From Solirubrobacteraceae bacterium (GTDB lineage: Bacteria; Actinomycetota; Thermoleophilia; Solirubrobacterales; Solirubrobacteraceae): a DNA stretch of 64,000 nucleotides. Made by a program: the position numbers and the translations under genes. Below the pieces are notes generated by a model that ran no database searches, had not been told where the DNA came from, and saw only the letters and a program-made list of their open reading frames with translations. The stretch covers positions 1-64,000 of the forward strand of contig JAPSGI010000011.1 in the NCBI GenBank assembly GCA_031177685.1, given 5' to 3'. Positions 1 through 64,000 of this stretch are shown one piece after another (within the stretch, counting starts at the first letter, position 1; every line of letters begins with the position of its first letter).

Positions 1-224
1 GACCCGGCCAGCCCGTTGGCGGCCTCGTTGACGGTGCCGTCGCCGCCGAAGGCCACGACCGCGTCGTAGCCATCCAGCGCGGCCTCGCGGCACAGCTCGG
101 TCGCGTGGCCGCGGCCCTCGGTGTCCACCGCGTCGATCTCGTAGCGGCCGCGCAGCGCGTAGACGACCAGGTTGCGCAGGCGGTCGGAGACCGTGGACGC
201 GTACGGGTTCACGATCACGAGCAT
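1..224 (-). CDS. Diacylglycerol/lipid kinase-like protein, N-terminal part
   Basis: The gene runs off the left edge; 74 residues are readable from an ATG whose first base is 224. The N-terminus (MLVIVNPYAS) and the glycine-rich GGDGT followed by NEAANGL at residues 60-71 are the hallmark nucleotide-binding loop of the DAGK catalytic fold (YegS/DgkB/sphingosine-kinase-like), which phosphorylates lipid diols with ATP. The true lipid substrate cannot be read from this fragment. It is divergent from the glycosyltransferase that starts at 325, so the 100 bases between them carry both promoters. Confidence 0.8.
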   Translation of the reverse strand, partial: MLVIVNPYASTVSDRLRNLVVYALRGRYEIDAVDTEGRGHATELCREAALDGYDAVVAFGGDGTVNEAANGLAG

Positions 225-311
225 CCGCTTGCTCGGTCGAGCGCCTTCCGCGTGCTCGACGGCGAGTCGCTCGAGCGTCTCCAGGGTGGCGGCCACGGGG
301 AGGCCCCACTA

Positions 312-317
312 TACGCT
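312..317 (+). promoter_or_regulatory. Candidate -10 box for leaderless start
   Basis: TACGCT ends 7 bases before the ATG at 325. This leaves no room for a ribosome-binding site and fits the TAnnnT pattern seen before many starts in this window. Confidence 0.4.
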
Positions 318-324
318 GCGGCCC

Positions 325-1269
325 ATGCCCGCCGTCAGCGTGATCGTGCCGGCGCGCGACGCCGCGGCCACCCTGGTGCGGACGCTGCGCGGACTCGAGG
401 CCCAGCAGCGCGCGCCGGACTTCGAAACGATCGTCGTGGACGACGGATCGATCGACGGCACGGCACGGATCGCCGCCGCGTCGCCCGTCGTGTCCGAGGT
501 CGTGGCGGGCGGGGGAGAGGGACCGGCGCACGCGCGCAACGCCGGGGCGGCCCGCGCGCGCGCCGAGCGCCTCGCCTTCCTGGACGCGGACTGCGAACCC
601 GCGCCGGGCTGGCTCGCGGCGGGCGCGGCGGCGCTGGACGGCGCGCAGCTCGTCCAGGGCCAGGTGCGCCCGCGTGAGGACGCCCGCCCCGGCCCCTTCG
701 ATCGCACCCTGTGGGTCACGCGCGCGTGGGGGCTCTTCGAGAGCGCGAACCTGTTCTGCGAGCGAGAGCTGTTCGAGCGCCTGGGCGGCTTCGAGAGCTG
801 GCTGCGTCCGCGGCGGGGCATCGAGCTGGGCGAGGACGTGTGGCTGGGGTGGCGCGCCCGGCGGGCGGGCGCCCGGACGGCCTTCTGCGCGCAGGCGCTG
901 GCCTGGCACGAGGTCTTCCCGCGCGGCGCGCGCGCCTACGCGGCCGAGCGCGCGCGGCTGCGCTTCTTCCCGGCCATGGCCGCGCGCATCCCCGAGCTGC
1001 GCGAGGAGTTCCTCTACCGGCGCTTCTTCCTGGACCGCCGCAGCGCGCTGTTCGACCTGGCGGCCGCCGGCGCGCTCGTCGCGGCGGCCCGCCGCTCCCC
1101 GCTGCCCCTGCTCGCCGCGCTGCCCTACGCGCGCGAGGTCCGCCGGCACGCCGCCCGCGCCGGCGGGCATCCGCGCGCGCACGTCGCCGCGGCCGATGTG
1201 GCCGCCGACGCCGTCGGCGCCGCCGCGCTCGCCGCGGGCAGCGCCCGCGCGCGGACGCTGCTCCTCTAG
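325..1269 (+). CDS. Family 2 glycosyltransferase (GT-A fold)
   Basis: A 314-residue protein. Residues 1-10 (MPAVSVIVPA) begin the nucleotide-sugar fold; VVDDGS at about 37-42 and LDAD at 86-89 are the acidic motifs that bind UDP and the divalent metal in GT2 enzymes, and GEDVWL near residue 170 fits the acceptor-side ED motif. The C-terminal third is Ala/Arg-rich with one hydrophobic stretch near 240-275 and may sit on the membrane. I chose the ATG at 325 because the family fold starts there; an in-frame ATG at 172 would add 51 residues of unrelated sequence. Its stop shares CTAG with the stop of the opposite corA gene. The sugar donor and product are unknown. Confidence 0.85.
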   Translation: MPAVSVIVPARDAAATLVRTLRGLEAQQRAPDFETIVVDDGSIDGTARIAAASPVVSEVVAGGGEGPAHARNAGAARARAERLAFLDADCEPAPGWLAAGAAALDGAQLVQGQVRPREDARPGPFDRTLWVTRAWGLFESANLFCERELFERLGGFESWLRPRRGIELGEDVWLGWRARRAGARTAFCAQALAWHEVFPRGARAYAAERARLRFFPAMAARIPELREEFLYRRFFLDRRSALFDLAAAGALVAAARRSPLPLLAALPYAREVRRHAARAGGHPRAHVAAADVAADAVGAAALAAGSARARTLLL

Positions 1270-2264
1270 AGCCAGCCTCGCCTGCGGAAGAAAGTCAGCA
1301 TCGCGGCCATCATCACGACCATCGCCACGACGACGATCCAGAACGCCGACAGCGCGCCCTCCCCCGGCACGCGCACGTTCATCCCGAACACGCTCGCGAT
1401 CAGCGTCAGCGGGAGGATCGCCACGCTGAAGGCGGTCAGCACGCGCAGCACGTCGTTGACCCGGTGCGAGATCACCGACTCGTTCGTGGCCTCCAGCGCC
1501 TCGACGGTCTCCTTGAAGCCCTCGAGCATCTGCCAGATCCGCTCCGAGGCGTCGACGATGTCGTCGAAGTAGATGTCCATGTCCGGCGCCATGTAGCGCT
1601 GCTTGTTGCGCTCCAGGTCCTCGAGCACCGCGCGCTGGGGGCGGACGATCTTGCGGAAGTTGATGATCTCCTGCTTGACGTTGGAGATGTCGCGCACGAC
1701 GTCCTGCGAGCTGCCCTCGAAGACGTCGTCCTCGATGCGCTCGAGCTTGTTGCCCATCTTGCGCAGCATGGGGAAGGAGGCGTCGACGGCGTCGTCGACG
1801 ATCTTGTAGAGCAGGTAGCCCGGCCCCTTGGAGAAGTACTGCTCGCGCAGCTCCTCGCGCGTGCGGCAGCGCTCGAACAGGTACTCCACCGGGTCGATCG
1901 GCTCGTTGGGCAGCGTGATCAGGTAGTCCGGGCCGACGAACAGGTCCAGCTCGGCCGCGTTGAGCCGCCCGACGTTCTTGTCGAAGCGCGGGAAGTGCAG
2001 CACGATGAACAGGTAGTCCTCGTACTCGTCGATCTTGGGGCGCTGGTTGCGCGAGAGGACGTCCTCGTAGTCCAGCGTGTGAAAGGCGAAGTGCTCCTCC
2101 AGCCAGGCGCGATCGACGGCGCGCGGGCGCTCGATGTTGATCCAGCGCAGGCCGTGGGACTCCACGACCTCGACGGAGGGGACTTCAGGCTCGGGTGCGG
2201 GCGCGACGACCCGACCACGTCCGCGCGTGGAGCGACCGAAGCGGGGCTTGGGAAGGCTCGGCAT
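1266..2264 (-). CDS. corA: CorA-family magnesium/cobalt transporter
   Basis: A 332-residue protein with the CorA layout: a long acidic cytoplasmic N-terminal domain with a helical stalk (about 30-265), then two C-terminal membrane segments (about 270-292 and 305-323). The first membrane segment ends in the GMN signature at 294-296, which forms the selectivity filter of CorA pentamers. The basic C-terminal tail (RRRGW) faces the cytoplasm. The sequence supports divalent cation passage, with Mg2+ most likely; it does not separate CorA from relatives such as ZntB. Transcription is divergent from the riboswitch-controlled operon, and the 3' end overlaps the glycosyltransferase by 4 bases. Confidence 0.9.
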   Translation of the reverse strand: MPSLPKPRFGRSTRGRGRVVAPAPEPEVPSVEVVESHGLRWINIERPRAVDRAWLEEHFAFHTLDYEDVLSRNQRPKIDEYEDYLFIVLHFPRFDKNVGRLNAAELDLFVGPDYLITLPNEPIDPVEYLFERCRTREELREQYFSKGPGYLLYKIVDDAVDASFPMLRKMGNKLERIEDDVFEGSSQDVVRDISNVKQEIINFRKIVRPQRAVLEDLERNKQRYMAPDMDIYFDDIVDASERIWQMLEGFKETVEALEATNESVISHRVNDVLRVLTAFSVAILPLTLIASVFGMNVRVPGEGALSAFWIVVVAMVVMMAAMLTFFRRRGWL

Positions 2265-2314
2265 AGCGGGGACTGAGGGGGTCGTCGGGAGTCATCGTTC
2301 GGGCCGCGAGCCAG

Positions 2315-2343
2315 TGTACCTGCGCCGAGTCACTTGTTATGCT
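2315..2343 (+). promoter_or_regulatory. Candidate promoter of the riboswitch operon
   Basis: TATGCT at 2338-2343 is a good -10 box. A weak -35-like TGTACC lies 17 bases upstream at 2315-2320. The predicted transcript would start just before the aptamer. Confidence 0.4.
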
Positions 2344-2348
2344 GCCGC

Positions 2349-2466
2349 CAGCATCCAGAGGGGTGGAGGGACTGGCCCTTAGAAACCCCGGCAACCATTC
2401 CGCCGTCTCGGCGGCGGGAACGGTGCCAATTCCTGCAGGCTCCAAGTAAAGCCTGGGAGATGTGTG
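2349..2466 (+). promoter_or_regulatory. SAM-I (S-box) riboswitch aptamer
   Basis: All the conserved S-box blocks are present in order: AGAGGGGTGGAGGGACTGGCCC (in two parts) at about 2356-2378, GAAACCCCGGCAACC at 2382-2396, a variable GC-rich hairpin, GGTGCCAATTCCTGC at 2422-2436, and a final hairpin. The closing P1 helix pairs GCATC (2351-2355) with GATGT (2459-2463). The 3' P1 strand GATGTG (2459-2464) is also complementary to CACATC (2488-2493) inside the terminator that follows. Closing P1 with SAM should therefore free the terminator, the classic OFF logic. Confidence 0.95.
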
Positions 2467-2481
2467 AGCGGTCTTCTGGAA

Positions 2482-2511
2482 CCTCTGCACATCCCGGGCA
2501 GAGGTTTTTTT
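2482..2511 (+). terminator. Riboswitch-controlled intrinsic terminator
   Basis: CCTCTGC (2482-2488) pairs with GCAGAGG (2498-2504) and is followed by seven T. The start codon at 2513 is only two bases after the T-run. The best Shine-Dalgarno-like bases, AGAGG at 2500-2504, are in the 3' arm, so the same hairpin could also hide the ribosome site. Confidence 0.9.
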
Positions 2512-2512
2512 C

Positions 2513-3769
2513 ATGGCCATAGATGCGCTCCATTGCAAGGAATGTCGGGCCGAGTACGACCTCGGCGCGCACTACGTCTGCGAGCGGTGCTTCGGTCCGC
2601 TCGAGGTGACCTACCGGCACGCTCCGGTCGGCGACGTCGCGGCGGTGCGCCGCCGCATACAGGGCGGGCCCCAGAACATCTGGCGCTACGCCGACTTCCT
2701 CCCGCTGGAGGTGCAGCCGGGGCCCTCGCGGCGCGCGGCCTCGCGCGCCGGCCTGCCCGCCGGCTGCACGCCGCTCGTGCGCGCCGACCGCCTGGCCGAG
2801 CGCTTGGGGCTTGGCCAGGTGTGGGTCAAGAACGACGCCGCCAACCCGACGCACTCGTTCAAGGACCGCGTCGTCTCCGTGGCGCTGGCCCGCGCGCGCG
2901 AGCTGGGCTTCGACACGCTGGCCTGCGCCTCAACCGGCAACCTGGCCAACTCCGTCGCCGCGCACGCCGCGGCCGCGGGGCTGCGGTCCTACGTCTTCAT
3001 CCCGGCCGACCTGGAGGAGCAGAAGGTACTGGCGACGGGTGTCTACGGCACCAACGTCGTCGCCGTGAACGGCACCTACGACGACGTCAACCGCCTGTGC
3101 ACCGAGCTGTCGGCCGAGCACCCGTGGGCGTTCGTGAACGTCAACCTGCGGCCCTACTACGCCGAGGGGTCCAAGACGCTGGCCTACGAGACGGCCGAGC
3201 AGCTCGGGTGGGAGACGCCCGACCGCGTCGTGGCGCCCATCGCCTCGGGCTCGCTGTTCACGAAGCTCGCGCGCGGGTTCGAGGAGTGGCTGGAACTGGG
3301 GCTGATCGAGGGCGACGTACCGAAGTTCCACGGCGCCCAGGCTTCGGGGTGCGCGCCGGTGGCCAACGCCTACGCGAGCGGCCACGAGGTCTGCCGGCCG
3401 GTCAAGCCCGACACCATCGCCAAGTCGCTGGCCATCGGCAACCCGGCCGACGGGCCCTACGCCCTGGAGCTGGCGCGGCGCACCGGCGGCTCCATCGACG
3501 CCGTCACCGACGACGAGGTCCGCGCCGGCATCCGGCTGCTGGCCGAGACGACGGGGATCTTCACCGAGACGGCCGGCGGCGTGACGACCGCGACGCTGGC
3601 CAAGTTGGCGGGCCGCGGCGACATCGGCCGCGACGAGCGCGTGGTCGTCTACATCACCGGCGAGGGCCTGAAGACCCTCGACGCGGTGCGCGGCACGTTC
3701 GCCGTCCACCAGGTCGACGCCTCCGTGGACTCGTTCGCGGCGACCCTCCCCTCGGCGGTGACCGCTTGA
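2513..3769 (+). CDS. thrC: Threonine synthase-like PLP enzyme
   Basis: A 418-residue fold-type II PLP enzyme. A small N-terminal zinc-ribbon-like segment (C8, C11, C23, C26) precedes the catalytic domain; HSFKDR holds the Schiff-base lysine K117. Family knowledge says threonine synthase turns O-phosphohomoserine into threonine and phosphate. Two facts make the simple label uncertain: an OFF-type SAM riboswitch controls it, and the next gene, overlapping by one base (TGATG), is a ThiS/MoaD-like sulfur carrier. That setting would also fit a homocysteine- or cysteine-forming enzyme fed by a protein thiocarboxylate, as CysM is by CysO. No other thr or met gene is adjacent. Confidence 0.85.
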   Translation: MAIDALHCKECRAEYDLGAHYVCERCFGPLEVTYRHAPVGDVAAVRRRIQGGPQNIWRYADFLPLEVQPGPSRRAASRAGLPAGCTPLVRADRLAERLGLGQVWVKNDAANPTHSFKDRVVSVALARARELGFDTLACASTGNLANSVAAHAAAAGLRSYVFIPADLEEQKVLATGVYGTNVVAVNGTYDDVNRLCTELSAEHPWAFVNVNLRPYYAEGSKTLAYETAEQLGWETPDRVVAPIASGSLFTKLARGFEEWLELGLIEGDVPKFHGAQASGCAPVANAYASGHEVCRPVKPDTIAKSLAIGNPADGPYALELARRTGGSIDAVTDDEVRAGIRLLAETTGIFTETAGGVTTATLAKLAGRGDIGRDERVVVYITGEGLKTLDAVRGTFAVHQVDASVDSFAATLPSAVTA

Positions 3770-4041
3770 TGGGGGTCACGGTGTCGATACCCACGCAGCT
3801 GCGCGGGGTGACCGGCGGCGACGCCGAGGCGCAGGTCTCCGGCGGCACCGTGGGCGAGGTGCTCGACGAGCTGTTCGACCGCTACGACGACCTGCGCGAC
3901 CGCATCTGCGAGGACGGCGGCCTGCGCCGCTTCGTCAACGTCTACGTCGGCGGAGAGGACATCCGCTTCCTGTCCGGGCTGGACACAGAGGTCGCCGACG
4001 GCGACGAGGTGAAGATCCTGCCCGCGGTCGCCGGCGGGTAA
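3769..4041 (+). CDS. ThiS/MoaD-like ubiquitin-fold sulfur carrier
   Basis: A 90-residue beta-grasp protein that ends in AVAGG, the diglycine tail adenylated and thiocarboxylated in ThiS, MoaD and CysO. The fold is visible in the N-terminal strand VTVSIPTQLR, the helix GEVLDELFDRY and the late DGDEVKILPAVAGG segment. It starts one base inside the thrC stop codon and is therefore translationally coupled and under the same SAM riboswitch. No E1-like activating enzyme (ThiF/MoeB) or JAMM peptidase is in the window. Since the GG is already at the C-terminus, no processing peptidase would be needed. Confidence 0.9.
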   Translation: MGVTVSIPTQLRGVTGGDAEAQVSGGTVGEVLDELFDRYDDLRDRICEDGGLRRFVNVYVGGEDIRFLSGLDTEVADGDEVKILPAVAGG

Positions 4042-4067
4042 CCGGCTCGCCCGCTTCCCCCGTCGCG

Positions 4068-4073
4068 TAGTCT
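4068..4073 (+). promoter_or_regulatory. Candidate -10 box of the mce operon
   Basis: TAGTCT lies 23 bases before the TTG start at 4097. A purine-rich GGCAGGGGAA in between can serve as the ribosome site. Confidence 0.35.
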
Positions 4074-4096
4074 GCCAGCGGGCAGGCAGGGGAACT

Positions 4097-5518
4097 TTGG
4101 CGGAACCGGTCGACGCAAAGCGCACGGAAGAAGGTGGGGTGCTGGCCCGGTGGGCCGCGCTGGGAGCCGTGGCGCTCGGTGCGCTCGCGGTGGCCATCCT
4201 GCTGCTGAGCGCCGGCGACGCCTACAAGGTCAAGGCGCGCTTCCAGACCGCGGGCCAGCTGTACGAGGGCAATCTCGTGCAGGCGTCGGGCAAGCGGGTC
4301 GGCGTGATCAAGGCGGTCGAGCTGACCGACGACGGCCGGGCCGAGGTCACGATGGAGCTCGAGGACACCGTCGTCCCGCTGCGCCAGGGGACCGAGGCGA
4401 CCATCCGCCAGTCCTCGCTGTCCAGCGTGGCGGGACGCTACGTCGACCTCAACCTCGGGCCGGCCGGCGCGCCGGAGATCCCGGACGGCGGCGAGATCTC
4501 CGAGCGCGACACGACCACCGCGGTCGACATCGACCAGCTGTTCGCGCTGTTCGACAAGCGCACGCGCCGCGGCCTGACCAACTTCATCCGCGGCAACGCG
4601 GCCCAGTACCGCGGGATGGGCGAGGAAACCAACGCGGGCTGGCACTACCTCAACCCGTCGCTGGTCGCGTCGGCGCGCCTGTTCGCCGAGCTGCACCGCG
4701 ACGACGAGCTGCTGCAGCGCTTCGTGGTCGCCTCCTCCAAGCTGGTCACCGACGTGGCCGAGCGCCGCGACGACCTGGCCTCGCTGATCGACGGCCTCGC
4801 CACCACCACGGGCGCGATCGCGCGCGAGCGCCAGGCGCTGGCGTCGGCCATCGTGCAGCTGCCGCCGTTCATGCGGCGCGCCAACTCGACGTTCGTGAAC
4901 CTGCGCGCCACGCTGGACGACGTCGACCCGCTGGTCGAGGAGTCCAAGCCCGTCGCACGCCGCCTGCGTCCCGTGCTGCGCCAGCTGCGCGGCTTCGCCG
5001 TCGACGCGCGCCCGACGGTGCGCAACCTCGCGGACGTGGTGCGCCGACGTGGGCGCGACAACGACCTGATCGAGCTCGGGGGCGCCACGATCCAGTTCCG
5101 CGACGTCGCGATCGGCCCCGTGCAGGCCAACGGCAAGCAGCGGCGCGGCTCGCTGCCCGAGTCGCGCGAGTCGCTGGCCGAGCAGACCGGCCACTGGGCC
5201 TTCCAGCGGCCGTACGCCGTCGACCTCACCGGCTGGTTCGACGACTTCAGCCACTCCGGCATCTACGACGCCTACGGCAGCGCGTCGCGCGTGGCCACCA
5301 GCGTCCCGGCCTTCCGGATCGTCGAGGGGACGATTCCGACCCTCGACTTCGTCGACTACGACGACCGCGCCGCGCTGTTCCGCTCGATCGCGATGACCGG
5401 CCAGAACAACCGCTGTCCGGGCGCGGTGGAGCGCGGGCAGAACCGCGACGGCTCCGCGCCGTGGCGGCCCTCGCCGGACTACAACTGCAACCCCCAACAC
5501 GTCCCGCTCGGCCCGTGA
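4097..5518 (+). CDS. Mce-family protein, first of six
   Basis: A 473-residue protein with a short cytoplasmic tail, one membrane segment (about 18-38), an MCE/MlaD domain (about 43-122, starting YKVKARFQTAGQL) and a long helical region. The C-terminal part carries cysteines near CPGAVERG and PDYNC that may pair outside the cell. Mce proteins form hexameric tunnels that carry lipids or sterols through the envelope for an ABC-type permease. I chose the TTG at 4097 because it follows a purine-rich site and places the membrane segment normally. It is the first gene of a six-gene array, which matches mceA-F in number; assignment by position is inference. Confidence 0.88.
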   Translation: MAEPVDAKRTEEGGVLARWAALGAVALGALAVAILLLSAGDAYKVKARFQTAGQLYEGNLVQASGKRVGVIKAVELTDDGRAEVTMELEDTVVPLRQGTEATIRQSSLSSVAGRYVDLNLGPAGAPEIPDGGEISERDTTTAVDIDQLFALFDKRTRRGLTNFIRGNAAQYRGMGEETNAGWHYLNPSLVASARLFAELHRDDELLQRFVVASSKLVTDVAERRDDLASLIDGLATTTGAIARERQALASAIVQLPPFMRRANSTFVNLRATLDDVDPLVEESKPVARRLRPVLRQLRGFAVDARPTVRNLADVVRRRGRDNDLIELGGATIQFRDVAIGPVQANGKQRRGSLPESRESLAEQTGHWAFQRPYAVDLTGWFDDFSHSGIYDAYGSASRVATSVPAFRIVEGTIPTLDFVDYDDRAALFRSIAMTGQNNRCPGAVERGQNRDGSAPWRPSPDYNCNPQHVPLGP

Positions 5519-7089
5519 GGCGCCTGGCGGTCATCGGGCTGGTCCTCGCCGCGGGCGCCGCCTTCCTGACGGCGGGCGCGTTCGGCGAGGACTCCAAGCA
5601 GCGCTACTCGGTGGAGATGGACAACGCGTTCGGCCTGATCGAGGGCGCCGACGTCAAGGTCGCCGGCGTGCGCGCGGGGCAGATCAAGTCGATGGAGGTG
5701 CATCCGCGCACGCACCGCGCGATCGTCGAGGTCGAGATCACCGAGGGCGGGTTCGGCTCCCTGCGCCGCGACGTCTTCTGCGAGTCGCGCCCCCAGTCGC
5801 TGATCGGCGAGTACTACCTGGACTGCCTGCCCGGCAAGGCGCGGGAGGTGCTGCCGCCGGGCAGCACCATCCCCGTGCAGCGCACCGCGTCCACCGTGCC
5901 GGTGGACCTGGTCAACAACATCATGCGCCGGCCCTACCGGGAGCGCTTCTCGATCCTGATCGGCGAGCTCGGCGCGGGCCTGGGCGCGCGCGGGGAGGAC
6001 CTCAACGAGACGATCCGCCGCCTGAGCCCGGCGCTGCGCGAGACCGACAAGGTGCTGGCCATCCTGGCCCAGCAGCGCCGGATCATCCGCGACCTGACCG
6101 GCGACGCGGACACGGTCCTGGCGCGGCTGTCCGACAACCGCGAGGACGTCACCCGCTTCATCTCCGAGGCGCGCGACACCTCCAAGGCCTCCGCCGCCGA
6201 GGCCGACGACATCGCGCGCCAGTTCAACCGCCTGCCGCCCTTCCTGCGCGAGCTGCGCCCGACGCTCAACGCGCTGGGCGAGGCGGCCGACGGCCAGATC
6301 GACGCGCTGGGCGCGCTGAACGCCAACGCCGGGCGCCTGCGCAGCTTCTTCGACGCGCTCGGGCCCTTCTCCGACGCCTCGCGTCCCTCCACCCGCACGC
6401 TGGCCGGCGCGGCCCGCGCGGGGCGTCCCGCCGTGCGCGCGGCGCGCCCGCGCATCGCGGAGCTGCGCGACTTCGCCCGTGCCGCGCCCGAGCTGACGCG
6501 CAACCTCGCCTACGTGCTGGAGGACGTGGACTCGCGCGAAAAGGCGACCGAGAAGGACCCGCGCGCGCCGGAGGGCCGCGGCTACACCGGCCTGGAGGCG
6601 ATCCTGCAGTACGTCTTCAACCAGTCGCAGGCGATCAACGTCTTCGACAACGACTCCTACATCCTCAAGGCGAGCGTCTTCTACGACCAGCTGTGCGCCC
6701 CGTACACGGATGCCAAGCAGGCGCGCGAGGAGCGCGAGCGCGACCGCTGCGATGCGGGCTTCGGACCGCGCCGGCCCGGCATCAACGAGCCCGACCCGAG
6801 CCTGCGGCCGGGCGAGCAGGCCCGGGCGCGGCGCGCGCGCGAGACGACCGACATCCTCGAGGCCGCGCGCCGCGCCGCCGACGACCCCACGGCGGCGGCG
6901 GGCCGCCCGTCCACGCCGACCTCCGCGCCGCGCCCGACCCCCGGCGGGCTGGGCGAGGCGCTGGGCGGTCTCCTCGACGGCCGGCTGCCGGACGTCAAGC
7001 TGCCCGAGCTGCCGCAGGCGCTCCCGCGCGACCCGCTCGGCGGCTCCTCCGCCAACCCGACCCTCCTCGACTACCTCCTGGGCGCATGA
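5515..7089 (+). CDS. Mce-family protein, second of six
   Basis: Starts at a GTG that overlaps the previous stop by four bases (GTGA), giving 524 residues. An N-terminal signal-anchor (about 2-20) leads into an MCE domain (about 32-108, NAFGLIEGADVKVAGVRAG) with two cysteines (FCES, LDCLPG) not found in the first protein. A long helical region follows, then a Pro/Ala/Thr-rich tail (about 440-524), a layout typical of actinobacterial Mce proteins whose tails are exposed to the wall. An in-frame ATG far upstream at 4150 lies inside the first gene and is not credible. Confidence 0.88.
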   Translation: MRRLAVIGLVLAAGAAFLTAGAFGEDSKQRYSVEMDNAFGLIEGADVKVAGVRAGQIKSMEVHPRTHRAIVEVEITEGGFGSLRRDVFCESRPQSLIGEYYLDCLPGKAREVLPPGSTIPVQRTASTVPVDLVNNIMRRPYRERFSILIGELGAGLGARGEDLNETIRRLSPALRETDKVLAILAQQRRIIRDLTGDADTVLARLSDNREDVTRFISEARDTSKASAAEADDIARQFNRLPPFLRELRPTLNALGEAADGQIDALGALNANAGRLRSFFDALGPFSDASRPSTRTLAGAARAGRPAVRAARPRIAELRDFARAAPELTRNLAYVLEDVDSREKATEKDPRAPEGRGYTGLEAILQYVFNQSQAINVFDNDSYILKASVFYDQLCAPYTDAKQAREERERDRCDAGFGPRRPGINEPDPSLRPGEQARARRARETTDILEAARRAADDPTAAAGRPSTPTSAPRPTPGGLGEALGGLLDGRLPDVKLPELPQALPRDPLGGSSANPTLLDYLLGA

Positions 7090-8594
7090 GAAGGCGCGGG
7101 CAGGGATCCATCGTGGCCAACCCCGTGCTCGTCGGGGCGGTCACCACGCTGGTCACGGTCGTGGCGGTGTTCCTGGCCTACAACGCGAACAACGGCCTGC
7201 CCTTCGTGCCCACGAGCCAGCTCAAGGTGCAGGTCTCCAACGGCGCGGCGCTGCTGCCCGGCAACGACGTGCGCGAGGGCGGCTACCGCATCGGCGTGGT
7301 CGAGGACATGAAGCCGGTGCGCCTGGGCGACGGGTCGGTGGGCGCCGAGGCGATCCTCAAGCTCGACGCCAAGGCCGGCGGGGTGCCGGTGGACAGCCGC
7401 GTCCAGATCCGCCCGCGCTCCGTGCTGGGGCTCAAGTACGTCGAGCTCACGCGTGGACGCTCGGAGCGCGACTTCCGCAACGGCGACACGCTGCCGCTGG
7501 ACCAGACGCACCTGCCCGTCGACCTCGACCGGCTCTACGACATCTTCGACGCGCCCACGCGCGTGGCCTCGCAACAGAATCTGCGCGGCTTTGGGGACAC
7601 GCTCGCCCTGCGCGGCGACTCGATCAACGACACGATCGCCGCCGCGCCGCGGTTTTTGAGGCACCTGCAGCCGGTGATGACCGTGCTGGCCGACCGGGAA
7701 ACGGAGTTCGCGCGCTTCTGGAAGGAGCTGGGCGACGCCGCGCGCATCGTCGCGCCGGTGGCCGACGCGTACGCCCACGGCTTCACCGCGGGGGCCGACA
7801 CCTTCGAGGCGTGGTCGCGCGACCCGGTGGCGCTGCAGGAGACGATCCGCCGCTCGGTCCCCTCGCTGGAGGCGGGCATCCGCTCGTTCCCGGTCCAGCG
7901 GCCCTTCCTGCGCGACTTCGCGCGCTTCTCGCACGCCCTGGCGGACGCCGGCGAGGAGATGCCACGCGCCCTGCCGCGGCTCACCTCGGCGCTGCGCGTG
8001 GGGACGCCGGTCCTGCGGCGCACGCCCGAGATCAACGACGAGCTGCGCCGCGCCCTCGCCCAGGCGCGCCAGCTGTTCGCGGCGCCGGGAACCGGGATCG
8101 CCTTCCGCGGGCTGATCGCCACCGCGGCCACGCTGAACCCGAGCCTGCGGTTCATCGGCCCCTACATCACGGTCTGCAACTACTTCAACTACGCCTGGAC
8201 CAACGTGGCCGAGCACCTCACCGAGCCCGACCCGACGGGCTTCGCGCAGCGCACGCTGCTCAACCAGGCGCCGCGCCAGGACAACTCGCCCGGCTCGATC
8301 GGCTCCACGCAGCCGGCCACCGGGAAGGGCGTCCAGAGCGGCACGCCGGCGTTCCTGCACCTCAACGTGTACACCGCCGCCGTCGATCGCATGGGCAACG
8401 CCGACTGCGAGTCCGGCCAGCGCGGCTACATCAGGCGGGCCAACGTCTACGGGACCGAGGACATCGTCATCGACCCGCACATCCCGGGCAACCAGGGCCC
8501 GACCTACACCGGCCGCCCGAAGGTCCTGCCGGGCCAGACGTTCAGCCGCGCGCCGACGCAGGGCCCGCAGATGCCCAAGGAGCTGGACCCGTGA
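7086..8594 (+). CDS. Mce-family protein, third of six
   Basis: A 502-residue protein starting at the ATG of an ATGA overlap with the second mce gene. The membrane segment spans about 12-31, the MCE domain about 45-125 (LKVQVSNGAALLPGNDVREGG) and the helical domain about 140-360. The C-terminal portion ends in Pro- and Gln-rich sequence without further membrane segments. In mycobacterial clusters each of the six subunits is a different paralogue, so the complex is presumably a heterohexamer. Nothing in the sequence identifies the lipid. Confidence 0.87.
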   Translation: MRRRGQGSIVANPVLVGAVTTLVTVVAVFLAYNANNGLPFVPTSQLKVQVSNGAALLPGNDVREGGYRIGVVEDMKPVRLGDGSVGAEAILKLDAKAGGVPVDSRVQIRPRSVLGLKYVELTRGRSERDFRNGDTLPLDQTHLPVDLDRLYDIFDAPTRVASQQNLRGFGDTLALRGDSINDTIAAAPRFLRHLQPVMTVLADRETEFARFWKELGDAARIVAPVADAYAHGFTAGADTFEAWSRDPVALQETIRRSVPSLEAGIRSFPVQRPFLRDFARFSHALADAGEEMPRALPRLTSALRVGTPVLRRTPEINDELRRALAQARQLFAAPGTGIAFRGLIATAATLNPSLRFIGPYITVCNYFNYAWTNVAEHLTEPDPTGFAQRTLLNQAPRQDNSPGSIGSTQPATGKGVQSGTPAFLHLNVYTAAVDRMGNADCESGQRGYIRRANVYGTEDIVIDPHIPGNQGPTYTGRPKVLPGQTFSRAPTQGPQMPKELDP

Positions 8595-10141
8595 CCATGA
8601 GGCGCAAGCGCACCGAGGGCGACAAGCGGTCGGCGGTCCGCTGGGGCGCGGCCCTGCTGATCCTGGTCGCGATCGGCACGTACCTCGGGTTCACGAAGTC
8701 CGTGCCCTTCCGCGGCCACTACGAGATCAAGGCCGCCTTCAAGACGGTCAACGACCTCAAGCCGGACTCGCCGGTCCGGGTCGCGGGCGTGAACGTGGGC
8801 AAGGTCGCCAAGATCGAGCACGTCGCCGGCGGCAAGGGCGGCCTGGTCACGATCCGCCTCGACGACCGCTCGATTCCCCTGCGCGAGGACGCGCAGATGA
8901 AGATCCGCCCGCGCATCTTCCTGGAGGGCAATTACTTCATCGACGTCAAGCCCGGGTCGCCGGACGCCAAGCCGCTGAAGGAGGGCGCCACGATCCCGGT
9001 CCAGCAGACGGCGGCGCCGGTGCAGTTCGGCGAGCTGCTCACCGCGCTGCAGAGCGACACGCGGCGCGACCTGCAGATCCTGCTCGACGAGTACGGGCGC
9101 GGCGTGTCCGGGCGCGGCGGCGAGGGCTACAACCGCTCGATCCGCTACTGGGAGGGCGCCTACCGCGACGGGGCGATCGTCAACCAGGCGACCCTGGGGA
9201 TCCTCGAGCACGACCTGTCGGGCTACATCAAGGGCGCCGGGGCGGTGGCCGAGGCCCTGGACCGCGACCCGCAGGCGCTCAAGGACCTGATCACCGACTT
9301 CTCGACCACCGCGAACGCGCTGGCCTCCGAGTCCACGAACCTCAGCGCGACCATCGCCGAGCTGCCGCGGACGCTGCGGGCGGGGCGCCGCGCGCTGGGG
9401 TCGCTGAACGCCGCGTTCCCGTCCTTCCGGCGCTTCATCGCCGCCATGCGGCCCGCCGTGCGCTCCTCGCGCCCGGCGCTGGACGCCGCGCTGCCCTTCG
9501 TGCGCCAGCTGCGCGGGCTGGTGTCGCGGCCCGAGCTGCGCGGCCTGTCGTCCGAGCTGCGCGCGGTCACCCCCGACCTGGTCGAGCTCAACCGCGGCGG
9601 CGTGCCGCTGCACCGCCAGATCCGCGCGCTGTCCTCCTGCCAGAACAACGTGGTGCTGCCGTGGACGAACGACACGATCCCCGACCAGAAGTTCAAGGCC
9701 ACGGGGCCCGTCTACCAGGAGGCGCCCAAGACGCTGACCGGGCTGTCGGGCGAGAGCCGCTCCTTCGACGCCAACGGCCAGTACGTGCGCTCGCTCGCCG
9801 CCACCGCCAACTACTCCTTCGCCACCGGGGACGGCCGGCGCTTCTTCACCACCGACCCGATCCAGGGCGTCCAGCCGCCCAAGGCGCTCAAGGGGCGCCC
9901 GCCGCTGATGCCCAACGTGCCGTGCGAGACGCAGGAGCCTCCGGACCTGCGCACGAACGTGCAGCAGCCGCCCTCGCAGGAGAAGGTCGACCACAGCCGC
10001 GTGCCGGGCAGCAAGCTCGAGGCGCGCGCGCGGGCGGGCCTGGTGCGGATCATCCGCGAGCACGTGGACCGCACGGGCACGCCCATGCGCATGACGGGCG
10101 TCGGCAAGACCGTGACGATCAAGCCGAGGGCGCTGCGATGA
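8591..10141 (+). CDS. Mce-family protein, fourth of six
   Basis: Two starts are possible: GTG at 8591, which overlaps the previous stop (GTGA), and ATG at 8597. AAGGAG at 8577-8582 is 8 bases from the GTG but 14 from the ATG, so I prefer 8591 (516 residues). One membrane segment (about 17-35) and an MCE domain (about 43-122, VRVAGVNVGKVAKI) precede a helical region. The last 150 residues are polar and contain two separated cysteines (SSCQNN and NVPCET). Confidence 0.87.
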   Translation: MTMRRKRTEGDKRSAVRWGAALLILVAIGTYLGFTKSVPFRGHYEIKAAFKTVNDLKPDSPVRVAGVNVGKVAKIEHVAGGKGGLVTIRLDDRSIPLREDAQMKIRPRIFLEGNYFIDVKPGSPDAKPLKEGATIPVQQTAAPVQFGELLTALQSDTRRDLQILLDEYGRGVSGRGGEGYNRSIRYWEGAYRDGAIVNQATLGILEHDLSGYIKGAGAVAEALDRDPQALKDLITDFSTTANALASESTNLSATIAELPRTLRAGRRALGSLNAAFPSFRRFIAAMRPAVRSSRPALDAALPFVRQLRGLVSRPELRGLSSELRAVTPDLVELNRGGVPLHRQIRALSSCQNNVVLPWTNDTIPDQKFKATGPVYQEAPKTLTGLSGESRSFDANGQYVRSLAATANYSFATGDGRRFFTTDPIQGVQPPKALKGRPPLMPNVPCETQEPPDLRTNVQQPPSQEKVDHSRVPGSKLEARARAGLVRIIREHVDRTGTPMRMTGVGKTVTIKPRALR

Positions 10142-11469
10142 GGCGCGCGATCGTCAAGCACCGCACGGACTTCCTCGCGATCGTCGCGCTGGTGGCGATC
10201 GCGACCGGGGTCGCCTACTACATCCTGCAGAACCAGCGCCTGCGCATCCCCTTCGTCGAGGAGTCGCCGTTCATCCTCAAGGCCGAGTACTCGACGGCCC
10301 AGGCGGTGACCCCCGGACAGGGCCAGACGGTGCGCGTCTCGGGCGTGCGGATCGGCGACATCGGCAAGGTCGACCTCGATCGCACCGGCCGGGCGGTGAT
10401 CACGATGGAGATCGACCGCAAGTACGAGGGCCTCGTGCGCACCGACGCCACCGCGCTGCTGCGGCCCAAGACCGGCCTGAAGGACATGTTCATCGAGCTG
10501 GACCCGGGCACCCACGCCGCGCCCGAGGCCGAGTACGGCTGGAGGATGCCGCTGCACAACACGCTGCCCGACGTCAACCCCGACGAGTTCCTGGCCTCGC
10601 TGGACCGCGACACGCGCGACTACCTCCAGCTGCTCCTGAATGGGGCGGGCCGCGGTCTGAAGGGCCGGGGCACCGACCTGCAGGACGCGCTCGCGCGCTT
10701 CGAGCCGACGTTCCGCGACATCGCCGCCGTGACCGGGGAGGTGCGCAAGCGCCGTGGCGAGCTGCGGCGGCTCATCCACTCGCTCAACCGCCTCAACGCC
10801 GAGGTGGCGAGCAAGGACGACGACCTGGCCGAGCTGATCACCACGTCCTCGCGCGTGTTCCGCGCGTTCGCCTCGGAGTCGGCCAACGTGTCGGCCACGA
10901 TCCGCGAGTTCCCCTCGACGCTGCGCCAGGCCACGACCACGCTGGACAAGGTCGACCGCATGGCGCGCCTGCTGGGCCCGACCTCGGAGAAGCTCGTGCC
11001 GGTCGCCGGCGCGATCGTGCGCGCGAACGTCGCGACGACGCCGTACGCGCGCGAGGCCGCGCCGCTGCTGCGCAAGGACATCCGACCCTTCGTGCGCGAG
11101 CTGCGCCCGCTCATGCGCGACCTGCGCCCCACGGCGCACGACCTGGTGGAGGCCGAGCCCTTCCTGACGCGGTCGTTCGTGGTCCTCAACCACCTGTTCA
11201 ACCTGCTCGCCTACAACCCGGAGGGCCGCGAGCCCCCGGACAAGGCGACGCGCGAGGAGGGCTACCTGTTCCACCTCGGGTGGCTGCAGCACCAGGTGGC
11301 CAACCTGTTCCCGTCCGGCGACGCGCACGGCCCGGGCCGCCCGATCACCACCGGCGGCACCTGCGCCACCTTCCGCGCGCTGCTGGAGAACGAGCCCGAG
11401 GCGGCGCTGCTGACCGGCTTCGGCGGCGTCCTGACCGATCCCACGATCTGCGGAGGGGGCCAGCCCTAA
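10138..11469 (+). CDS. Mce-family protein, fifth of six
   Basis: A 443-residue protein starting at an ATGA overlap. The signal-anchor is at about 12-29, the MCE domain at about 43-120 (VRVSGVRIGDIGKVDL), then helices to about 330 and a short C-terminal part with two cysteines (GGTCATF, TICGGG). In mycobacteria the fifth subunit (MceE/LprK) is normally a lipoprotein; no lipobox cysteine is visible here, so anchoring would be by the membrane segment instead. Confidence 0.87.
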   Translation: MRRAIVKHRTDFLAIVALVAIATGVAYYILQNQRLRIPFVEESPFILKAEYSTAQAVTPGQGQTVRVSGVRIGDIGKVDLDRTGRAVITMEIDRKYEGLVRTDATALLRPKTGLKDMFIELDPGTHAAPEAEYGWRMPLHNTLPDVNPDEFLASLDRDTRDYLQLLLNGAGRGLKGRGTDLQDALARFEPTFRDIAAVTGEVRKRRGELRRLIHSLNRLNAEVASKDDDLAELITTSSRVFRAFASESANVSATIREFPSTLRQATTTLDKVDRMARLLGPTSEKLVPVAGAIVRANVATTPYAREAAPLLRKDIRPFVRELRPLMRDLRPTAHDLVEAEPFLTRSFVVLNHLFNLLAYNPEGREPPDKATREEGYLFHLGWLQHQVANLFPSGDAHGPGRPITTGGTCATFRALLENEPEAALLTGFGGVLTDPTICGGGQP

Positions 11470-11472
11470 GCC

Positions 11473-12933
11473 ATGCAGAAGCAGGCCCCCTCCTTCGTCC
11501 GCATCCTCACGATGGCGCTGTTCGCGCTGTCGTGCTTCGGGCTGCTGCTGTTCCTGTGGCTGGCCTTCGGCGGCGCGTCGCCGCTCAAGCCGGTGGGCTA
11601 CCGCTTCGACGTGGCCTTCCCCGAGGCAACGCAGCTGGCGGTCGAGGCCGACGTGCGGGTCGCGGGCGTGCCGGTCGGCAAGGTGCGCGCCAAGCGCGTC
11701 GACCCGCGCGGCAACCGGACGATCGCCACGATCGAGCTCGAGCGCCGCTACGCGCCGATCGCCTCCGACGCGCGCGCCACGCTGCGCACCAAGACGCTGC
11801 TGGGGGAGACCTACGTCGACCTGACCACCGGTTCGCCGGCGGCGGACCCCGTGCCCGAGGGCGGGATGCTGCCGTCCCGCAACGTCAAGCCGTCGGTCGA
11901 GCTGGACGAGATCCTCGACGCGCTGGACCCCTACACGCGCCAGGCCTTCCGCACGTGGCAGCAGAGCCTGGCCCAGGGCGTGCGCGGCCGCGGGCAGGAC
12001 CTCAACGACGCGCTGGGCAACCTGCCCGCCTTCGTGCAGGAGGGCGGCGACCTGACGGAGATCCTGGACCGCGAGAAGGAGGCGCTCGGCCTGCTCGTGC
12101 GCAACACCGGCGTGGTGTTCGGGGCGCTGACCGAGCGCGAGGAGCAGCTGCGCAACCTCGTCGTCAACGTCGACGACGTGTTCTCCACGATCGCGCAGGA
12201 GCGCGAGTCCTTCGCCGAGGTCTGGCAGGTGTTCCCGACGTTCCTGGACGAGTCGCGCCTGACCTACGACCGCCTGCGCACGTTCTCGCAGGACACGCGG
12301 CCGCTGATCCGCGACCTGACGCCGGCCGTGCAGGACCTCGGGCCGACGCTGCGCGCGCTGGGCGACCTGGCGCCCGACCTGCAGCGGCTGTTCGTCAACC
12401 TCGACCCGCTGATCGACGTGTCCAAGCGCTCGCTGCCCGCGCTGCGCGAGGTCCTCGCCGGGCTGGAGCCGACCCTGGCCGCGCTGGGCCCGTGGCTGCA
12501 GGAGGTCAACCCGATCCTGGAGTGGGTCGGCCAGCACCAGGCCACGCTGACCGACATGTTCGCCAACCTCGGCGTGGCCACGGGCGCCAAGACGGCCTCC
12601 GGCGACCCGCGCGCGACCGGCCACTACCTGCGCCAGTTCGGGGCGACCGGCGTGGAGACGATCGCCGTGCACCAGCGGCGCCTGAGCTCCAACCGCGGCA
12701 ACGCGTACTTCAACCCGCTGGCCGTGACGGGTGCGGAGATCGCGCGCACGCAGATCCTGCCGTCGTGGGACTGCAAGAACACGGGCGTCGCGGCCAACGA
12801 GGGGCAGAAGGCCGCGGACACCGGCGGCCCGGGCGCCACGCCGGCGTGCCGCATCCAGGGCCCGTACTCGTACAAGGGCGCGGCGCGGGCCTTCCCGCAC
12901 GTCGAGGGGTCGAACTACTCGCGCAGGCGCTAG
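11473..12933 (+). CDS. Mce-family protein, sixth of six
   Basis: A 486-residue protein starting three bases after the fifth gene. Membrane segment about 11-33, MCE domain about 40-118 (VRVAGVPVGKVRAKRV), a long helical region, and a C-terminal part with two cysteines (SWDCKN, TPACRI). Its stop TAG is the first three bases of a TAGCGT box that may drive the following glycosyltransferase. No permease or ATPase follows it, so the array ends without the membrane partners that Mce tunnels need. Confidence 0.87.
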   Translation: MQKQAPSFVRILTMALFALSCFGLLLFLWLAFGGASPLKPVGYRFDVAFPEATQLAVEADVRVAGVPVGKVRAKRVDPRGNRTIATIELERRYAPIASDARATLRTKTLLGETYVDLTTGSPAADPVPEGGMLPSRNVKPSVELDEILDALDPYTRQAFRTWQQSLAQGVRGRGQDLNDALGNLPAFVQEGGDLTEILDREKEALGLLVRNTGVVFGALTEREEQLRNLVVNVDDVFSTIAQERESFAEVWQVFPTFLDESRLTYDRLRTFSQDTRPLIRDLTPAVQDLGPTLRALGDLAPDLQRLFVNLDPLIDVSKRSLPALREVLAGLEPTLAALGPWLQEVNPILEWVGQHQATLTDMFANLGVATGAKTASGDPRATGHYLRQFGATGVETIAVHQRRLSSNRGNAYFNPLAVTGAEIARTQILPSWDCKNTGVAANEGQKAADTGGPGATPACRIQGPYSYKGAARAFPHVEGSNYSRRR

Positions 12934-12943
12934 CGTCGCGCCC

Positions 12944-13813
12944 GTGGCGCGGCCCGCGGTCTCGGTGATCGTCCCCTTCGCCGGCTCCCCGGACGAGCTG
13001 CGCGCGGCGGTCGCGCGGCTGCGCGGGCTGCGCCACGGCGACTGGGACGAGCTGATCGTGGCCGACAACCGCGCCGCGCCGGCCGCGCCGGACGACCTCG
13101 GGCCGGTGCGCTGGCTGCGCGCGGGCGGGGTGGCGGCGCCCGGGGCGGCGCGCAACGCGGGCGCGCGCGCCGCCAGCGGCGAGTGGCTGGTGTTCGTGGA
13201 CGCCGACACGGAGCCGTCCCCGGACCTGCTCGACGCGTACTTCGACCCGCCGCCCGGCGAGCGCGTGGGCGTCCTGGCCGGCGGGATCGACGACGTGGCG
13301 GACGCGGAAACGCTGGCCGCGCGCTACGTGACGTCGCGGGCGATGATGGACCACCGTTCGACCCTCGTGCACCCGCACGCGCCCTACGCGCAGACGGCGA
13401 ACTGCGCGGTGCGCCGCGACGCGTTCGAGGCGGTGCGGGGGTTCGACGAGGCCGCCCGCTGGGCCGAGGACGCGGACCTGTGCTGGCGGCTGCGCCAGCT
13501 CGGCTGGACGCTCGAGGAGCGCCCGGGCGCCCGCGTCGCGCACCGCAACCGCGACACGCTGCGCGCGCTGGTGGCCCAGCAGGTCGGCCACGGCGCGGGC
13601 GCGCGCTGGCTGAACCGCGTCCATCCGGGCTCGTCGCCGGCGCCCTCGCCGCGCGAGCTGGTGGGCCAGGCGCGCTTCTTCCTGGTCCGCGCGGCGCGCG
13701 CGGCCCGCGCGGGCGATCGCGAGGCCGCGCGCCTGGCGCTGCTCGACGTGCTGGCGCGCGGCGCCTTCGAGGCGGGGCGCCTGCGCTCCAACGTCCCGCG
13801 GGCGCTGGGCTAG
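12944..13813 (+). CDS. Family 2 glycosyltransferase
   Basis: A 289-residue GT2 enzyme starting at GTG 12944 (ARPAVSVIVP). The aspartate motif VDAD is at 85-88, and AEDADLCWR near residue 170 carries the family ED pair. There is no transmembrane segment, so it is probably cytoplasmic or peripheral. TAGCGT ends 7 bases before the start. It shares its stop tetranucleotide CTAG with the opposite SRPBCC gene. Together with the gene at 325 it brackets the riboswitch and mce block, but sequence alone does not link them functionally. Confidence 0.85.
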   Translation: MARPAVSVIVPFAGSPDELRAAVARLRGLRHGDWDELIVADNRAAPAAPDDLGPVRWLRAGGVAAPGAARNAGARAASGEWLVFVDADTEPSPDLLDAYFDPPPGERVGVLAGGIDDVADAETLAARYVTSRAMMDHRSTLVHPHAPYAQTANCAVRRDAFEAVRGFDEAARWAEDADLCWRLRQLGWTLEERPGARVAHRNRDTLRALVAQQVGHGAGARWLNRVHPGSSPAPSPRELVGQARFFLVRAARAARAGDREAARLALLDVLARGAFEAGRLRSNVPRALG

Positions 13814-14271
13814 GAAGCGTCCCGCGGCACCTCGCCGCGCCACGCGCCGGTCTCCTGGCCGCGCGACTCGATGAACTCCTTGAAGCGGCGCAGGTCGCCC
13901 TGCACGCGGCGCTCGGGAACACCGAGCGCGTCGCCCACCTTCTCGCGCAGGCCCTCGGGGACGAAGTCCAGCTGCACGGCCACGCGCGTGGTGGCGTCGT
14001 CGATCTTGTGGAAGGTCACGACGCCGGCGTTCTCCTTGCCGTCGACGTTGCGCCAGGCGACGCGCTCCTCGGGGTGCTGCTCGACGATCTCCGCGTCCCA
14101 CTCGTGGCGGCTGCCGCCGAACTCGGCGACCCAGTGCAGGTGGCGGTCGTCGAGCTGGCGCACCTCCTCGACGCCCTCCATGAACTTGGGGAACTCCTCG
14201 AACTGCGTCCACTGGTTGTAGACCGTCGCGATCGGCGCCTCCACGTCGATCGTCTCCACCACGTCGCCCAT
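13810..14271 (-). CDS. SRPBCC-fold (polyketide cyclase/dehydrase-like) protein
   Basis: A 153-residue START-like protein: GDVVETIDVEAPIATVYNQW at the N-terminus, FMEGVEEVRQLD and a long C-terminal helix (QGDLRRFKEFIESRG) mark the coenzyme-Q-binding/cyclase branch, whose members bind hydrophobic ligands in a helix-grip pocket. I placed the start at the ATG whose first base is 14271 because GAGGAGGAG is just upstream; an in-frame ATG at 14310 would add 13 residues that do not fit the fold. Ligand unknown. Confidence 0.85.
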   Translation of the reverse strand: MGDVVETIDVEAPIATVYNQWTQFEEFPKFMEGVEEVRQLDDRHLHWVAEFGGSRHEWDAEIVEQHPEERVAWRNVDGKENAGVVTFHKIDDATTRVAVQLDFVPEGLREKVGDALGVPERRVQGDLRRFKEFIESRGQETGAWRGEVPRDAS

Positions 14272-14302
14272 CGACTCCTCCTCGTTCGGGTGCGCCAGAC
14301 GG

Positions 14303-15244
14303 CTACCCACGCAGGCGGGCCGGAAACGACCAGGCGGCGGACACGAGCTGCCGGCTGCGCACCAGGGCGCTGGGCCGCGTGCGCCCGGCGGCGGTGACGT
14401 CGCCGGTCCCGCTGGGGCTCCAGATCGCCCCCGCGCCGCTGCCCTCCTCGCCGACGTCGGCGGCCAGGGTCGCGGCGCGCGCCATCACGCGCTCGGTCAG
14501 CGGCCGCGCGAACCGGTGCACCGTGCGCAGCACGACCATCGCGCCGCCCACGGTGAGGCGCGGCGCGCGGCTGGCGATCCCGCGCTGGATCGCCACCGCG
14601 ACCTCGTCGGGGTGGTAGCTGAGCGGCAGGACCGGGGGGACGCGGCCGACGTGGCTGGCCACGTGACCCCAGAACGGGGTGTCGACGGGACCGGGCTCGA
14701 TCAGCGTCAGCGAGACCGGCAGTCCCTCGCTGCGCAGCTCGATGCGCAACGCGTCCACGAAGCCGCGCATCGCGTGCTTGGCGGCGGTGTAGCTCGACAT
14801 GAGCGGCAGCGGCAGGTCCGCGGACGACGAGCCGACGACCACCAGGCTGCCCTCGGTGGCGGCGAGGTGGGGGAGGACCAGGCGGATCGTGTCGACGTTG
14901 CCGCGAAACGTCACGTCGATCACCCGGTCGAAGTCCTCCGGGGGCGTGTCGGTGAAGGGCGCGTAGGCGGCCGCGCCGACGTTGACGACCGCCACGTCCA
15001 GGCCGCCGAAGTCGGCGACGCACTCGTCGACGGCCGCGGTCAGCGCGGCGCGGTCGGTCACGTCGGCGCGCAGCTCCAGCGCGCGGGCGCCGCGCGCGCG
15101 AACACCCTTGGCGGCGACCGCGAGGCCGGCGGCGCCGCGCGCCAGCACCGCGACCGCGCCGCCCGGCTGCGCCAGTCGCAGCGCCGTGGCCAGGCCGATG
15201 CCGCTGCTGGCGCCGGTGACCAGCACGCGCGGGGGCGCGCTCAT
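14303..15244 (-). CDS. Short-chain dehydrogenase/reductase
   Basis: A 313-residue classical SDR. TGASSGIG near residue 10 binds NAD(P); the catalytic Ser-Tyr-Lys set lies in VVGSSSADLP and SSYTAAKHA. The C-terminal 60 residues extend beyond the core fold and are basic. The start ATG overlaps the TGA of the upstream alcohol dehydrogenase (ATGA), so the two are coupled. The substrate is unknown; with an alcohol dehydrogenase and a VOC protein in the same operon, a small-molecule oxidation or detoxification role is plausible. Confidence 0.9.
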   Translation of the reverse strand: MSAPPRVLVTGASSGIGLATALRLAQPGGAVAVLARGAAGLAVAAKGVRARGARALELRADVTDRAALTAAVDECVADFGGLDVAVVNVGAAAYAPFTDTPPEDFDRVIDVTFRGNVDTIRLVLPHLAATEGSLVVVGSSSADLPLPLMSSYTAAKHAMRGFVDALRIELRSEGLPVSLTLIEPGPVDTPFWGHVASHVGRVPPVLPLSYHPDEVAVAIQRGIASRAPRLTVGGAMVVLRTVHRFARPLTERVMARAATLAADVGEEGSGAGAIWSPSGTGDVTAAGRTRPSALVRSRQLVSAAWSFPARLRG

Positions 15245-16428
15245 CGGCCGGGCTCGAGGATCACCTTGATCGCGCCGTCGTCCTTGCGCTGGAACATCTC
15301 GTAGGCGGCCGGGGCCTCGTCCAGGGGGAGGCGATGCGTGGTCAGGTCCTCGACGCCCAGCGGGTCGGAGTCGTCGAGCAGCAGCGGCACGATGTCGTCG
15401 ACCCAGCGGCGCACGTGCGCCTGGCCCATGCGCACCTGCAGCCCCTTGTCGAAGAGCTGCATCATCGGGATCGGGTCCATCATCCCGCCGTACACGCCGC
15501 TGATCGACACGGTGCCGCCGCGGCGGACGCTGTCGAAGCAGTCGTACAGCACGCCCATGCGGTCGATCCCGGCCTTCTCGATCAGCGGCGCCGCCACGGC
15601 GTCGGGCAGCAGGCCCGCGGCCTTCTGCGCCAGCTCGCCGAAGGGCGCGCCGTGCGCCTCCATCCCGACGGCGTCGATCGCGGAGTCCGTGCCGCGGCCG
15701 TCGGTGGTCTCGCGGATCCACTCCGAGACGTCGTCGACCTCGCGGCGGTCGAGGATCTCGATGCCGTGGCGCTCGGCCAGCGCGAGGCGCTCGGGGACGC
15801 GGTCGACGCCGATCACGCGCGCGCCGTGGTGGGCGGCGATGCGGGCGGTCATCTGCCCGATCGGCCCGAGCCCGAAGACGGTCACCGAGCCGCCGTCGGG
15901 GATGGCGGCGTACTCCACGGCCTGCCAGGAGGTCGGCAGCACGTCGGAGAGGAACAGGAAACGCTCGTCCGGCGGGCCCTCCGGCACCTTGATCGGCCCG
16001 AAGTGCGCCTGGGGGACGCGCAGGAACTCGGCCTGGCCGCCGGGGACCTGGCCGTACAGGCGCGTGTAGCCGAACAGCGACGCGCCCTTGTCCTGGTCGC
16101 GGTTCTGCGTGGTCTCGCACTGGGCGAAGAGCTGGCGGTCGCACATCCAGCAGTGCCCGCAGGAGATGTTGAAGGGGACGACGACCCGGTCGCCCGGCTT
16201 GACGTGCGTGACCTGCGCGCCGACCTCCTCGACCACGCCCATCGGCTCGTGGCCCAGCACGTCGCCGGGGGACATGAAGGGGCCCAGCACCTCGTAGAGG
16301 TGCAGGTCCGACCCGCAGATCGCCGTCGAGGTGATGCGCACGATCGCGTCCGTCGGCTGCTCGATGCGCGGGTCGTCGACCTGCTCGACGCGGACGTCGC
16401 GCTTGCCCTGCCAGGTGACCGCCTTCAT
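15241..16428 (-). CDS. Zinc-dependent alcohol/formaldehyde dehydrogenase-like
   Basis: A 395-residue medium-chain dehydrogenase. The catalytic-zinc region ICGSDLHLY and GHEPMGVVEEVG, the four-cysteine structural-zinc lobe (CGHC, MC, then C seven residues later) and the Rossmann motif GLGPIG near residue 187 are all intact. The length and inserted segment (FNISCGHCWMC) resemble glutathione-independent formaldehyde dehydrogenase-type members. It overlaps the VOC gene upstream and the SDR gene downstream by four bases each, making a tight three-gene operon. Confidence 0.9.
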   Translation of the reverse strand: MKAVTWQGKRDVRVEQVDDPRIEQPTDAIVRITSTAICGSDLHLYEVLGPFMSPGDVLGHEPMGVVEEVGAQVTHVKPGDRVVVPFNISCGHCWMCDRQLFAQCETTQNRDQDKGASLFGYTRLYGQVPGGQAEFLRVPQAHFGPIKVPEGPPDERFLFLSDVLPTSWQAVEYAAIPDGGSVTVFGLGPIGQMTARIAAHHGARVIGVDRVPERLALAERHGIEILDRREVDDVSEWIRETTDGRGTDSAIDAVGMEAHGAPFGELAQKAAGLLPDAVAAPLIEKAGIDRMGVLYDCFDSVRRGGTVSISGVYGGMMDPIPMMQLFDKGLQVRMGQAHVRRWVDDIVPLLLDDSDPLGVEDLTTHRLPLDEAPAAYEMFQRKDDGAIKVILEPGR

Positions 16429-16850
16429 CGTTCTCCCCCCTGTGACGCGAGCGCGTCGACGCCTTCGCGCGCGCCCTCGCCGTGCTCGAAGTAGTCCCAG
16501 ACCTCGACGACGTTGCCCTCGGGGTCCTCCATGTAGAGGGAGCGATCGCCCCCCTCGTGCTCGACCGGCCCGCGGAACTCGTGCCCGGCCGCGCGCAGGT
16601 GCTCGACGAGGCGCTCCATCGTGCCGCGCGCGACCGACAGTGCGAAGTGCACGTGCCGCCCGCCCTCGTCGCCGAACTCCTTCTCACCCGGCAGCCACAG
16701 CCCCAGCCGGGCCCGCTTCCCGCACGCCAGCCACACCCGGTCGTCCTGCCGCGAGATCGTCTTCATCCCGAACGCGTCGGTGTAGAAGCGCTCGAGGCGC
16801 GCCAGATCACGCGCCTCCAGCGTCAACTCGCAGATGCCGGACGTGGTCAC
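16425..16850 (-). CDS. VOC-superfamily (glyoxalase/dioxygenase-like) protein
   Basis: A 141-residue protein with the two beta-alpha-beta-beta-beta modules of the vicinal oxygen chelate fold: ELTLEARDLARLERFYTDAF at the N-terminus, HVHFALSV in the middle and LYMEDPEGNVVEVWDY near the end. H and E residues in these strands are the usual metal ligands. The last 20 residues are a polar tail. It is the first gene of the operon with the alcohol dehydrogenase and SDR. Exact chemistry is not readable; bleomycin-resistance-like and glyoxalase-like proteins share this pattern. Confidence 0.85.
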   Translation of the reverse strand: MTTSGICELTLEARDLARLERFYTDAFGMKTISRQDDRVWLACGKRARLGLWLPGEKEFGDEGGRHVHFALSVARGTMERLVEHLRAAGHEFRGPVEHEGGDRSLYMEDPEGNVVEVWDYFEHGEGAREGVDALASQGGER

Positions 16851-16932
16851 GGCTCATCAGCTACCCGGTCTGCGGACGCCCATGCCCGGGCCGGCTGGGG
16901 TTTCGCCGCAGCGTCCCGGATACTCGTCGGCC

Positions 16933-17331
16933 ATGTCCTCGCCCAACGCCGACACCGTACGCCGCCTCTACGACGGCTGGGCGCGCGGCGACTTCGCGGT
17001 CGACATGGACGCCTTCGACCCCGGGGTGGAGTTCGAGATGGCGTGGATTCCCGACCGGGTCACCTCCCGCGGCCTGGACGGGATGGCCGCGGCGTGGCGC
17101 GATTACCTGGGCGCCTGGCAGGAGTTCACCACCGGCTCGATCGAGGAGCTGGTCGAGGCGGGCGACACGATCGCCGTCCTCAACCGCATTCGCGGTCGCG
17201 GCAAGCACAGCAACGTCCCCGTCGAGAACCTCGCCGCCGCGGTCTTCACCTTCCGCGACGGCAAGATCGTCCGGCTCGTCCTGACCACGCCGCAGGAGGC
17301 GATGGCGGCGGTGGGGCGGGGGGTCCGGTGA
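16933..17331 (+). CDS. SnoaL-like/ketosteroid isomerase-fold protein
   Basis: A 132-residue NTF2-like protein: an N-terminal helix with VRRLYDGWARGD, then FDPGVEFEM, and late strands with FTFRDGKIVRLVL and TTPQEAM. Members bind small ligands in a cone-shaped pocket, as enzymes or as accessory proteins. I chose the ATG at 16933 because homologous folds start there; an upstream in-frame ATG at 16834 overlaps the opposite VOC gene. Its stop overlaps the next GTG (GTGA), so a ribbon-helix-helix gene was once co-translated with it. Confidence 0.8.
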   Translation: MSSPNADTVRRLYDGWARGDFAVDMDAFDPGVEFEMAWIPDRVTSRGLDGMAAAWRDYLGAWQEFTTGSIEELVEAGDTIAVLNRIRGRGKHSNVPVENLAAAVFTFRDGKIVRLVLTTPQEAMAAVGRGVR

Positions 17332-17456
17332 AGCGCACCACGGTCTACCTCCCGGACGAGCTCGAGGCCGCGCTGCGGCGGCTGAGGGCAAGGGAGCGAA
17401 CCTCATGGCTTTCGTCACTCCTTGGCGTAGGGCTCGAGCAGGCGCAGCCAGGATGA
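17328..17456 (+). pseudogene. Truncated ribbon-helix-helix antitoxin-like gene
   Basis: Residues 1-23 read as the start of a CopG/Arc-type DNA-binding protein (VKRTTVYLPDELEAALRRLR). After about 17397 the similarity ends and the frame continues for about 20 residues through sequence antisense to the neighbouring remnant, stopping at 17456. The second helix of the fold is missing. The GTG start overlaps the SnoaL stop. No toxin partner is left nearby, so this is most likely a deletion scar. Confidence 0.6.
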
Positions 17457-17722
17457 CTCCGCCTGCTTCCACTCGTCGGGGCAGCGCGCGGCGCGCTCCT
17501 CGGGGATGAACTCCCCGATGAACTCGGTCGCGACGACCGCGGCCAGGTTGTCGACCGAGTCCTCCTCCTTCTTGGCCGTGATCGGAATCGTCGGTCTTCG
17601 TCAGCAGATCCTTTCGCAGATGTCCGGGTCGGCCTCGGCGAACACCTCCGCGACGTACGTGACGAACGGGCCGAGGCGACGACCACCCGCACGTCGCGCG
17701 GCAGCGAGATCGTCTCGTTCAT
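17415..17722 (-). pseudogene. Frameshifted small ORF of unknown family
   Basis: It starts at an ATG that overlaps the lipoprotein stop (ATGA) with MNETISLPRDVRVVV, then protein-like sequence jumps frame near 17670 to LGPFVTYVAEVFAEADPDIC, meets TGA at 17601-17603, and resumes in the same frame with KKEEDSVDNLAAVVATEF to the stop at 17415. Joined, the pieces would make an acidic protein of about 100 residues. One frameshift plus one stop point to decay; sequencing error is the other explanation. I do not recognise the family. Confidence 0.5.
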
Positions 17723-17937
17723 GGCTTCACGACCGCTTGGACCGTGCCCGCCTCCTTGACGAAGGCCGCCGCATCGGCGTCCGCCTCGTCCTCCGGCGCC
17801 TCGATCGTCAACTTGAAGTCGCCCCGGTCCTCCGGCGGCGGGCTGCCTGAGATCGTCGCGATCCCGTCGCGCTCGTCGGCGCACGCGGCCAGCGAGAACC
17901 CGACCACGCACACGAGCACGAGGATACTCACCGCCAT
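17719..17937 (-). CDS. Small lipoprotein
   Basis: A 72-residue protein with a hydrophobic signal (about 3-17) ending in a lipobox, LAAC, so the cysteine at residue 19 would be lipidated after export. The mature 54 residues are acidic, with several EDEADAD-type stretches, and match no family I know. It overlaps the decayed ORF that follows, suggesting a former two-gene operon. Confidence 0.55.
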   Translation of the reverse strand: MAVSILVLVCVVGFSLAACADERDGIATISGSPPPEDRGDFKLTIEAPEDEADADAAAFVKEAGTVQAVVKP

Positions 17938-18063
17938 CCATGGCCTGCGAGCCGTCAGCCACGCCTGACGGTACGCCCCGAGCGCCCCCAGCGCAAATGC
18001 GATTTGCCCGGCCCTGCCCCGCCGGTTAGGGTCATCGTGTTCGCGTTTGCCCGGGAGGCGCAG

Positions 18064-18837
18064 ATGCTGGAGAGGGCGGGATCTGAAGCCGGTCGAAGCT
18101 TGGCCGTCGCCGTGGTGCTTGCCACCCTCGTCTGGCTGCTGGCTGCCCCTCCGGCGCCGGCGACGCCCGGAAGCGGCAACAGCGCAGCCACGATCGAGGG
18201 CGAGTTCTCGGACTCATGCCGCGACCTCGCCGTGGGCTCGAGCAAGGACGTCTCCCACGTCGAGCTGCATCTTGCCGACGGCCGCGTGAGCAAGGACGAA
18301 GCGATCTCGAGCCCCGAGCACGCGATCGACGGCGGCCCGGGCGACGAGATCGACTTCGTGATCGTCAAGTCCGGCACGACGACGCGGAGCTTCACGTGCG
18401 CACGCGACAGCAACCCGCCGACAGCGGTTCTCGAGGTCAGGGGTCCGCCGGACTGCGGGACGTTCCCGGACGGGACGGTGCTCTGCAACGCCGCCAACGC
18501 AGACCGCACGGAATGGTGGACGTCGTTCGTGGCGTCCCTGGACTTCGGGCTGGTCAGGTTCAGCTGCCCACCCGCCGGCTGCCCGGACACCTCCGTCACC
18601 TTCCGCGGGACGAGCAGCTTCGATCCCGAGGACGACATCGTGAGCTGGACGCTCGAGTTCGACGACGGCACGTCCCACAGCGGGAGCTGGACCACCAGCC
18701 CACCGGAGGCCGTGTCCAAGGCGCTACCCGGGGGTTGCGCCGCCGACTGCGACGTCAAGGCCACTCTGACGGTCACGGACTCCGCGGGTCACACGGACTC
18801 GGACACGCAGCTAGTGGACTTCGAGCTTCCCGACTGA
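18064..18837 (+). CDS. Secreted protein with PKD-like domain
   Basis: 257 residues from ATG 18064, which follows GGGAGG at a good distance; an in-frame ATG at 18004 precedes the signal sequence and is less likely. A signal peptide (about 11-32, ending APATPG) leads to an acidic extracellular region. The last 100 residues (DTSVTFRGTSSFDPEDDIVSWTL in part, then KATLTVTDSAGH) read as a PKD/Ig-like beta-sandwich, commonly an adhesion or spacer module. Six or more cysteines suggest disulfides. A TAGGGT box at 18027-18032 may be its -10 element. Confidence 0.7.
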   Translation: MLERAGSEAGRSLAVAVVLATLVWLLAAPPAPATPGSGNSAATIEGEFSDSCRDLAVGSSKDVSHVELHLADGRVSKDEAISSPEHAIDGGPGDEIDFVIVKSGTTTRSFTCARDSNPPTAVLEVRGPPDCGTFPDGTVLCNAANADRTEWWTSFVASLDFGLVRFSCPPAGCPDTSVTFRGTSSFDPEDDIVSWTLEFDDGTSHSGSWTTSPPEAVSKALPGGCAADCDVKATLTVTDSAGHTDSDTQLVDFELPD

Positions 18838-18841
18838 GAAA

Positions 18842-18914
<73 letters not shown>

Positions 18915-18950
18915 CTGCGGCCAGCTTAGCGGTAGCGTCCGCGGCCGAAG

Positions 18951-19451
18951 GTGCTGCTCGCGATCATCTCCGACACGCATCTGCCGCGCGGGCCGAGGCA
19001 GATCCCGGCGGCGTGCGTCGAGCGCCTGGAGGCCGCGGACCTCATCCTGCACGCGGGGGACTTCAGCGCGGTGACCGTGCTGCAGGCGCTGGAGTCGCTC
19101 GGTCCTGTGGCCGGCGTGCACGGCAACGTGGACGACCACGAGGTGCGCCGGCGGCTGCCCGAGCGGCGCATCGTGGAGGTGGACGGGGCGCGGATCGCGA
19201 TGGTGCACGACGCCGGTCCGGCGGCCGGGCGGCTGGAGCGCATGCGCCGGCGCTTTCCCGGCGCGGACGCCGTCGTGTTCGGCCACTCCCACGTCCCGCT
19301 CCATCAGAAAGCCGCCGGCGGGCGGCGCGGGCGCTTTCAGATCTTCAACCCCGGCAGCCCCACCGACCGGCGCCTGCAGCCGCAGCACACGATGGGGGTG
19401 GCGCGCGTGCGGGACGGGCGCGTGGAGTTCGAGCTGGTCGCCCTGGACTGA
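18951..19451 (+). CDS. YfcE/MJ0936-type metallophosphodiesterase
   Basis: 166 residues from GTG 18951. The calcineurin-like motifs appear in order: SDTHLP (about 7-12), LHAGDF (about 33-38), GNVDDHE (about 58-64), HDAG (about 84-87) and GHSHVP (about 110-115), which bind two metal ions. Small members of this class hydrolyse phosphodiesters in the cytoplasm; the physiological substrate is open. TAGCGT at 18933-18938 is a candidate -10 box for a nearly leaderless transcript. Confidence 0.88.
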   Translation: MLLAIISDTHLPRGPRQIPAACVERLEAADLILHAGDFSAVTVLQALESLGPVAGVHGNVDDHEVRRRLPERRIVEVDGARIAMVHDAGPAAGRLERMRRRFPGADAVVFGHSHVPLHQKAAGGRRGRFQIFNPGSPTDRRLQPQHTMGVARVRDGRVEFELVALD

Positions 19452-19461
19452 CGGGCTGCCC

Positions 19462-19467
19462 TAAGCT
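19462..19467 (+). promoter_or_regulatory. Candidate -10 box of rnz
   Basis: TAAGCT ends 10 bases before the ATG at 19478, and there is no Shine-Dalgarno-like sequence in between. Confidence 0.35.
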
Positions 19468-19477
19468 CGCGCGCGCC

Positions 19478-20404
19478 ATGGACCTCGACGTCTTCTTCGC
19501 CGGCACCGCCGGCTCCGTGCCCACCGCGCGCCGCGGTCTGCCCGCGTTGCTCGTGCGCCGGGGCGGCGACCGCATCCTGTTCGACTGCGGGGAGGGGACG
19601 CAGCGCCAGCTGGTGCGCTCGGTCGGCCTGCCCGACCTCGACGACGTCTTCCTGACGCACTTCCACGTCGACCACTGGCTCGGGCTGCCCGGGATGCTCA
19701 AGACGTTCGACCTGCGCGACCGCGACAAGCCGCTGGCCATCCACGGCCCGCCGGGGCTCGACCAGGTGATGCAGCTGCTGCGCCCGGTGTACGGGCGCAC
19801 GAAGTACCCGCTGGAGATAAACGAGCTGCAGCCGGGCGACGAGGTCCGCCGCGACGGCTACACGGTCGCCGCCTTCCCGGTCGAGCACCGCGTCAGCGCC
19901 TTCGGCTACGCGCTGTTCGAGGACGAGCGCCCCGGGCGCTTCGATGCCGAGCTGGCGGAGAAGCTGGGCGTGCAGCCCGGCCCCGACTTCGGCCGCCTGC
20001 AGCGCGGCGAGGCCGTCGGCGACGTGACGCCCGAGCGGGTGGTCGGCCCGCCGCGCGGGGGGCGCAAGGTCGTGGTCTCCGGCGACACCGCTCCCTGCGA
20101 CGCGCTCCGGGTGGCCGCCCACGAAGCGGATCTGCTCGTCCACGAGGCGACGTTCGCCGAGGAGGAGACCGACCGCGCCGCCCAGACGGCGCACGCCACG
20201 GCGACCCAGGCAGCCACGATCGCCCGCGACGCGCAGGTGCGGATGCTCGCGCTCACGCACCTGTCGACCCGCTACGGCGGCGGCGAGGTGCGCGACGAGG
20301 CGCGCGCGGTATTCGAGAACACGGTGGTTCCGCGCGACTTCGACACGATCGAGCTGCCGTTCCCCGAGCGCGGCGAGCCCACGCTGATCCGCTGGGAGTC
20401 CTAA
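19478..20404 (+). CDS. rnz: Ribonuclease Z / MBL-fold hydrolase
   Basis: A 308-residue metallo-beta-lactamase-fold protein. THFHVDHWLG (about 63-72) is the HxHxDH zinc motif; FDCGEGTQRQL near residue 32 is a typical RNase Z signature; SGDTAPCDAL, HEATFAEEE and LTHLSTRY supply the later metal ligands and the HEAT/HST motifs. The enzyme would cut the 3' trailer from tRNA precursors, giving a substrate for CCA addition. The length is that of bacterial short-form RNase Z. The start at 19478 gives the expected MDLDVFFAGT opening. Confidence 0.92.
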   Translation: MDLDVFFAGTAGSVPTARRGLPALLVRRGGDRILFDCGEGTQRQLVRSVGLPDLDDVFLTHFHVDHWLGLPGMLKTFDLRDRDKPLAIHGPPGLDQVMQLLRPVYGRTKYPLEINELQPGDEVRRDGYTVAAFPVEHRVSAFGYALFEDERPGRFDAELAEKLGVQPGPDFGRLQRGEAVGDVTPERVVGPPRGGRKVVVSGDTAPCDALRVAAHEADLLVHEATFAEEETDRAAQTAHATATQAATIARDAQVRMLALTHLSTRYGGGEVRDEARAVFENTVVPRDFDTIELPFPERGEPTLIRWES

Positions 20405-20408
20405 ACCC

Positions 20409-20457
20409 GACGTGCCGTAAGTTCCGTCCAACCTATCGTCGTAACTTACGGCACGTC
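20409..20457. repeat. 49-base perfect palindrome (15-bp arms)
   Basis: GACGTGCCGTAAGTT at 20409-20423 is exactly repeated in inverse at 20443-20457, with a 19-base loop. It has no T-run, so it is not a standard terminator of rnz, though it may stop RNA decay or transcription. It shares the core CGTGCCGT/ACGGCACG with the repeats at 58062-58183. Confidence 0.8.
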
Positions 20458-20483
20458 TGGGGAGTGGCGCCCGGGGCCGGTGC

Positions 20484-20489
20484 TAGTCT
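20484..20489 (+). promoter_or_regulatory. Candidate -10 box of the pyr operon
   Basis: TAGTCT would start RNA near 20496, just ahead of the PyrR-binding hairpin. Confidence 0.4.
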
Positions 20490-20502
20490 CCGGCGCGGCG
20501 GT

Positions 20503-20536
20503 TCCTTTAACCCGGTCCGGCGAGGCCAGGAAGGGG
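20503..20536 (+). promoter_or_regulatory. PyrR-binding RNA hairpin
   Basis: CCTT at 20504-20507 pairs with AAGG at 20531-20534; inside it GGTC (20514-20517) pairs with GGCC around the loop. The loop region GGTCCGGCGAGGCC matches the PyrR recognition consensus AGTCCnGnGAGGCT. The 3' arm holds the only purine-rich ribosome site before pyrR, and no T-run follows, so control is probably at translation, as described for mycobacterial pyr leaders. Confidence 0.8.
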
Positions 20537-20549
20537 CTCGGAAACCCAG

Positions 20550-21104
20550 ATGGACACAGAGAAGGTCGTTCTCGACCGCGACGACGTGCGCCGCTCGCTG
20601 CAGCGCATCGCACACGAGATCGTCGAACATAATCCAGACGAGCGCCTGGCCGTCGTCGGCATCCACCGCCGCGGGGCCCACCTCGCGCGCCGGCTGCACG
20701 CGGCGGTGTCGGAGCTCCTCGGCCAGGACGTGGCCCTCGGCGATTTGGACATCGCCTTCTACCGCGACGACGTCACGACGAGACCGGCGGCGCCCGTCGT
20801 CCACGCCACGCACCTCGACTTCCCCATCGACGGGCTGACCGTCGTGATCGTGGACGACGTGCTCTACACCGGGCGCACCGTCCGGGCCGCGATCGAGGCG
20901 CTGTTCGACTACGGGCGCCCGGCGCGCGTCCAGCTGGCCGTGCTGGCCGACCGCGGTCACCGCGAGCTGCCGATCCGCCCCGACTACGTGGGCAAGAACC
21001 TGCCGACGGCCCGCCACGAGCGGGTGAACGTCCGCGTCGAGGAGCTCGACGACGTGGACGAGGTCACCATCACCGCGACCGAGGAGGCGTTCGCCACCCC
21101 ATGA
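20550..21104 (+). CDS. pyrR: PyrR regulator / uracil phosphoribosyltransferase
   Basis: A 184-residue type I PRTase-fold protein. VVIVDDVLYTGRT (about 93-105) is the PRPP-binding loop; VGIHRRGAHLARRL near residue 35 and FYRDD near 70 are PyrR signatures. When UMP or UTP is bound, the protein binds the pyr leader RNA and lowers expression; it also has UPRTase activity. It is the first gene of the pyrimidine operon and has its own binding hairpin 14-47 bases upstream of the start, so it autoregulates. Confidence 0.95.
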   Translation: MDTEKVVLDRDDVRRSLQRIAHEIVEHNPDERLAVVGIHRRGAHLARRLHAAVSELLGQDVALGDLDIAFYRDDVTTRPAAPVVHATHLDFPIDGLTVVIVDDVLYTGRTVRAAIEALFDYGRPARVQLAVLADRGHRELPIRPDYVGKNLPTARHERVNVRVEELDDVDEVTITATEEAFATP

Positions 21105-22051
21105 GGCACCTGCTCTCCATCGACGACCTGGAGCGCGCGGACATCGAGCGCATCCTCGACCGCGCGGCCTCCTTCGCCGAGGTCTCCGGCCGCGAGATCA
21201 AGAAGGTGCCGACGCTGCGCGGGCGCACCGTGGTGAACCTCTTCTACGAGGCCAGCACCCGCACGTCCTCCAGCTTCGAGCTGGCGGCCAAGCGGCTCTC
21301 GGCCGACGTGGTCAGCGTGCGCTCGGTCGGCTCCAGCGTGGACAAGGGGGAGTCGCTCAAGGACACCGTCCAGACGCTGAGCGCCTACGACCCCGCCGCG
21401 ATCGTGATCCGCTCGCCCCACGTCGGCGCCGCCGAGCTCGTGGCGCGCTGGACCACCGCGAGCGTGGTCAACGCGGGCGACGGCAAGCACGAGCACCCCA
21501 CGCAGGCGCTGCTCGACGTCTACACGCTGCGCCAGCGCCTGGGCTCGCTGGACGGCAAGTCGATCTGGATCGTCGGCGACGTCCTGCACTCGCGCGTCGC
21601 GCGCTCCAACGTCCTGGCCTTCCAGCGCATGGGCGCGCGCGTGACGGTGTGCGGGCCGCCCACGCTGATCCCGCGCGGGTTCGAGTCGCTGGGGTGCGAG
21701 GTCGCCTACACGCTGGACGGCCTGCCCGCGGCCGACGTGGTCTACGCCCTGCGCATGCAGCACGAGCGCATGCAGGAGGCCTTCGTCCCCTCGCTGCGCG
21801 AGTACGCCGCCGTCTACCAGATCGACCGCGGGCGCCTGCGCCCCGGCCAGCTGCTCATGCACCCGGGGCCGGTCAACCGGGGCGTGGAGCTCGCCGCCGA
21901 CGTCATCGACTCCCCGCAGGCCACGATCGTCGCGCAGGTCGAGGCGGGCGTCGTCGTGCGCATGGCGGTCCTGTTCGAGCTGCTGGCGGGAGGGCACGCG
22001 CCCGAGGTCGCCGCCGCGCCCGCGCCCCAGCCGGCCGAGGCGGCGGCGTGA
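21101..22051 (+). CDS. pyrB: Aspartate carbamoyltransferase catalytic subunit
   Basis: 316 residues, overlapping pyrR by ATGA. FYEASTRTSSSFE (about 48-60) holds the carbamoyl-phosphate-binding STRTS; KHEHPTQALLD (about 131-141) and RMQHERMQE (about 213-221) complete the active site. It joins carbamoyl phosphate and aspartate in the first committed step of UMP synthesis. No pyrI regulatory subunit is adjacent, consistent with the simple trimeric form. The C-terminal 15 residues are an Ala/Pro-rich tail. Confidence 0.96.
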   Translation: MRHLLSIDDLERADIERILDRAASFAEVSGREIKKVPTLRGRTVVNLFYEASTRTSSSFELAAKRLSADVVSVRSVGSSVDKGESLKDTVQTLSAYDPAAIVIRSPHVGAAELVARWTTASVVNAGDGKHEHPTQALLDVYTLRQRLGSLDGKSIWIVGDVLHSRVARSNVLAFQRMGARVTVCGPPTLIPRGFESLGCEVAYTLDGLPAADVVYALRMQHERMQEAFVPSLREYAAVYQIDRGRLRPGQLLMHPGPVNRGVELAADVIDSPQATIVAQVEAGVVVRMAVLFELLAGGHAPEVAAAPAPQPAEAAA

Positions 22052-23355
22052 GCCCCGACCTGCTGATCTCCGGCGCGCGCCTGCTGGACCCGCGCGCCGA
22101 TCTCGACGGTCCGGGCGACGTGCTGGTGCGCGACGGCCGCGTGGCCGCGGTGGGAGCGCCCGGGACGCTGGAGGCGCCCGAGGGCGCAGAGACGGTCGCG
22201 GGCGAGGGCCGCCACCTGTTCCCCGCCTTCGTGGACCCGCACGTGCATTTCCGCGTGCCGGGCCAGGAGCATAAGGAGGACATCGCGACGGGCACGGCCG
22301 CGGCGGCCGCCGGGGGCTACTGCGCGGTGATCGCCATGCCCAACACCGATCCGCCGATCGACGCGGCGCCCGTCCTGGGCTCCGTGCGCGAGATCGCCGA
22401 GCGCGAGGGGCGCGTGCGGGTGGAGTTCCTGGCCGCGGTCACGCGCGGGCTGGCGGGACGCGACCTGACCGAGATGGCCGAGCTGCGCGCCGCCGGCGCG
22501 GTGGGCTTCACCGACGACGGCCTGCCGGTGGTCTCCGCCGGCGTGCTGCGCCGGGCGCTGCAGTACCAGCGCCTGTGCGGGGGAGTCGTCGCGCTGCACG
22601 AGGAGGATCCCGCGCTGTCGGCGAGCGGCGTGATGCACGAGGGCGAGGTCTCCGCGCTGCTGGGCATGGCGGGGATTCCCTCGATCAGCGAGTCCACGAT
22701 GATCGCCCGCGACGCGCAGGTCGCCGGCTACGAGGAGGCGCGCATCCACGTCCAGCACCTCAGCGCGGTGGAGTCGGTGCAGGCGGTGGCTGCGGCCAAG
22801 GCGGCCGGCGTGCGCATCAGCGCCGAGGCCTCGCCCCACCATCTGCTGTTGACCGACGAGGTCCTGCGCTCCGACCAGCTGCACACGCGCTTCAAGATGA
22901 ACCCGCCGCTGCGTGCCGGGCACGACCGCCAGGCGCTGATCGCCGGTCTGCGCGACGGGACGATCGACTGCGTGGCTACCGACCACGCCCCGCACGCGAA
23001 CCACGAGAAGGAGGTCCCCTTCGAGGAGGCGCCGATGGGGACGACCGGCCTGGAGACGGCGTTCGCCGCGCTGCACACCGGGCTGGTCGAGCCGGGCGTC
23101 CTGCCGCTGGCGCTGATCGTCGAGCGCATGACCGCGGGGGCGGCGCTGTTCGGGTTGCCGACGCCGCGGATCGCCCCCGACGAGCCGGCCAACCTCGTCC
23201 TGGCGGACCTGAGCGCCGAGTGGGAGGCCGGGGAGTCGGGCTGGGAGAGCAAGTCCGAGAACTGCTGCTTCGCCGGGCGAACGCTGCGCGGGCGGGTGCT
23301 GCTGACCGTGGCGGACGGCACGATCGCCTACCGGCGCATGGAGGTCGCCGCGTGA
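22048..23355 (+). CDS. pyrC: Dihydroorotase
   Basis: 435 residues from GTG 22048 (GTGA overlap with pyrB). DPHVHFRVPGQ (about 58-68) is the metal-binding HxH with the substrate arginine; MPNTDPPID and the late ATDHAPHANHEK (about 309-320) complete the class I amidohydrolase pattern. It cyclises carbamoyl aspartate to dihydroorotate. Its place between pyrB and carA and its coupled start fit the operon. Class I enzymes often associate with PyrB. Confidence 0.95.
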   Translation: MSPDLLISGARLLDPRADLDGPGDVLVRDGRVAAVGAPGTLEAPEGAETVAGEGRHLFPAFVDPHVHFRVPGQEHKEDIATGTAAAAAGGYCAVIAMPNTDPPIDAAPVLGSVREIAEREGRVRVEFLAAVTRGLAGRDLTEMAELRAAGAVGFTDDGLPVVSAGVLRRALQYQRLCGGVVALHEEDPALSASGVMHEGEVSALLGMAGIPSISESTMIARDAQVAGYEEARIHVQHLSAVESVQAVAAAKAAGVRISAEASPHHLLLTDEVLRSDQLHTRFKMNPPLRAGHDRQALIAGLRDGTIDCVATDHAPHANHEKEVPFEEAPMGTTGLETAFAALHTGLVEPGVLPLALIVERMTAGAALFGLPTPRIAPDEPANLVLADLSAEWEAGESGWESKSENCCFAGRTLRGRVLLTVADGTIAYRRMEVAA

Positions 23356-24483
23356 GCGGCTACGTCCTGCTCGAGGACGGGACGCGCTTGGACGGCGACG
23401 TGTGCGCGGCACGCCGGCCGGTGACCGGCGAGGTGGTGTTCAACACCGCGATGTCCGGCTACCAGGAGGCGGTCACCGATCCCTCCTACGCCGGCCAGAT
23501 CCTGATCTTCACCGCGCCCCACGTCGGCAACTACGGCGTGAGCGCCGAGGCGATGGAGTCCGACCGCGTTCACGCGCGCGCGGCGATCATGCGGGCGGCG
23601 GTCAACCAGGAGGACGCCCCGTGCGCCGAGCGCGGCTGGCTGGACTGGCTGGAGGACTGCGACGTTCCCGCGATCACCGGCGTGGACACGCGCGCCCTCG
23701 TGCGCCACATCCGCGATCGCGGAGCGATGCGCGGCGGCGTGTTCCCCGACAGCGTCCCGGAGGCGGAGGCGCGCGCGCTGATCGACGCCGAACCGCCGAT
23801 GGCGGGCCGCGACCTGGCGCGCGAGGTGACGCCCGGCGAGGCGATCGTGCTCGAGCCGCTCGGAGCGGGGCCCGCCCCTGGGGTGGGCCCCAGGATCGTC
23901 GCCATCGACACCGGCATCAAGACGTCGATCGTCACAAATCTGCGCAAGCGGGGCGCGGTGGTGGAGCTGCACCCCTGCTCGGCGACCGCCGAGGAGCTGC
24001 TCGCCCGCGACGCCGACGCCTACTTCCTCGCCAACGGCCCCGGCGACCCGGCCGCGCTCGACCACATCGTGGGCACCGTCCGCGAGCTGGTGGGCAAGCG
24101 CCCCGTGTTCGGGATCTGCCTGGGCCACCAGCTGCTGTGCCGCGCGGTCGGCCTGGAGACGTTCAAGCTGCCCTTCGGCCACCGCGGCTCCAACCACCCC
24201 GTCAAGGACCTGACCACCGGGCGCATCGAGATCACCAGCCAGAACCACGGCTTCGCGGTCCTGGGCCCCGACGGTGCGCGCACCATGGACACCGACGACC
24301 CCGTGCGCTGGGACACCGACTTCGGCGCCGCCGAGCTCACGCACCTCAACCTCTACGACCGCACGGTGGAGGGGCTCACGCTGCTCGACGTGCCGGGCTC
24401 CACGGTCCAGTACCACCCCGAGGCCGGCCCGGGCCCCCACGACGCGCTGTACCTGTTCGACCGCTTCCTGGAGGCGATTCGCG

Positions 24484-24494
<11 letters not shown>
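23352..24494 (+). CDS. carA: Carbamoyl-phosphate synthase small subunit
   Basis: 380 residues from GTG 23352, overlapping pyrC by four bases. The N-terminal domain has [17 protein letters not shown]; the class I glutamine amidotransferase domain has NGPGDP, the nucleophile in GICLGHQLL (about 253-261) and the His/Glu pair in [10 protein letters not shown] (about 354-363). It delivers ammonia from glutamine to the large subunit. The tail of the gene contains GGAGG at 24470-24474, well placed as a ribosome site for carB. Confidence 0.96.
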
Positions 24495-27584
<3,090 letters not shown>

Positions 27585-27588
<4 letters not shown>

Positions 27589-28361
27589 ACCGGACGCTCG
27601 CGCCGTTCGACCGCCGCCGCGGCGAGGTCGAGCAGGTCGACCGGGTGGGGGCGTACCTGCGGCTGCTCTGCAGCGATCCGGGCGGGCCGGCGCCCCGGCC
27701 GGGACAGTTCTACATGCTGGCGCTGGCGGCGGAGTGGGGCGGAGGGGCCGACGAGCGCCCCTACCTCCCGCGCGCCTTCTCCTACCTGCGCCACGAGCCG
27801 GGGCGGCTGGAGTTCTTGCTGGAGGACGTGGGCCCGGGCACCCACCGGCTCGGCGCGGCGCGCCCCGGCGAGGGCATCTGGCTGCTGGGACCGCTGGGCG
27901 CCGGCTTCGCGGCGCCGCGCGAGGGCCGCGCGCCGCTGCTGGTGGGCGGGGGGATCGGGATCGTGCCCCTTGCCCCGCTGCAGGCCGACATGCCCGGGCC
28001 CGCTCTGCTGGGCTTCCGCGACGCCGCCCACGCGGCCGCCGGCGAACTCATGGCGGACGTCACGCTGTGCACCGACGACGGCTCGGCCGGTCACCACGGC
28101 CTGGTGACCGAGCTGCTCGCCGCGCGCCTCGACGAGCCCGTCGAGGTCTACGCGTGCGGGCCGCCCGCCATGCTGGAAGCGGTGCGGCTGATGACCACGC
28201 AGCGCGGCGTGCCCGCGCAGCTGGCGCTGGAGTCCGGGATGGCGTGCGGGTTCGGCGCGTGCTTCGGGTGCGTGGTCCCGACGCGCGACGGCTACGTGCG
28301 CGTGTGCGTCGACGGGCCGGTCCTGGAGGCCTCCGACCTCGAGGCGGTGCCGGCGCATTGA
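27585..28361 (+). CDS. pyrK: Dihydroorotate dehydrogenase electron-transfer subunit
   Basis: 258 residues, ATGA overlap with carB. An FAD-binding barrel ([10 protein letters not shown]), an NAD-binding domain (GGGIGIVPL) and a C-terminal 2Fe-2S segment with four cysteines in [12 protein letters not shown] and VRVCVDGPV. It passes electrons from dihydroorotate to NAD through FAD and the cluster, working as a heterotetramer with the next gene product. The presence of pyrK shows a class 1B enzyme rather than the membrane class 2 form of most actinobacteria. Confidence 0.93.
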
Positions 28362-29245
28362 GCACCGAGCTGTGCGGACTGGAGCTCGAGCACCCGATCG
28401 TCAACGCCTCGGGGACCTTCGACGCGATCGCGGCGCTGCGCACGTTTGGCGACGAGGTGCTCGAGCGCTTCCCCTTCGCGGCGTTCGTCTCCAAGACGAT
28501 CACCCTGAAGCCGCGCCAGGGCAACCCGCCGCCGCGGCTGTGGGAAACGGCCGGCGGCCTGATCAACTCGATCGGCCTGCCCAACAAGGGCCTCGCCGGC
28601 TACCTCGAGCACGACCTGCCGGTGCTGGCGCGCCTGCCGGTCCCGCTGATCGTGAACGTCATGGGCTTCACGCGCGAGGAGGTCGCCACGCTGGTCGCGG
28701 CGGTGGCCGAGCGCGACGAGGTCGCGGGCCTGGAGCTCAACGTCTCCTGCCCCAACGTGGAGAGCGGGCTGATCATGGGCGCCGACCCGCGCGAGACCGC
28801 GGCGCTCGTGCACCGGGTCCGCCCGCTGACGGCCAAGCCGCTGATCGTCAAGCTGACCCCGAACGCGACCGACCCCGCGGCGGTCGCGCACGCCGCCCAG
28901 GAGGCCGGCGCCGACGGCGTCTCGCTCGTCAACACGCTGCGCGGCATGGCGCTGCACCCGCGCACCGGCGCGCCGTGGCTCGGCGCGCGCACGGGCGGGG
29001 TGTCCGGGCCGGCGATTCGCGCGATCGCGCTCGCCCAGGTCGCGCAGGTCGCCGAGCGCGTCTCGGTCCCGGTCGTCGGGATGGGCGGCGTGGAGACCGG
29101 CGCGCACGCGCACGCGCTGCTGCGGGCCGGCGCGGCGGCCGTGGCGGTCGGCACGGAGACCTTCCGCGACCCTCGTGCGGGCGCCCGGATCGCGGCGGAA
29201 TTGGCCGACATCGGCCGCGATCGGCGGGTTTCCGCGCGCCTCTGA
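28358..29245 (+). CDS. pyrD: Dihydroorotate dehydrogenase catalytic subunit, class 1B
   Basis: 295 residues from TTG 28358, whose last two bases form the start of the pyrK stop (TTGA). An FMN-binding TIM barrel with ASGTFD, GLINSIGLPNKG, the catalytic cysteine in ELNVSCPNV (about 126-134), KLTPNATD and GMGGVETG. It oxidises dihydroorotate to orotate. An open reading frame continues upstream in pyrK but the TTG gives the normal family N-terminus. It is the last pyr gene here; no pyrF follows before mihF. Confidence 0.93.
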   Translation: MSTELCGLELEHPIVNASGTFDAIAALRTFGDEVLERFPFAAFVSKTITLKPRQGNPPPRLWETAGGLINSIGLPNKGLAGYLEHDLPVLARLPVPLIVNVMGFTREEVATLVAAVAERDEVAGLELNVSCPNVESGLIMGADPRETAALVHRVRPLTAKPLIVKLTPNATDPAAVAHAAQEAGADGVSLVNTLRGMALHPRTGAPWLGARTGGVSGPAIRAIALAQVAQVAERVSVPVVGMGGVETGAHAHALLRAGAAAVAVGTETFRDPRAGARIAAELADIGRDRRVSARL

Positions 29246-29352
29246 ACGCCGCCGCCTAGGAAAAGCCCTGCAAAGCACGCATTTCGGCGGAGCTTGTAGC
29301 GTCACAACACTTGACCTCAGCTTGAGGTGAAAGTGAATTCCGCCCTTTTCTC

Positions 29353-29380
29353 TTGCGGCGCCCTCGTCGGTATGTAGACT
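29353..29380 (+). promoter_or_regulatory. Candidate promoter of mihF
   Basis: TTGCGG at 29353-29358 and TAGACT at 29375-29380 are 16 bases apart. The start codon is 9 bases after the -10 box, which implies a leaderless mRNA. The stretch 29246-29352 also contains the short palindrome CCTCAGCTTGAGG. Confidence 0.45.
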
Positions 29381-29389
29381 CGCCGCTCG

Positions 29390-29731
29390 ATGGCGCCGGT
29401 CACGAATTCGCTCACAAAAACGGCGGCTCCGGAGAGGTCGCTCGTGCAGCGGATGGAGGCGCTCAACAAGGCCAACGAGATCCGCACCCGCCGCGCGCAG
29501 CTCAAGCGCGACCTCAAGTCGGGGCGCATGTCGATCCACAAGCTGCTCCTGGAGCCGCCCGCCTGGATCGAGACCGCCAAGGTCCTCGACATGCTCCTCG
29601 CGGTCCCCAAGTACGGCCGGGTGAAGGCCAACAAGATCCTCACCCAGTGCCGCATCTCCCCGAGCAAGACCATCGGAGGGCTGTCCGAGCGCCAGCGCGC
29701 GGAACTGGTCCAGATGCTCCGCCGCCGCTGA
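29390..29731 (+). CDS. mihF: Integration host factor, actinobacterial type
   Basis: A 113-residue basic protein. It carries the RMEALNKANEIRTRRAQLKR helix and the helix-two-turns-helix with LLAVPKYGRVKANKIL and RISPSKTIGGLSERQ typical of mIHF, a nucleoid protein unrelated to enteric IHF. It bends DNA and affects replication and global expression. In many actinobacteria it lies between pyrF and gmk; here it follows pyrD directly. The 15 N-terminal residues before the core are polar and variable. Confidence 0.93.
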   Translation: MAPVTNSLTKTAAPERSLVQRMEALNKANEIRTRRAQLKRDLKSGRMSIHKLLLEPPAWIETAKVLDMLLAVPKYGRVKANKILTQCRISPSKTIGGLSERQRAELVQMLRRR

Positions 29732-29783
29732 ACGCGGATGACGCCGAATACCTTCGCTGGATCTGCGTCCTCGGGGGTGGGCC

Positions 29784-30431
29784 GTGCTGAGCACTGTCCC
29801 ACCCCCTGCGTGCCATCCGGCGCCCGTCACCGGCCTCGGCGCCCCCGCGTCCAGCGGACCCGCTGACGGGCGGCGCGCGGTGGCCAGGGTCTTCGTGATC
29901 ACGGGCCCCTCCGGGGTCGGCAAGGGGACGTTGATCCGGTCGCTGGTCCAGCAGGTGCCTGAGCTGGAGGTGTCGGTGTCGGCGACCACGCGGCCGCCGC
30001 GGCCGGGGGAGGCCGACGGCGTGGACTACCACTTCCTCTCGCCGGCGGAGTTCGACGCGCGGCTGGCCGACGGGGACTTCGTCGAGCACGCCACCTATTC
30101 GGGCCACCGCTACGGGACGCTGCGCTCCGAGCTGGAGTCGCGGGTGCAGGCCGGGGCGCCGGTGGTGCTGGAGATCGAGATCCAGGGGGCGCGGCAGGTG
30201 CGCGAGAGCATGCCCGAGGCGGTGCAGGTGTTCATCGCCCCCCCGTCGCTGGAGGCGCTGCGGGCGCGGCTGGTCGGGCGGGGGACGAACTCGCCGCGCG
30301 ACATGGACGCGCGCCTGCGCACCGCGCGCGAGGAGATGGCCGCCCGCGACGAGTTCGCGCACGTCGTGGTCAACGACCGCCTCGAGCGCGCGGTGGCCGA
30401 GCTGGTGACCATCGTGCGGTCCGCCCTCTGA
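29784..30431 (+). CDS. gmk: Guanylate kinase
   Basis: The P-loop GPSGVGKGT, the GMP-binding region with TTRPPRPGEADGVDYHF and the EIEIQGARQVRE block are complete. GTG 29784 gives 215 residues with a 32-residue Pro/Ala-rich N-terminal extension; GTG 29880 would give the bare enzyme (183 residues). Neither has a strong ribosome site, so the start is open. The enzyme phosphorylates GMP to GDP. It lies in the actinobacterial order mihF-gmk-rpoZ-coaBC. Confidence 0.92.
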   Translation: MLSTVPPPACHPAPVTGLGAPASSGPADGRRAVARVFVITGPSGVGKGTLIRSLVQQVPELEVSVSATTRPPRPGEADGVDYHFLSPAEFDARLADGDFVEHATYSGHRYGTLRSELESRVQAGAPVVLEIEIQGARQVRESMPEAVQVFIAPPSLEALRARLVGRGTNSPRDMDARLRTAREEMAARDEFAHVVVNDRLERAVAELVTIVRSAL

Positions 30432-30438
30432 CCACCGC

Positions 30439-30444
30439 TACACT
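30439..30444 (+). promoter_or_regulatory. Candidate -10 box of rpoZ
   Basis: TACACT ends 7 bases before the ATG at 30452, so the rpoZ message may be leaderless in addition to read-through from gmk. Confidence 0.4.
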
Positions 30445-30451
30445 GCGGGAC

Positions 30452-30679
30452 ATGATCTCTCCCCGCATCGACCAGCTTCTCGAAGAGGTCGACTCCAACT
30501 ACGCCAGCGTGATCGTCGCGGCCAAGCGCGCCCGGCAGATCAACTCCTACTACCACAACCTCGGGGAGGGGACGTTCGACGAGTTCCCGCCGCCGATGGT
30601 GGAGACTCGCTCGAAGAACTACCTCACGATCGCCCTCGAAGAGGTAGCCGCCGGCAAGCTGAAGTACCACTACCGCTAG
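30452..30679 (+). CDS. rpoZ: RNA polymerase omega subunit
   Basis: A 75-residue protein with the omega pattern ISPRIDQLLEEVDSNYASV, then AAKRARQINSYY and the C-terminal RSKNYLTIALEEVAAGKL. Omega folds beta-prime and stabilises the polymerase core. The length is slightly below the 80-110 usual in the phylum. It sits between gmk and coaBC, only 7 bases from the latter. Confidence 0.95.
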   Translation: MISPRIDQLLEEVDSNYASVIVAAKRARQINSYYHNLGEGTFDEFPPPMVETRSKNYLTIALEEVAAGKLKYHYR

Positions 30680-30686
30680 GCGCCTC

Positions 30687-31976
30687 ATGGCCCGGATCCT
30701 GCTCGGTGTCACCGGGGGGATTGCCGCCTACAAGGCGCTGGAGGTCGTGCGGCTGGCGACCAAGGCGGGTCATGCCGTGCGGGTGGTGCAGACGCCCGCG
30801 AGCGAGCGGTTCGTCGGTCGCGCGTCGTTCGCGGCGCTGACCGGGGCGCCCGTCCTGCTCTCGGAGTTCGAGCGCGATCCCGCGCGGGGCGCGTTTCCCG
30901 ACCAGCCGGCGCCCGCGCACGATCCCCTGTCGCACCTGGAACTCGTCCGCAACGCGGACGCGTTCCTGATCGCGCCGGCGTCGGCCAACACGCTCGCCAA
31001 GCTCGCGCACGGCCTGGCCGACAACCTGCTCACGAGCGCGGCGCTGGCCGCGACGTGCCCGATCCTCGTCGCGCCCGCCATGAACGACGCGATGTGGGCC
31101 AATCCGGCCACGCGCGTCAACCTGGAGCTCCTGCGCGAGCGCGGGGTCGCCGTGCTGGAGCCCGCCACCGGCGCGCTGGGGTCCAAGGGCGAGTGGGGGA
31201 CGGGGCGCCTGCGCGAGCCGGCCGAGCTGCTCGCCGCGGTCGAGGCCGTCGTGCCGACCGGAGCGCCGCGGCCGTTGGACGGGCTGCGCGTCTTGGTCAC
31301 CGCCGGCGGCACGCGCGAGCCGATCGATTCCGTGCGCTACGTGGGCAACCGCTCCTCCGGGCGCATGGGGTTCGCGCTGGCCGACGAGGCCGCGCGCCGC
31401 GGCGCCACGGTGACGTGCGTGGCGGCGAACGTGGCGCTGGAGCGCAATCCCGCCGTGGAGTACGTGGACGTGGAGACGGCCGCGCAGCTCGGCGAGGCCT
31501 GCGCGGAGCGCTTCGGCGACTGCGACCTGCTGCTGATGGCCGCGGCCGTGGCGGACTACCGTCCCGCGCGCCCGGTCGACGACAAGCTCAAGAAGCACGC
31601 CGCCGCGCTGGAGCTGGCGCTGGAGCGCACCGACGACGTGCTGGCCGGCCTCGCCGCGGCGCGCCGGCCCGGACAGACGATCGTCGGTTTCGCGGCCGAG
31701 CACGGGGACGGCCGCGAGGCGGCACGCGACAAGCTCGCCCGCAAGGGCCTGGACGCCATCGTGCTCAACGACGTCTCGCGCGCCGAGATCGGCTTCGACT
31801 CGCCCGAGAACGAGGTGACGATCCTCACCGCGGCCGGCGAGCGCCGGGTCCCGCGGGCGAGCAAGGGCGAGGTGGCGGCGGCGATCCTCGACACAGTTCA
31901 GGAGGCACTTATCCGGGAGGAGTACAAGTCGGGCGATGGAGCCCCTGGAGCCGCTGGACCGCGCAGCGCCGGCTGA
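30687..31976 (+). CDS. coaBC: Phosphopantothenoylcysteine synthetase/decarboxylase
   Basis: A 429-residue bifunctional enzyme. The N-terminal flavodoxin-like CoaC half has GGIAAYKA and PAMNDAMW; the CoaB half has TAGGTREPID, YVGNRSSGRMG, AAAVADYRP and KLKK. The protein couples cysteine to phosphopantothenate and decarboxylates the product in coenzyme A synthesis. The last 13 residues (GDGAPGAAGPRSAG, roughly) lie in a 41-base overlap with the MoxR gene and look non-conserved. Confidence 0.95.
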   Translation: MARILLGVTGGIAAYKALEVVRLATKAGHAVRVVQTPASERFVGRASFAALTGAPVLLSEFERDPARGAFPDQPAPAHDPLSHLELVRNADAFLIAPASANTLAKLAHGLADNLLTSAALAATCPILVAPAMNDAMWANPATRVNLELLRERGVAVLEPATGALGSKGEWGTGRLREPAELLAAVEAVVPTGAPRPLDGLRVLVTAGGTREPIDSVRYVGNRSSGRMGFALADEAARRGATVTCVAANVALERNPAVEYVDVETAAQLGEACAERFGDCDLLLMAAAVADYRPARPVDDKLKKHAAALELALERTDDVLAGLAAARRPGQTIVGFAAEHGDGREAARDKLARKGLDAIVLNDVSRAEIGFDSPENEVTILTAAGERRVPRASKGEVAAAILDTVQEALIREEYKSGDGAPGAAGPRSAG

Positions 31977-32916
31977 GCTAGAGAGCGCGCGGGCGACTCT
32001 CGGTCGCGTCGCGCGCAACGTCGCGCGCGCGGTGCAGGTCCGCGAGGAGGTGCTCGAGCACCTGCTGATCGCGCTGGCCGCCGGGGGACACGTGCTGGTC
32101 GAGGACTATCCGGGGGTCGGCAAGACCGCACTGGCGCGGGCGCTGGCCCGCTCGATCGAAGGTCAGTTCGCGCGCGTGCAGTGCACCGCCGACCTGCTGC
32201 CGGCCGACATCGTCGGCGCCAACGTCTACAACCAGCGCGAGCAGCGCTTCGAGTTTCGCCCCGGTCCGATCTTCGCCAACATCGTCCTGGTCGACGAGAT
32301 CAACCGCGCCTCGCCCAAGACGCAGTCCGGGCTGCTGGAGTGCATGCAGGAGCGCCACGTCACGGTCGACGTGCACACGCACGAGCTGGCGCGCCCGTTC
32401 CTCGTCCTGGCCACGCAGAACCCGATCGAGTACGAAGGCACCTATCCGCTGCCCGAGGCGCAGGTGGATCGCTTCATGGTCCGCGTGTCGCTCGGGTATC
32501 CCGACGCGGGAGCCGAGGCGGCGATGCTGGCCGACCACGAGAGCGGCGACCGCGTCCTGGAGCTCGACCCGGTCGCGACGCCGACCGAGGTCGTCGCGCT
32601 GCAGGACACGGTCAGCCGCGTGCGCGCCACCGGCGCCCTGCGCGCCTACGTGGTCGCGCTGCTGGGGCAGACGCGGGCCGACCCGCGCGTGGAGCTGGGC
32701 GGGAGCCCGCGGGCCGGGCTGATGCTGCTGCGCGCCGCCAAGGCGCGCGCGGCGCTGCACGGACGCGACCACGCGCTGCCCGACGACGTCCAGGCGCTCG
32801 CCCAGCCGGTGCTGGCCCACCGCCTGCTGCTGGCCCCCGAGACCGTCGGCACGCCCGCCGACGACGTCCGCCGGCACGTGATCGCCGACGCCCTCGCCGC
32901 GACCCCCGCCCTGTGA
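31936..32916 (+). CDS. MoxR-family AAA+ ATPase
   Basis: A 326-residue protein with a Walker A (GVGKTALAR, about 58-66), Walker B (IVLVDEINRA, about 118-127), sensor 1 (ATQNPIEYEG) and the lid domain. MoxR ATPases act as chaperones that mature partner proteins; with a DUF58 protein and a transglutaminase membrane protein directly behind, this is the widespread MoxR-DUF58-TgpA unit. The start overlaps coaBC by 41 bases; GGGAGGAG is 14-15 bases upstream. No better in-frame start is visible. Confidence 0.9.
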   Translation: MEPLEPLDRAAPAELESARATLGRVARNVARAVQVREEVLEHLLIALAAGGHVLVEDYPGVGKTALARALARSIEGQFARVQCTADLLPADIVGANVYNQREQRFEFRPGPIFANIVLVDEINRASPKTQSGLLECMQERHVTVDVHTHELARPFLVLATQNPIEYEGTYPLPEAQVDRFMVRVSLGYPDAGAEAAMLADHESGDRVLELDPVATPTEVVALQDTVSRVRATGALRAYVVALLGQTRADPRVELGGSPRAGLMLLRAAKARAALHGRDHALPDDVQALAQPVLAHRLLLAPETVGTPADDVRRHVIADALAATPAL

Positions 32917-32920
32917 CGCC

Positions 32921-34006
32921 ATGCGCGGCGCGTTCGCAGCCGCGGCGCTCGGGCTGACGCTCGGCCTCGGCGGCGGGCTGTTCGACGCCGAGCCGCTGTT
33001 CGTGGGCGGCATCGCCTTCGCGCTGCTGGGCGCGCTGGCGTGGGCGTGGGTCGGCCTCGCGGCGCGCGGCGCGCGGGTGGAACGCCAGTTGGGCGCGCGC
33101 CGCGTCGTGGAGGGCGAGCCCGTCGCGGTCCGCGTGCGCGCAGACGCGCCCGTGCCGCTGCCGGGAGGGGAGCTGGTCGAGCCGCTCCTGCCCGCCCCCG
33201 CCCCCCTGCGGGCCGGCCGCCGGCGCACGCGCGTGCGCGTCGAGGTGCGCTTCGACCGGCGCGGCCGGCGCCGGCTCGAGCCGCCCGCGATCGTGGTGCA
33301 CGACCCGCTGCGCCTGGCCTCGCGCGAGATACGCGCGGCCGGCGCGCCCGACGAGCTCCTGGTCCTGCCGCGCGTCGAGCCGGTCGCCGTGCCGGCCGGC
33401 GCCGAGCCCTCCGCGAGCGGCCGGGCGCTGGGCGCGCTGGCCGGGATCGCCGAGGTGGAGGTCGACGGCCTGCGCGCCTACCGGCCCGGCACGCCGGCCT
33501 CGCGCATCCACTGGCCCGCGCTGGCCCGCGGCGCCGGGCTGCTCGAGCGCCGGCTGCGCCCCGACGGCGACGGCCGCCCGCTCGTGGTCCTCGACTCGCG
33601 CGGTGGCGAGGCCGGCGACCTCGACGCGGCGGTGCGCGCGGCCGCGTCGCTGACTCGCGCACTGGCGGCGGCGGCGGGATGCGGGCTGCTGCTGCCCGGG
33701 GAGCGGCGGGCCGCGCGCATCGAGCGCGACCTGGCCGCGTGGCCCTCCGCCTGGGCGCGCCTGGCGCTGGTGCAGGCGGGCGCCGCACCGCCGCCGCTGG
33801 CCGGGCTGGCCACGCGCATCGGCCCCGTCTTCTACGTCGCCGCCGCGCCGCCGCCCCGGGTCCCGCGCGCCCTGCGACACGCGCCCGGCGACCGCATCCT
33901 CGTCGTGCCGGGCGAGGCGCCCGGCACGCGCGTCCTCACAGTCGCCGGCTGCACCGGCTACGCACTCGTCCGGCGAGGCGCGCGCGGGGGGAGGGTCGCG
34001 GCGTGA
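32921..34006 (+). CDS. DUF58 domain protein
   Basis: 361 residues. Two closely spaced membrane segments (about 5-22 and 27-48) anchor a cytoplasmic part; the DUF58 signature VDGLRAYRPGTPASRIHW (about 183-200) is intact, followed by a von Willebrand A-like fold (PLVVLDSRGGEAGD). Such proteins are thought to be clients or partners of MoxR ATPases. It starts four bases after the moxR gene and overlaps the transglutaminase gene by GTGA. Confidence 0.87.
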   Translation: MRGAFAAAALGLTLGLGGGLFDAEPLFVGGIAFALLGALAWAWVGLAARGARVERQLGARRVVEGEPVAVRVRADAPVPLPGGELVEPLLPAPAPLRAGRRRTRVRVEVRFDRRGRRRLEPPAIVVHDPLRLASREIRAAGAPDELLVLPRVEPVAVPAGAEPSASGRALGALAGIAEVEVDGLRAYRPGTPASRIHWPALARGAGLLERRLRPDGDGRPLVVLDSRGGEAGDLDAAVRAAASLTRALAAAAGCGLLLPGERRAARIERDLAAWPSAWARLALVQAGAAPPPLAGLATRIGPVFYVAAAPPPRVPRALRHAPGDRILVVPGEAPGTRVLTVAGCTGYALVRRGARGGRVAA

Positions 34007-36222
34007 GGCTGGCCGCCTTCACGGCGCTCGCGGCGTTCGGGGCGCTTCACTGGGCGCTGCTGGTGTCTCCCCATGGGTCCGGGGCGATGCTCGCGAGCGT
34101 CGCCGTCGGCGCGGCGGCAGGCCTCGCCCTGCGCGCATGCGCCCGCCTTCCCGGCGCCGTGCGCCACGTTGCGGCCGCGGGGGTCGTGCTCGCGGTGCTC
34201 GGCGGGGCGCTGGTCGCGGTCGGGATTCCGCTGCGGCTGCTCGCGCCGGGCGGGTGGGGCGAGCTCGGCGCCGGCGTGACCCAGGGGGTCGAGGCGCTCT
34301 CCGACGTGCGCATCCCATACGCCGGGGTCGACGATTGGCCGCGGCTGACGATCCTGGCGGGCGGCGCGGCCCTCGTCGTCTGCGCCGCCGCCGCGGCCTT
34401 CTGGCCCGCCCGGCGCGGCGGCGCAGCCGGCCACGGGATCGGGCTCGTGGCGCTCGTCGTGCTCTTCACGGTCCCCGTCGTGGACCTCACGCTCAGCGCG
34501 CAGTTCGCGCGCGGGGCCGCCCTGGCCGCGCTGGTCGCCGCCTACCTGTGGCTCGAGCGCGTGCCCCGCGCGGGCGTGCCCGCCGCGGGAGTCGCCCTGG
34601 CGGCCGCGGTGGCCGCCGGAGTGGCGGCGGCGCCGGCGCTCGACCGGCCGGAGCCGTGGGTCGACTACGAGCGCATCGCCGAGTCGCTGGCCCCGACCGC
34701 CGCCGTGCGCTTCGACTTCTCGCACCGGTACGGGCCGATCGACTGGCCGCGCGACGGTCGCGAGCTGCTGCGCATCCGGGCCCGGCGCGCCACCTACTGG
34801 AAGGCGGAGAACATCGACGAGTTCGACGGTCGCCGCTGGCGCGCGGCCCACGCGCTCGCCGGCGCGCGCACGCCGCTTTCCGACGAGCTGCCGGACGACC
34901 GGGCCGGGCTGCGCCGGTGGCGCGAGCGCCTCGAGGTGACGGTCCGCGGGCTGCAGGCGCACGAGGCGGTCGCCGCCGGCACGATCCTGCGACTGATGCG
35001 CCCGCCCAGCGCTGCCGTCGCCACCGCCAGCCCGGGCACGTTCGTCTTCGAGGACGAGCTGGAGCGCGGCGACTCCTACGCCGCCGACGTCTACGTGCCA
35101 CGTCCGGCGCCGCGCCAGCTCGCCGCCGCCGGCACCGGCTACCCGGGGCTGTCGCCGACCTACTGGACGCTCGCGATCCGCACGACGCAGCGCGCCCAGG
35201 TCGAGGGGCTTGCGTTCGAGGCCGACGTGCGCTTCCCGCCGTTCGGGAGCGGCGGCGCGCCGCAGATCGTCCAGGAGGGCGCCGGCGCCTACTCGCTGGG
35301 GGACGCGAGCGAGCTCCTGAGCCGCTCGCAGTACGTGCGCAGCTACCGGCTCGCGCGACGGCTCGCCGCCCAGTCGCGCTCACCCTACGAGTACGCCCGC
35401 CGCATCCTCTCCTACCTCGCGACCGGCTTCGCCTACTCCGAGACCCCCGCCCAGCACCCGGTGCCCCTGGAGGCGTTCCTGTTCGGCGACCGCATCGGGT
35501 ACTGCCAGCACTTCTCCGGCGCCATGGCGCTGCTCCTGCGCATGGGTGGAGTCCCGGCGCGCGTGGCCGGCGGCTTCTCGCCGGGCTCCTACAGCCGCAA
35601 GCGCCGCGACTACGTCGTGCGCGACCTGGACGCGCACTCCTGGGTGGAGGCGTGGTTCCCCGGCTACGGATGGGTGACGTTCGACCCCACGCCCGCCGCG
35701 GCGCCCGCCCGCTCGCAGGTGATCAACGTCGGCCTGCCCAGCCTGGACGCGCCACCGGGAACCGGAGACCAGGCGCAGCGCGGCGACGTGCCGGAGCCCG
35801 GGCCGCGCGCGCCCGGTGCGTCGAACGCGCAGCCCGGGGGAGGCGGGCCGGCGTTCGGCCTCGTCGCGCTGGCCGCGCTGCTGACGGCCGGCCTGGTCGC
35901 GCTTGGAACCGCCTTCTGGCGCCGCCGTTCCGGCCCGAAGCGCCCGGCCGACGCCCATCTCGCCGAGCTCGAGCGCGCGCTGCGCCGCCTGGGCGAGCCC
36001 GTCCCGGCGGGCGCCACGCTGGCGGCGCTGGAGCGGCTCCTGGGCCTGGACGGCCCGGGGGCGGGGTACCTGCGGGCGCTGCGCGACCGCCGCTACGGCT
36101 TCGGCGCGCGGCCGCCCACCGCGGCCCAGCGGCGCGAGCTGCGCCGGGCGCTGGCCCGCGGCCGCGGGCCAGCCGGGGCGCTGCGCGCGCTGTGGGCCCT
36201 GCCGCCGCGCCGGAGCACGTAG
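34003..36222 (+). CDS. TgpA-type membrane transglutaminase-like protein
   Basis: 739 residues from GTG 34003. About six membrane segments fill residues 5-215; a large extracytoplasmic domain follows, with the transglutaminase core near its end: Cys501 in GYCQHFSGA, His545 in DAHSW and Asp561 in TFDPTP form the full catalytic triad. A Pro/Gly-rich linker, one more membrane segment (about 622-645) and a cytoplasmic DUF4129-like helical tail close the protein. It could be a protein crosslinker or peptidase at the cell surface; the substrate is unknown. Confidence 0.9.
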   Translation: MRLAAFTALAAFGALHWALLVSPHGSGAMLASVAVGAAAGLALRACARLPGAVRHVAAAGVVLAVLGGALVAVGIPLRLLAPGGWGELGAGVTQGVEALSDVRIPYAGVDDWPRLTILAGGAALVVCAAAAAFWPARRGGAAGHGIGLVALVVLFTVPVVDLTLSAQFARGAALAALVAAYLWLERVPRAGVPAAGVALAAAVAAGVAAAPALDRPEPWVDYERIAESLAPTAAVRFDFSHRYGPIDWPRDGRELLRIRARRATYWKAENIDEFDGRRWRAAHALAGARTPLSDELPDDRAGLRRWRERLEVTVRGLQAHEAVAAGTILRLMRPPSAAVATASPGTFVFEDELERGDSYAADVYVPRPAPRQLAAAGTGYPGLSPTYWTLAIRTTQRAQVEGLAFEADVRFPPFGSGGAPQIVQEGAGAYSLGDASELLSRSQYVRSYRLARRLAAQSRSPYEYARRILSYLATGFAYSETPAQHPVPLEAFLFGDRIGYCQHFSGAMALLLRMGGVPARVAGGFSPGSYSRKRRDYVVRDLDAHSWVEAWFPGYGWVTFDPTPAAAPARSQVINVGLPSLDAPPGTGDQAQRGDVPEPGPRAPGASNAQPGGGGPAFGLVALAALLTAGLVALGTAFWRRRSGPKRPADAHLAELERALRRLGEPVPAGATLAALERLLGLDGPGAGYLRALRDRRYGFGARPPTAAQRRELRRALARGRGPAGALRALWALPPRRST

Positions 36223-36232
36223 ACCGGCTATC

Positions 36233-36238
36233 TACACT
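36233..36238 (+). promoter_or_regulatory. Candidate -10 box for the TPR gene
   Basis: TACACT ends 6 bases before the ATG at 36245. Confidence 0.4.
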
Positions 36239-36244
36239 GAGTTC

Positions 36245-36601
36245 ATGCCGTCCGCGTACGACCTGTTCCAGCGCGGGACCGCGCTCCTGGAGGCCGGGGA
36301 CTACCACGCCGCGACCGTCCCGCTCGCGCAGGCCCGCGACCTGGAGCCCGACAAGAACTCGATCCGCGAGGCGCTCGGTCGCGCCTTCTTCCGGGCCGCC
36401 CGCTACGAGCAGGCGCGCCGCGAGTTCGAGGCCGTCGTGGAGCGCGCCCCGACCGACGACTACGCGCTGTTCTGCCTGGGGCGCTCGCTGCAGCAGCTCG
36501 GCCGCCATGCCGAGGCGCGCCGCCCGCTGGCCCTGGCCGCCCACCTGCGCCCGGAGCGAGCGGACTACCGGGTCTATCGCCGGCGATCCGAGGCGGCTTA
36601 G
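36245..36601 (+). CDS. Small tetratricopeptide-repeat protein
   Basis: 118 residues that form three TPR-like helical pairs: YDLFQRGTALLEAGDYHAA, then LGRAFFRAARYEQARREF and LGRSLQQLGRHAEARRPL, each with the Gly/Ala/Tyr pattern of the repeat. There is no signal peptide or membrane segment. TPR proteins mediate protein contacts; no partner is evident beyond the MoxR unit upstream. The stop shares TTAG with the opposite gene. Confidence 0.8.
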   Translation: MPSAYDLFQRGTALLEAGDYHAATVPLAQARDLEPDKNSIREALGRAFFRAARYEQARREFEAVVERAPTDDYALFCLGRSLQQLGRHAEARRPLALAAHLRPERADYRVYRRRSEAA

Positions 36602-36984
36602 CGGGGTCGCTGCGCTGCCTCGCGCGCTTGCGTAGCGACGCGGACGACGAGTCCGAGGAACCCGTCGAGACGCTCCTCGGTGACCGCCTCCACGGGCAGG
36701 TCGGCCTCCACCCACACGTCGCCCGCGCCCGTCTCGGTGAAGCGCGCCAGGGGCAGGCCGCGGTTCCAGTGCAGCAGCACGTGCGGGTCGACCGCGCCCG
36801 CGCCGACGACCTGCGCCTGTGCGCGCAGCAGCCCGTCGCGCAGCGCGATGCCGACGTGCAGCGCCCATCCGGCCGCCTCCACCGAGAGGCCCCATTCGCC
36901 CTCCGCGACGCGGCGCGTGTCGCCGTCCAGAGCGCCCAGATAGCGGTCCACGACGTCGCGGGCGGAGGCCTGACTGTCACGCAT
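36598..36984 (-). CDS. YbjN-like (type III chaperone-fold) protein
   Basis: 128 residues from an ATG at 36984; an in-frame ATG at 37026 would run the gene through the rimP promoter and is unlikely. VVDRYLGAL at the start, LLHWNRGLPLARFTETGAG in the middle and AVTEERLDGFLGLVVR at the end resemble YbjN and the Tir-chaperone-like fold that is common in actinobacteria. Function unknown. The gene is divergent from rimP. Confidence 0.65.
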   Translation of the reverse strand: MRDSQASARDVVDRYLGALDGDTRRVAEGEWGLSVEAAGWALHVGIALRDGLLRAQAQVVGAGAVDPHVLLHWNRGLPLARFTETGAGDVWVEADLPVEAVTEERLDGFLGLVVRVATQAREAAQRPR

Positions 36985-36998
36985 GGCGGTGCTATCCT
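36971..36998 (+). promoter_or_regulatory. Candidate promoter of the rimP-nusA-infB operon
   Basis: TGACTG at 36971-36976 and TATCCT at 36993-36998 are 16 bases apart. Transcription would start near 37005, leaving a leader of about 85 bases. Confidence 0.5.
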
Positions 36999-37040
36999 CG
37001 CATTGAAGCTTTCGATAGCCGGCCACGCGGCCGGAGCCGT

Positions 37041-37073
37041 TTCGGAAGTGGGCACCGGCCCACTTTTTTTCGT
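37041..37073 (+). terminator. Attenuator-like terminator in the rimP leader
   Basis: AAGTGGGC pairs with GCCCACTT around a short ACCG loop and is followed by a T-run, about 15 bases before the ribosome site AGGAGGG. A second GC-rich hairpin (GGCCACGCGGCC) lies upstream. An intrinsic terminator between promoter and first gene points to attenuation; NusA, encoded in the operon, is a likely sensor. Confidence 0.8.
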
Positions 37074-37088
37074 TTCAGGAGGGAGTCC

Positions 37089-37517
37089 ATGAGCAGCACG
37101 ATCCAGGCCGACGTCGAGGCACGGCTGGCCGAGGCCGAGCCCGAGGTCGAAGTCCTGCTGGCCGAGGAGGTCGGGCGCGACACGCTGCGCGTGTTCATCG
37201 ACCATCCCTCGGGCGTGTCGCTCGCCCTCTGCGAGCGGGTAACCGCGCATCTCGCGGACCTGCGCCGCGACTACGCCCTCGAGGTCTCCTCGCCGGGCCC
37301 GGAGCGGCCGCTCAGCCGTCCCGAGCACTTCCGCCGGTTCCTCGGTCGCCGCGCGCGCATCCGCACGCGCGGCTCAGTGCCCGCCGTCGGCGCGCGCAAG
37401 AGCGTCACGGGCGAGCTGATCGCCGCCGACGACGCCGACGTGACGCTCGCCGCGCCGGACGGCATCGTGTCGATCCCGTACGCCGAGATCAGGCGTTCCA
37501 ACCTGGTAGGTGAATAG
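37089..37517 (+). CDS. rimP: Ribosome maturation factor RimP
   Basis: 142 residues. Its N-terminal domain has LRVFIDHPSGVSLALCERVT and LEVSSPGPERPLSRPEHF, the diagnostic RimP block, followed by an SH3-like domain (VTGELIAADDADVTL, IPYAEIRRSNLVGE). It assists 30S subunit assembly. AGGAGGG 6-12 bases before the ATG is one of the strongest ribosome sites in the window. It is the first gene of the operon with nusA and infB. Confidence 0.93.
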   Translation: MSSTIQADVEARLAEAEPEVEVLLAEEVGRDTLRVFIDHPSGVSLALCERVTAHLADLRRDYALEVSSPGPERPLSRPEHFRRFLGRRARIRTRGSVPAVGARKSVTGELIAADDADVTLAAPDGIVSIPYAEIRRSNLVGE

Positions 37518-37520
37518 AGA

Positions 37521-38873
37521 ATGTCGAAGGAGATCCTGGAGGCCACCCGCGCCCTCGCCGCCGAGAAGGGCATCTCGCACGAGAAGCTCATGGTCGCGCT
37601 CGAGGACGCGCTGCTGTCGGCCTACAAGAAGCAGCCCGGCTCGGCCAAGTACGCCCGCGTGGAGATGGACCGCGACACCGGCGACTTCAACGTCTTCGAG
37701 CTGATCATCCCCGAGCGTCTCGAGGCCCAGCTGATCGTGGAGACGATCGACGAGGGCACCACCGTCGACCCCGAGACGGGCGAGATGCGCGAGCCCGAGG
37801 ACCCGGAGATCGACCCGGTCAAGTTCGAGGAGTACCGCGACCAGATCGACGAGCGCGACGTCACGCCGGACGATTTCGGGCGCATCGCCGCGCAGACGGC
37901 CAAGCAGGTGATCCTCCAGCGCATCCGCGAGGCCGAGCGCGACATGATGTTCGAGGAGTACCGCGACCGCGTCGGCGAGCTGGTGACCGGCCTCGTCCAG
38001 CAGTCGGACTCCCGCTACACGCTGGTCCAGCTGCGCGAGCGCGTCGAGGCGCTGCTGCCCAAGTCCGAGCAGGTGGACGGCGAGCGCTACGAGCACTCCT
38101 CGCGCATCAAGGCGGTCATCAAGGAGGTCTCGGCCTCCACCAAGGGCCCGTCGATCATCGTCTCGCGCCGCGACTCCGAGCTGATCAAGAAGCTCTTCGA
38201 GCTCGAGGTCCCCGAGATCGCCGACGGCCTGGTGGAGATCACGAACGTCGCGCGCGAGCCGGGCTACCGCTCCAAGATCGCGGTCGTCTCCCACGCCGAC
38301 GGCGTGGACCCGGTGGGCGCGTGCGTGGGCCCGCGTGGCTCGCGTGTGCGCATGGTCGTGTCCGAGCTGCGCGGCGAGAAGATCGACATCATCCCCTACA
38401 ACGACGAGCCCGCCCGCTTCGTCGCCAAGGCGCTGTCGCCGGCGCGCGTGCGCGAGGTCTACGTCGACGACGACAACCGCCAGGCGACCGTCGTGGTCCC
38501 CGACGACCAGCTGTCGCTGGCCATCGGCCGCGAGGGCCAGAACGCCCGGCTCGCCGCCCGCCTGACCGGCTGGCGCGTGGACATCAAGTCCGAAACCGAG
38601 TTCTCCTCCGAGGAGACCGAGGGCGGCTACGAGGAGGAGGAGCTCGGCGGGCGCTGCGCCGCGATCCTGACCTCCGGCCGGCGCTGCCCGAACGCCGCGC
38701 TGCCCAACTCGCGCTACTGCGGGCTGGACGCCCACCAGGCGCTCGCCGACGTCGAGGGCGACGAGGTCGCGCTGGTCACCGGCGGCGCCCCGGAGGCCGG
38801 CGAGGGCGAGCCCGAGCCCGCCGAGGAGGCCCAGGGCGAGCCCGCGGGCACGGGCGACGGGCAGGCGGCATAG
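37521..38873 (+). CDS. nusA: Transcription factor NusA with zinc-knuckle-like tail
   Basis: 450 residues. The N-terminal polymerase-binding domain (about 1-130) is followed by S1 (about 135-200) and two KH domains (about 205-345, with [15 protein letters not shown] and [13 protein letters not shown]). After KH2 there is an unusual tail: C379, C389, C400 and H405 in [14 protein letters not shown] and RYCGLDAH, then 40 acidic, Gly/Glu-rich residues. NusA controls pausing, termination and antitermination. The Cys3His tail is not part of standard NusA. Confidence 0.95.
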
Positions 38874-38880
38874 CCGCAAC

Positions 38881-38886
38881 TAGACT
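38881..38886 (+). promoter_or_regulatory. Candidate internal -10 box before infB
   Basis: TAGACT lies 10 bases before the infB ATG and could give a separate leaderless infB message. Confidence 0.35.
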
Positions 38887-38896
38887 TGTCCTACGC

Positions 38897-41163
<2,267 letters not shown>

Positions 41164-41164
<1 letters not shown>

Positions 41165-41478
41165 TGCCTTCGGGCTCCCGGGCGTACGTAGCGGTCCTGA
41201 AGATCGAGCTGCACTTCCCCGAGGCGGGGAGCCTGAAGGCGCGCCGGCGCGAGCTGGCGCCGGTGAAGGCCTACGTCCAGCGCCTGGGTGGCGCGGTCGC
41301 GGAGGCGGGGCCGCACGACCGCTGGCAGCTGGCCACCGTGGTCGCGTCGTTCGTGGCGGGAACGCCCGCGCGGCTGGACGAGGTGTGCGACCGGCTGGAG
41401 GCGTGGTTGGACGCCAGGTTCCCCAGCGGAGTGAACGTGCACAAGTCTGTCCATTCCTTGCGGGACCTCATCGAGTGA
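41164..41478 (+). CDS. DUF503 (YlxP-like) protein
   Basis: 104 residues from a GTG that overlaps the infB stop by one base. AVLKIELHFPEAGSLKARR and VVASFVAGTPARLDEVCDRL match the DUF503/YlxP family, which in many Gram-positive genomes lies between infB and rbfA. It may take part in ribosome assembly; the biochemical role is unclear. An ATG at 41071 in the same frame is inside infB and is not plausible. Confidence 0.9.
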
Positions 41479-41490
41479 CCGGAGAGTAGG

Positions 41491-41835
41491 ATGCCCAGCG
41501 ATCGCCTGCGACGGGTAGACGAAGCCGTACGCCAGGTCCTCAGCGACGCCGTCGCGACCGACCTGAAGGACCCGCGCGTGGGCTTCGTGACCGTGACCGC
41601 CGTCAAGACCAGCCCAGACCTTCGCCATGCCCGCGTCTACGTCAGCGTCCTGGGCGGCGAGGACGAGCGCGAAGCCTCGCTGGCCGGGCTGCGCTCCGCG
41701 CACGGCTTCCTCCAGCGCCGCGTCGCCTCCGAGCTGACGATGAAGCACACGCCCACGCTGGACTTCGTCTACGACGACAGCGTGGAGCGCGGGATGCGCC
41801 TGAGCGAGCTGATCGACCGGGAGACGGGCGGGTGA
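41491..41835 (+). CDS. rbfA: Ribosome-binding factor A
   Basis: 114 residues with the KH-like RbfA fold: RVDEAVRQVLSDAVATDL, then GFVTVTAVKTSPDLRHARVYVSV in part, and the end TPTLDFVYDDSVERGMRLSELI. It helps mature the 16S rRNA 5' end in the 30S subunit. It is preceded by GGAGAG and overlaps the next gene by GTGA. Confidence 0.95.
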   Translation: MPSDRLRRVDEAVRQVLSDAVATDLKDPRVGFVTVTAVKTSPDLRHARVYVSVLGGEDEREASLAGLRSAHGFLQRRVASELTMKHTPTLDFVYDDSVERGMRLSELIDRETGG

Positions 41836-42827
41836 GCGCGACCGTGTCGACGGAGTCGCGCGAGCGCGTCCTGGTCGAGCTGCGCGACGCCGGGAAGCTG
41901 GTCCTCGTCACGCACGAGAATCCCGACGGCGACGCGCTCGGATCGCTGGTCGCGATGCACGAGATCCTCACCGCGCTGGGGAAGGACTCGGTCATGTTCA
42001 TGGCGGCCGAGGAGTTCCCGCTGCCGCACGAGTACCGCTTCTTCCTGCTGGACCGGCTGATGACCGTCCTGCCCGACGACGTGGAGGAGCGCACGGTCGT
42101 CTTCCTGGACTGCGGCAACATCGACCGCAACTCCGCCGACCTGCTCAAGCGCGAGGACGCGCACATCCTCAACATCGACCACCACCACGACAACACCCGC
42201 TTCGGCACGGTCAATCACGTGGTGCCGGACGCGTCGTGCACCGCCGAGATCGTGTGGGACCTGATGCACGCGCTGGGGGTGGAGCCCTCGACGCCGATCG
42301 CCGAGGCGCTGTACGTCGGCCTGGTCACCGACACGGGCCGCTTCATGTACGAGAACACCGGCCCGCGCGCCCACGTCATGGCGGCCGAGCTGATCGAGGC
42401 GGGGGTCGACGTGCACGAGATGTACCGGCGGCTGTACGAGGGCGTCCCCTACGGGAAGCTGGAGCTGCTCGCGCGGGCGCTGGCCAACGTGCAGCGCTAC
42501 GACGGCGGCCTGCTGACGATCACCCACCTGACGGCGCGCGACTACGCGCAGACCGGCGCCGAGGAGAGCTACTCCGAGGGCGTCGTCGACCACCTGCGCG
42601 CGGTCAGCGGGACGGCCGTGGCCGGCGTCGTGCGCGACCTGCTGGGTCCCGGGCAGGACGGCCAGCGCAAGGTTTCGCTGCGCGCGACCGACGGGCGAGT
42701 GGACGTGTCGGCCATCGCCCGTGCGCAGGGCGGCGGGGGACACCGCCAGGCGGCCGGCTTCTCGACCGAGATGGACTGGCCGGAGCTCATCGAGTTCCTG
42801 CGGGCGGAGATCGCGGCTCAGCTCTAG
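41832..42827 (+). CDS. DHH/DHHA1 phosphoesterase (NrnA-like)
   Basis: 331 residues from GTG 41832. HENPDGDALGS (about 29-39), DHHHDN (about 116-121) and GLVTDTGRF are the metal-binding DHH motifs; GGGHRQAAG near 305 is the DHHA1 RNA-binding signature. NrnA-type enzymes degrade short oligoribonucleotides and dephosphorylate pAp; some cleave c-di-AMP products. The place between rbfA and truB is conserved in Gram-positive bacteria. The gene fills the exact space between its neighbours. Confidence 0.92.
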   Translation: MSATVSTESRERVLVELRDAGKLVLVTHENPDGDALGSLVAMHEILTALGKDSVMFMAAEEFPLPHEYRFFLLDRLMTVLPDDVEERTVVFLDCGNIDRNSADLLKREDAHILNIDHHHDNTRFGTVNHVVPDASCTAEIVWDLMHALGVEPSTPIAEALYVGLVTDTGRFMYENTGPRAHVMAAELIEAGVDVHEMYRRLYEGVPYGKLELLARALANVQRYDGGLLTITHLTARDYAQTGAEESYSEGVVDHLRAVSGTAVAGVVRDLLGPGQDGQRKVSLRATDGRVDVSAIARAQGGGGHRQAAGFSTEMDWPELIEFLRAEIAAQL

Positions 42828-43622
42828 ATGGCGCCGGACGGCGTCATCCTGGTGGACAAGCCGCCGGGCAAGACCTCGCACGACGTGGTGGCCGCGGTGC
42901 GGCGGGAACTGCGCGGGCGGCGGGTGGGTCATGCGGGGACGCTCGACCCGTTCGCGACCGGCCTGCTGCTCGTCCTGGTCGGGCGCGCCACGCGCGCGCA
43001 GCGGTTCCTCATGGCGCTGCCCAAGACGTACATGGCCAGCGCCCGCTTCGGCGCGGTCTCCACGACCGGCGACCCCGAGGGCGAGATCGTGGAGACGGGC
43101 GTCCTGCCCGATTCGATCGACCCGCCGGTCGGCGAAGTGCGCCAGCGCCCGCCCGCGTACTCGGCGGTGAAGGTGGACGGCGAGCGCGCGTACCGCCGCG
43201 CGCGGCGCGGCGAGGACGTCAAGGTGCCCGAGCGCGTGGTGACCGTCCACCGCTTCGACCTGCTGGCGCGGGAGGGCGAGCGCGCGCGGTTCGAGATCGA
43301 GTGCTCGTCGGGGACCTACGTGCGCAGCCTGATCGCCGACCTGGGCGACGCGTACTGCGAGGCGCTGCGGCGCACGGCGATCGGATCGTTTCGCGTGGAG
43401 GATGCCGACGGCGAGACGATCGTGCCCCTCGACGACGCCCTCGCCTTCCTGCCGGCGGTCGACCTGGCGGGCGAGGACGCGCGGCGCGCGACGCACGGGA
43501 TGGCGGTGCCGGGCGCCGCGGACGGACCGGTGCGCCTGCTCGACGGCGCCGGGCTGATCGCGATCGCCGAGCCCCGCGAGGACGGCACGCTGAAGCCCGT
43601 CGTAGGCTTCCGGGCCGCATGA
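42828..43622 (+). CDS. truB: tRNA pseudouridine-55 synthase
   Basis: 264 residues, starting on the base after the DHH gene stop. VDKPPGKTSHDVV, HAGTLDPFATGLL (the catalytic Asp is in TLDP, about 41-44) and SGTYVRSLIADLG are TruB motifs. It makes the universal pseudouridine in the T-loop of tRNA. The C-terminal region is a short PUA-like domain. The stop overlaps the ribF start. Confidence 0.95.
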   Translation: MAPDGVILVDKPPGKTSHDVVAAVRRELRGRRVGHAGTLDPFATGLLLVLVGRATRAQRFLMALPKTYMASARFGAVSTTGDPEGEIVETGVLPDSIDPPVGEVRQRPPAYSAVKVDGERAYRRARRGEDVKVPERVVTVHRFDLLAREGERARFEIECSSGTYVRSLIADLGDAYCEALRRTAIGSFRVEDADGETIVPLDDALAFLPAVDLAGEDARRATHGMAVPGAADGPVRLLDGAGLIAIAEPREDGTLKPVVGFRAA

Positions 43623-44485
43623 AGGTCACTCCCCTGCCCGAGGCGCGCCCGCGCCCGCGCCGCGTCGCCGTGGGGGTCTTCGACGGCGTGCACGTCGGGC
43701 ACCGCGCGGTGATCGCCGGGGCGGACACCGTCCTGACCTTCGAGCCGCACCCGCTGGCGGTGATCGCGCCGGAGGCGGCCCCCAAGCCGCTCACGCGGCT
43801 GGACGTCAAGGCGGACCTGGTGGCCGAGCTGGGCGTGGAGGAGATGGTGGTGATCGGCTTCGACGCGCAGTTCGCGCGCTTGGAGGCCCCCGAGTTCGTC
43901 GACCGCGTCCTCGTCGAGCGCCTCGGCGCCACGCACGTCTCGGTGGGGCGCAACTTCCGCTTCGGCCACAAGGCGGCCGGCGACACCGCCCTGCTGGAGG
44001 CCGACGCGCGCTTCGAGGCGCGCGTCGTCGAGCTCGTCGAGGTGGAGGGCGAGACGGTGTCCTCCAGCCACATCCGCGGGCTGGTCGCGGCGGGCGAGGT
44101 CGAGCATGCAGAGGCGTTCCTGGGCCGGCCCTTCCAGGTGCGCGGCGAGGTCGTGCGCGGCGACGGCCGCGGCCGCGAGCTGGGCTGGCCCACCGCCAAC
44201 CTCGTGCCCGACGAGCGCCTCGTGCGCCCGGACCAGGGCGTGTACGCGGCGCGGGCGGACGGCCGCCCCGCCGCGGTCAACATCGGCGTGCGCCCCCAGT
44301 TCGAGACGGGACGGGGCGTGCTCATCGAAGCCCACGTGATCGACTTCGAGGGCGACCTCTACGGGCACGAGCTGCGCCTGGACTTCCTCAAGCGCCTGCG
44401 CGGCGAGCGCCTGTTCTCCTCCGTCGACGCCCTCGTCGAGCAGATCGCCCGCGACGTGGAGGAAGCCCGCGCGGTCGCGGGCTAG
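43619..44485 (+). CDS. ribF: Riboflavin kinase/FAD synthetase
   Basis: 288 residues, ATGA overlap with truB. The N-terminal adenylyltransferase domain has VGVFDGVHVGHRAV and VGRNFRFGHKAAGD; the C-terminal kinase domain has GDGRGRELGWPTANL, and NIGVRPQFETG. It converts riboflavin to FMN and FAD. The N-terminal domain is shorter than usual by about 15 residues, but the nucleotidyl-transfer motifs are intact. Confidence 0.93.
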   Translation: MKVTPLPEARPRPRRVAVGVFDGVHVGHRAVIAGADTVLTFEPHPLAVIAPEAAPKPLTRLDVKADLVAELGVEEMVVIGFDAQFARLEAPEFVDRVLVERLGATHVSVGRNFRFGHKAAGDTALLEADARFEARVVELVEVEGETVSSSHIRGLVAAGEVEHAEAFLGRPFQVRGEVVRGDGRGRELGWPTANLVPDERLVRPDQGVYAARADGRPAAVNIGVRPQFETGRGVLIEAHVIDFEGDLYGHELRLDFLKRLRGERLFSSVDALVEQIARDVEEARAVAG

Positions 44486-44490
44486 CTTGC

Positions 44491-44496
44491 TACCGT
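44491..44496 (+). promoter_or_regulatory. Candidate -10 box of rpsO
   Basis: TACCGT ends 10 bases before the rpsO ATG; no ribosome site is visible in the gap. Confidence 0.35.
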
Positions 44497-44506
44497 TCGC
44501 CGCCGC

Positions 44507-44776
44507 ATGACGCTGACCGCAGAACGCAAGCAGGAGCTCGTCGCCCGCTTCGGCAAGGGCGAGGGCGACACCGGGACCCCCGAGGTCCAGATCGCGCTGC
44601 TCACCGAGCGCATCAACCACCTCACCGAGCACCTGCGCGCCCACGGCCGCGACCACCACTCGCGCCGCGGCCTGCTCATGCTGGTCGGCCGCCGCCGGCG
44701 CCTGCTGCGCTACCTGCAGCGCTCCGAGGTCGAGCGCTACCGCGCGATCGTCGCCGAGCTCGGCCTGCGCCGCTAG
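44507..44776 (+). CDS. rpsO: Ribosomal protein S15
   Basis: An 89-residue protein with the S15 pattern [20 protein letters not shown] (about 22-41), then [22 protein letters not shown] and [17 protein letters not shown]. It binds 16S rRNA helices early in 30S assembly and often represses its own translation. It normally sits next to pnp; here the distance to pnp is 1.4 kb. Its stop TAG lies in a CTAG shared with a decayed opposite gene. Confidence 0.97.
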
Positions 44777-44985
44777 CTCGTCAGCTCCGCGGGCAGGAGG
44801 GTCGCCAGCCGGCGTCCGTCGCTCGAACTCGGCCTCGAAGACGCCCCCGGGATCCGGACCCATCAGCGCGACGTCCTGAAGCCGGTCGTCCTCGTACGCG
44901 CGAACGGCGTACTCGTCGGGCTCGGTAGCGCCTCGAAATCTGGAAGGCAGCGGCGTCCCGGGGCAGAGAAGAACCTCATCGTACG
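44773..44985 (-). pseudogene. Decayed gene remnant, family unknown
   Basis: The minus strand reads as protein-like sequence (about 60 residues, including CPGTPLPSRFRGATEPDEYA and MGPDPGGVFEAEFE), then needs a one-base frameshift near 44820 to continue as [14 protein letters not shown] and stop at 44773. That stop shares CTAG with the rpsO stop, as intact convergent pairs in this window do. No start is visible. It accounts for most of the 307-base gap after rpsO; 44986-45083 holds only a small GACGGC/GCCGTC hairpin. Confidence 0.4.
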
Positions 44986-45083
44986 CGGGGCTGTCCGGGG
45001 ACCGTCACAAAGCGCCGGCTCTGCGTGTTGTTCCTTTCTGGAGCGACGGCCAGGAGCCGTCCCGGAACGGGAGACAGACTGCG

Positions 45084-46097
45084 ATGAAGAAGCTTCTGGC
45101 CGCCGGACTCGTCACGACCGCCGTGCTCGCGACCGCAGCAGGTGCGAGCGCCGATGTCACGTTCGGCGGAAACCCGCACTGTGACGTGTATGGGACGGCG
45201 ACCTTCGACGAGCCGCTCACCGGAACGCCGAACGACAACACATACCACTTCCTCTCCAGCCCGACCGGCCCTGGAAACGCGAAGACCGCGTGCTCGGGAG
45301 TGCTCAACGGCGTGCGGGTGGAGAACGCGCCGGTGGTCGCTCAGGTCGATGGCTCTGGCACTCTCAGCTGCGCCGCATCGGAGGCTTCAGGCGCGCCGGG
45401 GACGCTCACGTTCGTTGGGACGGGGCAAACCCTGAAGTTCACGCTCGACATCGTTGGCACCGCAAGCGAGGTCCTGTTGAGCGTCAAGGGTGAGAAGTCG
45501 GGCAGCGGCAGCGGGCAGGCGACGTTCCGCAACGATCCCGACGCCGCGCCGGACAAGGCTCTCGCGACCTGTGGAGGCGACGGCTTCCGAGCGCTGGACT
45601 TCTCCGCGGCGTTCGACGGTCAGGACACTCTCGTCAGCTCGAGCCCGCCGCCCGCGCCTTCGAGCACCGGCGGTGGCGGCGGCGGCACCAGCGGCGGTGG
45701 TGGGAGCGGTACCCGAAGTGGCCCCTCGGGCGATGGCGGGCCCGTGGCCAGCGCCGTGTCGCTGCGCACCGTCGCGCAGAAGCTGCGCACCGCGCTGAAG
45801 AAGGGCGTCGCTGTGCGGCTGGCCGGCAACGTTCCCGCGCGGGCGAGCCTGAAGGCGCTGCTCGACGCCAAGACGGCGAAGCGCTACGGCCTCACGAAGG
45901 GGCGCAAGCCCGTCGTCGTGGGGCGGGGCGTCGTGGCGCTCACGCAGGCCGGGCAGAAGACCGGCTACCTGCGGCTCACGAGCGCCGCGAAGCGCAAGCT
46001 GCGCAAGGCGCGGCGGCTGCGACTGAAGGTGACCGGGACGATCCTCGATGTCACGCAGCGCCGGCAGAAGATCAGCAAGACCGTCGTGCTCCGGTAG
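45084..46097 (+). CDS. Secreted protein with Gly-rich linker and basic C-terminus
   Basis: 337 residues. A signal peptide (about 1-23, MKKLLAAGL to ASAD) precedes an acidic, Thr/Gly-rich beta-type domain (about 24-185) with cysteine pairs. A Ser/Gly linker (about 195-220) leads to a very basic C-terminal part (RKLRKARRLRLKVTGTI and an ending KTVVLR) of the kind repeated in secreted proteins of this group. It may bind a polyanion or the wall. It is inserted between rpsO and pnp, so it is probably an arrival. I do not recognise the family. Confidence 0.7.
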   Translation: MKKLLAAGLVTTAVLATAAGASADVTFGGNPHCDVYGTATFDEPLTGTPNDNTYHFLSSPTGPGNAKTACSGVLNGVRVENAPVVAQVDGSGTLSCAASEASGAPGTLTFVGTGQTLKFTLDIVGTASEVLLSVKGEKSGSGSGQATFRNDPDAAPDKALATCGGDGFRALDFSAAFDGQDTLVSSSPPPAPSSTGGGGGGTSGGGGSGTRSGPSGDGGPVASAVSLRTVAQKLRTALKKGVAVRLAGNVPARASLKALLDAKTAKRYGLTKGRKPVVVGRGVVALTQAGQKTGYLRLTSAAKRKLRKARRLRLKVTGTILDVTQRRQKISKTVVLR

Positions 46098-46174
46098 AGC
46101 GCCGCCCGCACCCGACCGTGCGGACGCGTACCGATCCTCTACGATGGGAATCGATAAAACGGATCAAGGTAAGC

Positions 46175-46201
46175 GTCCGCGCACCATTCGAAGACGCGGG
46201 C
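46175..46201 (+). promoter_or_regulatory. Hairpin in the pnp leader
   Basis: GTCCGCG (46175-46181) can pair with CGCGGGC (46195-46201) just before the ribosome site GAAAGGAA. A TACGAT at 46140-46145 may be the -10 box. pnp leaders in other bacteria carry hairpins cut by RNases in autoregulation; the parallel is inference. Confidence 0.4.
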
Positions 46202-46214
46202 ACGAAAGGAACAT

Positions 46215-48515
46215 ATGGCTGAAGTGACACGGGTCTCCGTGGAGATCGCTGGTACGGAGATCTCGTTCGAGACCGGCAGGATGGCCAAGCAGGCCTCTGG
46301 CTCGGTCGTCGTCCAGGCGGGGGACACGATGGTCCTCGGGACGGCAACGGCAGGAAACCTCCGCGACGTCGACTTCCTCCCGCTGACGGTGGACGTCGAG
46401 GAGCGGATGTACGCGGCCGGGAAGATCCCCGGCTCGTTCTTCAAGCGCGAGGGGCGCGCGGGGGAGAAGGGGACCCTCACCGCCCGGATGATCGACCGCC
46501 CGCTGCGGCCGCTCTTCCCCAAGGGCTGGCGCTACGAGACCCAGCTGGTCTCGATCCCCCTCTCGGTGGACCACGTCCACCCGTACGACATCCTCGCGAT
46601 GAACGGCGCCAGCGCCGCGCTGATGGTGTCGCACATCCCGTTCCCCATCCCGGTCGGCGCCGTGCGCATCGGCAAGGTGGAGGGCAACTTCGTCGTCAAC
46701 CCCAACGAGGAGGACCTGCTCGAGAACTCCGAGCTCGACCTCGTCGTGGCGGGCACCGAGGACGCCATCCTCATGGTCGAGGCGGGCGCCAACGAGGTGT
46801 CCGAGGCCGAGATCCTCGACGCGCTGGACATCGCGCACGAGAACATCCGCAAGCTGTGCGCCGCACAGCGTGAGCTGGCCGAGAAGGCCGGCAAGGAGAA
46901 GATCGAGGTCGAGGTCCCGCAGGTCGACGAGGGCCTGCTGGCGCAGATCCGCGACTCGCACGGCGAGGCGCTCGACCAGGCCACGCAGGTGGAGGAGAAG
47001 CTCGAGCGCCAGGACGCGTGCCGGCTGGTCGAGGAGCAGGTCCTGGAGCGCTACGCCGCCGAGGACCCGAGCCTGACCGACGCCGACAACGCCGCCCGCC
47101 GGGCGGCCGCGCAGATGGCGTTCGACAAGCTCGAGAAGTCGATCATCCGCGAGCGCATCGCGATCCAGAAGAAGCGGCCCGACGGCCGCGGGACCGACGA
47201 GATCCGCGCGATCGACATCGAGGTCGGCGTCGCGCCGCGCACGCACGGCTCCGCGCTGTTCACGCGCGGGCAGACGCAGGCGCTGAGCGTGGTGTCCCTG
47301 GGGACGATGCGCGAGGAGATGCGCCTCGACACCCTCGGCCTGCAGACCGCGAAGTTCTACTGGCACCACTACAACTTCCCGCCCTTCTCGGTCGGGGAGG
47401 CCGGGTTCATGCGCGGCCCCAAGCGCCGCGACATCGGCCACGGCGCGCTCGCCGAGCGGGCGCTGGTGCCGATGATCCCCAGCACGGACGAGTTCCCGTA
47501 CACGATCCGCGTGGTCTCCGACATCCTGGAGTCCAACGGCTCGTCCTCGATGGCGAGCGTGTGCGGCTCCAGCCTCAGCCTCATGGACGCCGGCGTGCCG
47601 CTAAAGCGGCCGGTGGCGGGCATCGCGATGGGCCTGATCAAGGAGGGCGACGACTACGTCGTGCTCACCGACATCGCGGGCGTGGAGGACCACCTGGGCG
47701 ACATGGACTTCAAGGTCGCCGGGACCGAGCAGGGCATCACCGCGCTGCAGATGGACATCAAGATCACCGGGGTGACGTTCGACATCCTGCGCGACGCGCT
47801 GCAGCAGGCGCACGAGGCGCGGAAGTTCATCCTCGGCAAGATGGGCGAGACGATCGAGGCCCCGCGCAGCGAGCTGTCGCAGTACGCGCCGCGCATCGGC
47901 TCGATCGAGATCGACCCGTCGCAGATCGGGCTGCTCATCGGCAAGGGCGGGGAGACGATCCGCGCCCTGCAGGAGGAGTTCGAGTCCCAGATCGACGTCA
48001 ACGACGAGGGCCAGGTTCTGGTCTACTCGGCCAACGGCGAGCTGGGCGACGCGCTGGTGGAGCGGATCCGCTCGATGACCAAGGAGGTCGAGGTCGGCGA
48101 CGAGTTCGACGGCAAGGTCGTCAAGACGACCACCTTCGGCGCGTTCGTCGAGCTCAGCAAGGGCACCGACGGCCTGCTGCACATCTCCAACGTCTCGCCC
48201 GGCGAGCGCGTGGACAACGTGGAGGACGTCCTCAGCAAGGGCGACGAGCTGAAGGTGCGCGTGTTCGAGGTGGACCGCGAGCGCGGCCGCATCGGGCTGC
48301 GCCTGGCCGACGATCCGTCGGTCGCCGGCAAGACCAAGGAGGAGCTGCTGGCCGCGGCCGCCGAGAACGGCGGCGGCGGACGCCGCGAGGGCCGTGGCGG
48401 CGGCGGGCGCGACCGCGACCGCGAGCGCAGCGGCGGCGGCGGCGAGCGCGGCGACCGCGGCAGCGGCCGGCCCCGCCGGGGCGGCGGGCGCGACCGCGAC
48501 CGCGATCGCACCTAG
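46215..48515 (+). CDS. pnp: Polynucleotide phosphorylase
   Basis: 766 residues. Two RNase PH domains (about 10-145 and 320-545, the second with FMRGPKRRDIGHGALAER and SSSMASVCGSSLSLMDAGVP in part), a KH domain with GLLIGKGGETIR (about 572-583) and an S1 domain (about 628-700, GKVVKTTTFGAFVEL). The last 48 residues are an Arg/Gly/Asp-rich tail (GGGRRE, GRDRDRERS repeats) that may bind RNA. It degrades RNA from the 3' end with phosphate. Confidence 0.96.
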   Translation: MAEVTRVSVEIAGTEISFETGRMAKQASGSVVVQAGDTMVLGTATAGNLRDVDFLPLTVDVEERMYAAGKIPGSFFKREGRAGEKGTLTARMIDRPLRPLFPKGWRYETQLVSIPLSVDHVHPYDILAMNGASAALMVSHIPFPIPVGAVRIGKVEGNFVVNPNEEDLLENSELDLVVAGTEDAILMVEAGANEVSEAEILDALDIAHENIRKLCAAQRELAEKAGKEKIEVEVPQVDEGLLAQIRDSHGEALDQATQVEEKLERQDACRLVEEQVLERYAAEDPSLTDADNAARRAAAQMAFDKLEKSIIRERIAIQKKRPDGRGTDEIRAIDIEVGVAPRTHGSALFTRGQTQALSVVSLGTMREEMRLDTLGLQTAKFYWHHYNFPPFSVGEAGFMRGPKRRDIGHGALAERALVPMIPSTDEFPYTIRVVSDILESNGSSSMASVCGSSLSLMDAGVPLKRPVAGIAMGLIKEGDDYVVLTDIAGVEDHLGDMDFKVAGTEQGITALQMDIKITGVTFDILRDALQQAHEARKFILGKMGETIEAPRSELSQYAPRIGSIEIDPSQIGLLIGKGGETIRALQEEFESQIDVNDEGQVLVYSANGELGDALVERIRSMTKEVEVGDEFDGKVVKTTTFGAFVELSKGTDGLLHISNVSPGERVDNVEDVLSKGDELKVRVFEVDRERGRIGLRLADDPSVAGKTKEELLAAAAENGGGGRREGRGGGGRDRDRERSGGGGERGDRGSGRPRRGGGRDRDRDRT

Positions 48516-48528
48516 GCGCGTCCGGCGC

Positions 48529-49806
48529 GTGGAAGCGCACCGGCTGACCGAGCTGGACTCGGGCGTGCGGGTCGTCACGGAGGAGGTTCCCTCCGTGCGA
48601 TCCGCCGCCCTCGGGTTCTGGGTCGGGACGGGCTCGTGCGCGGAGTCCGACGCGCAGGCCGGCCTGTCGCACCTCCTCGAGCACCTGCTGTTTCGCGGCT
48701 CCGAGCGCTTCGGCTCGACGGAGATCGACCAGATCTTCGACGGGATGGGCGCCGAGCTCAACGCGGGCACGGGCAAGGAGACCACCTCGGTCTACTCGCG
48801 CGTCCTGGACCGCCACCTCCCGCGCGCGCTGGAGGTCATGAGCGACATGGTGTGGCGGCCGGCGTTCGAGCAGGCGGACACCGAGCGCGAGGTGGTGCTC
48901 GAGGAGATCGCGATGTACGAGGACGATCCCCAGGACAAGGTGTTCGACGTGCTGGGCGAGGCGGTCTTCGGCGAGCATCCGCTGGGCCGCGCGATCATCG
49001 GCCGCGCGGACGTGGTGGCCAACACGCCGCTCCCGGACATCCGCGCCTTCCACGGCGCGCGCTACGTCCCGGCCAACGTGGTGGTGGCCGCGGCGGGCTC
49101 GGTCGACCACGACGCGCTCGTCGAGGCGGTCACGCGCTGGACCCCGGCCAGACCCGTCTCCGGCACGCTGGTCGACACGTCGGCCCCGGAGTACGAGGCG
49201 CGCGTGCGCTTCGAGCGCAAGGACACCGAGCAGTACCACGTGTGCCTGGGCGGGCCGGGCATCGCGCGCGACGACGACCGGCGCTTCGCGCTGCGCGTGC
49301 TGGACAACGTGATCGGCGGGACCTCGTCCTCGCGCCTGTTCCAGGAGGTGCGCGAGCGCCGGGGGCTCGCCTACAGCGTCTACTCCTTCTCCTCGCAGTA
49401 CGCGCGCACCGGGCAGTTCGGGATCTACCTGGGCACGCGCGAGGACAACCTCGCCCCGGCCCTGGAGATCGTCGGCGCCGAGCTCACGCGGCTGCGCCGC
49501 GAGTCGGCCACCGCGGCCGAGCTGGAGCGCTCCAAGGAGAACGTGAAGGGCCGCCTGGTGCTCTCGTTGGAGTCGACGACGTCGCGCATGAACCGCCTCG
49601 GCTCCTCGGTGCTCACCGGCGTCCCGCTGCTCTCGGTGGACGAGCTGATCGCCCGCATCGACGCGGTCACGCTCGACGACGTGGGCGCGCTGGCGGACGA
49701 CCTGCTGGACCCGGCGCGCCTGTCGGCGGCCGGCATCGGCCCGGACGAGGCGCTGTTTCGCTCCGCGCTGGGGACCGTCGCGACCACGGCGGTCGCGCCG
49801 GCATGA
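48529..49806 (+). CDS. M16-family zinc peptidase
   Basis: 425 residues from GTG 48529, 13 bases after pnp. HLLEHLLF (about 50-57) is the inverted zinc motif HxxEH, and the third ligand is in EREVVLEEI about 75 residues later. The second, inactive half has RGLAYSVYSF near residue 282, the C-terminal lobe signature. Members cut peptides, signal sequences or misfolded fragments. The neighbourhood pnp-M16-dapB is common in Gram-positive bacteria. Confidence 0.92.
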   Translation: MEAHRLTELDSGVRVVTEEVPSVRSAALGFWVGTGSCAESDAQAGLSHLLEHLLFRGSERFGSTEIDQIFDGMGAELNAGTGKETTSVYSRVLDRHLPRALEVMSDMVWRPAFEQADTEREVVLEEIAMYEDDPQDKVFDVLGEAVFGEHPLGRAIIGRADVVANTPLPDIRAFHGARYVPANVVVAAAGSVDHDALVEAVTRWTPARPVSGTLVDTSAPEYEARVRFERKDTEQYHVCLGGPGIARDDDRRFALRVLDNVIGGTSSSRLFQEVRERRGLAYSVYSFSSQYARTGQFGIYLGTREDNLAPALEIVGAELTRLRRESATAAELERSKENVKGRLVLSLESTTSRMNRLGSSVLTGVPLLSVDELIARIDAVTLDDVGALADDLLDPARLSAAGIGPDEALFRSALGTVATTAVAPA

Positions 49807-50444
49807 TCCGCGTGGCGGTGGCCGGCGCGGCGGGCCGGATGGGAGAGACGGTGTGCCGCGCCGTGGAGGGGGCGGGCGACATGGAGCTGACCGGCCGGGC
49901 CGACCCGCAGCTGGGCGTGGCGCTGGCCGACGTGCTGGGCGATGCCGAGGTGCTGGTCGACTTCACCCAGCCCGACACGATCGTGGAGAACGCGCGCGCG
50001 GCGGTGGCCGCGGGAGTGCACGTGGTCGTGGGGACGACGGGATTCGACCTCGACGAGCTGCGGGGCCTGGAGGGCGCCAACGTCTTCGTGGCGCCCAACT
50101 TCGCCATCGGGGCGGTCCTGATGATGCGCTTCGCCGCGGAGGCCTCGCGACACATGGCCAGGGCGCAGATCGTCGAGCTGCACCACGACCGCAAGCTCGA
50201 CGCCCCCTCCGGCACGGCCGCGCGCACGGCCGACCTGATGGAGGGCGACGTCCCGATCCACTCGGTGCGCCTGCCCGGGCTGGTCGCCCACCAGGAGGTC
50301 ATCCTGGGCGACGTGGGGCAGACGCTGACCATCCGCCACGACTCCATCGACCGCGAGTCGTTCATGCCGGGCGTGCTGCTGGCCGTGCGCAAGGTGGGCG
50401 CGCTGACCGAGTCGCCGGTCGTCGGCCTCGAGCACCTGTTGTAG
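49803..50444 (+). CDS. dapB: 4-Hydroxy-tetrahydrodipicolinate reductase
   Basis: 213 residues, overlapping the M16 gene (ATGA). The NAD(P) loop VAGAAGRMG, VVGTTGF, the NFAIGAVLM segment, the catalytic HHDRKLDAPSGTA (about 125-137, with the His and Lys) and the end RKVGALTESPVVG are all present. It reduces the DapA product in lysine and diaminopimelate synthesis. It is shorter than the usual 240-270, mostly through a compact NAD domain (residues 40-90). Confidence 0.93.
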   Translation: MIRVAVAGAAGRMGETVCRAVEGAGDMELTGRADPQLGVALADVLGDAEVLVDFTQPDTIVENARAAVAAGVHVVVGTTGFDLDELRGLEGANVFVAPNFAIGAVLMMRFAAEASRHMARAQIVELHHDRKLDAPSGTAARTADLMEGDVPIHSVRLPGLVAHQEVILGDVGQTLTIRHDSIDRESFMPGVLLAVRKVGALTESPVVGLEHLL

Positions 50445-50472
50445 GACCCCCGCCGCGGCGCTACGCTCGGTC

Positions 50473-50976
50473 GTGAGCGTGACGTTCACGTACTCGATCC
50501 TCGTAGTCGCCAGCCGGACCGCCGACTCCGACGAGCTGCGCGCCGCGCTCGGGGCCCACGCCGAGCGCCGCCCCACGCGGTTCACCCTGCTCGTCCCCGC
50601 GCCCGCGGCCGGGCCCGAGGGACGCACCGCGGGCCAGGAGGCGCTGGAGCGGGCGCTGGCCGCCCTGCGCGAGGCCGGCCTGGAGGTGGAGGGGCGCGTC
50701 GGCCACCACGACCCCTTCGACGCGGTCTGCGACGTGTGGGACCCCCAGCGCTTCGACGAGGTGATCGTCTCGACGCTGCCCGGCGCGGCGTCGCGCTGGC
50801 TGCGCGTGGACCTCCCGCACCGGATCGCGCGGCTGACCGACGTGCCGGTGACGCACGTGCTGGCCTCCGACCGGCGCGAGCCGGCGCTCACCGCGCCGCC
50901 CGAGCACGAGAAGCGCGGCATCCTGTCGCCGCTGAGCGTCCTGACGTGGGGCGGGACGCCGCGCGACGGCACGTAG
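50473..50976 (+). CDS. UspA-like small protein
   Basis: 167 residues from GTG 50473; GTG 50479 is an alternative. FTYSILVVASRTADSDEL, then VPAPAAGPEG, LEVEGRVGHHDP and FDEVIVSTLP follow the Rossmann-like order of universal stress proteins, without a clear ATP motif (GxxGxxG). The last 35 residues are polar. TACGCT ends 5 bases before the start. Identity is inferred from the fold pattern only. Confidence 0.6.
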   Translation: MSVTFTYSILVVASRTADSDELRAALGAHAERRPTRFTLLVPAPAAGPEGRTAGQEALERALAALREAGLEVEGRVGHHDPFDAVCDVWDPQRFDEVIVSTLPGAASRWLRVDLPHRIARLTDVPVTHVLASDRREPALTAPPEHEKRGILSPLSVLTWGGTPRDGT

Positions 50977-51012
50977 ACTCAAGCGCCCGCCCGTACGACA
51001 CAAGGAGCAGCC

Positions 51013-51432
51013 ATGGGATTCCTCGACAAGGCCAAGCAGGCGGCCCAGAACGCCCAGAAGGAAGGCGGGATCCTCGACAAGGCCAAGGACGCCGCCAAGC
51101 AGGCGCAGGAGAAGCTCGACGAGAAGCAGCGCGAGTTCAACCAGCGTCAGCAGGCCGGCTCGACGCCGCCGCCCACCGGCGCTCCGCCGGCCCCCGAGGC
51201 CGAGCCGGCCGCCCCGCCGTCCGCGGCCGAGGCCGCTCCGGGCGCGGAAACCCCGCCGCCCGCGCAGACCGCTCCGCCGGCCGCCGCGCAGCCGCCGGCC
51301 GCCGACGCGCCAACCACCGAGGCGCCCGCGCCGCCGGCGTCCCCGCCGTCGGACGGGGCCGAGGCGCCCGGCGCCGAACGCGACGACTACGAGCCGCCGA
51401 AGATGTCCAGCGGCGACCCGCTCGCAGGTTGA
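51013..51432 (+). CDS. Low-complexity Ala/Pro-rich protein
   Basis: 139 residues. Residues 1-47 form a charged, Ala/Lys/Gln-rich helix (LDKAKQAAQNAQKEGG, repeated as LDKAKDAAKQAQEK) typical of amphipathic or coiled-coil proteins that touch membranes. Residues 48-125 are almost entirely Ala, Pro, Glu and Thr. A good ribosome site (AAGGAG) precedes the ATG, and TAGACT at 50974-50979 may be its promoter. It overlaps the next gene by TTGA, so the two are probably used together. Confidence 0.6.
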   Translation: MGFLDKAKQAAQNAQKEGGILDKAKDAAKQAQEKLDEKQREFNQRQQAGSTPPPTGAPPAPEAEPAAPPSAAEAAPGAETPPPAQTAPPAAAQPPAADAPTTEAPAPPASPPSDGAEAPGAERDDYEPPKMSSGDPLAG

Positions 51433-51863
51433 GCTTCGACGTCGATCCCGCCGCCTTCGCCCGCACCGTCGCGCAGACGCCCGACGAGGCGCTGGCGGAG
51501 GGGATGGCGAGCGAGAACCGCGGGGCGATCCTCGACGAGATCTTCGCCCAGATGGAGCGCCGCTTCGACGCAACCCGCGGCGGCGACGTGGAGGCGACGA
51601 TCGACTGGAAGGTGCACGACCGGCCCGAGGGCGGCTACGACCACTACCGCGTGCGCATCGCCAGCGGCACCTGCCGGGTGGAGAAGGACCCGCAGGAGGG
51701 CGAGCCGCGCGTGACGTTCAAGGTCAAGCCGGTCGACTTCCTGCGGCTGGTGACCGGCAACGCGTCGGGACCGCAGCTCTTCCTCACCGGAAGGCTGAAG
51801 ATCGACGGCGACCTCATGTTCGCCGCGCGGGTCCAGAGCCTGTTCGAGATTCCCAGCGGGTAG
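51429..51863 (+). CDS. SCP2 sterol-carrier-domain protein
   Basis: 144 residues from TTG 51429, inside the previous stop codon (TTGA). ILDEIFAQMERRFDATRGGDVEATIDWKV in part and VTFKVKPVDFLRLVTGNASGPQLFLTGRLKIDGDL in part show the SCP2/sterol-carrier fold, which binds lipids or forms part of enzymes. The next ATG (51504) would cut into the fold's first helix. In the same genome as an Mce array it may be a lipid handler, but no direct link is visible. Confidence 0.8.
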   Translation: MSFDVDPAAFARTVAQTPDEALAEGMASENRGAILDEIFAQMERRFDATRGGDVEATIDWKVHDRPEGGYDHYRVRIASGTCRVEKDPQEGEPRVTFKVKPVDFLRLVTGNASGPQLFLTGRLKIDGDLMFAARVQSLFEIPSG

Positions 51864-51866
51864 CAT
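51861..51866 (+). promoter_or_regulatory. Candidate -10 box of dapA
   Basis: TAGCAT, whose first three bases are the stop of the SCP2 gene, ends 9 bases before the dapA ATG. Confidence 0.35.
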
Positions 51867-51875
51867 CGAGGGTCG

Positions 51876-52736
51876 ATGCCGGAACTGGGCGCCATCCTCA
51901 CGGCGATGGTCACCCCGTTCGATGCGCAGGGGCGCGTGGACGAGGAGGCGGCCGTCGAGCTCATGCAGCACCTGTCCGACCACGGGTCGGACGGGGTGGT
52001 GGTGTGCGGCACCACCGGGGAGGCGGCGACGCTGAGCGACGACGAGCACCTCGGACTGGTCGCGCTGGCCGTGCGCGAGATGGGCGACCGCCTGACGATC
52101 GTGGCCGGCACGGGCTCCAACGACACGCGCCACGCCGTCCACCTGACCGAGCGCGCGACCGAGCTGGGGGTGGACGCCACCCTGTCGGTGACGCCGTACT
52201 ACAACCGGCCCAACCGCCGGGGGATCGTGCGTCACTACGAGGAGGTCGCGCGGGCCACCGACAAGCCGATCCTGCTCTACAACATCCCCAGCCGCACCGG
52301 CACCAACATGCCTTCCGACCTGCTGGCCGAGCTGGCCCAGATCGAGGGCATCGAGGGCGTCAAGCAGGCCAACGACGACGAGCTCGGGCCGATCGACGGG
52401 CTGGCGCTCTACGCCGGCAACGACGGCACGCTCGCACGCACGCTCGACCTCGGCGGCCCCGGGGGGATCCTCGTCTCCAGCCACGTCGTGGGCGACGAGA
52501 TGCGCCGGATGGTGGACGAGCCCGAGAACCGCGCCGAGATCGACGCCTCGCTGCGCGACGTCTACGACACGCTGTTCATGACGGCGAACCCGATCTGCAC
52601 GAAGGCCGCGCTGAACCTGCTCGGGATCCGGGTGGGCGGCCTGCGCCTCCCGCTCGTGGAGGCCGACGAAGAGGAGACGGCGGCCGTGCGCGCCATGCTG
52701 GCGCGCCACGGCTTGCTCGAGACCGCCGCCACGTGA
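51876..52736 (+). CDS. dapA: 4-Hydroxy-tetrahydrodipicolinate synthase
   Basis: 286 residues forming the DapA TIM barrel: GTTGEAATLS (about 45-54), SVTPYYNRPNRRG with the catalytic Tyr (about 101-113), YNIPSRTG, and the Schiff-base Lys in EGVKQAN (about 160-166). It condenses pyruvate with aspartate semialdehyde. dapB, dapA and RNase J in series match the Gram-positive arrangement. It overlaps the RNase J gene by GTGA. Confidence 0.94.
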   Translation: MPELGAILTAMVTPFDAQGRVDEEAAVELMQHLSDHGSDGVVVCGTTGEAATLSDDEHLGLVALAVREMGDRLTIVAGTGSNDTRHAVHLTERATELGVDATLSVTPYYNRPNRRGIVRHYEEVARATDKPILLYNIPSRTGTNMPSDLLAELAQIEGIEGVKQANDDELGPIDGLALYAGNDGTLARTLDLGGPGGILVSSHVVGDEMRRMVDEPENRAEIDASLRDVYDTLFMTANPICTKAALNLLGIRVGGLRLPLVEADEEETAAVRAMLARHGLLETAAT

Positions 52737-54400
52737 GCGCGCTGCGGATCCTCCCCCTCGGGGGCCTCGGCGAGATCGGGAAGAACATGACCGTCGTCGA
52801 GTACGACGGCCGGATCGTCCTGGTCGATGTCGGCCTGCGGTTCCCCACCGCGGACATGATGGGCATCGACCTGGTGCTCCCGGACTTCGCGTACCTGCGC
52901 GACCGCGTGGACGACATCGAGGGGATCGTGGTCACGCACGGCCACGAGGACCACCTGGGCTGCCTGCCCTGGCTGCTGCGCGAGCTGGGCGAGACCAGCA
53001 TCCCGGCCGTCTACGGCGGGCGCCTGACCATGGCCATGGCGCGCTCCAAGCTCGACGAGCACAAGCTGCGCGAGACGCCGCTGGAGGACGTCAAGCCCGG
53101 CGAGCAGATCGACCTCGGGCCGTTCTCGATGGAGCTCATCCACATGACGCACTCCATCCCCGACTCGATGGCCGTGGCGCTGACCACCGAGCTGGGCACC
53201 GTGCTGGTCACCGGCGACTACAAGTTCGACCAGACGCCGGTGGATGGCGTGCCGGCCGACGTGTCGCGGCTGGCCGAGCTGGGACGCGACGGCGTGCTGG
53301 TGCTGTGCGGGGACTCCACCAACGTGGACCGCCCGGGGTTCTCGCCCTCGGAGTCCGGCGTGGGGCCGCACCTGGAGGACGTCTTCTCGCGCTGCGAGGG
53401 GCGGATCGTGGTGACGAGCTTCGCCTCCAACATCCACCGCGTCCAGCAGGTGATCGACGCCGCCGCCGCCCTGGGGCGCAAGGTCGCGCTGGTCGGGCGC
53501 TCGATGCGCAAGAACGTGAACATCGGCCGTCAGCTCGGGCACATCGAGGTCCCGGAGGGCCTGCTCTTGCCGCCGCGCGAGATCGACGACTTCCCCGACC
53601 ACAAGGTCGTGGTGATCTCCACCGGGTCCCAGGGCGAACCGCTGTCCGCGCTGCGCCGGATGGCGCACCGCGACCATCCCCAGGTCGAGCTGCACAACGG
53701 CGACACGGTGGTGTTCTCCGCCACGCCGATCCCCGGCAACGAGCGCGCGGTCAACGAGACCGTCGACCGGCTCTACCACATCGGCTGCGACGTGATCACG
53801 GCGCGCGACGCGCCCGTGCACGCGTCCGGGCACGGCTACGCCGAGGAGGTCAAGCTGATGCTCAACCTGGTGCGGCCGCGCTACGTCTTCCCCTTCCACG
53901 GCGACCACAAGCGCATCCACCTGCACGGCCAGCTCGCCGAGGCGGTGGGCATCGAGTCCGACGCGATCTTCAAGGGCGAGAACGGGCTGCCGCTCGAGGT
54001 CGACGAACGCGGCGCGCGGTTCGCGGCGCACGAGCAGTCGGGGATGATCTTCGTGGACGGCGTGGACCTCGGCGACCCCGCCGACGTCGCGCTGCGCGAC
54101 CGGCGCATGCTCTCCGCCGACGGCATCTTCGTGGTGGTGGCGACGGTGTCCGAGCAGGACGGGGAGTCGGTGGCGCCGCCCGAGGTGATCTTCCGCGGCG
54201 TGCCCGCGCAGGACGAGCCCGACGACGCGCTGGTGGACGAGATCTGCGACGTCGTGGAGGCGTCGCTGGACCGCGCGGCCAGGGACGAGATCCGCGAGAT
54301 CGACCTCCTCCAGCAGCTGCTCCACGACGATCTCGCCGCGTTCGTGTACGAGCGCCTCCGGCGGCGGCCCATGGTCCTGCCGGTGGTCGTCGAGGTCTAG
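52733..54400 (+). CDS. rnj: Ribonuclease J
   Basis: 555 residues from GTG 52733. A metallo-beta-lactamase domain with THGHEDHLG (about 66-74) and a beta-CASP insertion (DSTNVDRPG, TSFASNIHR), then the C-terminal domain. It has 5'-exonuclease and endonuclease activity on mRNA and rRNA and cooperates with PNPase in decay. It shares the stop tetranucleotide CTAG with the opposite membrane-protein gene. Confidence 0.94.
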   Translation: MSALRILPLGGLGEIGKNMTVVEYDGRIVLVDVGLRFPTADMMGIDLVLPDFAYLRDRVDDIEGIVVTHGHEDHLGCLPWLLRELGETSIPAVYGGRLTMAMARSKLDEHKLRETPLEDVKPGEQIDLGPFSMELIHMTHSIPDSMAVALTTELGTVLVTGDYKFDQTPVDGVPADVSRLAELGRDGVLVLCGDSTNVDRPGFSPSESGVGPHLEDVFSRCEGRIVVTSFASNIHRVQQVIDAAAALGRKVALVGRSMRKNVNIGRQLGHIEVPEGLLLPPREIDDFPDHKVVVISTGSQGEPLSALRRMAHRDHPQVELHNGDTVVFSATPIPGNERAVNETVDRLYHIGCDVITARDAPVHASGHGYAEEVKLMLNLVRPRYVFPFHGDHKRIHLHGQLAEAVGIESDAIFKGENGLPLEVDERGARFAAHEQSGMIFVDGVDLGDPADVALRDRRMLSADGIFVVVATVSEQDGESVAPPEVIFRGVPAQDEPDDALVDEICDVVEASLDRAARDEIREIDLLQQLLHDDLAAFVYERLRRRPMVLPVVVEV

Positions 54401-55035
54401 GCGCCGGCCCAGCCGGCGGCGCGCAGCGTCTCGCGCACCGCGGCCTCGAAGGCCAGGCAGGCGATGGCGAAGCCGGGGGTGAGCGCCAGCGCGGTGGCGC
54501 GGCGCCCGCGGGCGAGCAGGAGGACGGCGGCGACGCCCGCGATCAGCTCGGCGGCGAGGACCGGCTGCGCCCACGACGCGTCCCAGATTGCCTGCAGCAG
54601 CAGCGCCTCGCCGATCAGCGCGCCGGCCAGGGCGGCGGCGCCGGCCGCGGCAGCCACGGAGCGACCGCCGCGGCGCCACACGAAGCCGGCCGCGCCGAAC
54701 CCCCCGCCGATCGCCAGCCCGGCCGCCGACCACGCGACGGCCATCGCCGCGCCGTAGCGCATGCCCTGGGTGGGAAGGGAGAGCTCGGACACCGCGTGGT
54801 GCAGGGCGAACACCGAGTAGTAGGCGAGGGTGCCGGCCACGATCGCGACGGCGCCCGCGGCGATCGCCTCGCCGCGGGTGCGGGCCAGCGCTCCTGCCGC
54901 GAACGCAGCGGCCAGCCAGGGGCCGCCGAGGCTGGCCAGCCAGTACGCCTCGCCGGGGAGGGTGTGCGCGTAGCGCGCGGCGACCCCCACGAGGACGCCG
55001 AGGAGCAGGCCGGCGAGCGGGGCACGCGGGCTCAC
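54397..55035 (-). CDS. Multi-pass membrane protein of unknown function
   Basis: 212 residues from a GTG that overlaps the histidine kinase stop (GTGA). Five or six hydrophobic segments lie at about 6-24, 34-50, 58-77, 91-116, 121-142 and 148-168, with short basic loops (RTRGE, RRGGRS). No transporter motif is visible. Being the third gene of the two-component operon, it may be its target or a sensor partner. Confidence 0.75.
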   Translation of the reverse strand: MSPRAPLAGLLLGVLVGVAARYAHTLPGEAYWLASLGGPWLAAAFAAGALARTRGEAIAAGAVAIVAGTLAYYSVFALHHAVSELSLPTQGMRYGAAMAVAWSAAGLAIGGGFGAAGFVWRRGGRSVAAAAGAAALAGALIGEALLLQAIWDASWAQPVLAAELIAGVAAVLLLARGRRATALALTPGFAIACLAFEAAVRETLRAAGWAGA

Positions 55036-56480
55036 GCCGGCACCGGCTCCCGGGCGGTCGCCGCGCCGGCCGGCAGGCGCACCTCGAAGCGCGTGCCGCC
55101 GCCGGGCGGCGCGTCCAGCGTCACCGAGCCGCCGTGGGACTCCGCGACCGCCTGGACTATCGCCAGGCCCAGCCCGGACGAGCCGGCGCGGTCCCCCGCG
55201 CCGCGCACGAAGCGGTCGAAGACGTGGGGCGCCAGCTGCGGCGCGATCCCGGGGCCGTCGTCGGCCACCGTGAGGACGACCTCGCTCCCGTCGCGGCGCA
55301 CCGCCGCGTCGACCGCCGTGCCCGGCGGCGTGTGGCGCAGCGCGTTCTCGATCAGGTTGCCCGCGAGGCGGTGCAGGTCGTCGCGCGTCCCGCTGACGAT
55401 CGCGCGGTCCGCATCCACGGTCAGCCGGTGCTCGCGCGCGAGCGGGCCGAGCTCGGCGGCCGCGTCGGTCAGCACGGCGCCCAGGTCGAGCGGCGCGCGC
55501 GGCGCCTCGCGTCCCGCGTCGGTCCGGGCCAGCAGCAGCAGGTCGGCCACCAGGCGGCGCATGCGCCGCGAGCTGCGCAGCGCCGAGCCCGCGGCGTCGG
55601 CGAGCTCGCCGGATTCCAGCTGCTCGGACAGCAGCTCCAGGTTGGCCAGGACGCTGGTCAGCGGCGTGCGCAGCTCGTGGGAGGCGTCGGCCACGAAAGT
55701 CCGCTGGCGCTCCAGCATGGCCTCGGTCTCGTCGCGCGCCTCGCCGAGCGCGAGCAGCATCTCCTCGAGCGTGCGCGCCAGCTCGGCGACCTCGTCCTTG
55801 GCCTCGGGATGGGGAACGCGCAGCGACGGGTCGCGGGTCTGGGCGATCTCGCGCGCGGCTCTGGTGAGCGCGGCGATCGGCCGCATGGCGCGCCGCGCGG
55901 TGGCCAGGCCGGCCAGCAGCGCGAGGAGCGTCCCGCCCAGAACCCCGAGCGCGAGGAAGAAGCGCACCTTGCGCGTGGTCTCCTTGACGTCGGACAGCGG
56001 GCGCGCGTACTGCAGCACGGCCTGTCCCAGCGGCGGCACCGGGATCACGCGCGACTCGACGCGGTAGCCCGCGATCTCGGCGGTGTCCGCGCGGGGGATC
56101 CCGAAGTCGGGGGCTCCGCTGGTGCGGCACAGCAGCACGCCGTCCAGGGTGGTGACGCGGATCTCGGCGCTGTCGGCGCTGCCGTAGACGTCGAGGTCGG
56201 GGCCGCGGCAAGTGGGACGGGCCCCGGGCCGGACCTCGAGGCGCTCGCGCAGGTCGGTCGCCGCGGCGCGCACCTGCTCGTCGAAGTCGTCGCGGATCTG
56301 GCGCGTCGTCAGCACGCCCACGATCACCGCGAAGCCGCACAGGATGACCGCCGTCAGGACCGCCGAGCCGCCGGCCAGCCGCCAGCGGATGGGGATCCGC
56401 CGGTAGGCCCGGACGAGCCGCCTAGGCGCGGAGGACGTAGCCCGCGCCGCGGATCGTATGTAGGAGGCGGGGTTCGCCAT
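55032..56480 (-). CDS. Sensor histidine kinase (HAMP, HisKA, HATPase)
   Basis: 482 residues. Two membrane segments (about 36-62 and 176-200) flank an extracytoplasmic sensor of about 110 residues with two cysteines (PTCRGP, LLCRTS). HAMP follows, then His268 in DASHELRTPLTSV, the N box NLIENALRHT, G1 DDGPGIAP and G2 SSGLGLAIVQ. It phosphorylates the response regulator encoded upstream. The only possible start in frame is ATG 56480, which overlaps that gene by 59 bases. Confidence 0.92.
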   Translation of the reverse strand: MANPASYIRSAARATSSAPRRLVRAYRRIPIRWRLAGGSAVLTAVILCGFAVIVGVLTTRQIRDDFDEQVRAAATDLRERLEVRPGARPTCRGPDLDVYGSADSAEIRVTTLDGVLLCRTSGAPDFGIPRADTAEIAGYRVESRVIPVPPLGQAVLQYARPLSDVKETTRKVRFFLALGVLGGTLLALLAGLATARRAMRPIAALTRAAREIAQTRDPSLRVPHPEAKDEVAELARTLEEMLLALGEARDETEAMLERQRTFVADASHELRTPLTSVLANLELLSEQLESGELADAAGSALRSSRRMRRLVADLLLLARTDAGREAPRAPLDLGAVLTDAAAELGPLAREHRLTVDADRAIVSGTRDDLHRLAGNLIENALRHTPPGTAVDAAVRRDGSEVVLTVADDGPGIAPQLAPHVFDRFVRGAGDRAGSSGLGLAIVQAVAESHGGSVTLDAPPGGGTRFEVRLPAGAATAREPVPA

Positions 56481-57108
56481 CGGCTTCCAGCTTGCGCCGC
56501 AGGTTGGAGACGAAGACCTCGATCGTGTTGGTGACCGAGAAGGGGTCGTAGCCCCACACCTCGTCCAGGAGTCGCTGCCGCGAGATCACGATGCGCTCGT
56601 TGCGCATGAGGTACTCCAGCAGCTCGAATTCGCGCTGCGTGAGCTCGACGTCGCGCTCGCTGCGGCGGACCTCGTGCGTGTCGGGGTTGAGCATCAGGTC
56701 GCCCACCACGAGCGGCGCGCTGCCGCGCGGGGGCCGGCGGCGCAGCAGCGCGCGCAGGCGCGCCAGCAGCTCCTGGCGCTCGAACGGCTTGACCAGGTAG
56801 TCGTCGGCGCCGGAGTCCAGGCCCTCCACGCGCGCCTCGACCGCGTCGCGCGCGGTGAGCATGAGGATCGGCGTGTCGTCGCGCCGGCGCAGCTCGCGGG
56901 CGACGTCGATGCCGTCCAGTCCCGGGAGCCCCAGGTCCAGCACGACGAGGTCGGGCAGATAGGAGTGCGCGACCTCCAGCGCCGCGTTGCCGTCGCCCGT
57001 CGTCCTGACCTCGTAGCCCTCCATGCGCAGCGAGCGCTGCAGCACTTCGGCGATCGCCTCGTCGTCCTCCACGACGAGCACGCGCGGAGAGCGTCCGTAG
57101 TCGTCCAT
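56422..57108 (-). CDS. OmpR-family response regulator
   Basis: 228 residues. The receiver domain has the acidic pair EDD (14-16), the phosphorylated Asp58 in LVVLDLGLPG, and Lys near 108 in YLVKPFER. The C-terminal winged helix (ELTQREFELLEYLMRN, TIEVFVSNLRRKLEADG) binds DNA. It resembles the MprA/TcrA group. TACCCT on the minus strand at 57116-57121 lies 7 bases before the ATG, so the message may be leaderless. Confidence 0.94.
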   Translation of the reverse strand: MDDYGRSPRVLVVEDDEAIAEVLQRSLRMEGYEVRTTGDGNAALEVAHSYLPDLVVLDLGLPGLDGIDVARELRRRDDTPILMLTARDAVEARVEGLDSGADDYLVKPFERQELLARLRALLRRRPPRGSAPLVVGDLMLNPDTHEVRRSERDVELTQREFELLEYLMRNERIVISRQRLLDEVWGYDPFSVTNTIEVFVSNLRRKLEADGEPRLLHTIRGAGYVLRA

Positions 57109-57115
57109 GCGCCGA

Positions 57116-57121
57116 AGGGTA
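57116..57121 (-). promoter_or_regulatory. Candidate -10 box of the two-component operon
   Basis: On the minus strand TACCCT ends 7 bases before the response-regulator ATG. Confidence 0.4.
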
Positions 57122-57181
57122 CGCGGGAAGCGCCCGCGCTCCCGCGATTTTTACGCCCGGCTTAGACGCCGCGCGCAGCCC

Positions 57182-57349
57182 TCAGCTGGACTTCTTGCCG
57201 CCCTTCTTGCCGCCCTTCTTGGAGGCGGCGTTGCCCGAGCCGGCGTTGGCGTTGGAGATCTTCGCGGCGCGCTCCTTGCTCATGCCCTTCTTGCGCAGCC
57301 CTTCGTACTGCTTGTCCTTCTTGACGCTGGGACCGTGGTCCTTGGCCAT
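57182..57349 (-). CDS. Small Lys-rich conserved protein
   Basis: A 55-residue protein with a perfect ribosome site (AGGAGGTGAT) before its ATG. Its first half, AKDHGPSVKKDKQYEGLRKKG, then MSKERAAKISNA, follows a small actinobacterial family (DUF7218-like, from memory) found alone as short ORFs. The C-terminus is a KKGGKKGGKK repeat and could bind nucleic acid. Function unknown. It lies between the PfpI gene and the response regulator on the same strand. Confidence 0.75.
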   Translation of the reverse strand: MAKDHGPSVKKDKQYEGLRKKGMSKERAAKISNANAGSGNAASKKGGKKGGKKSS

Positions 57350-57395
57350 GTGGGAATCACCTCCTGGGGGAGGGTCTTCCCCGCAAACGAACGGT

Positions 57396-58034
57396 CTACG
57401 CGGCCGACTCGGCGGCGATCAGGGCGCGCAGGCCCTCCACGAGCTCCGGCGGGGCCTTCTCGGGGGAGCCGGTGTCGAAGGGCGGTTGGGGGTCGTACTC
57501 GATGCCCAGCTGGATCGCCTGGGCGACCTCGTCGCTGGTCAGCCGCGCGGTCAGCGTCAGCGCCATGTCGATGCCCGAGGACACGCCGGCGGCGGTGATG
57601 ACCTTGCCCTGCTCCACCACGCGGGCGGTGCTGGGCGTGGCGCCGAACTGGCGCAGGGTCTCGCGCTCGGTCCAGTACGTCGTGGCCTGCAGGCCGTCGA
57701 GGATTCCCGCCGCGGCGAGCACCAGCGCCCCGGTGCACACGGACGTCGTGTAGCGCGACGTCTCGTGCGCGGTGCGCAGCCAGTCCAGCGTCGGCTCGTC
57801 CTCCATGACCGCCCGGGTGCCCCAGCCGCCCGGAAAGACGACGACGTCGGGCCGGGGGAGGTCGGACAGGGCGCGGTCGGCGGTGATGGCCAGGGCGCCC
57901 GTCTCGGTCCGGACCGGCCCGGGCTCGGCCGCGAGGAAGTGCACCGTGGCGCCGGGAATCCGGCACAGCACCTCGTAGGGCCCCACGGCGTCCAGGGCCG
58001 TGAACCGGTCGAAGATCGGGATCGCCACGTCCAT
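57396..58034 (-). CDS. DJ-1/PfpI-family protein
   Basis: 212 residues with the DJ-1/PfpI fold: VAIPIFDRFTALDAVGPYEVL at the N-terminus, VFPGGWGTRAVM in the middle, and the nucleophile-elbow cysteine in TSVCTGALVLAAAG (about 98-111). This order resembles isonitrile hydratase and the GATase1-like part of AraC-type regulators. No DNA-binding domain follows. The substrate is unknown. GGAAGGGG precedes the start. Confidence 0.87.
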   Translation of the reverse strand: MDVAIPIFDRFTALDAVGPYEVLCRIPGATVHFLAAEPGPVRTETGALAITADRALSDLPRPDVVVFPGGWGTRAVMEDEPTLDWLRTAHETSRYTTSVCTGALVLAAAGILDGLQATTYWTERETLRQFGATPSTARVVEQGKVITAAGVSSGIDMALTLTARLTSDEVAQAIQLGIEYDPQPPFDTGSPEKAPPELVEGLRALIAAESAA

Positions 58035-58061
58035 CGCAGCCCCTTCCTACCACGCCCGCCC

Positions 58062-58183
58062 AACTTGCGTGCCGTTAACCACCGTATACGTGGTCAAGGG
58101 CACGCAAGTTCAGGGGAGCGCCGGGCTGCAGCCAAAACTTGGGCGCCATTGGGCCGCCTATAGCGGCTGAACGGCACGCAAGT
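58062..58183. repeat. 122-base element bounded by 14-bp inverted repeats
   Basis: The left end AACTTGCGTGCCGTT (58062-58076) is the inverse of the right end AACGGCACGCAAGT (58170-58183, 14 bases). Inside, a second inverse copy GGCACGCAAGTT (58099-58110) makes a perfect 12-bp hairpin with the left end, and AACTTGGGCGCC (58137-58148) is a decayed copy. It fills the gap before ftsK and encodes no protein. It resembles a small non-autonomous element or a REP-type palindrome cluster. Confidence 0.6.
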
Positions 58184-58201
58184 CGCGGGAGGGGCGGAGG
58201 C

Positions 58202-60652
58202 GTGCGTGTCGAAGCGTCTTTCGTGGCCACGAAGACCCGCAAGACGACGGCTGTGCGCAAGCGCAAGGCGCCGCCCCGGCGGCGCTTCGGCGCGGGCGTC
58301 TGGCTGCGGCTGCCGGTCCTGGACCAGCGCGAGCTGGACCTGATCGGCCTGGCGCTCGTCGCGGTTGGAGTTTTCCTCGCGTGCGTGATGTACCTCGGGT
58401 GGGCCGGGGGGGAGGTGGGCGGCGCCCTCACCGACGGCGTGCGCTACCTCGTCGGGACCGTCGGCTACGCCGTCCCGGTCGGGCTCGTGGCGGCCGGGGC
58501 GATCGTCGTCATGCGTCCGATGCTGCCGACGGGCCGGCCCTTCGGCACCGGCGCCGCGTGCCTGATGGCCGCAGCCACGCTCGCCTTCGCGGCGGGCACG
58601 CTCGGCCTCGGCCCCGCCGGCGCCAGAACCGACGTGTGGGAGCACAGCTTCGTCGAGGACCGCGGCGGCGTCACGGGCCAGGCCCTCTACACCGCCGTGG
58701 AAAGCGCGGTCTCGCAGCCCGGCACCCACATCCTGACCCTCTTCCTTCTGGTCGCCGCCGTTCTCCTCCTCACGGGCGCCACGGTCGCCGGCGTGATCAA
58801 CGCCACGCGCCGGTCCCTGGAGCGAACCGGCCAGGCCCTGCGCCAGACGACGGGCGGGCGAAACCCAAAGCCCGCGCTGGCGCCCACCCCGCAGCCGGTC
58901 CACCCCCCCGAGCCGCACGCGAGCGAGCTGGTCGTCAAGGCCACGCACGTCGAGGCGCCGCCCATCGACGGCGACGAGCTCTTCGGCGCGGCGCCGCCGC
59001 CCGAGACCGCCGCGGCCGTGCAGATGCCAGTCGAGGAGCTGTCCGAGCCGGTCGAGGAGCCCGACGAGCCCGGGGTGACCAAGGCGACGCCCACGGACGA
59101 GCACGACCTCACACCGCAGGGCCGCTACCGCGCCGCCATCACCGACGACCCGGACTTCGAGTGGACGCTGCCCGACGTGCGGGCGCTCAAGCGCTCCACC
59201 GGCGAGGCAGCCCGGCCGGACACGACCGGGCAGGAGCAGGTGGCGACCCAGCTGGTGGAGACGCTGGGCCATTTCGGCATCCAGGCCAAGGTCATCGGCA
59301 CGGTCACCGGCCCCCACATCTCCCGCTACGAGCTGCGCCTGGCGCCCGGCACGAAGGTCTCCAAGGTCGCCCAGCTGCGCGACGACATCGCCTACGCGCT
59401 GGCCGCGAGCGAGATCCGCATCCTCGCCCCGATCCCCGGCAAGCAGGCGGTCGGCGTCGAGGTTCCCAACCAGCGGCGGCGCATCGTCCACCTCGGCGAC
59501 GTCTTCCAGGACCCGCCCGCCGACTGGTCGCCGCTCACCGTGTGGCTGGGCAAGGACGTGGCCGGCCGCGCGATCGGCGCCGACCTGACCAAGATGCCGC
59601 ACCTGCTCGTGGCGGGCACGACGGGAGCGGGGAAGTCGGGCGCGATCAACGCGATGCTGTCCTCGGTCCTGCTGCGCGCCACGCCGCACGACGTGCGCGT
59701 CGTGCTGGTCGATCCCAAGCAGGTGGAGCTCAACCACTACGACTCGATCCCGCACCTGCTCACCCCGGTGATCACCAGCCCGCGCATGGCCGCCACCGCG
59801 CTGCAGAACCTGGTCCGGGAGATGGAGTCGCGCTACGGGATGATGTCGCTGGCGCGCACCCGTTCGCTGATCGAGCTCAACCGCGCCCGGGCCAAGCGCA
59901 ACGAGCCCGCGCTGCCCTACATCCTGTGCGTGATCGACGAGCTCGCCGACCTGATGATGGTCGCGCCCGCCGACGTGGAGGACTCCGTGATCCGCCTGGC
60001 GCAGAAGGCGCGCGCCGTCGGCATCCACCTCGTGCTGGCGACGCAGAGCCCGCGCGTGGACGTCATCACCGGGATGATCAAGGCCAACGTGCCCTCGCGG
60101 ATCGCCTTCGCGGTCTCCTCGCAGACCGACTCCCGTGTGATCCTCGACCAGAACGGCGCCGAGACGCTGCTGGGGGAGGGGGACATGCTCTTCTCGCCCG
60201 TGGGCTCGTCGCGCCTGCAGCGCATCCAGGGCGCGTACATCGACGAGTCCGAGATCCACAAGCTGACCGAGCACTGGCGCAAGCAGGGCGAGCCGGAGTT
60301 CCACGAGGAGCTGCTGGAGGAGGTCGAGGACGAGGCCGACTCCGGCGGCGCGACCGAGGAGTTCAGCCCCGACGAGGACCCGCTGCTGGAGGAGGCGATC
60401 GGCCTGGTGGCGCAGATGGGGACGGCGTCCACGTCGATGCTCCAGCGCCGCCTGCGGCTCGGCTACACCCGCGCCGGGCGCCTGATCGACATGCTCGAGC
60501 GCCGCGGCGTGATCTCCGGCTACGAGGGCTCCAAGCCGCGCCAGGTGCTGATCGGCGAGGCCGACGTGCCGCGGGTGATCGCGGCGCTGCACGAGCGCGC
60601 CGGCACGGCGCCGGTGGGCGCGCCGGCCGAGCCCGACGAAGCCGACGGCTAG
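58202..60652 (+). CDS. ftsK: DNA translocase FtsK/SpoIIIE
   Basis: 816 residues from GTG 58202, 7 bases after GGGAGGGG. A basic N-terminus leads to four membrane segments (about 40-60, 75-100, 108-135, 178-200), a Pro/Glu-rich linker (about 220-330), the alpha/beta motor with Walker A GTTGAGKSG (about 472-480), Walker B ILCVIDELADLM and the late motif ATQSPRVDVITG, then the DNA-reading gamma winged helix (about 730-790). It pumps chromosome ends through the division septum. The opposite acetyltransferase gene shares its CTAG stop. Confidence 0.95.
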   Translation: MRVEASFVATKTRKTTAVRKRKAPPRRRFGAGVWLRLPVLDQRELDLIGLALVAVGVFLACVMYLGWAGGEVGGALTDGVRYLVGTVGYAVPVGLVAAGAIVVMRPMLPTGRPFGTGAACLMAAATLAFAAGTLGLGPAGARTDVWEHSFVEDRGGVTGQALYTAVESAVSQPGTHILTLFLLVAAVLLLTGATVAGVINATRRSLERTGQALRQTTGGRNPKPALAPTPQPVHPPEPHASELVVKATHVEAPPIDGDELFGAAPPPETAAAVQMPVEELSEPVEEPDEPGVTKATPTDEHDLTPQGRYRAAITDDPDFEWTLPDVRALKRSTGEAARPDTTGQEQVATQLVETLGHFGIQAKVIGTVTGPHISRYELRLAPGTKVSKVAQLRDDIAYALAASEIRILAPIPGKQAVGVEVPNQRRRIVHLGDVFQDPPADWSPLTVWLGKDVAGRAIGADLTKMPHLLVAGTTGAGKSGAINAMLSSVLLRATPHDVRVVLVDPKQVELNHYDSIPHLLTPVITSPRMAATALQNLVREMESRYGMMSLARTRSLIELNRARAKRNEPALPYILCVIDELADLMMVAPADVEDSVIRLAQKARAVGIHLVLATQSPRVDVITGMIKANVPSRIAFAVSSQTDSRVILDQNGAETLLGEGDMLFSPVGSSRLQRIQGAYIDESEIHKLTEHWRKQGEPEFHEELLEEVEDEADSGGATEEFSPDEDPLLEEAIGLVAQMGTASTSMLQRRLRLGYTRAGRLIDMLERRGVISGYEGSKPRQVLIGEADVPRVIAALHERAGTAPVGAPAEPDEADG

Positions 60653-61131
60653 TCCGTCACCAGCTCCATCGGCAGCGAGTCGCGCCACACGCCGCCGGGG
60701 TCGCGCCAGGAGCGGCGCGTGACGCCGACGCGCCGGAACCCGACCTTCTCGTAGCTGCGGATCGCTGCGGCGTTGTCGAGCGCCGGGTCGATCGTGATGC
60801 GGTGGTGGCCGCGGTCGCGCTGAAGGTGGCGGACGAGCGTCGCGACGGCGTCGGTCCCCAGTCCCCGGCCGGCCCAGGCCGGGTCCACGAAGAGGTCGAT
60901 CCAGGCGTGCCGGTACTCGGGCTCGGACTCCTCGCCGAACTGGATCATCCCGATCGTCTCGCCCTCGCGGCGGATCGTGAAGCGGGTCGCCTCGGGCTCG
61001 TCCGTGAGCGGAAACCCGTCCTCCGGCTGCCCCCACCACGCGGCGACCTCGGGCTTGGCATGCATGTCGCGCAGGACGGCGGCGTCCGCCGGCGCGAGGG
61101 GCTCCAGGACCACGAGTTCGCCGCGCAGCAT
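60649..61131 (-). CDS. GNAT-family acetyltransferase
   Basis: 160 residues. ELVVLEPLAPADAAVL at the start, GMIQFGEE, and the acetyl-CoA loop (DPAWAGRGLGTDAVATL, about 86-102) with SYEKVGFRRVG near 130 show the RimJ/aminoglycoside 6'-acetyltransferase-like branch (AAC(6')-Ib type). Substrate unknown. Its TAGCCT -10 box (61138-61143, minus strand) is half of a palindrome shared with the divergent gene. Confidence 0.88.
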   Translation of the reverse strand: MLRGELVVLEPLAPADAAVLRDMHAKPEVAAWWGQPEDGFPLTDEPEATRFTIRREGETIGMIQFGEESEPEYRHAWIDLFVDPAWAGRGLGTDAVATLVRHLQRDRGHHRITIDPALDNAAAIRSYEKVGFRRVGVTRRSWRDPGGVWRDSLPMELVTD

Positions 61132-61136
61132 GGCCC

Positions 61137-61154
61137 AAGGCTACGAGTAGCCTT
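61137..61154. promoter_or_regulatory. Palindromic divergent promoter
   Basis: AAGGCTAC-GA-GTAGCCTT is a perfect inverted repeat with 8-bp arms. TAGCCT occurs on both strands, 7 bases before the GTG at 61161 and 6 bases before the ATG at 61131. Each arm thus looks like a -10 box of one of the two divergent leaderless genes; the palindrome could also be an operator. Confidence 0.5.
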
Positions 61155-61160
61155 CGCGCC

Positions 61161-62534
61161 GTGACCGGGCCCGGTCCCTACGCCCGCTGGCGGGCCAAGC
61201 GCGTTTGGCTGCGCGATCCCGCGCGGGCGGTCGGGCTGCTCGAACGTGCGGACGGGGACGCGGAGGCGCTGTCGGTGCGCGCCTGGCTCGCCCTGACGTA
61301 CGAGCGCGACGAGGCGGGGGCCGAGCAGGCGGCGCGGGCGGCGCTGGCGCGCGGCGGGGACACGCGCCTGGCCAGCAACGCGCTGGGCGAGGTCCTGCTG
61401 CGACGCGGCGAGGTGGACGAGGCGGTGGCGGTTCTGGAGGCCGAGGCGGCCCGTCACCCGGAGATCCCGTGGTACGAGCTGACGATCGCCGACGCGCTGG
61501 CGGACGCGGGCCGAGCCGACGAGGCCCGGGCGCGTTTGGAGGCCGTGGTGACGCGCGAGCCGCTGCGCCGCCACGCGCTCAAGCGCCTGTCGCGGCTGGC
61601 CCTGGACGGCGGAGACCGCGCGGCGGCGCGCCGCTGGTTCGGCGAGCTGGTGGCGCTGGCGCCCAACTACCTCGTCTACGCGTCCGACTACGCGTCGCTG
61701 GCCGAGCTGCAGCTGGAAGCGGGTGAGGAGGACGGCGCGCGCGAGACGCTGCGCCGGGGCGCGGCCACGTATCCGCGCAACGAGGCGCTGCGCCGCCTGC
61801 GCCGCGAGCGCTTCGGCGAGGAGGAGGCGCTGGCGCGCCCCGCCCTCGCGCCGGTCTCCGAGGATGCGGTGCGCGCACGGCGCATCCCGATCCGCACCCC
61901 GATGATCACCGCGCGCACCGGCCTGCTCGCGGTGGTCGACGAGGCCACGCGCGAGCAGCGGCGCCCCGGCGACGTGGTGGCGATCGGCGAGAGCCCCGCG
62001 GCGGCGGGCCAGGCGCGGCTCGTTCCGCTGGAGCTGATCAGCACCGGCCCGCTGGCGCGGCTGCTGTCGCGCTTCGTCGGCGAGATCGGGCCGCTGCACA
62101 GCCCGGAGGGAATGCAGGGGGCGATCATGGAGTCCGGCCGCGCGCGCGTACTCGCCGGCACGGCGGCGGCGGTCGCGGGGAAGCTGGCGCGCCGGCGCGG
62201 CTGGTTCTACCGGGTGGCGGGGCCGGGCGCGGCGATGATCGACGACGTCGCCGCCGCCATGCCGCCACACGACCACCACATCGTGTTCGGCCCCCGCGCC
62301 CCCCGCGAACTGGCGACCGACCTCTCCCGCGAGCTGGGCTGCGGCGTAGCGATCGTGGACGCCAACCACCTGACCGGCGCCTGGGTCGTCGGGGCCTCGC
62401 CCGGCGTCGACGAGACGTGGGTCAAGGCCGCCCTGATGGACAACCCGGCCGGCAACGAGGACGAGCAGACGCCCGTCGTGCTCCTGCGCCCGCTCAGCGC
62501 AGAACGCGTCGGGCAGCTTCCAGCACGCTCGTGA
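61161..62534 (+). CDS. TPR protein fused to F420-ligase-like domain
   Basis: 457 residues from GTG 61161. Residues 1-225 are TPR-like helical repeats (WLALTYERDEAGAEQAARAAL, NALGEVLLRRGEVDEAVAVL, and so on). From about 240 a second domain begins with PIRTPMITARTGLL and goes on with GDVVAIGESPAAAGQ, LLSRFVGEIGPLHSPEGMQ in part, RRGWFYRVAG and MDNPAGNEDEQTP, the pattern of the F420-0:gamma-glutamyl ligase (CofE-like) superfamily. Whether it ligates glutamate to F420 or to another acid is unknown. It overlaps the opposite aminotransferase gene by 41 bases. Confidence 0.65.
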   Translation: MTGPGPYARWRAKRVWLRDPARAVGLLERADGDAEALSVRAWLALTYERDEAGAEQAARAALARGGDTRLASNALGEVLLRRGEVDEAVAVLEAEAARHPEIPWYELTIADALADAGRADEARARLEAVVTREPLRRHALKRLSRLALDGGDRAAARRWFGELVALAPNYLVYASDYASLAELQLEAGEEDGARETLRRGAATYPRNEALRRLRRERFGEEEALARPALAPVSEDAVRARRIPIRTPMITARTGLLAVVDEATREQRRPGDVVAIGESPAAAGQARLVPLELISTGPLARLLSRFVGEIGPLHSPEGMQGAIMESGRARVLAGTAAAVAGKLARRRGWFYRVAGPGAAMIDDVAAAMPPHDHHIVFGPRAPRELATDLSRELGCGVAIVDANHLTGAWVVGASPGVDETWVKAALMDNPAGNEDEQTPVVLLRPLSAERVGQLPARS

Positions 62535-63618
62535 TCTCGCGCTCGCCCAGCGCCTGGTGGACGGGCAGGGCGAGGAGGCCGGCGCGCAGCGGCTCGAGCT
62601 CGGCAAAGCGCGCGCGGTCCAGCAGGGGGTGGGGGACGGGCCAGACCTCGAGGGGGCGCACGCCGTGCTCGAGCAGGCCGCGGATCGCCGCGGGGCGGTC
62701 GGGGGCCAGGGCGGGGAAGTAGAGCGGCGCGCACCCGTCGGGCAGCGCGCGGTGCGCGGCGGGCGCCAGGTCGCCCAGCTCGGCCAGGAGTCGCGCGTAA
62801 TTGGCGCGGCGCCGGGCGCGGATGCGCTCGGGGTCGGCACGGCGCACGAGCGCCGCGGTCAGGCGAGATGGACGGCCGGCGGCGTTCTCCATGTCGTGCG
62901 GCTCCAGGCCCCACTCGCCGATCACGACCTCCGTCAGGTCGCCCGAGCGGGCGGCGGCGTCGCCTACGGAGGCGTGGCCGATGGCGCGGGTCGCGGCGCG
63001 CCGCAGCGGGGCGGCGCGGGAGATGGCGGCGCGGAACATGGCCAGCGAGGCGGTGGAGCGCAGCATCGCCTTCGCGCGGGGGCGCCGGTCCACGGCCCGC
63101 GGCTCGCCCGCGCGGACCAGCACCGCGCCGCCGTCGGGCAGGCCGAGGGACTTGCGCGGGCAGAACACCGCGGCGTCGCCGCGCGCACCGAGCGGGCGTC
63201 CGTCCGGGTCCAGGGAGAACAGGGCGTGGGCGGCGTCCTCGATGGTCACGATCCTCGCGGGTGCCTCGGGCATGGGGAAGCCGAAGTTCGAGATCAGGTA
63301 GAGCGCGTCGGCCTGCGCGGCGGCGCGGCGCATGTCGTCCTCGTCCACGCGCAGGTCCGCGTCCACGCGGTAGAAGACGACGTCGCACCCGCGCAGGTGC
63401 GCCGCCTCGACCTCAGAGCCGCAGTGGTAGGCCGGCATGGCGACGCGCGAGCCCCGGCCGAGGCCGAGCGCCTCCAGCGCCAGCCAGGCGGCCCCGCGCC
63501 CCAGGTGCGTGAGCCGTACGCCGGGCTGCGACCAGGGAAAGGCGCCGGGGCGCGTGCGGCCGCGCAGCGCCGCCGTCTCCAGCGGGGGGTAGACGCCGAT
63601 CAGGGTGTCGGCGCTCAT
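62494..63618 (-). CDS. DegT/DnrJ/EryC1-type aminotransferase-fold protein
   Basis: 374 residues. A fold-type I PLP enzyme of the sugar-aminotransferase group: GRGAAWLALEALGLGRGSRVAMPAYHC in part, EDAAHALFSLDPDG with the PLP Asp, and K156 in FCPRKSLGLPDGG as the expected Schiff-base lysine. The C-terminal domain (RALPDGCAPLYFPALAP, PVHQALGEREI) is typical. It may make an amino sugar or act in cell-surface synthesis, consistent with a flippase-like gene directly upstream (overlap of four bases). Confidence 0.85.
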   Translation of the reverse strand: MSADTLIGVYPPLETAALRGRTRPGAFPWSQPGVRLTHLGRGAAWLALEALGLGRGSRVAMPAYHCGSEVEAAHLRGCDVVFYRVDADLRVDEDDMRRAAAQADALYLISNFGFPMPEAPARIVTIEDAAHALFSLDPDGRPLGARGDAAVFCPRKSLGLPDGGAVLVRAGEPRAVDRRPRAKAMLRSTASLAMFRAAISRAAPLRRAATRAIGHASVGDAAARSGDLTEVVIGEWGLEPHDMENAAGRPSRLTAALVRRADPERIRARRRANYARLLAELGDLAPAAHRALPDGCAPLYFPALAPDRPAAIRGLLEHGVRPLEVWPVPHPLLDRARFAELEPLRAGLLALPVHQALGEREITSVLEAARRVLR

Positions 63619-64000
63619 CGCGCCAGCAGCCGCGCGGGAACCAGGCGGCGGAACAGCGCGAGGTCCTCCACGCGCAGGCGCCCGGCGACGTAGACGAAGG
63701 TGGCGAGGCCGGCGGCGCCTCCCACGATGAGCTGGACCAGCGAGCGCAGGTCGCCCTCGTCCAGCCCCCACTCGCTGAGCGCCACGACCGCCAGCATCGC
63801 GTCGGCGGCCAGGATCGAGGCCGCGACGACCTTGACCAGCTCGACCAGCGAGCGGCGGGCCTGCAGGTCGCCCACGCGGCGCGTCAGCACCCACGCCAGC
63901 ACGGCCGACCCGACGACGAACCCGAGCGAGTGCGCCAGCGCCAGGCCGCGCACGTCCCACAGGGGGTACAGGGCGAAGTCCAGCGCCACCGTCACTCCCA
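63615..64000 (-). CDS. MurJ/MviN- or Wzx-like flippase, C-terminal part
   Basis: The gene enters from the right edge and ends at 63615; about 128 residues are readable. They contain three or four membrane segments (LALAHSLGFVVGSAVLAWVL, VKVVAASILAADAMLAVVAL, LIVGGAAGLATFVYVAG) and the end RLVPARLLAR. The pattern matches the last helices of MurJ/MviN or Wzx lipid-linked sugar flippases. Its stop overlaps the start of the aminotransferase gene, so the two form an operon, probably for surface sugar export. Confidence 0.65.
   Translation of the reverse strand, partial: GVTVALDFALYPLWDVRGLALAHSLGFVVGSAVLAWVLTRRVGDLQARRSLVELVKVVAASILAADAMLAVVALSEWGLDEGDLRSLVQLIVGGAAGLATFVYVAGRLRVEDLALFRRLVPARLLAR

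What the first reader, a model, noticed from the sequence alone, without database searches (positions are those of the whole stretch)
4097..12933. Six Mce genes without permease or ATPase
Mycobacterial mce operons begin with two yrbE genes; here the gene before the first mce is a sulfur carrier and the gene after the last is a glycosyltransferase. The six proteins are otherwise complete and tightly coupled. Either the permease is encoded elsewhere or this array works with a different partner.
Basis: partly seen in the sequence, partly recalled or inferred. Interest (0 to 1): 0.55.

Follow-up and report, generated by a model that had tools for sequence, protein, structure and literature searches.

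The report
Lipid-transport needle genes without their pump
A bacterium related to Solirubrobacter carries a full six-gene set for a lipid-transport needle whose membrane pump genes lie elsewhere in the genome, and related bacteria suggest that one pump may serve several such needles.

Summary
In detail: six complete, overlapping MCE genes in the order A to F (4097-12933), a ThiS-like gene before, a GT2 glycosyltransferase after, no permease or ATPase beside them. The permease is encoded elsewhere. This draft genome, apparently of Solirubrobacterales, has four MCE arrays; only one follows a yrbEA-yrbEB-mceG set. It also has an extra yrbE pair, a lone yrbEB and one MceG-like ATPase. In eight relatives with one yrbE pair and one MCE array, picked because coordinates suggested a split, both loci were read: 8 of 8 are split. 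A recognisable core locus (yrbEA-yrbEB-mceG, then MMPL) occurs with and without the six-gene cassette. The window's MceA lies in a clade of 30 rows: 27 stand-alone, 3 unjudged, none linked. YrbE and MCE domains co-occur in 61 genomes of the order (54 both, 7 neither). I conclude that the array is a heterohexameric MCE needle docking in trans on a shared YrbEAB-MceG importer. Docking is inferred from genomes; nothing biochemical was tested. It extends MceG sharing and Mce1A replacement, known in mycobacteria, to whole permeases and whole needles. Seven literature searches showed no report of it.

The parts
4097..5518 (+). mceA-like gene (start TTG 4097 or GTG 4139); N-terminal membrane helix, MCE domain, helical region
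   Evidence: PF02470 54.2 bits; TIGR00996 106.2 bits, below its cut-off; in a MceA clade without linked members
5515..7089 (+). mceB-like gene, 4-base overlap with mceA
   Evidence: PF02470 45.0 bits; start
7086..8594 (+). mceC-like gene, ATGA overlap with mceB
   Evidence: PF02470 34.7 bits on 7113-8594; upstream start codon seen
8591..10141 (+). mceD-like gene, 4-base overlap with mceC
   Evidence: PF02470 53.4 bits; start
10138..11469 (+). mceE-like gene, 4-base overlap with mceD
   Evidence: PF02470 42.3 bits; start
11473..12933 (+). mceF-like gene
   Evidence: PF02470 64.8 bits; phmmer to 8fed_B, E 4.8e-12 over residues 15-281; model: helix 8-31, beta MCE region 43-142, helices from 145 to 371, mean pLDDT only 52.9
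3769..4041 (+). flanking gene, not part of the system: ThiS-family sulfur carrier
   Evidence: PF02597 58 bits; no relative among neighbours of the clade's arrays
12944..13813 (+). flanking gene, not part of the system: GT2 glycosyltransferase
   Evidence: PF00535 53.7 bits; no relative among neighbours of the clade's arrays

Best explanation
The window encodes a complete heterohexameric MCE lipid needle (A to F) that docks in trans on a shared ABC importer core, YrbEA-YrbEB plus an MceG-type ATPase, encoded elsewhere in the same genome. Several needles, diverged in sequence and probably in substrate, take turns on closely similar permeases. Shown: the genes, their order, the absence of a local permease, the number of yrbE and mceG genes found, and the split in relatives. 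Inferred: physical docking, exchange, import direction, lipid substrate, and that the needles differ in substrate.
For: Own genome: four MCE arrays (C2, C13, C17, and C16/C15 read as one array cut by a contig gap) against two yrbEA, three yrbEB and one MceG-like ATPase (773 bits to itself; next ABC ATPase 117.5 bits, 36% identity). In 8 of 8 relatives whose loci I read for this (one yrbE pair, one array, chosen because the listings suggested a split) pair and array lie on different contigs and the pair is followed by mceG without MCE genes; each has one MceG match at E below 1e-60, G026 two. A core locus known by its neighbours has the cassette in some genomes and lacks it in others. The window array's clade: 27 stand-alone, 3 unknown, 0 linked of 30 rows, support 100/91; it includes the only array of G005, G043 and G054. 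Co-occurrence: 54 both, 7 neither, 0 discordant of 61 (counts). YrbE copies here are 83-96% identical within type, arrays 38-60%; in G033 and G006, own-permease arrays with 43.5-54.2% MCE identity have YrbE proteins 54-72% identical. The segment before the MCE domain is better kept between arrays taken to share a permease: genome medians of segment/domain identity 0.84-1.03 in 5 genomes against 0.65-0.85 in 6 (p 0.017).
Against: No protein-level evidence of docking. The genome is a 31-contig draft, 96.6% complete, so another yrbE pair could be missing. The orphan yrbE pair and lone yrbEB could be preferred partners of particular arrays. Low YrbE counts of G004, G048 and G056 may come from contig ends. 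In G052 one array has mceG at a contig end and may have its own yrbE beyond it, yet I counted G052 as sharing. The segment test overlaps at one genome (G032, 0.85), has an outlier here (C17 against C16/15, 0.50, 3 of 6 subunits usable), compares genomes of unequal divergence, and its pairs are not independent. Arrays exceed pairs by about one or more in 12 of 54 genomes of the order and in none of 16 controls outside the class, which is only suggestive (Fisher p 0.055); 8 of the 54 have more pairs than arrays by at least half a pair, some through gene fragments. Several single-array relatives look linked in the same listings.
Confidence: 0.8

Rival explanations
1. The array has a dedicated partner among the extra yrbE copies (orphan pair on C17 at 114.6-116.2 kb, lone yrbEB on C31), separated from it by rearrangement: unlinked one-to-one pairs, no sharing.
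For: An orphan pair and a lone yrbEB exist; 31 of 54 genomes of the order are balanced within half an array.
Against: Four arrays against two pairs and one extra yrbEB here. G037, on one contig, has two arrays and one pair; G050 has three arrays and two yrbE genes. The yrbE copies are 83-96% identical within type, unlike the permeases of separate linked systems compared.
Confidence: 0.12
2. The array works with a permease of another family, as E. coli PqiB and LetB do with PqiA and LetA (recalled).
For: MCE proteins with non-ABC partners are known in Gram-negatives (recalled).
Against: No PF04403 (PqiA) match in this genome. Window proteins have one MCE domain each. No membrane-protein neighbour shared with the clade among the eight flanking genes compared. 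YrbE present in every one of the 54 genomes with MCE domains.
Confidence: 0.04
3. The array is a non-functional leftover, or the MCE proteins act without any pump.
For: No permease nearby. No sigma-70-like promoter in 3700-13100, but chance would give 0.1, so this is uninformative.
Against: All six frames are open with tight junctions; arrays of this clade occur in genomes of families f1, f2 and f3.
Confidence: 0.03
4. Assembly artefact: the yrbE pair belongs here but was lost.
For: Draft genome; another array of this genome is cut by contig ends (C16/C15).
Against: Upstream genes are contiguous with the array; no linked member among the 30 clade rows; G037, on one contig, also has a stand-alone array.
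Confidence: 0.01

Closest known systems
Mycobacterial Mce1 transporter (YrbE1A/B-MceG plus Mce1A-F heterohexamer; PDB 8fed)
   Same: Six distinct single-MCE-domain subunits in the order A-F, two YrbE types, one MceG-like ATPase; window MceF, this genome's YrbEA and MceG match chains of 8fed.
   Different: In M. tuberculosis each cluster has its own two yrbE genes (PMC9882608, passages; PMC1810536, section 5). Here whole arrays lack them. The MceG here matches 8fed_G over residues 6-250, up to its own end, and has an N-terminal extension.
MceG sharing and Mce1A replacement by MSMEG_6540 in M. smegmatis
   Same: Parts encoded elsewhere join one transporter: one ATPase thought to serve several Mce systems, and one separately encoded MceA replacing Mce1A (PMC9882608 and PMC10517005, passages).
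   Different: There one subunit is exchanged; here the complete six-gene needle set and the permease pair are in separate loci.
Actinomycetales mce operon as defined by Casali and Riley 2007
   Same: Six clustered mce genes.
ABC importers in which several binding proteins share one permease (recalled, e.g. HisJ and LAO protein with HisQMP)
   Same: Interchangeable substrate-capturing parts on one membrane engine.
   Different: Those are single soluble proteins, not six-subunit needles.

Membership tests
MCE/MlaD domain proteins (PF02470) | MCE domain above curated cut-off | tested here: met
   6 of 6 proteins
Mycobacterial-type Mce proteins (NCBIfam TIGR00996) | score above the curated cut-off of 140.5 bits | tested here: not met
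   Listed first for each of the six proteins, but at 75.3 to 135.8 bits; so not filed under this model
Mce heterohexameric needle | six different subunits A-F in one gene array, each with membrane helix, one MCE domain and helical region | tested here: met
   Gene order and one domain each; anatomy of MceF in a low-confidence model; membrane helices and helical regions of the other five only read by eye
Mce heterohexameric needle | the six proteins form one ring on YrbEAB | not testable with these tools
   No complex prediction or biochemistry available
Actinomycetales mce operon (Casali and Riley) | two yrbE genes clustered with the six mce genes | tested here: not met
   No PF02405 hit on the contig
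PqiA/LetA-partnered MCE systems | PqiA-family partner in the genome | tested here: not met
   No PF04403 match in the genome
PqiB/LetB-type MCE proteins | several MCE domains in one chain (recalled) | tested here: not met
   One domain stretch per protein

The most novel reading that the evidence does not exclude
In Solirubrobacterales the MCE transporter is modular at the level of whole machines: an engine operon (YrbEA-YrbEB-MceG-MMPL), in many genomes with no needle of its own, and a changing stock of stand-alone six-gene needle cassettes that exchange on it to give one pump several lipid specificities.
Probability: 0.6. Interest if true: 0.68.

Novelty: new variant of a known kind. Interest (0 to 1): 0.55.

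Why it matters
Mce transporters import fatty acids and cholesterol in mycobacteria, and what sets their substrate is open. If whole needles swap on one permease, the needle rather than the permease would carry specificity, and genomes with one pump and several needles would give a natural test. It would also mean that counting yrbE pairs undercounts Mce systems and that stand-alone arrays should not be dismissed as broken.

Tried and rejected
A PqiA-type partner was sought and not found. A conserved alternative partner was sought among up to four genes on either side of the clade's arrays: 29 of 30 loci had neighbours to compare, all 29 upstream and only 18 downstream. The commonest shared neighbours were a sigma-70-family factor (12 loci) and a HAMP/cyclase protein (8 loci), named by Pfam on examples only; the next largest groups were not all identified, and one looks by eye like a YihY-type membrane protein (4 loci). 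None of these is next to the window's array. A promoter and terminator scan gave nothing. The structure model of MceF is poor outside the MCE region (mean pLDDT 52.9), so I ran no fold search. The statement that no report was found rests on seven searches of the held open-access library and on passages or one section of three papers; none that I saw describes stand-alone six-gene mce arrays or YrbE pairs shared between arrays. Subscription papers are mostly not held.

Corrections on the way: in the segment test, one search aligned every array through the window's array; one search took one control array (L127) in reversed subunit order; one search corrected this and is the one cited; one search stopped with a script error after three pairs, and completed it. 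Before the tree I dropped six loci that are the same contigs as loci fetched by handle, and MceA rows under 380 residues; 82 rows remained. In that tally 'stand-alone' means at least 1 kb upstream held, at least one called upstream gene, no YrbE among the first three upstream genes and no MceG directly upstream; a yrbE further off on a short contig would be missed. Genes in all fetched loci were called with my own codon-bias caller, not a published one; some starts are wrong and some genes were missed or mislabelled (for example no mceA in L040, no mceB in L044 and L060, doubtful subunit labels in L037 and L053).

Full report
What is there. The window is the first 64 kb of contig C2 of a 3.15 Mb, 31-contig draft genome (96.59% complete, 0.24% contaminated). 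Loci found with its MceA come from records named Solirubrobacterales, Solirubrobacteraceae, Thermoleophilaceae, Solirubrobacter, Paraconexibacter, Conexibacter and unplaced Actinomycetota, so I place the genome in or near Solirubrobacterales (inference). Six genes on the + strand at 4097-12933 each encode one MCE domain, with 4-base overlaps or a 3-base gap between them. The gene before is a ThiS-family protein, the gene after a GT2 glycosyltransferase. No PF02405 hit lies on C2.

Where the pump is. The whole genome gives 5 YrbE hits and 23 MCE-domain hits. Reading the stretches: C17 at about 134.8-146.3 kb has yrbEA, yrbEB, an ABC ATPase and six MCE genes, followed by an MMPL-family protein (Pfam for ATPase and MMPL). 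C13 has six MCE genes and no yrbE beside them. The end of C16 carries A and B; the start of C15 carries a partial gene that I read as the end of C, then D, E and F; I take this as one array cut by a contig gap (inference). No yrbE was called beside either part. C17 at about 114.6-116.2 kb has a second yrbE pair with no MCE genes, and C31 a lone yrbEB-like gene. Only one ATPase is close to the MceG type: 773 bits for itself, the next ABC ATPase 117.5 bits at 36% identity. There is no PqiA match. So four arrays face two yrbEA, three yrbEB and one mceG.

Relatives. Of 61 genomes (this one and 60 relatives of the same family or order, completeness 90% or more asked for), 54 have both YrbE and MCE domains and 7 have neither; none has only one (tallied). 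In 12 of 54 the arrays exceed pairs by about one or more, 31 are balanced within half an array, 8 have more pairs than arrays by half or more, and 3 fall between. The YrbE counts include fragments (for example G042, G049, G054) and genes at contig ends (G004, G048, G056); the MCE counts of G006 and G033 were capped at 74 scored candidates. As a control, 158 genomes drawn from the phylum: the same 26 have both domains. Of these, 21 lie outside the class, and 5 of the 21 have a capped MCE count; the other 16 are all balanced within half an array. The contrast 12 of 54 against 0 of 16 is only suggestive (Fisher p 0.055). Two of the 16, G061 and G148, seem by coordinates to have an array away from their two yrbE pairs.

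The clearest evidence is in genomes with one yrbE pair and one array. I read both loci in eight (G005, G026, G041, G043, G047, G053, G054, G057). In 8 of 8 the array and the pair lie on different contigs, and the pair is followed by mceG and not by MCE genes. I chose these eight because the listings suggested a split; they are not a random draw, and other single-array genomes (for example G002, G009, G015, G017) look linked by coordinates in the same listings. G054's yrbEB is in pieces. In G026 the array begins about 0.35 kb from a contig end, and a second MceG-like gene lies beside it; the other seven have one MceG match at E below 1e-60. G037, on one contig, has one linked and one stand-alone array and a single yrbE pair.

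One locus with and without the cassette. Core loci share some or all of these neighbours: P-II and ammonium-transporter genes and a 194-residue protein upstream; MMPL, AhpC/TSA-like and B3/4-domain proteins downstream (Pfam names on examples; homology across loci). In this genome's C17, in Solirubrobacter soli, Candidatus S. pratensis and Paraconexibacter antarcticus the six MCE genes sit between mceG and MMPL. In G005, G011, G026, G043, G047, G051, G053, G054 and G057 an MMPL relative follows mceG, directly or after one gene, with no MCE genes between; in G041 two other genes intervene. A yrbEA-yrbEB-mceG set without MCE genes is also seen in the single-contig genomes G006 and G032.

The array's own lineage. 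Of 61 loci found by MceA in named genomes, 38 are stand-alone, 10 linked to yrbE, 4 have mceG next to mceA close to a contig end so that yrbE cannot be judged, and 9 cannot be judged at all. In a tree of 82 MceA proteins the window's gene falls in a group of 30 rows with support 100/91: 27 stand-alone, 3 unknown, none linked (rooted at the midpoint for drawing only). The group has members from families f1, f2 and f3 and includes the only arrays of G005, G043 and G054, whose yrbE pair is elsewhere. Stand-alone arrays also occur in other parts of the tree: the label needs at least 7 changes on well-supported branches. Of the eight genes flanking the window array only one has relatives near other arrays of the group (two loci), whereas the related array on C13 keeps neighbours that recur: a sigma-70-family factor in 12 of 29 loci and a HAMP/cyclase protein in 8. 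The window array thus looks relocated (inference).

Are the permeases interchangeable? In this genome the two YrbEA are 95.9% identical and the three YrbEB 83-87%, while the arrays are 38-60% identical subunit by subunit. In G033 and G006, pairs of arrays with their own yrbE pair and 43.5-54.2% MCE identity have YrbE proteins 54-72% identical; one pair at 38.6% MCE identity has YrbE at 69-78%. The extra YrbE copies here are more alike than those of the linked systems compared.

A prediction was then tested. If needles share a permease, the membrane segment just before the MCE domain should diverge slowly. For 21 pairs of arrays from five genomes in which arrays outnumber pairs (G000, G037, G050, G051, G052) against 57 pairs of own-permease arrays from G033 and G006, the ratio of segment to MCE-domain identity has median 0.92 against 0.69. 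At matched domain identity (44-62%) the segment is 48.6% against 36.0% identical (16 and 19 pairs). With four more control genomes (19 pairs), genome medians are 0.84-1.03 in the five and 0.65-0.85 in the six, p 0.017 by rank test on rounded medians. Against it: pairs are not independent; the controls are more diverged (chance level 19.6%, which works against the effect); the sharing set includes arrays next to the shared pair, and a G052 array that may have its own pair beyond a contig end; G051 gave only its two stand-alone arrays and G052 five of six; and C17 against C16/15 in this genome gives 0.50 (3 of 6 subunits usable). I count this as support, not proof.

Mechanism. By homology to Mce1 (PMC9882608, passages) the six proteins should form a hexameric ring and helical needle, YrbEAB the membrane pump, and MceG the ATPase. 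Shown here: the parts, their separation and their co-occurrence. Inferred: docking in trans, exchange of needles, direction and lipid substrate.

Known or new. MceG is thought to be shared between Mce systems, and MSMEG_6540 can replace Mce1A in M. smegmatis (PMC9882608 and PMC10517005, passages). Casali and Riley use 'mce operon' for two yrbE plus six mce genes and found the mce genes almost always behind a yrbE pair (PMC1810536, section 5 and passages). Sharing of whole permeases by whole needle arrays was not described in anything I saw in seven searches. I class it as a new variant of a known kind.

Noticed in passing
L014:11172-11753 (+) and L016:5533-6015 (+): Two proteins of 193 and 160 residues with no Pfam match share a stretch near VRPRLG-LGML-GWW-VKLSSGCPLA; one directly follows the orphan yrbE pair, the other lies in the tail of the core locus, with relatives of the latter 53-58% identical at core loci L024, L028, L032 and L054.
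   Followed up: partly
L015:11399-12427 (+): The MceG-like ATPase has about 95 residues of acidic, proline-rich N-terminal extension and ends where its match to residue 250 of mycobacterial MceG ends, so it seems to lack the long C-terminal extension described in PMC9882608 (passage).
   Followed up: no
L020:1654-6549: Ten short proteins, most beginning MSRENVE or similar, are strung along both strands a few kb before the lone yrbEB gene.
   Followed up: no
L017:1-433 (-) and L017:15899-17437 (+): The related stand-alone array on C13 lies between a sigma-70-family factor and a HAMP/guanylate-cyclase-domain protein; relatives of these recur near 12 and 8 of 29 arrays of the group, a hint at how needle genes may be regulated.
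   Followed up: partly
L131 and L132 (G033:C1:3671000-3709500): In a single-contig genome whose length equals Paraconexibacter antarcticus NZ_CP098502.1, one yrbE pair lies after six MCE genes, and a second pair with the same match scores lies about 19 kb away.
   Followed up: no
G061 and G148 (outside the class): By coordinates two yrbE pairs lie on one contig while MCE hits also lie on another contig, so unlinked arrays may exist outside this order.
   Followed up: no
L028:8134-8694 (-): The only yrbEB found in G054 is in pieces, either an assembly error or a decayed gene.
   Followed up: no

What the first reader, a model, noticed from the sequence alone, without database searches (positions are those of the whole stretch)
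61161..62534. TPR array fused to an F420 gamma-glutamyl-ligase-like domain
The C-terminal half follows the CofE-like pattern (GDVVAIGES, RRGWFYRVAG, DNPxGxxDEQTP) while the first half is TPR-like. I know of no described fusion of this kind. It may attach glutamate to a protein-bound or surface substrate instead of free F420, and it sits opposite aminotransferase and flippase genes.
Basis: partly seen in the sequence, partly recalled or inferred. Interest (0 to 1): 0.6.

Follow-up and report, generated by a model that had tools for sequence, protein, structure and literature searches.

The report
TPR-fused CofE-like cell-wall ligase candidate
This is a real two-part protein, a protein-docking repeat array joined to a domain with the fold of the enzyme that adds glutamate to coenzyme F420, but the domain belongs to a separate, unstudied branch that is often found in bacteria without F420 and beside cell-wall genes, so it probably joins an amino compound to a cell-envelope building block.

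Summary
The ORF at 61161-62534 (+) is one 457-aa gene: a TPR array (residues ~36-210) followed by a CofE-like domain (~241-446). Full-length orthologues (53-56% identical) exist in two other MAGs, and a further TPR fusion lies in another class; all group together (support 99/96). The predicted structure matches both TPR proteins and CofE (2PHN, 7ULD) in the PDB; the domain alone matches only CofE.

It is not the F420 ligase. The genome has a separate cofD-cofC-cofE cluster with a canonical CofE (247 bits). The fused domain belongs to a distinct subfamily that lacks ~28 residues after the second conserved Asp, where CofE touches F420. Fourteen of 27 genomes with the subfamily have neither CofD nor canonical CofE.

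Neighbours point to the cell envelope: MurJ in five families (two separate clades), a MurT-GatD chain, fusion or operon with mDAP-type AsnB, and PLP enzymes. Best explanation: a nucleotide-dependent amide ligase acting on a cell-envelope precursor, possibly lipid II, with TPRs for docking. The ligase chemistry is inferred from fold, the substrate from context only. MurJ pairs are tail-to-tail, not operons, and some lineages have unrelated neighbours. New variant of a known kind.

The parts
61161..62534 (+). TPR + CofE-like fusion gene, 457 aa, GTG start
   Evidence: ORF and translation; orthologues of the same architecture in L003 and L004
61266..61790 (+). TPR array, residues about 36-210, about six repeats of paired helices
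   Evidence: Pfam TPR_19/14/16/6 over cut-off; 13 helices in the AF2 model; Foldseek top hit consensus TPR 8chy
61881..62498 (+). CofE-like domain, residues 241-446
   Evidence: PF01996 19.8 bits alone, orthologues over cut-off, hhalign 98.5%, Foldseek CofE E 2e-9
62241..62243 (+). Asp361, invariant in the subfamily; probable counterpart of the Asp in CofE's AGxDxSN motif (placement uncertain)
   Evidence: alignments A3, A6; hhalign
62358..62360 (+). Asp400 (IVDAN), invariant in the subfamily; aligns with the Asp of CofE's D[ST]xGR motif (D150 of A. fulgidus CofE)
62361..62474 (+). Shortened stretch between Asp400 and TPVV (37 residues here, 62-64 in canonical CofE), ending in the subfamily signature DNPAGNEDEQTP
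   Evidence: spacing in 24 subfamily and 12 canonical sequences, hhalign global alignment with a 28-residue gap
62494..63618 (-). DegT/DnrJ/EryC1-type PLP aminotransferase, 374 aa, tail-to-tail overlap with the fusion gene
   Evidence: PF01041 36.9 bits; in family f1 found only in 3 of 61 genomes, including both with the fusion
63615..64000 (-). C-terminal part of a MurJ-type lipid flippase gene (continues to position 65258 of the contig)
   Evidence: PF03023 298 bits, TIGR01695 297 bits over cut-off; one of two MurJ genes in the genome

Best explanation
The C-terminal half is a nucleotide-dependent carboxylate-amine (amide) ligase of the CofE fold, from a subfamily that has lost the F420-contacting segment, and it modifies a cell-envelope precursor in the cytoplasm, most likely a lipid-linked one such as lipid II, before export by the neighbouring MurJ. 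Proposed steps: (1) the substrate's carboxylate is phosphorylated by a nucleotide bound with divalent metal (inferred from CofE); (2) an amine attacks the acyl phosphate to form an amide (inferred from CofE); (3) the amine may come from the neighbouring PLP enzyme, here a DegT-type aminotransferase, elsewhere a class-III aminotransferase or an Orn/Lys/Arg decarboxylase (inference from context); (4) the TPR array docks the enzyme on a partner protein (inference); (5) MurJ flips the product (inference). Shown here: fusion, fold, loss of the F420-contact segment, presence in genomes without F420, and the recurrent neighbours.
For: Fold: CofE only, E 2e-9; TPR and CofE both found with the full-length model. 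Two Asp invariant across 25 diverged members, one aligned with CofE D150. Not F420: canonical CofE elsewhere in the genome beside cofD and cofC; 14 of 27 carrier genomes have no CofD match above 40 bits and no canonical CofE, including the second TPR-fusion genome G497; 28-residue loss after D150 in every member, where published structures place F420 contacts (G153-C155; PMC10861534). Envelope: MurJ next to or one to two genes from the gene in families f1, f36, f44, f50, f13, in two separated clades of the tree; single-chain MurT-GatD directly upstream in G516 and G821; C-terminal fusion to AsnB in f6, f22, f75 and an asnB operon next to divIVA, sepF, ftsZ in f9; these AsnB proteins lack the Asp-site residues of E. 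coli AsnB and carry the extra loop, the two marks reported for mDAP-amidating AsnB (PMC8554201). Precedent for other substrates in the CofE family: Chlamydia CT611 replaces FolC (PMC1971073); a CofE homologue, QimC, lies in a teichoic-acid-like wall operon with a flippase (PMC13059722). CofE's mechanism is likened to that of MurD, a peptidoglycan ligase (PMC10861534).
Against: MurJ pairs are tail-to-tail, so not co-transcribed. In G399, same genus, RodZ-type gene, MurJ and DegT are present but the next gene is a GNAT and not the fusion (genome 72% complete). Some lineages have neighbours without wall function: SUF genes in most f45, primary sigma factor in f66. Canonical motif residues SKAE, SN of AGxDxSN and T of DTxGR are changed, so nucleotide and metal binding are not assured. 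AsnB of this type is not always a wall enzyme. No substrate, amine or nucleotide has been shown.
Confidence: 0.45

Rival explanations
1. Envelope ligase, but not for peptidoglycan: it attaches an amino acid or amine to an amino-sugar-containing capsule, teichoic-acid-like polymer or glycolipid whose sugar is made by the DegT aminotransferase and flipped by the MurJ paralogue.
For: DegT-family enzymes are mostly sugar aminotransferases (Pfam/NCBIfam matches are to WecE/PseC/ArnB-type enzymes); the genome has two MurJ genes, so this one may serve another polymer; a PAP2 phosphatase lies between in L004; QimC precedent.
Against: DegT is confined to the f1 clade; other lineages are tied to MurT-GatD and AsnB, which act on peptidoglycan. 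No glycosyltransferase cluster around the gene in the window.
Confidence: 0.25
2. A second F420 gamma-glutamyl ligase that lengthens the F420 tail.
For: CofE fold; the organism has the F420 pathway.
Against: Canonical CofE present elsewhere; F420-contacting segment lost; 14 of 27 carriers lack the F420 pathway, one of them with the same TPR fusion.
Confidence: 0.04
3. A gamma-glutamyl ligase for folate or another small metabolite, like chlamydial CT611 or the TIGR04132 family.
For: CofE family members can replace FolC (PMC1971073); weak TIGR04132 matches of standalone members.
Against: No folate genes adjacent in any lineage examined; TIGR04132 matches are far below cut-off (20.8 of 350 bits). 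Presence of FolC in these genomes was not tested.
Confidence: 0.1
4. A catalytically dead CofE-like domain used as a dimerising or substrate-sensing module, the TPR fusion being a scaffold.
For: Several CofE motif residues lost; the fusion partners (AsnB, TPR) differ between lineages, as for accessory domains.
Against: The subfamily is conserved in its own right, with 16 invariant columns over 25 diverged sequences, among them two Asp and the NPxG..TP signature; standalone copies exist.
Confidence: 0.12
5. Annotation artefact: two genes read as one, or a chance ORF in GC-rich DNA.
For: GC-rich window with many long spurious ORFs; single-sequence PF01996 score is under cut-off.
Against: Same architecture in four genomes, codon periodicity in both halves, structure model with both folds.
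Confidence: 0.01

Closest known systems
Coenzyme F420-0:gamma-glutamyl ligase CofE / FbiB N-terminal domain (PF01996, TIGR01916; PDB 2PHN, 7ULD)
   Same: Fold, N-terminal GDDL...GD(I/V)(L/V) element, second conserved Asp, C-terminal strand element
   Different: About 28 residues shorter after the second Asp, AGxDxSN and D[ST]xGR motifs replaced by AG..xxID[GD] and IVDAN, subfamily signature NPxGxxxxxTP, not tied to F420 genes, fused to TPR or AsnB
Chlamydia CT611, CofE homologue with FolC activity (PMC1971073); TIGR04132 putative folate gamma-glutamate ligase
   Same: CofE-family protein working on a substrate other than F420
   Different: Different subfamily by score (TIGR04132 20.8 bits of a 350-bit cut-off); no folate gene context here
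QimC of the qim wall-modification operon (PMC13059722)
   Same: CofE homologue in a cell-wall locus with a flippase
   Different: Its enzyme function is unknown; reported to superpose on 2PHN at 0.97 A, so it may be of the canonical type; not compared by sequence here
MurT-GatD and AsnB/LtsA peptidoglycan amidotransferases (PMC3267633, PMC8554201)
   Same: Amide formation on carboxylates of peptidoglycan precursors; the CofE-like domain is adjacent to or fused with them
   Different: Unrelated folds; they use glutamine-derived ammonia
TPR proteins (consensus TPR 8chy, PilW/PilF, OGT)
   Same: N-terminal half has the TPR fold
   Different: Generic docking module; OGT is the best known TPR-enzyme fusion, with another catalytic domain

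Membership tests
CofE, coenzyme F420-0:L-glutamate ligase | CofE fold | tested here: met
   Foldseek, domain model: 2phn/7uld/2g9i only, E 2e-9 to 5e-8, prob 1.00
CofE, coenzyme F420-0:L-glutamate ligase | NCBIfam equivalog score (TIGR01916, 180.65 bits) | tested here: not met
   Window protein: no match listed; orthologues 16.4 and 19.4 bits; canonical CofE of the same genome 297 bits
CofE, coenzyme F420-0:L-glutamate ligase | AGxDxSN and D[ST]xGR active-site motifs | tested here: not met
   Replaced by AGPGAAMIDD and IVDANH; the Asp of the second motif is kept, that of the first probably
CofE, coenzyme F420-0:L-glutamate ligase | F420-contacting segment after D150 | tested here: not met
   35-38 residues against 62-64 in canonical proteins
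CofE, coenzyme F420-0:L-glutamate ligase | Occurs with F420 biosynthesis genes | tested here: not met
   As a subfamily: 14 of 27 carriers lack CofD and canonical CofE. G000 itself has the pathway with its own CofE
CofE, coenzyme F420-0:L-glutamate ligase | GTP-dependent glutamate ligation to F420-0 | not testable with these tools
   Needs biochemistry
PF01996 F420_ligase (superfamily level) | Gathering score 25 bits | tested here: inconclusive
   Window 16.3/19.8 bits; orthologues 28.3 and 34.5, most subfamily members 25-54 bits
TPR repeat proteins | Tandem helix-turn-helix repeats over Pfam cut-off | tested here: met
Peptidoglycan-precursor modifying enzymes | Genomic link to lipid II machinery | tested here: met
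   MurJ, MurT-GatD, AsnB neighbours or fusions; not in every lineage
Peptidoglycan-precursor modifying enzymes | Activity on UDP-MurNAc-peptide or lipid II | not testable with these tools
   Needs biochemistry or muropeptide analysis
TIGR04132 putative folate gamma-glutamate ligase | Equivalog score 350 bits | tested here: not met
   No match for the window protein; 20.8 bits at best among relatives

The most novel reading that the evidence does not exclude
A CofE-fold family of peptidoglycan- or lipid-linked-precursor amide ligases, not previously described, widespread in Actinomycetota, occurring alone, fused to AsnB-type amidotransferases or fused to TPR arrays, adding an amino acid, amino sugar or polyamine to a wall precursor before MurJ exports it.
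Probability: 0.35. Interest if true: 0.8.

Novelty: new variant of a known kind. Interest (0 to 1): 0.6.

Why it matters
Proteins of this kind are called 'F420-0:gamma-glutamyl ligase' by family models although they occur in genomes with no F420 pathway, so they mislead F420 surveys. If the envelope reading is right, they are a third class of amide-forming enzyme for wall precursors besides Mur ligases and glutamine amidotransferases, and the standalone and AsnB-operon forms give directly testable enzymes. The result also gives a context in which the reported wall-operon CofE homologue QimC would make sense.

Tried and rejected
Rejected: mis-joined genes (orthologues); F420 ligase; hit in G011 (31% identity, opposite ftsH) as a chance match on the reverse strand; mobile-element carriage: no match in plasmids and none confirmed in viral contigs. 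Led nowhere: PDB sequence search with the single protein found only TPR/PPR chains and with the three-row profile nothing useful; literature searches for a CofE-TPR fusion or a CofE-MurJ link returned nothing. I first took the DegT gene as a strict partner of the fusion; the same-genus genome G399 has MurJ-DegT without the fusion beside it, so I no longer claim a fixed cassette. The AsnB partner as a plain asparagine synthetase was considered less likely after the alignment with E. coli AsnB, although NCBIfam names it asparagine synthase. Metal and GTP ligand numbers for CofE beyond D150, G153-C155, F92 and R234 rest on memory and were not used as evidence.

Full report
Observation. The first half is a TPR array by four Pfam TPR models over cut-off. 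The second half is a remote CofE relative: PF01996 scores 16.3 bits in the full protein and 19.8 bits for the domain alone, under the 25-bit gathering score.

Is the fusion real? Two other assemblies encode the same full-length architecture at 53-56% identity: L003 (QEUQ01000004.1, labelled 'Acidobacteria bacterium ATN3') and L004 (CANJIV010000003.1, a Solirubrobacterales MAG, the same locus as G021). Both orthologues pass the PF01996 cut-off (28.3 and 34.5 bits). A further TPR + CofE-like protein occurs in G497, another class of the phylum (L090; 36 bits for PF01996, TPR_2 1.5e-6), and the TPR-fused proteins form one clade (99/96), with the caution that the G497 branch is long. A predicted full-length structure (mean pLDDT 83.5) retrieves consensus TPR proteins and CofE crystal structures in one Foldseek search. 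The domain modelled alone (pLDDT 89.4, pTM 0.86) retrieves only the five CofE chains below E = 1e-3 (E 2e-9 to 5e-8).

A separate subfamily. A search of 399 genomes of the class and 396 of the phylum found related domains in many Actinomycetota. Their PF01996 scores form a group of their own: in 27 genomes examined, canonical CofE scores at least 166 bits and the CofE-like proteins at most 54. The subfamily has its own signature (two invariant Asp, GxFY..AG, NPxG...TP) and is uniformly about 28 residues shorter than CofE between the Asp corresponding to A. fulgidus D150 and the last strand: 35-38 residues in 24 members against 62-64 in 12 canonical proteins. In CofE the residues just after D150 (G153-C155) and a long domain-swapped hairpin contact F420 (PMC10861534); that the missing piece is this hairpin is an inference from the alignment.

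Not an F420 enzyme. The window's genome has a complete-looking cofD-cofC-cofE region with its own CofE on another contig. Fourteen of 27 genomes that carry the subfamily have no CofD (best match 39 bits or none, curated cut-off 257) and no canonical CofE. They include G497 with the second TPR fusion.

Architectures and neighbours. Standalone proteins of about 215-290 aa; C-terminal fusions to AsnB in families f6, f22 and f75; an asnB operon with a standalone copy in f9, close to divIVA, sepF and ftsZ (sepF and ftsZ named by eye). These AsnB proteins lack the E. coli AsnB residues of the aspartate site around TTIRAST and have a long extra loop, the marks given for mDAP-amidating AsnB (PMC8554201). 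In G516 and G821 a single-chain MurT-GatD protein lies directly upstream. MurJ lies beside the gene, or beyond one or two genes, in f1 (window, G021 and L003), f36, f44, f50 and f13. With about two MurJ genes in about 3200, a chance of 0.25% for lying within two genes gives roughly 4e-10 for five of 16 families, or 2e-4 if only two independent events among eight clades are counted (an approximate calculation with assumed counts). In the clade that contains the TPR fusions the gene is next to a PLP enzyme in each of three lineages: DegT type in f1 and L003, class-III aminotransferase in f14/f28, Orn/Lys/Arg decarboxylase in f78.

The window itself. Order: FtsK (+, 58139-60652), GNAT (-), the fusion (+), DegT aminotransferase (-, tail-to-tail overlap), MurJ (-, runs past the window end), then a RodZ-like HTH_25 protein, CinA and RecA (CinA and RecA named by eye). 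In 61 genomes of the family, the DegT gene occurs in three, among them the two with the fusion. The third, G399 of the same genus, has MurJ-DegT followed by a GNAT and no fusion there, so the three genes are associated but not inseparable.

Mechanism. CofE phosphorylates a carboxylate with GTP and lets an amine attack, a scheme the authors compare with MurD (PMC10861534). Members of the CofE family have changed substrate before: chlamydial CT611 replaces FolC (PMC1971073), and a CofE homologue of unknown role lies in a teichoic-acid-like wall operon with a flippase (PMC13059722). I therefore propose an amide ligase acting on a cytoplasmic, probably lipid-linked envelope precursor, with the TPR array for docking. 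That it is a CofE-fold protein and not the F420 ligase I hold at about 0.9; that it is a carboxylate-amine ligase at about 0.75; that the substrate is an envelope precursor of the lipid II kind at about 0.45.

Weak points. MurJ pairs are tail-to-tail. Several lineages have neighbours without wall function (SUF genes in f45, the primary sigma factor in f66). CofE residues in the SKAE and SN/DT positions are replaced, so catalysis, nucleotide and metal use are unproven. The tree is of one domain with modest deep support. Genomes searched are Actinomycetota only.

Noticed in passing
L093 6323-8548 and L127 6520-8796: Single-chain MurT-GatD fusion (Mur_ligase_M + MurT_C + GATase_3) directly upstream of the CofE-like gene in two of about 50 genomes of one genus; relatives G623 and G820 keep only a C-terminal remnant of the CofE-like gene.
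   Followed up: partly
L044, L045, L042, L046, L083, L084: AsnB-type amidotransferases fused to, or in an operon with, the CofE-like domain lack the E. coli AsnB aspartate-site motif and have the extra loop of mDAP-amidating AsnB.
   Followed up: partly
L085 9221-9224, L087 9615-9618: In family f66 the CofE-like gene overlaps by four bases the stop of a primary sigma-70 factor gene, with alanine racemase nearby; the reason is unclear.
   Followed up: no
L003 (QEUQ01000004.1): A record labelled Acidobacteria carries the full DegT-MurJ-TPR/CofE-like arrangement otherwise seen in Solirubrobacterales; either the label is wrong or the locus was transferred.
   Followed up: no
window 57396-58034 (-): DJ-1/PfpI family protein (92 bits) between a response regulator/histidine kinase pair and FtsK.
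   Followed up: no
G000 contig C24:55516-56817 (L130): Second MurJ gene in the genome, beside rpsT (named by eye), only 29% identical to the MurJ next to the window fusion; which one exports lipid II is open.
   Followed up: partly
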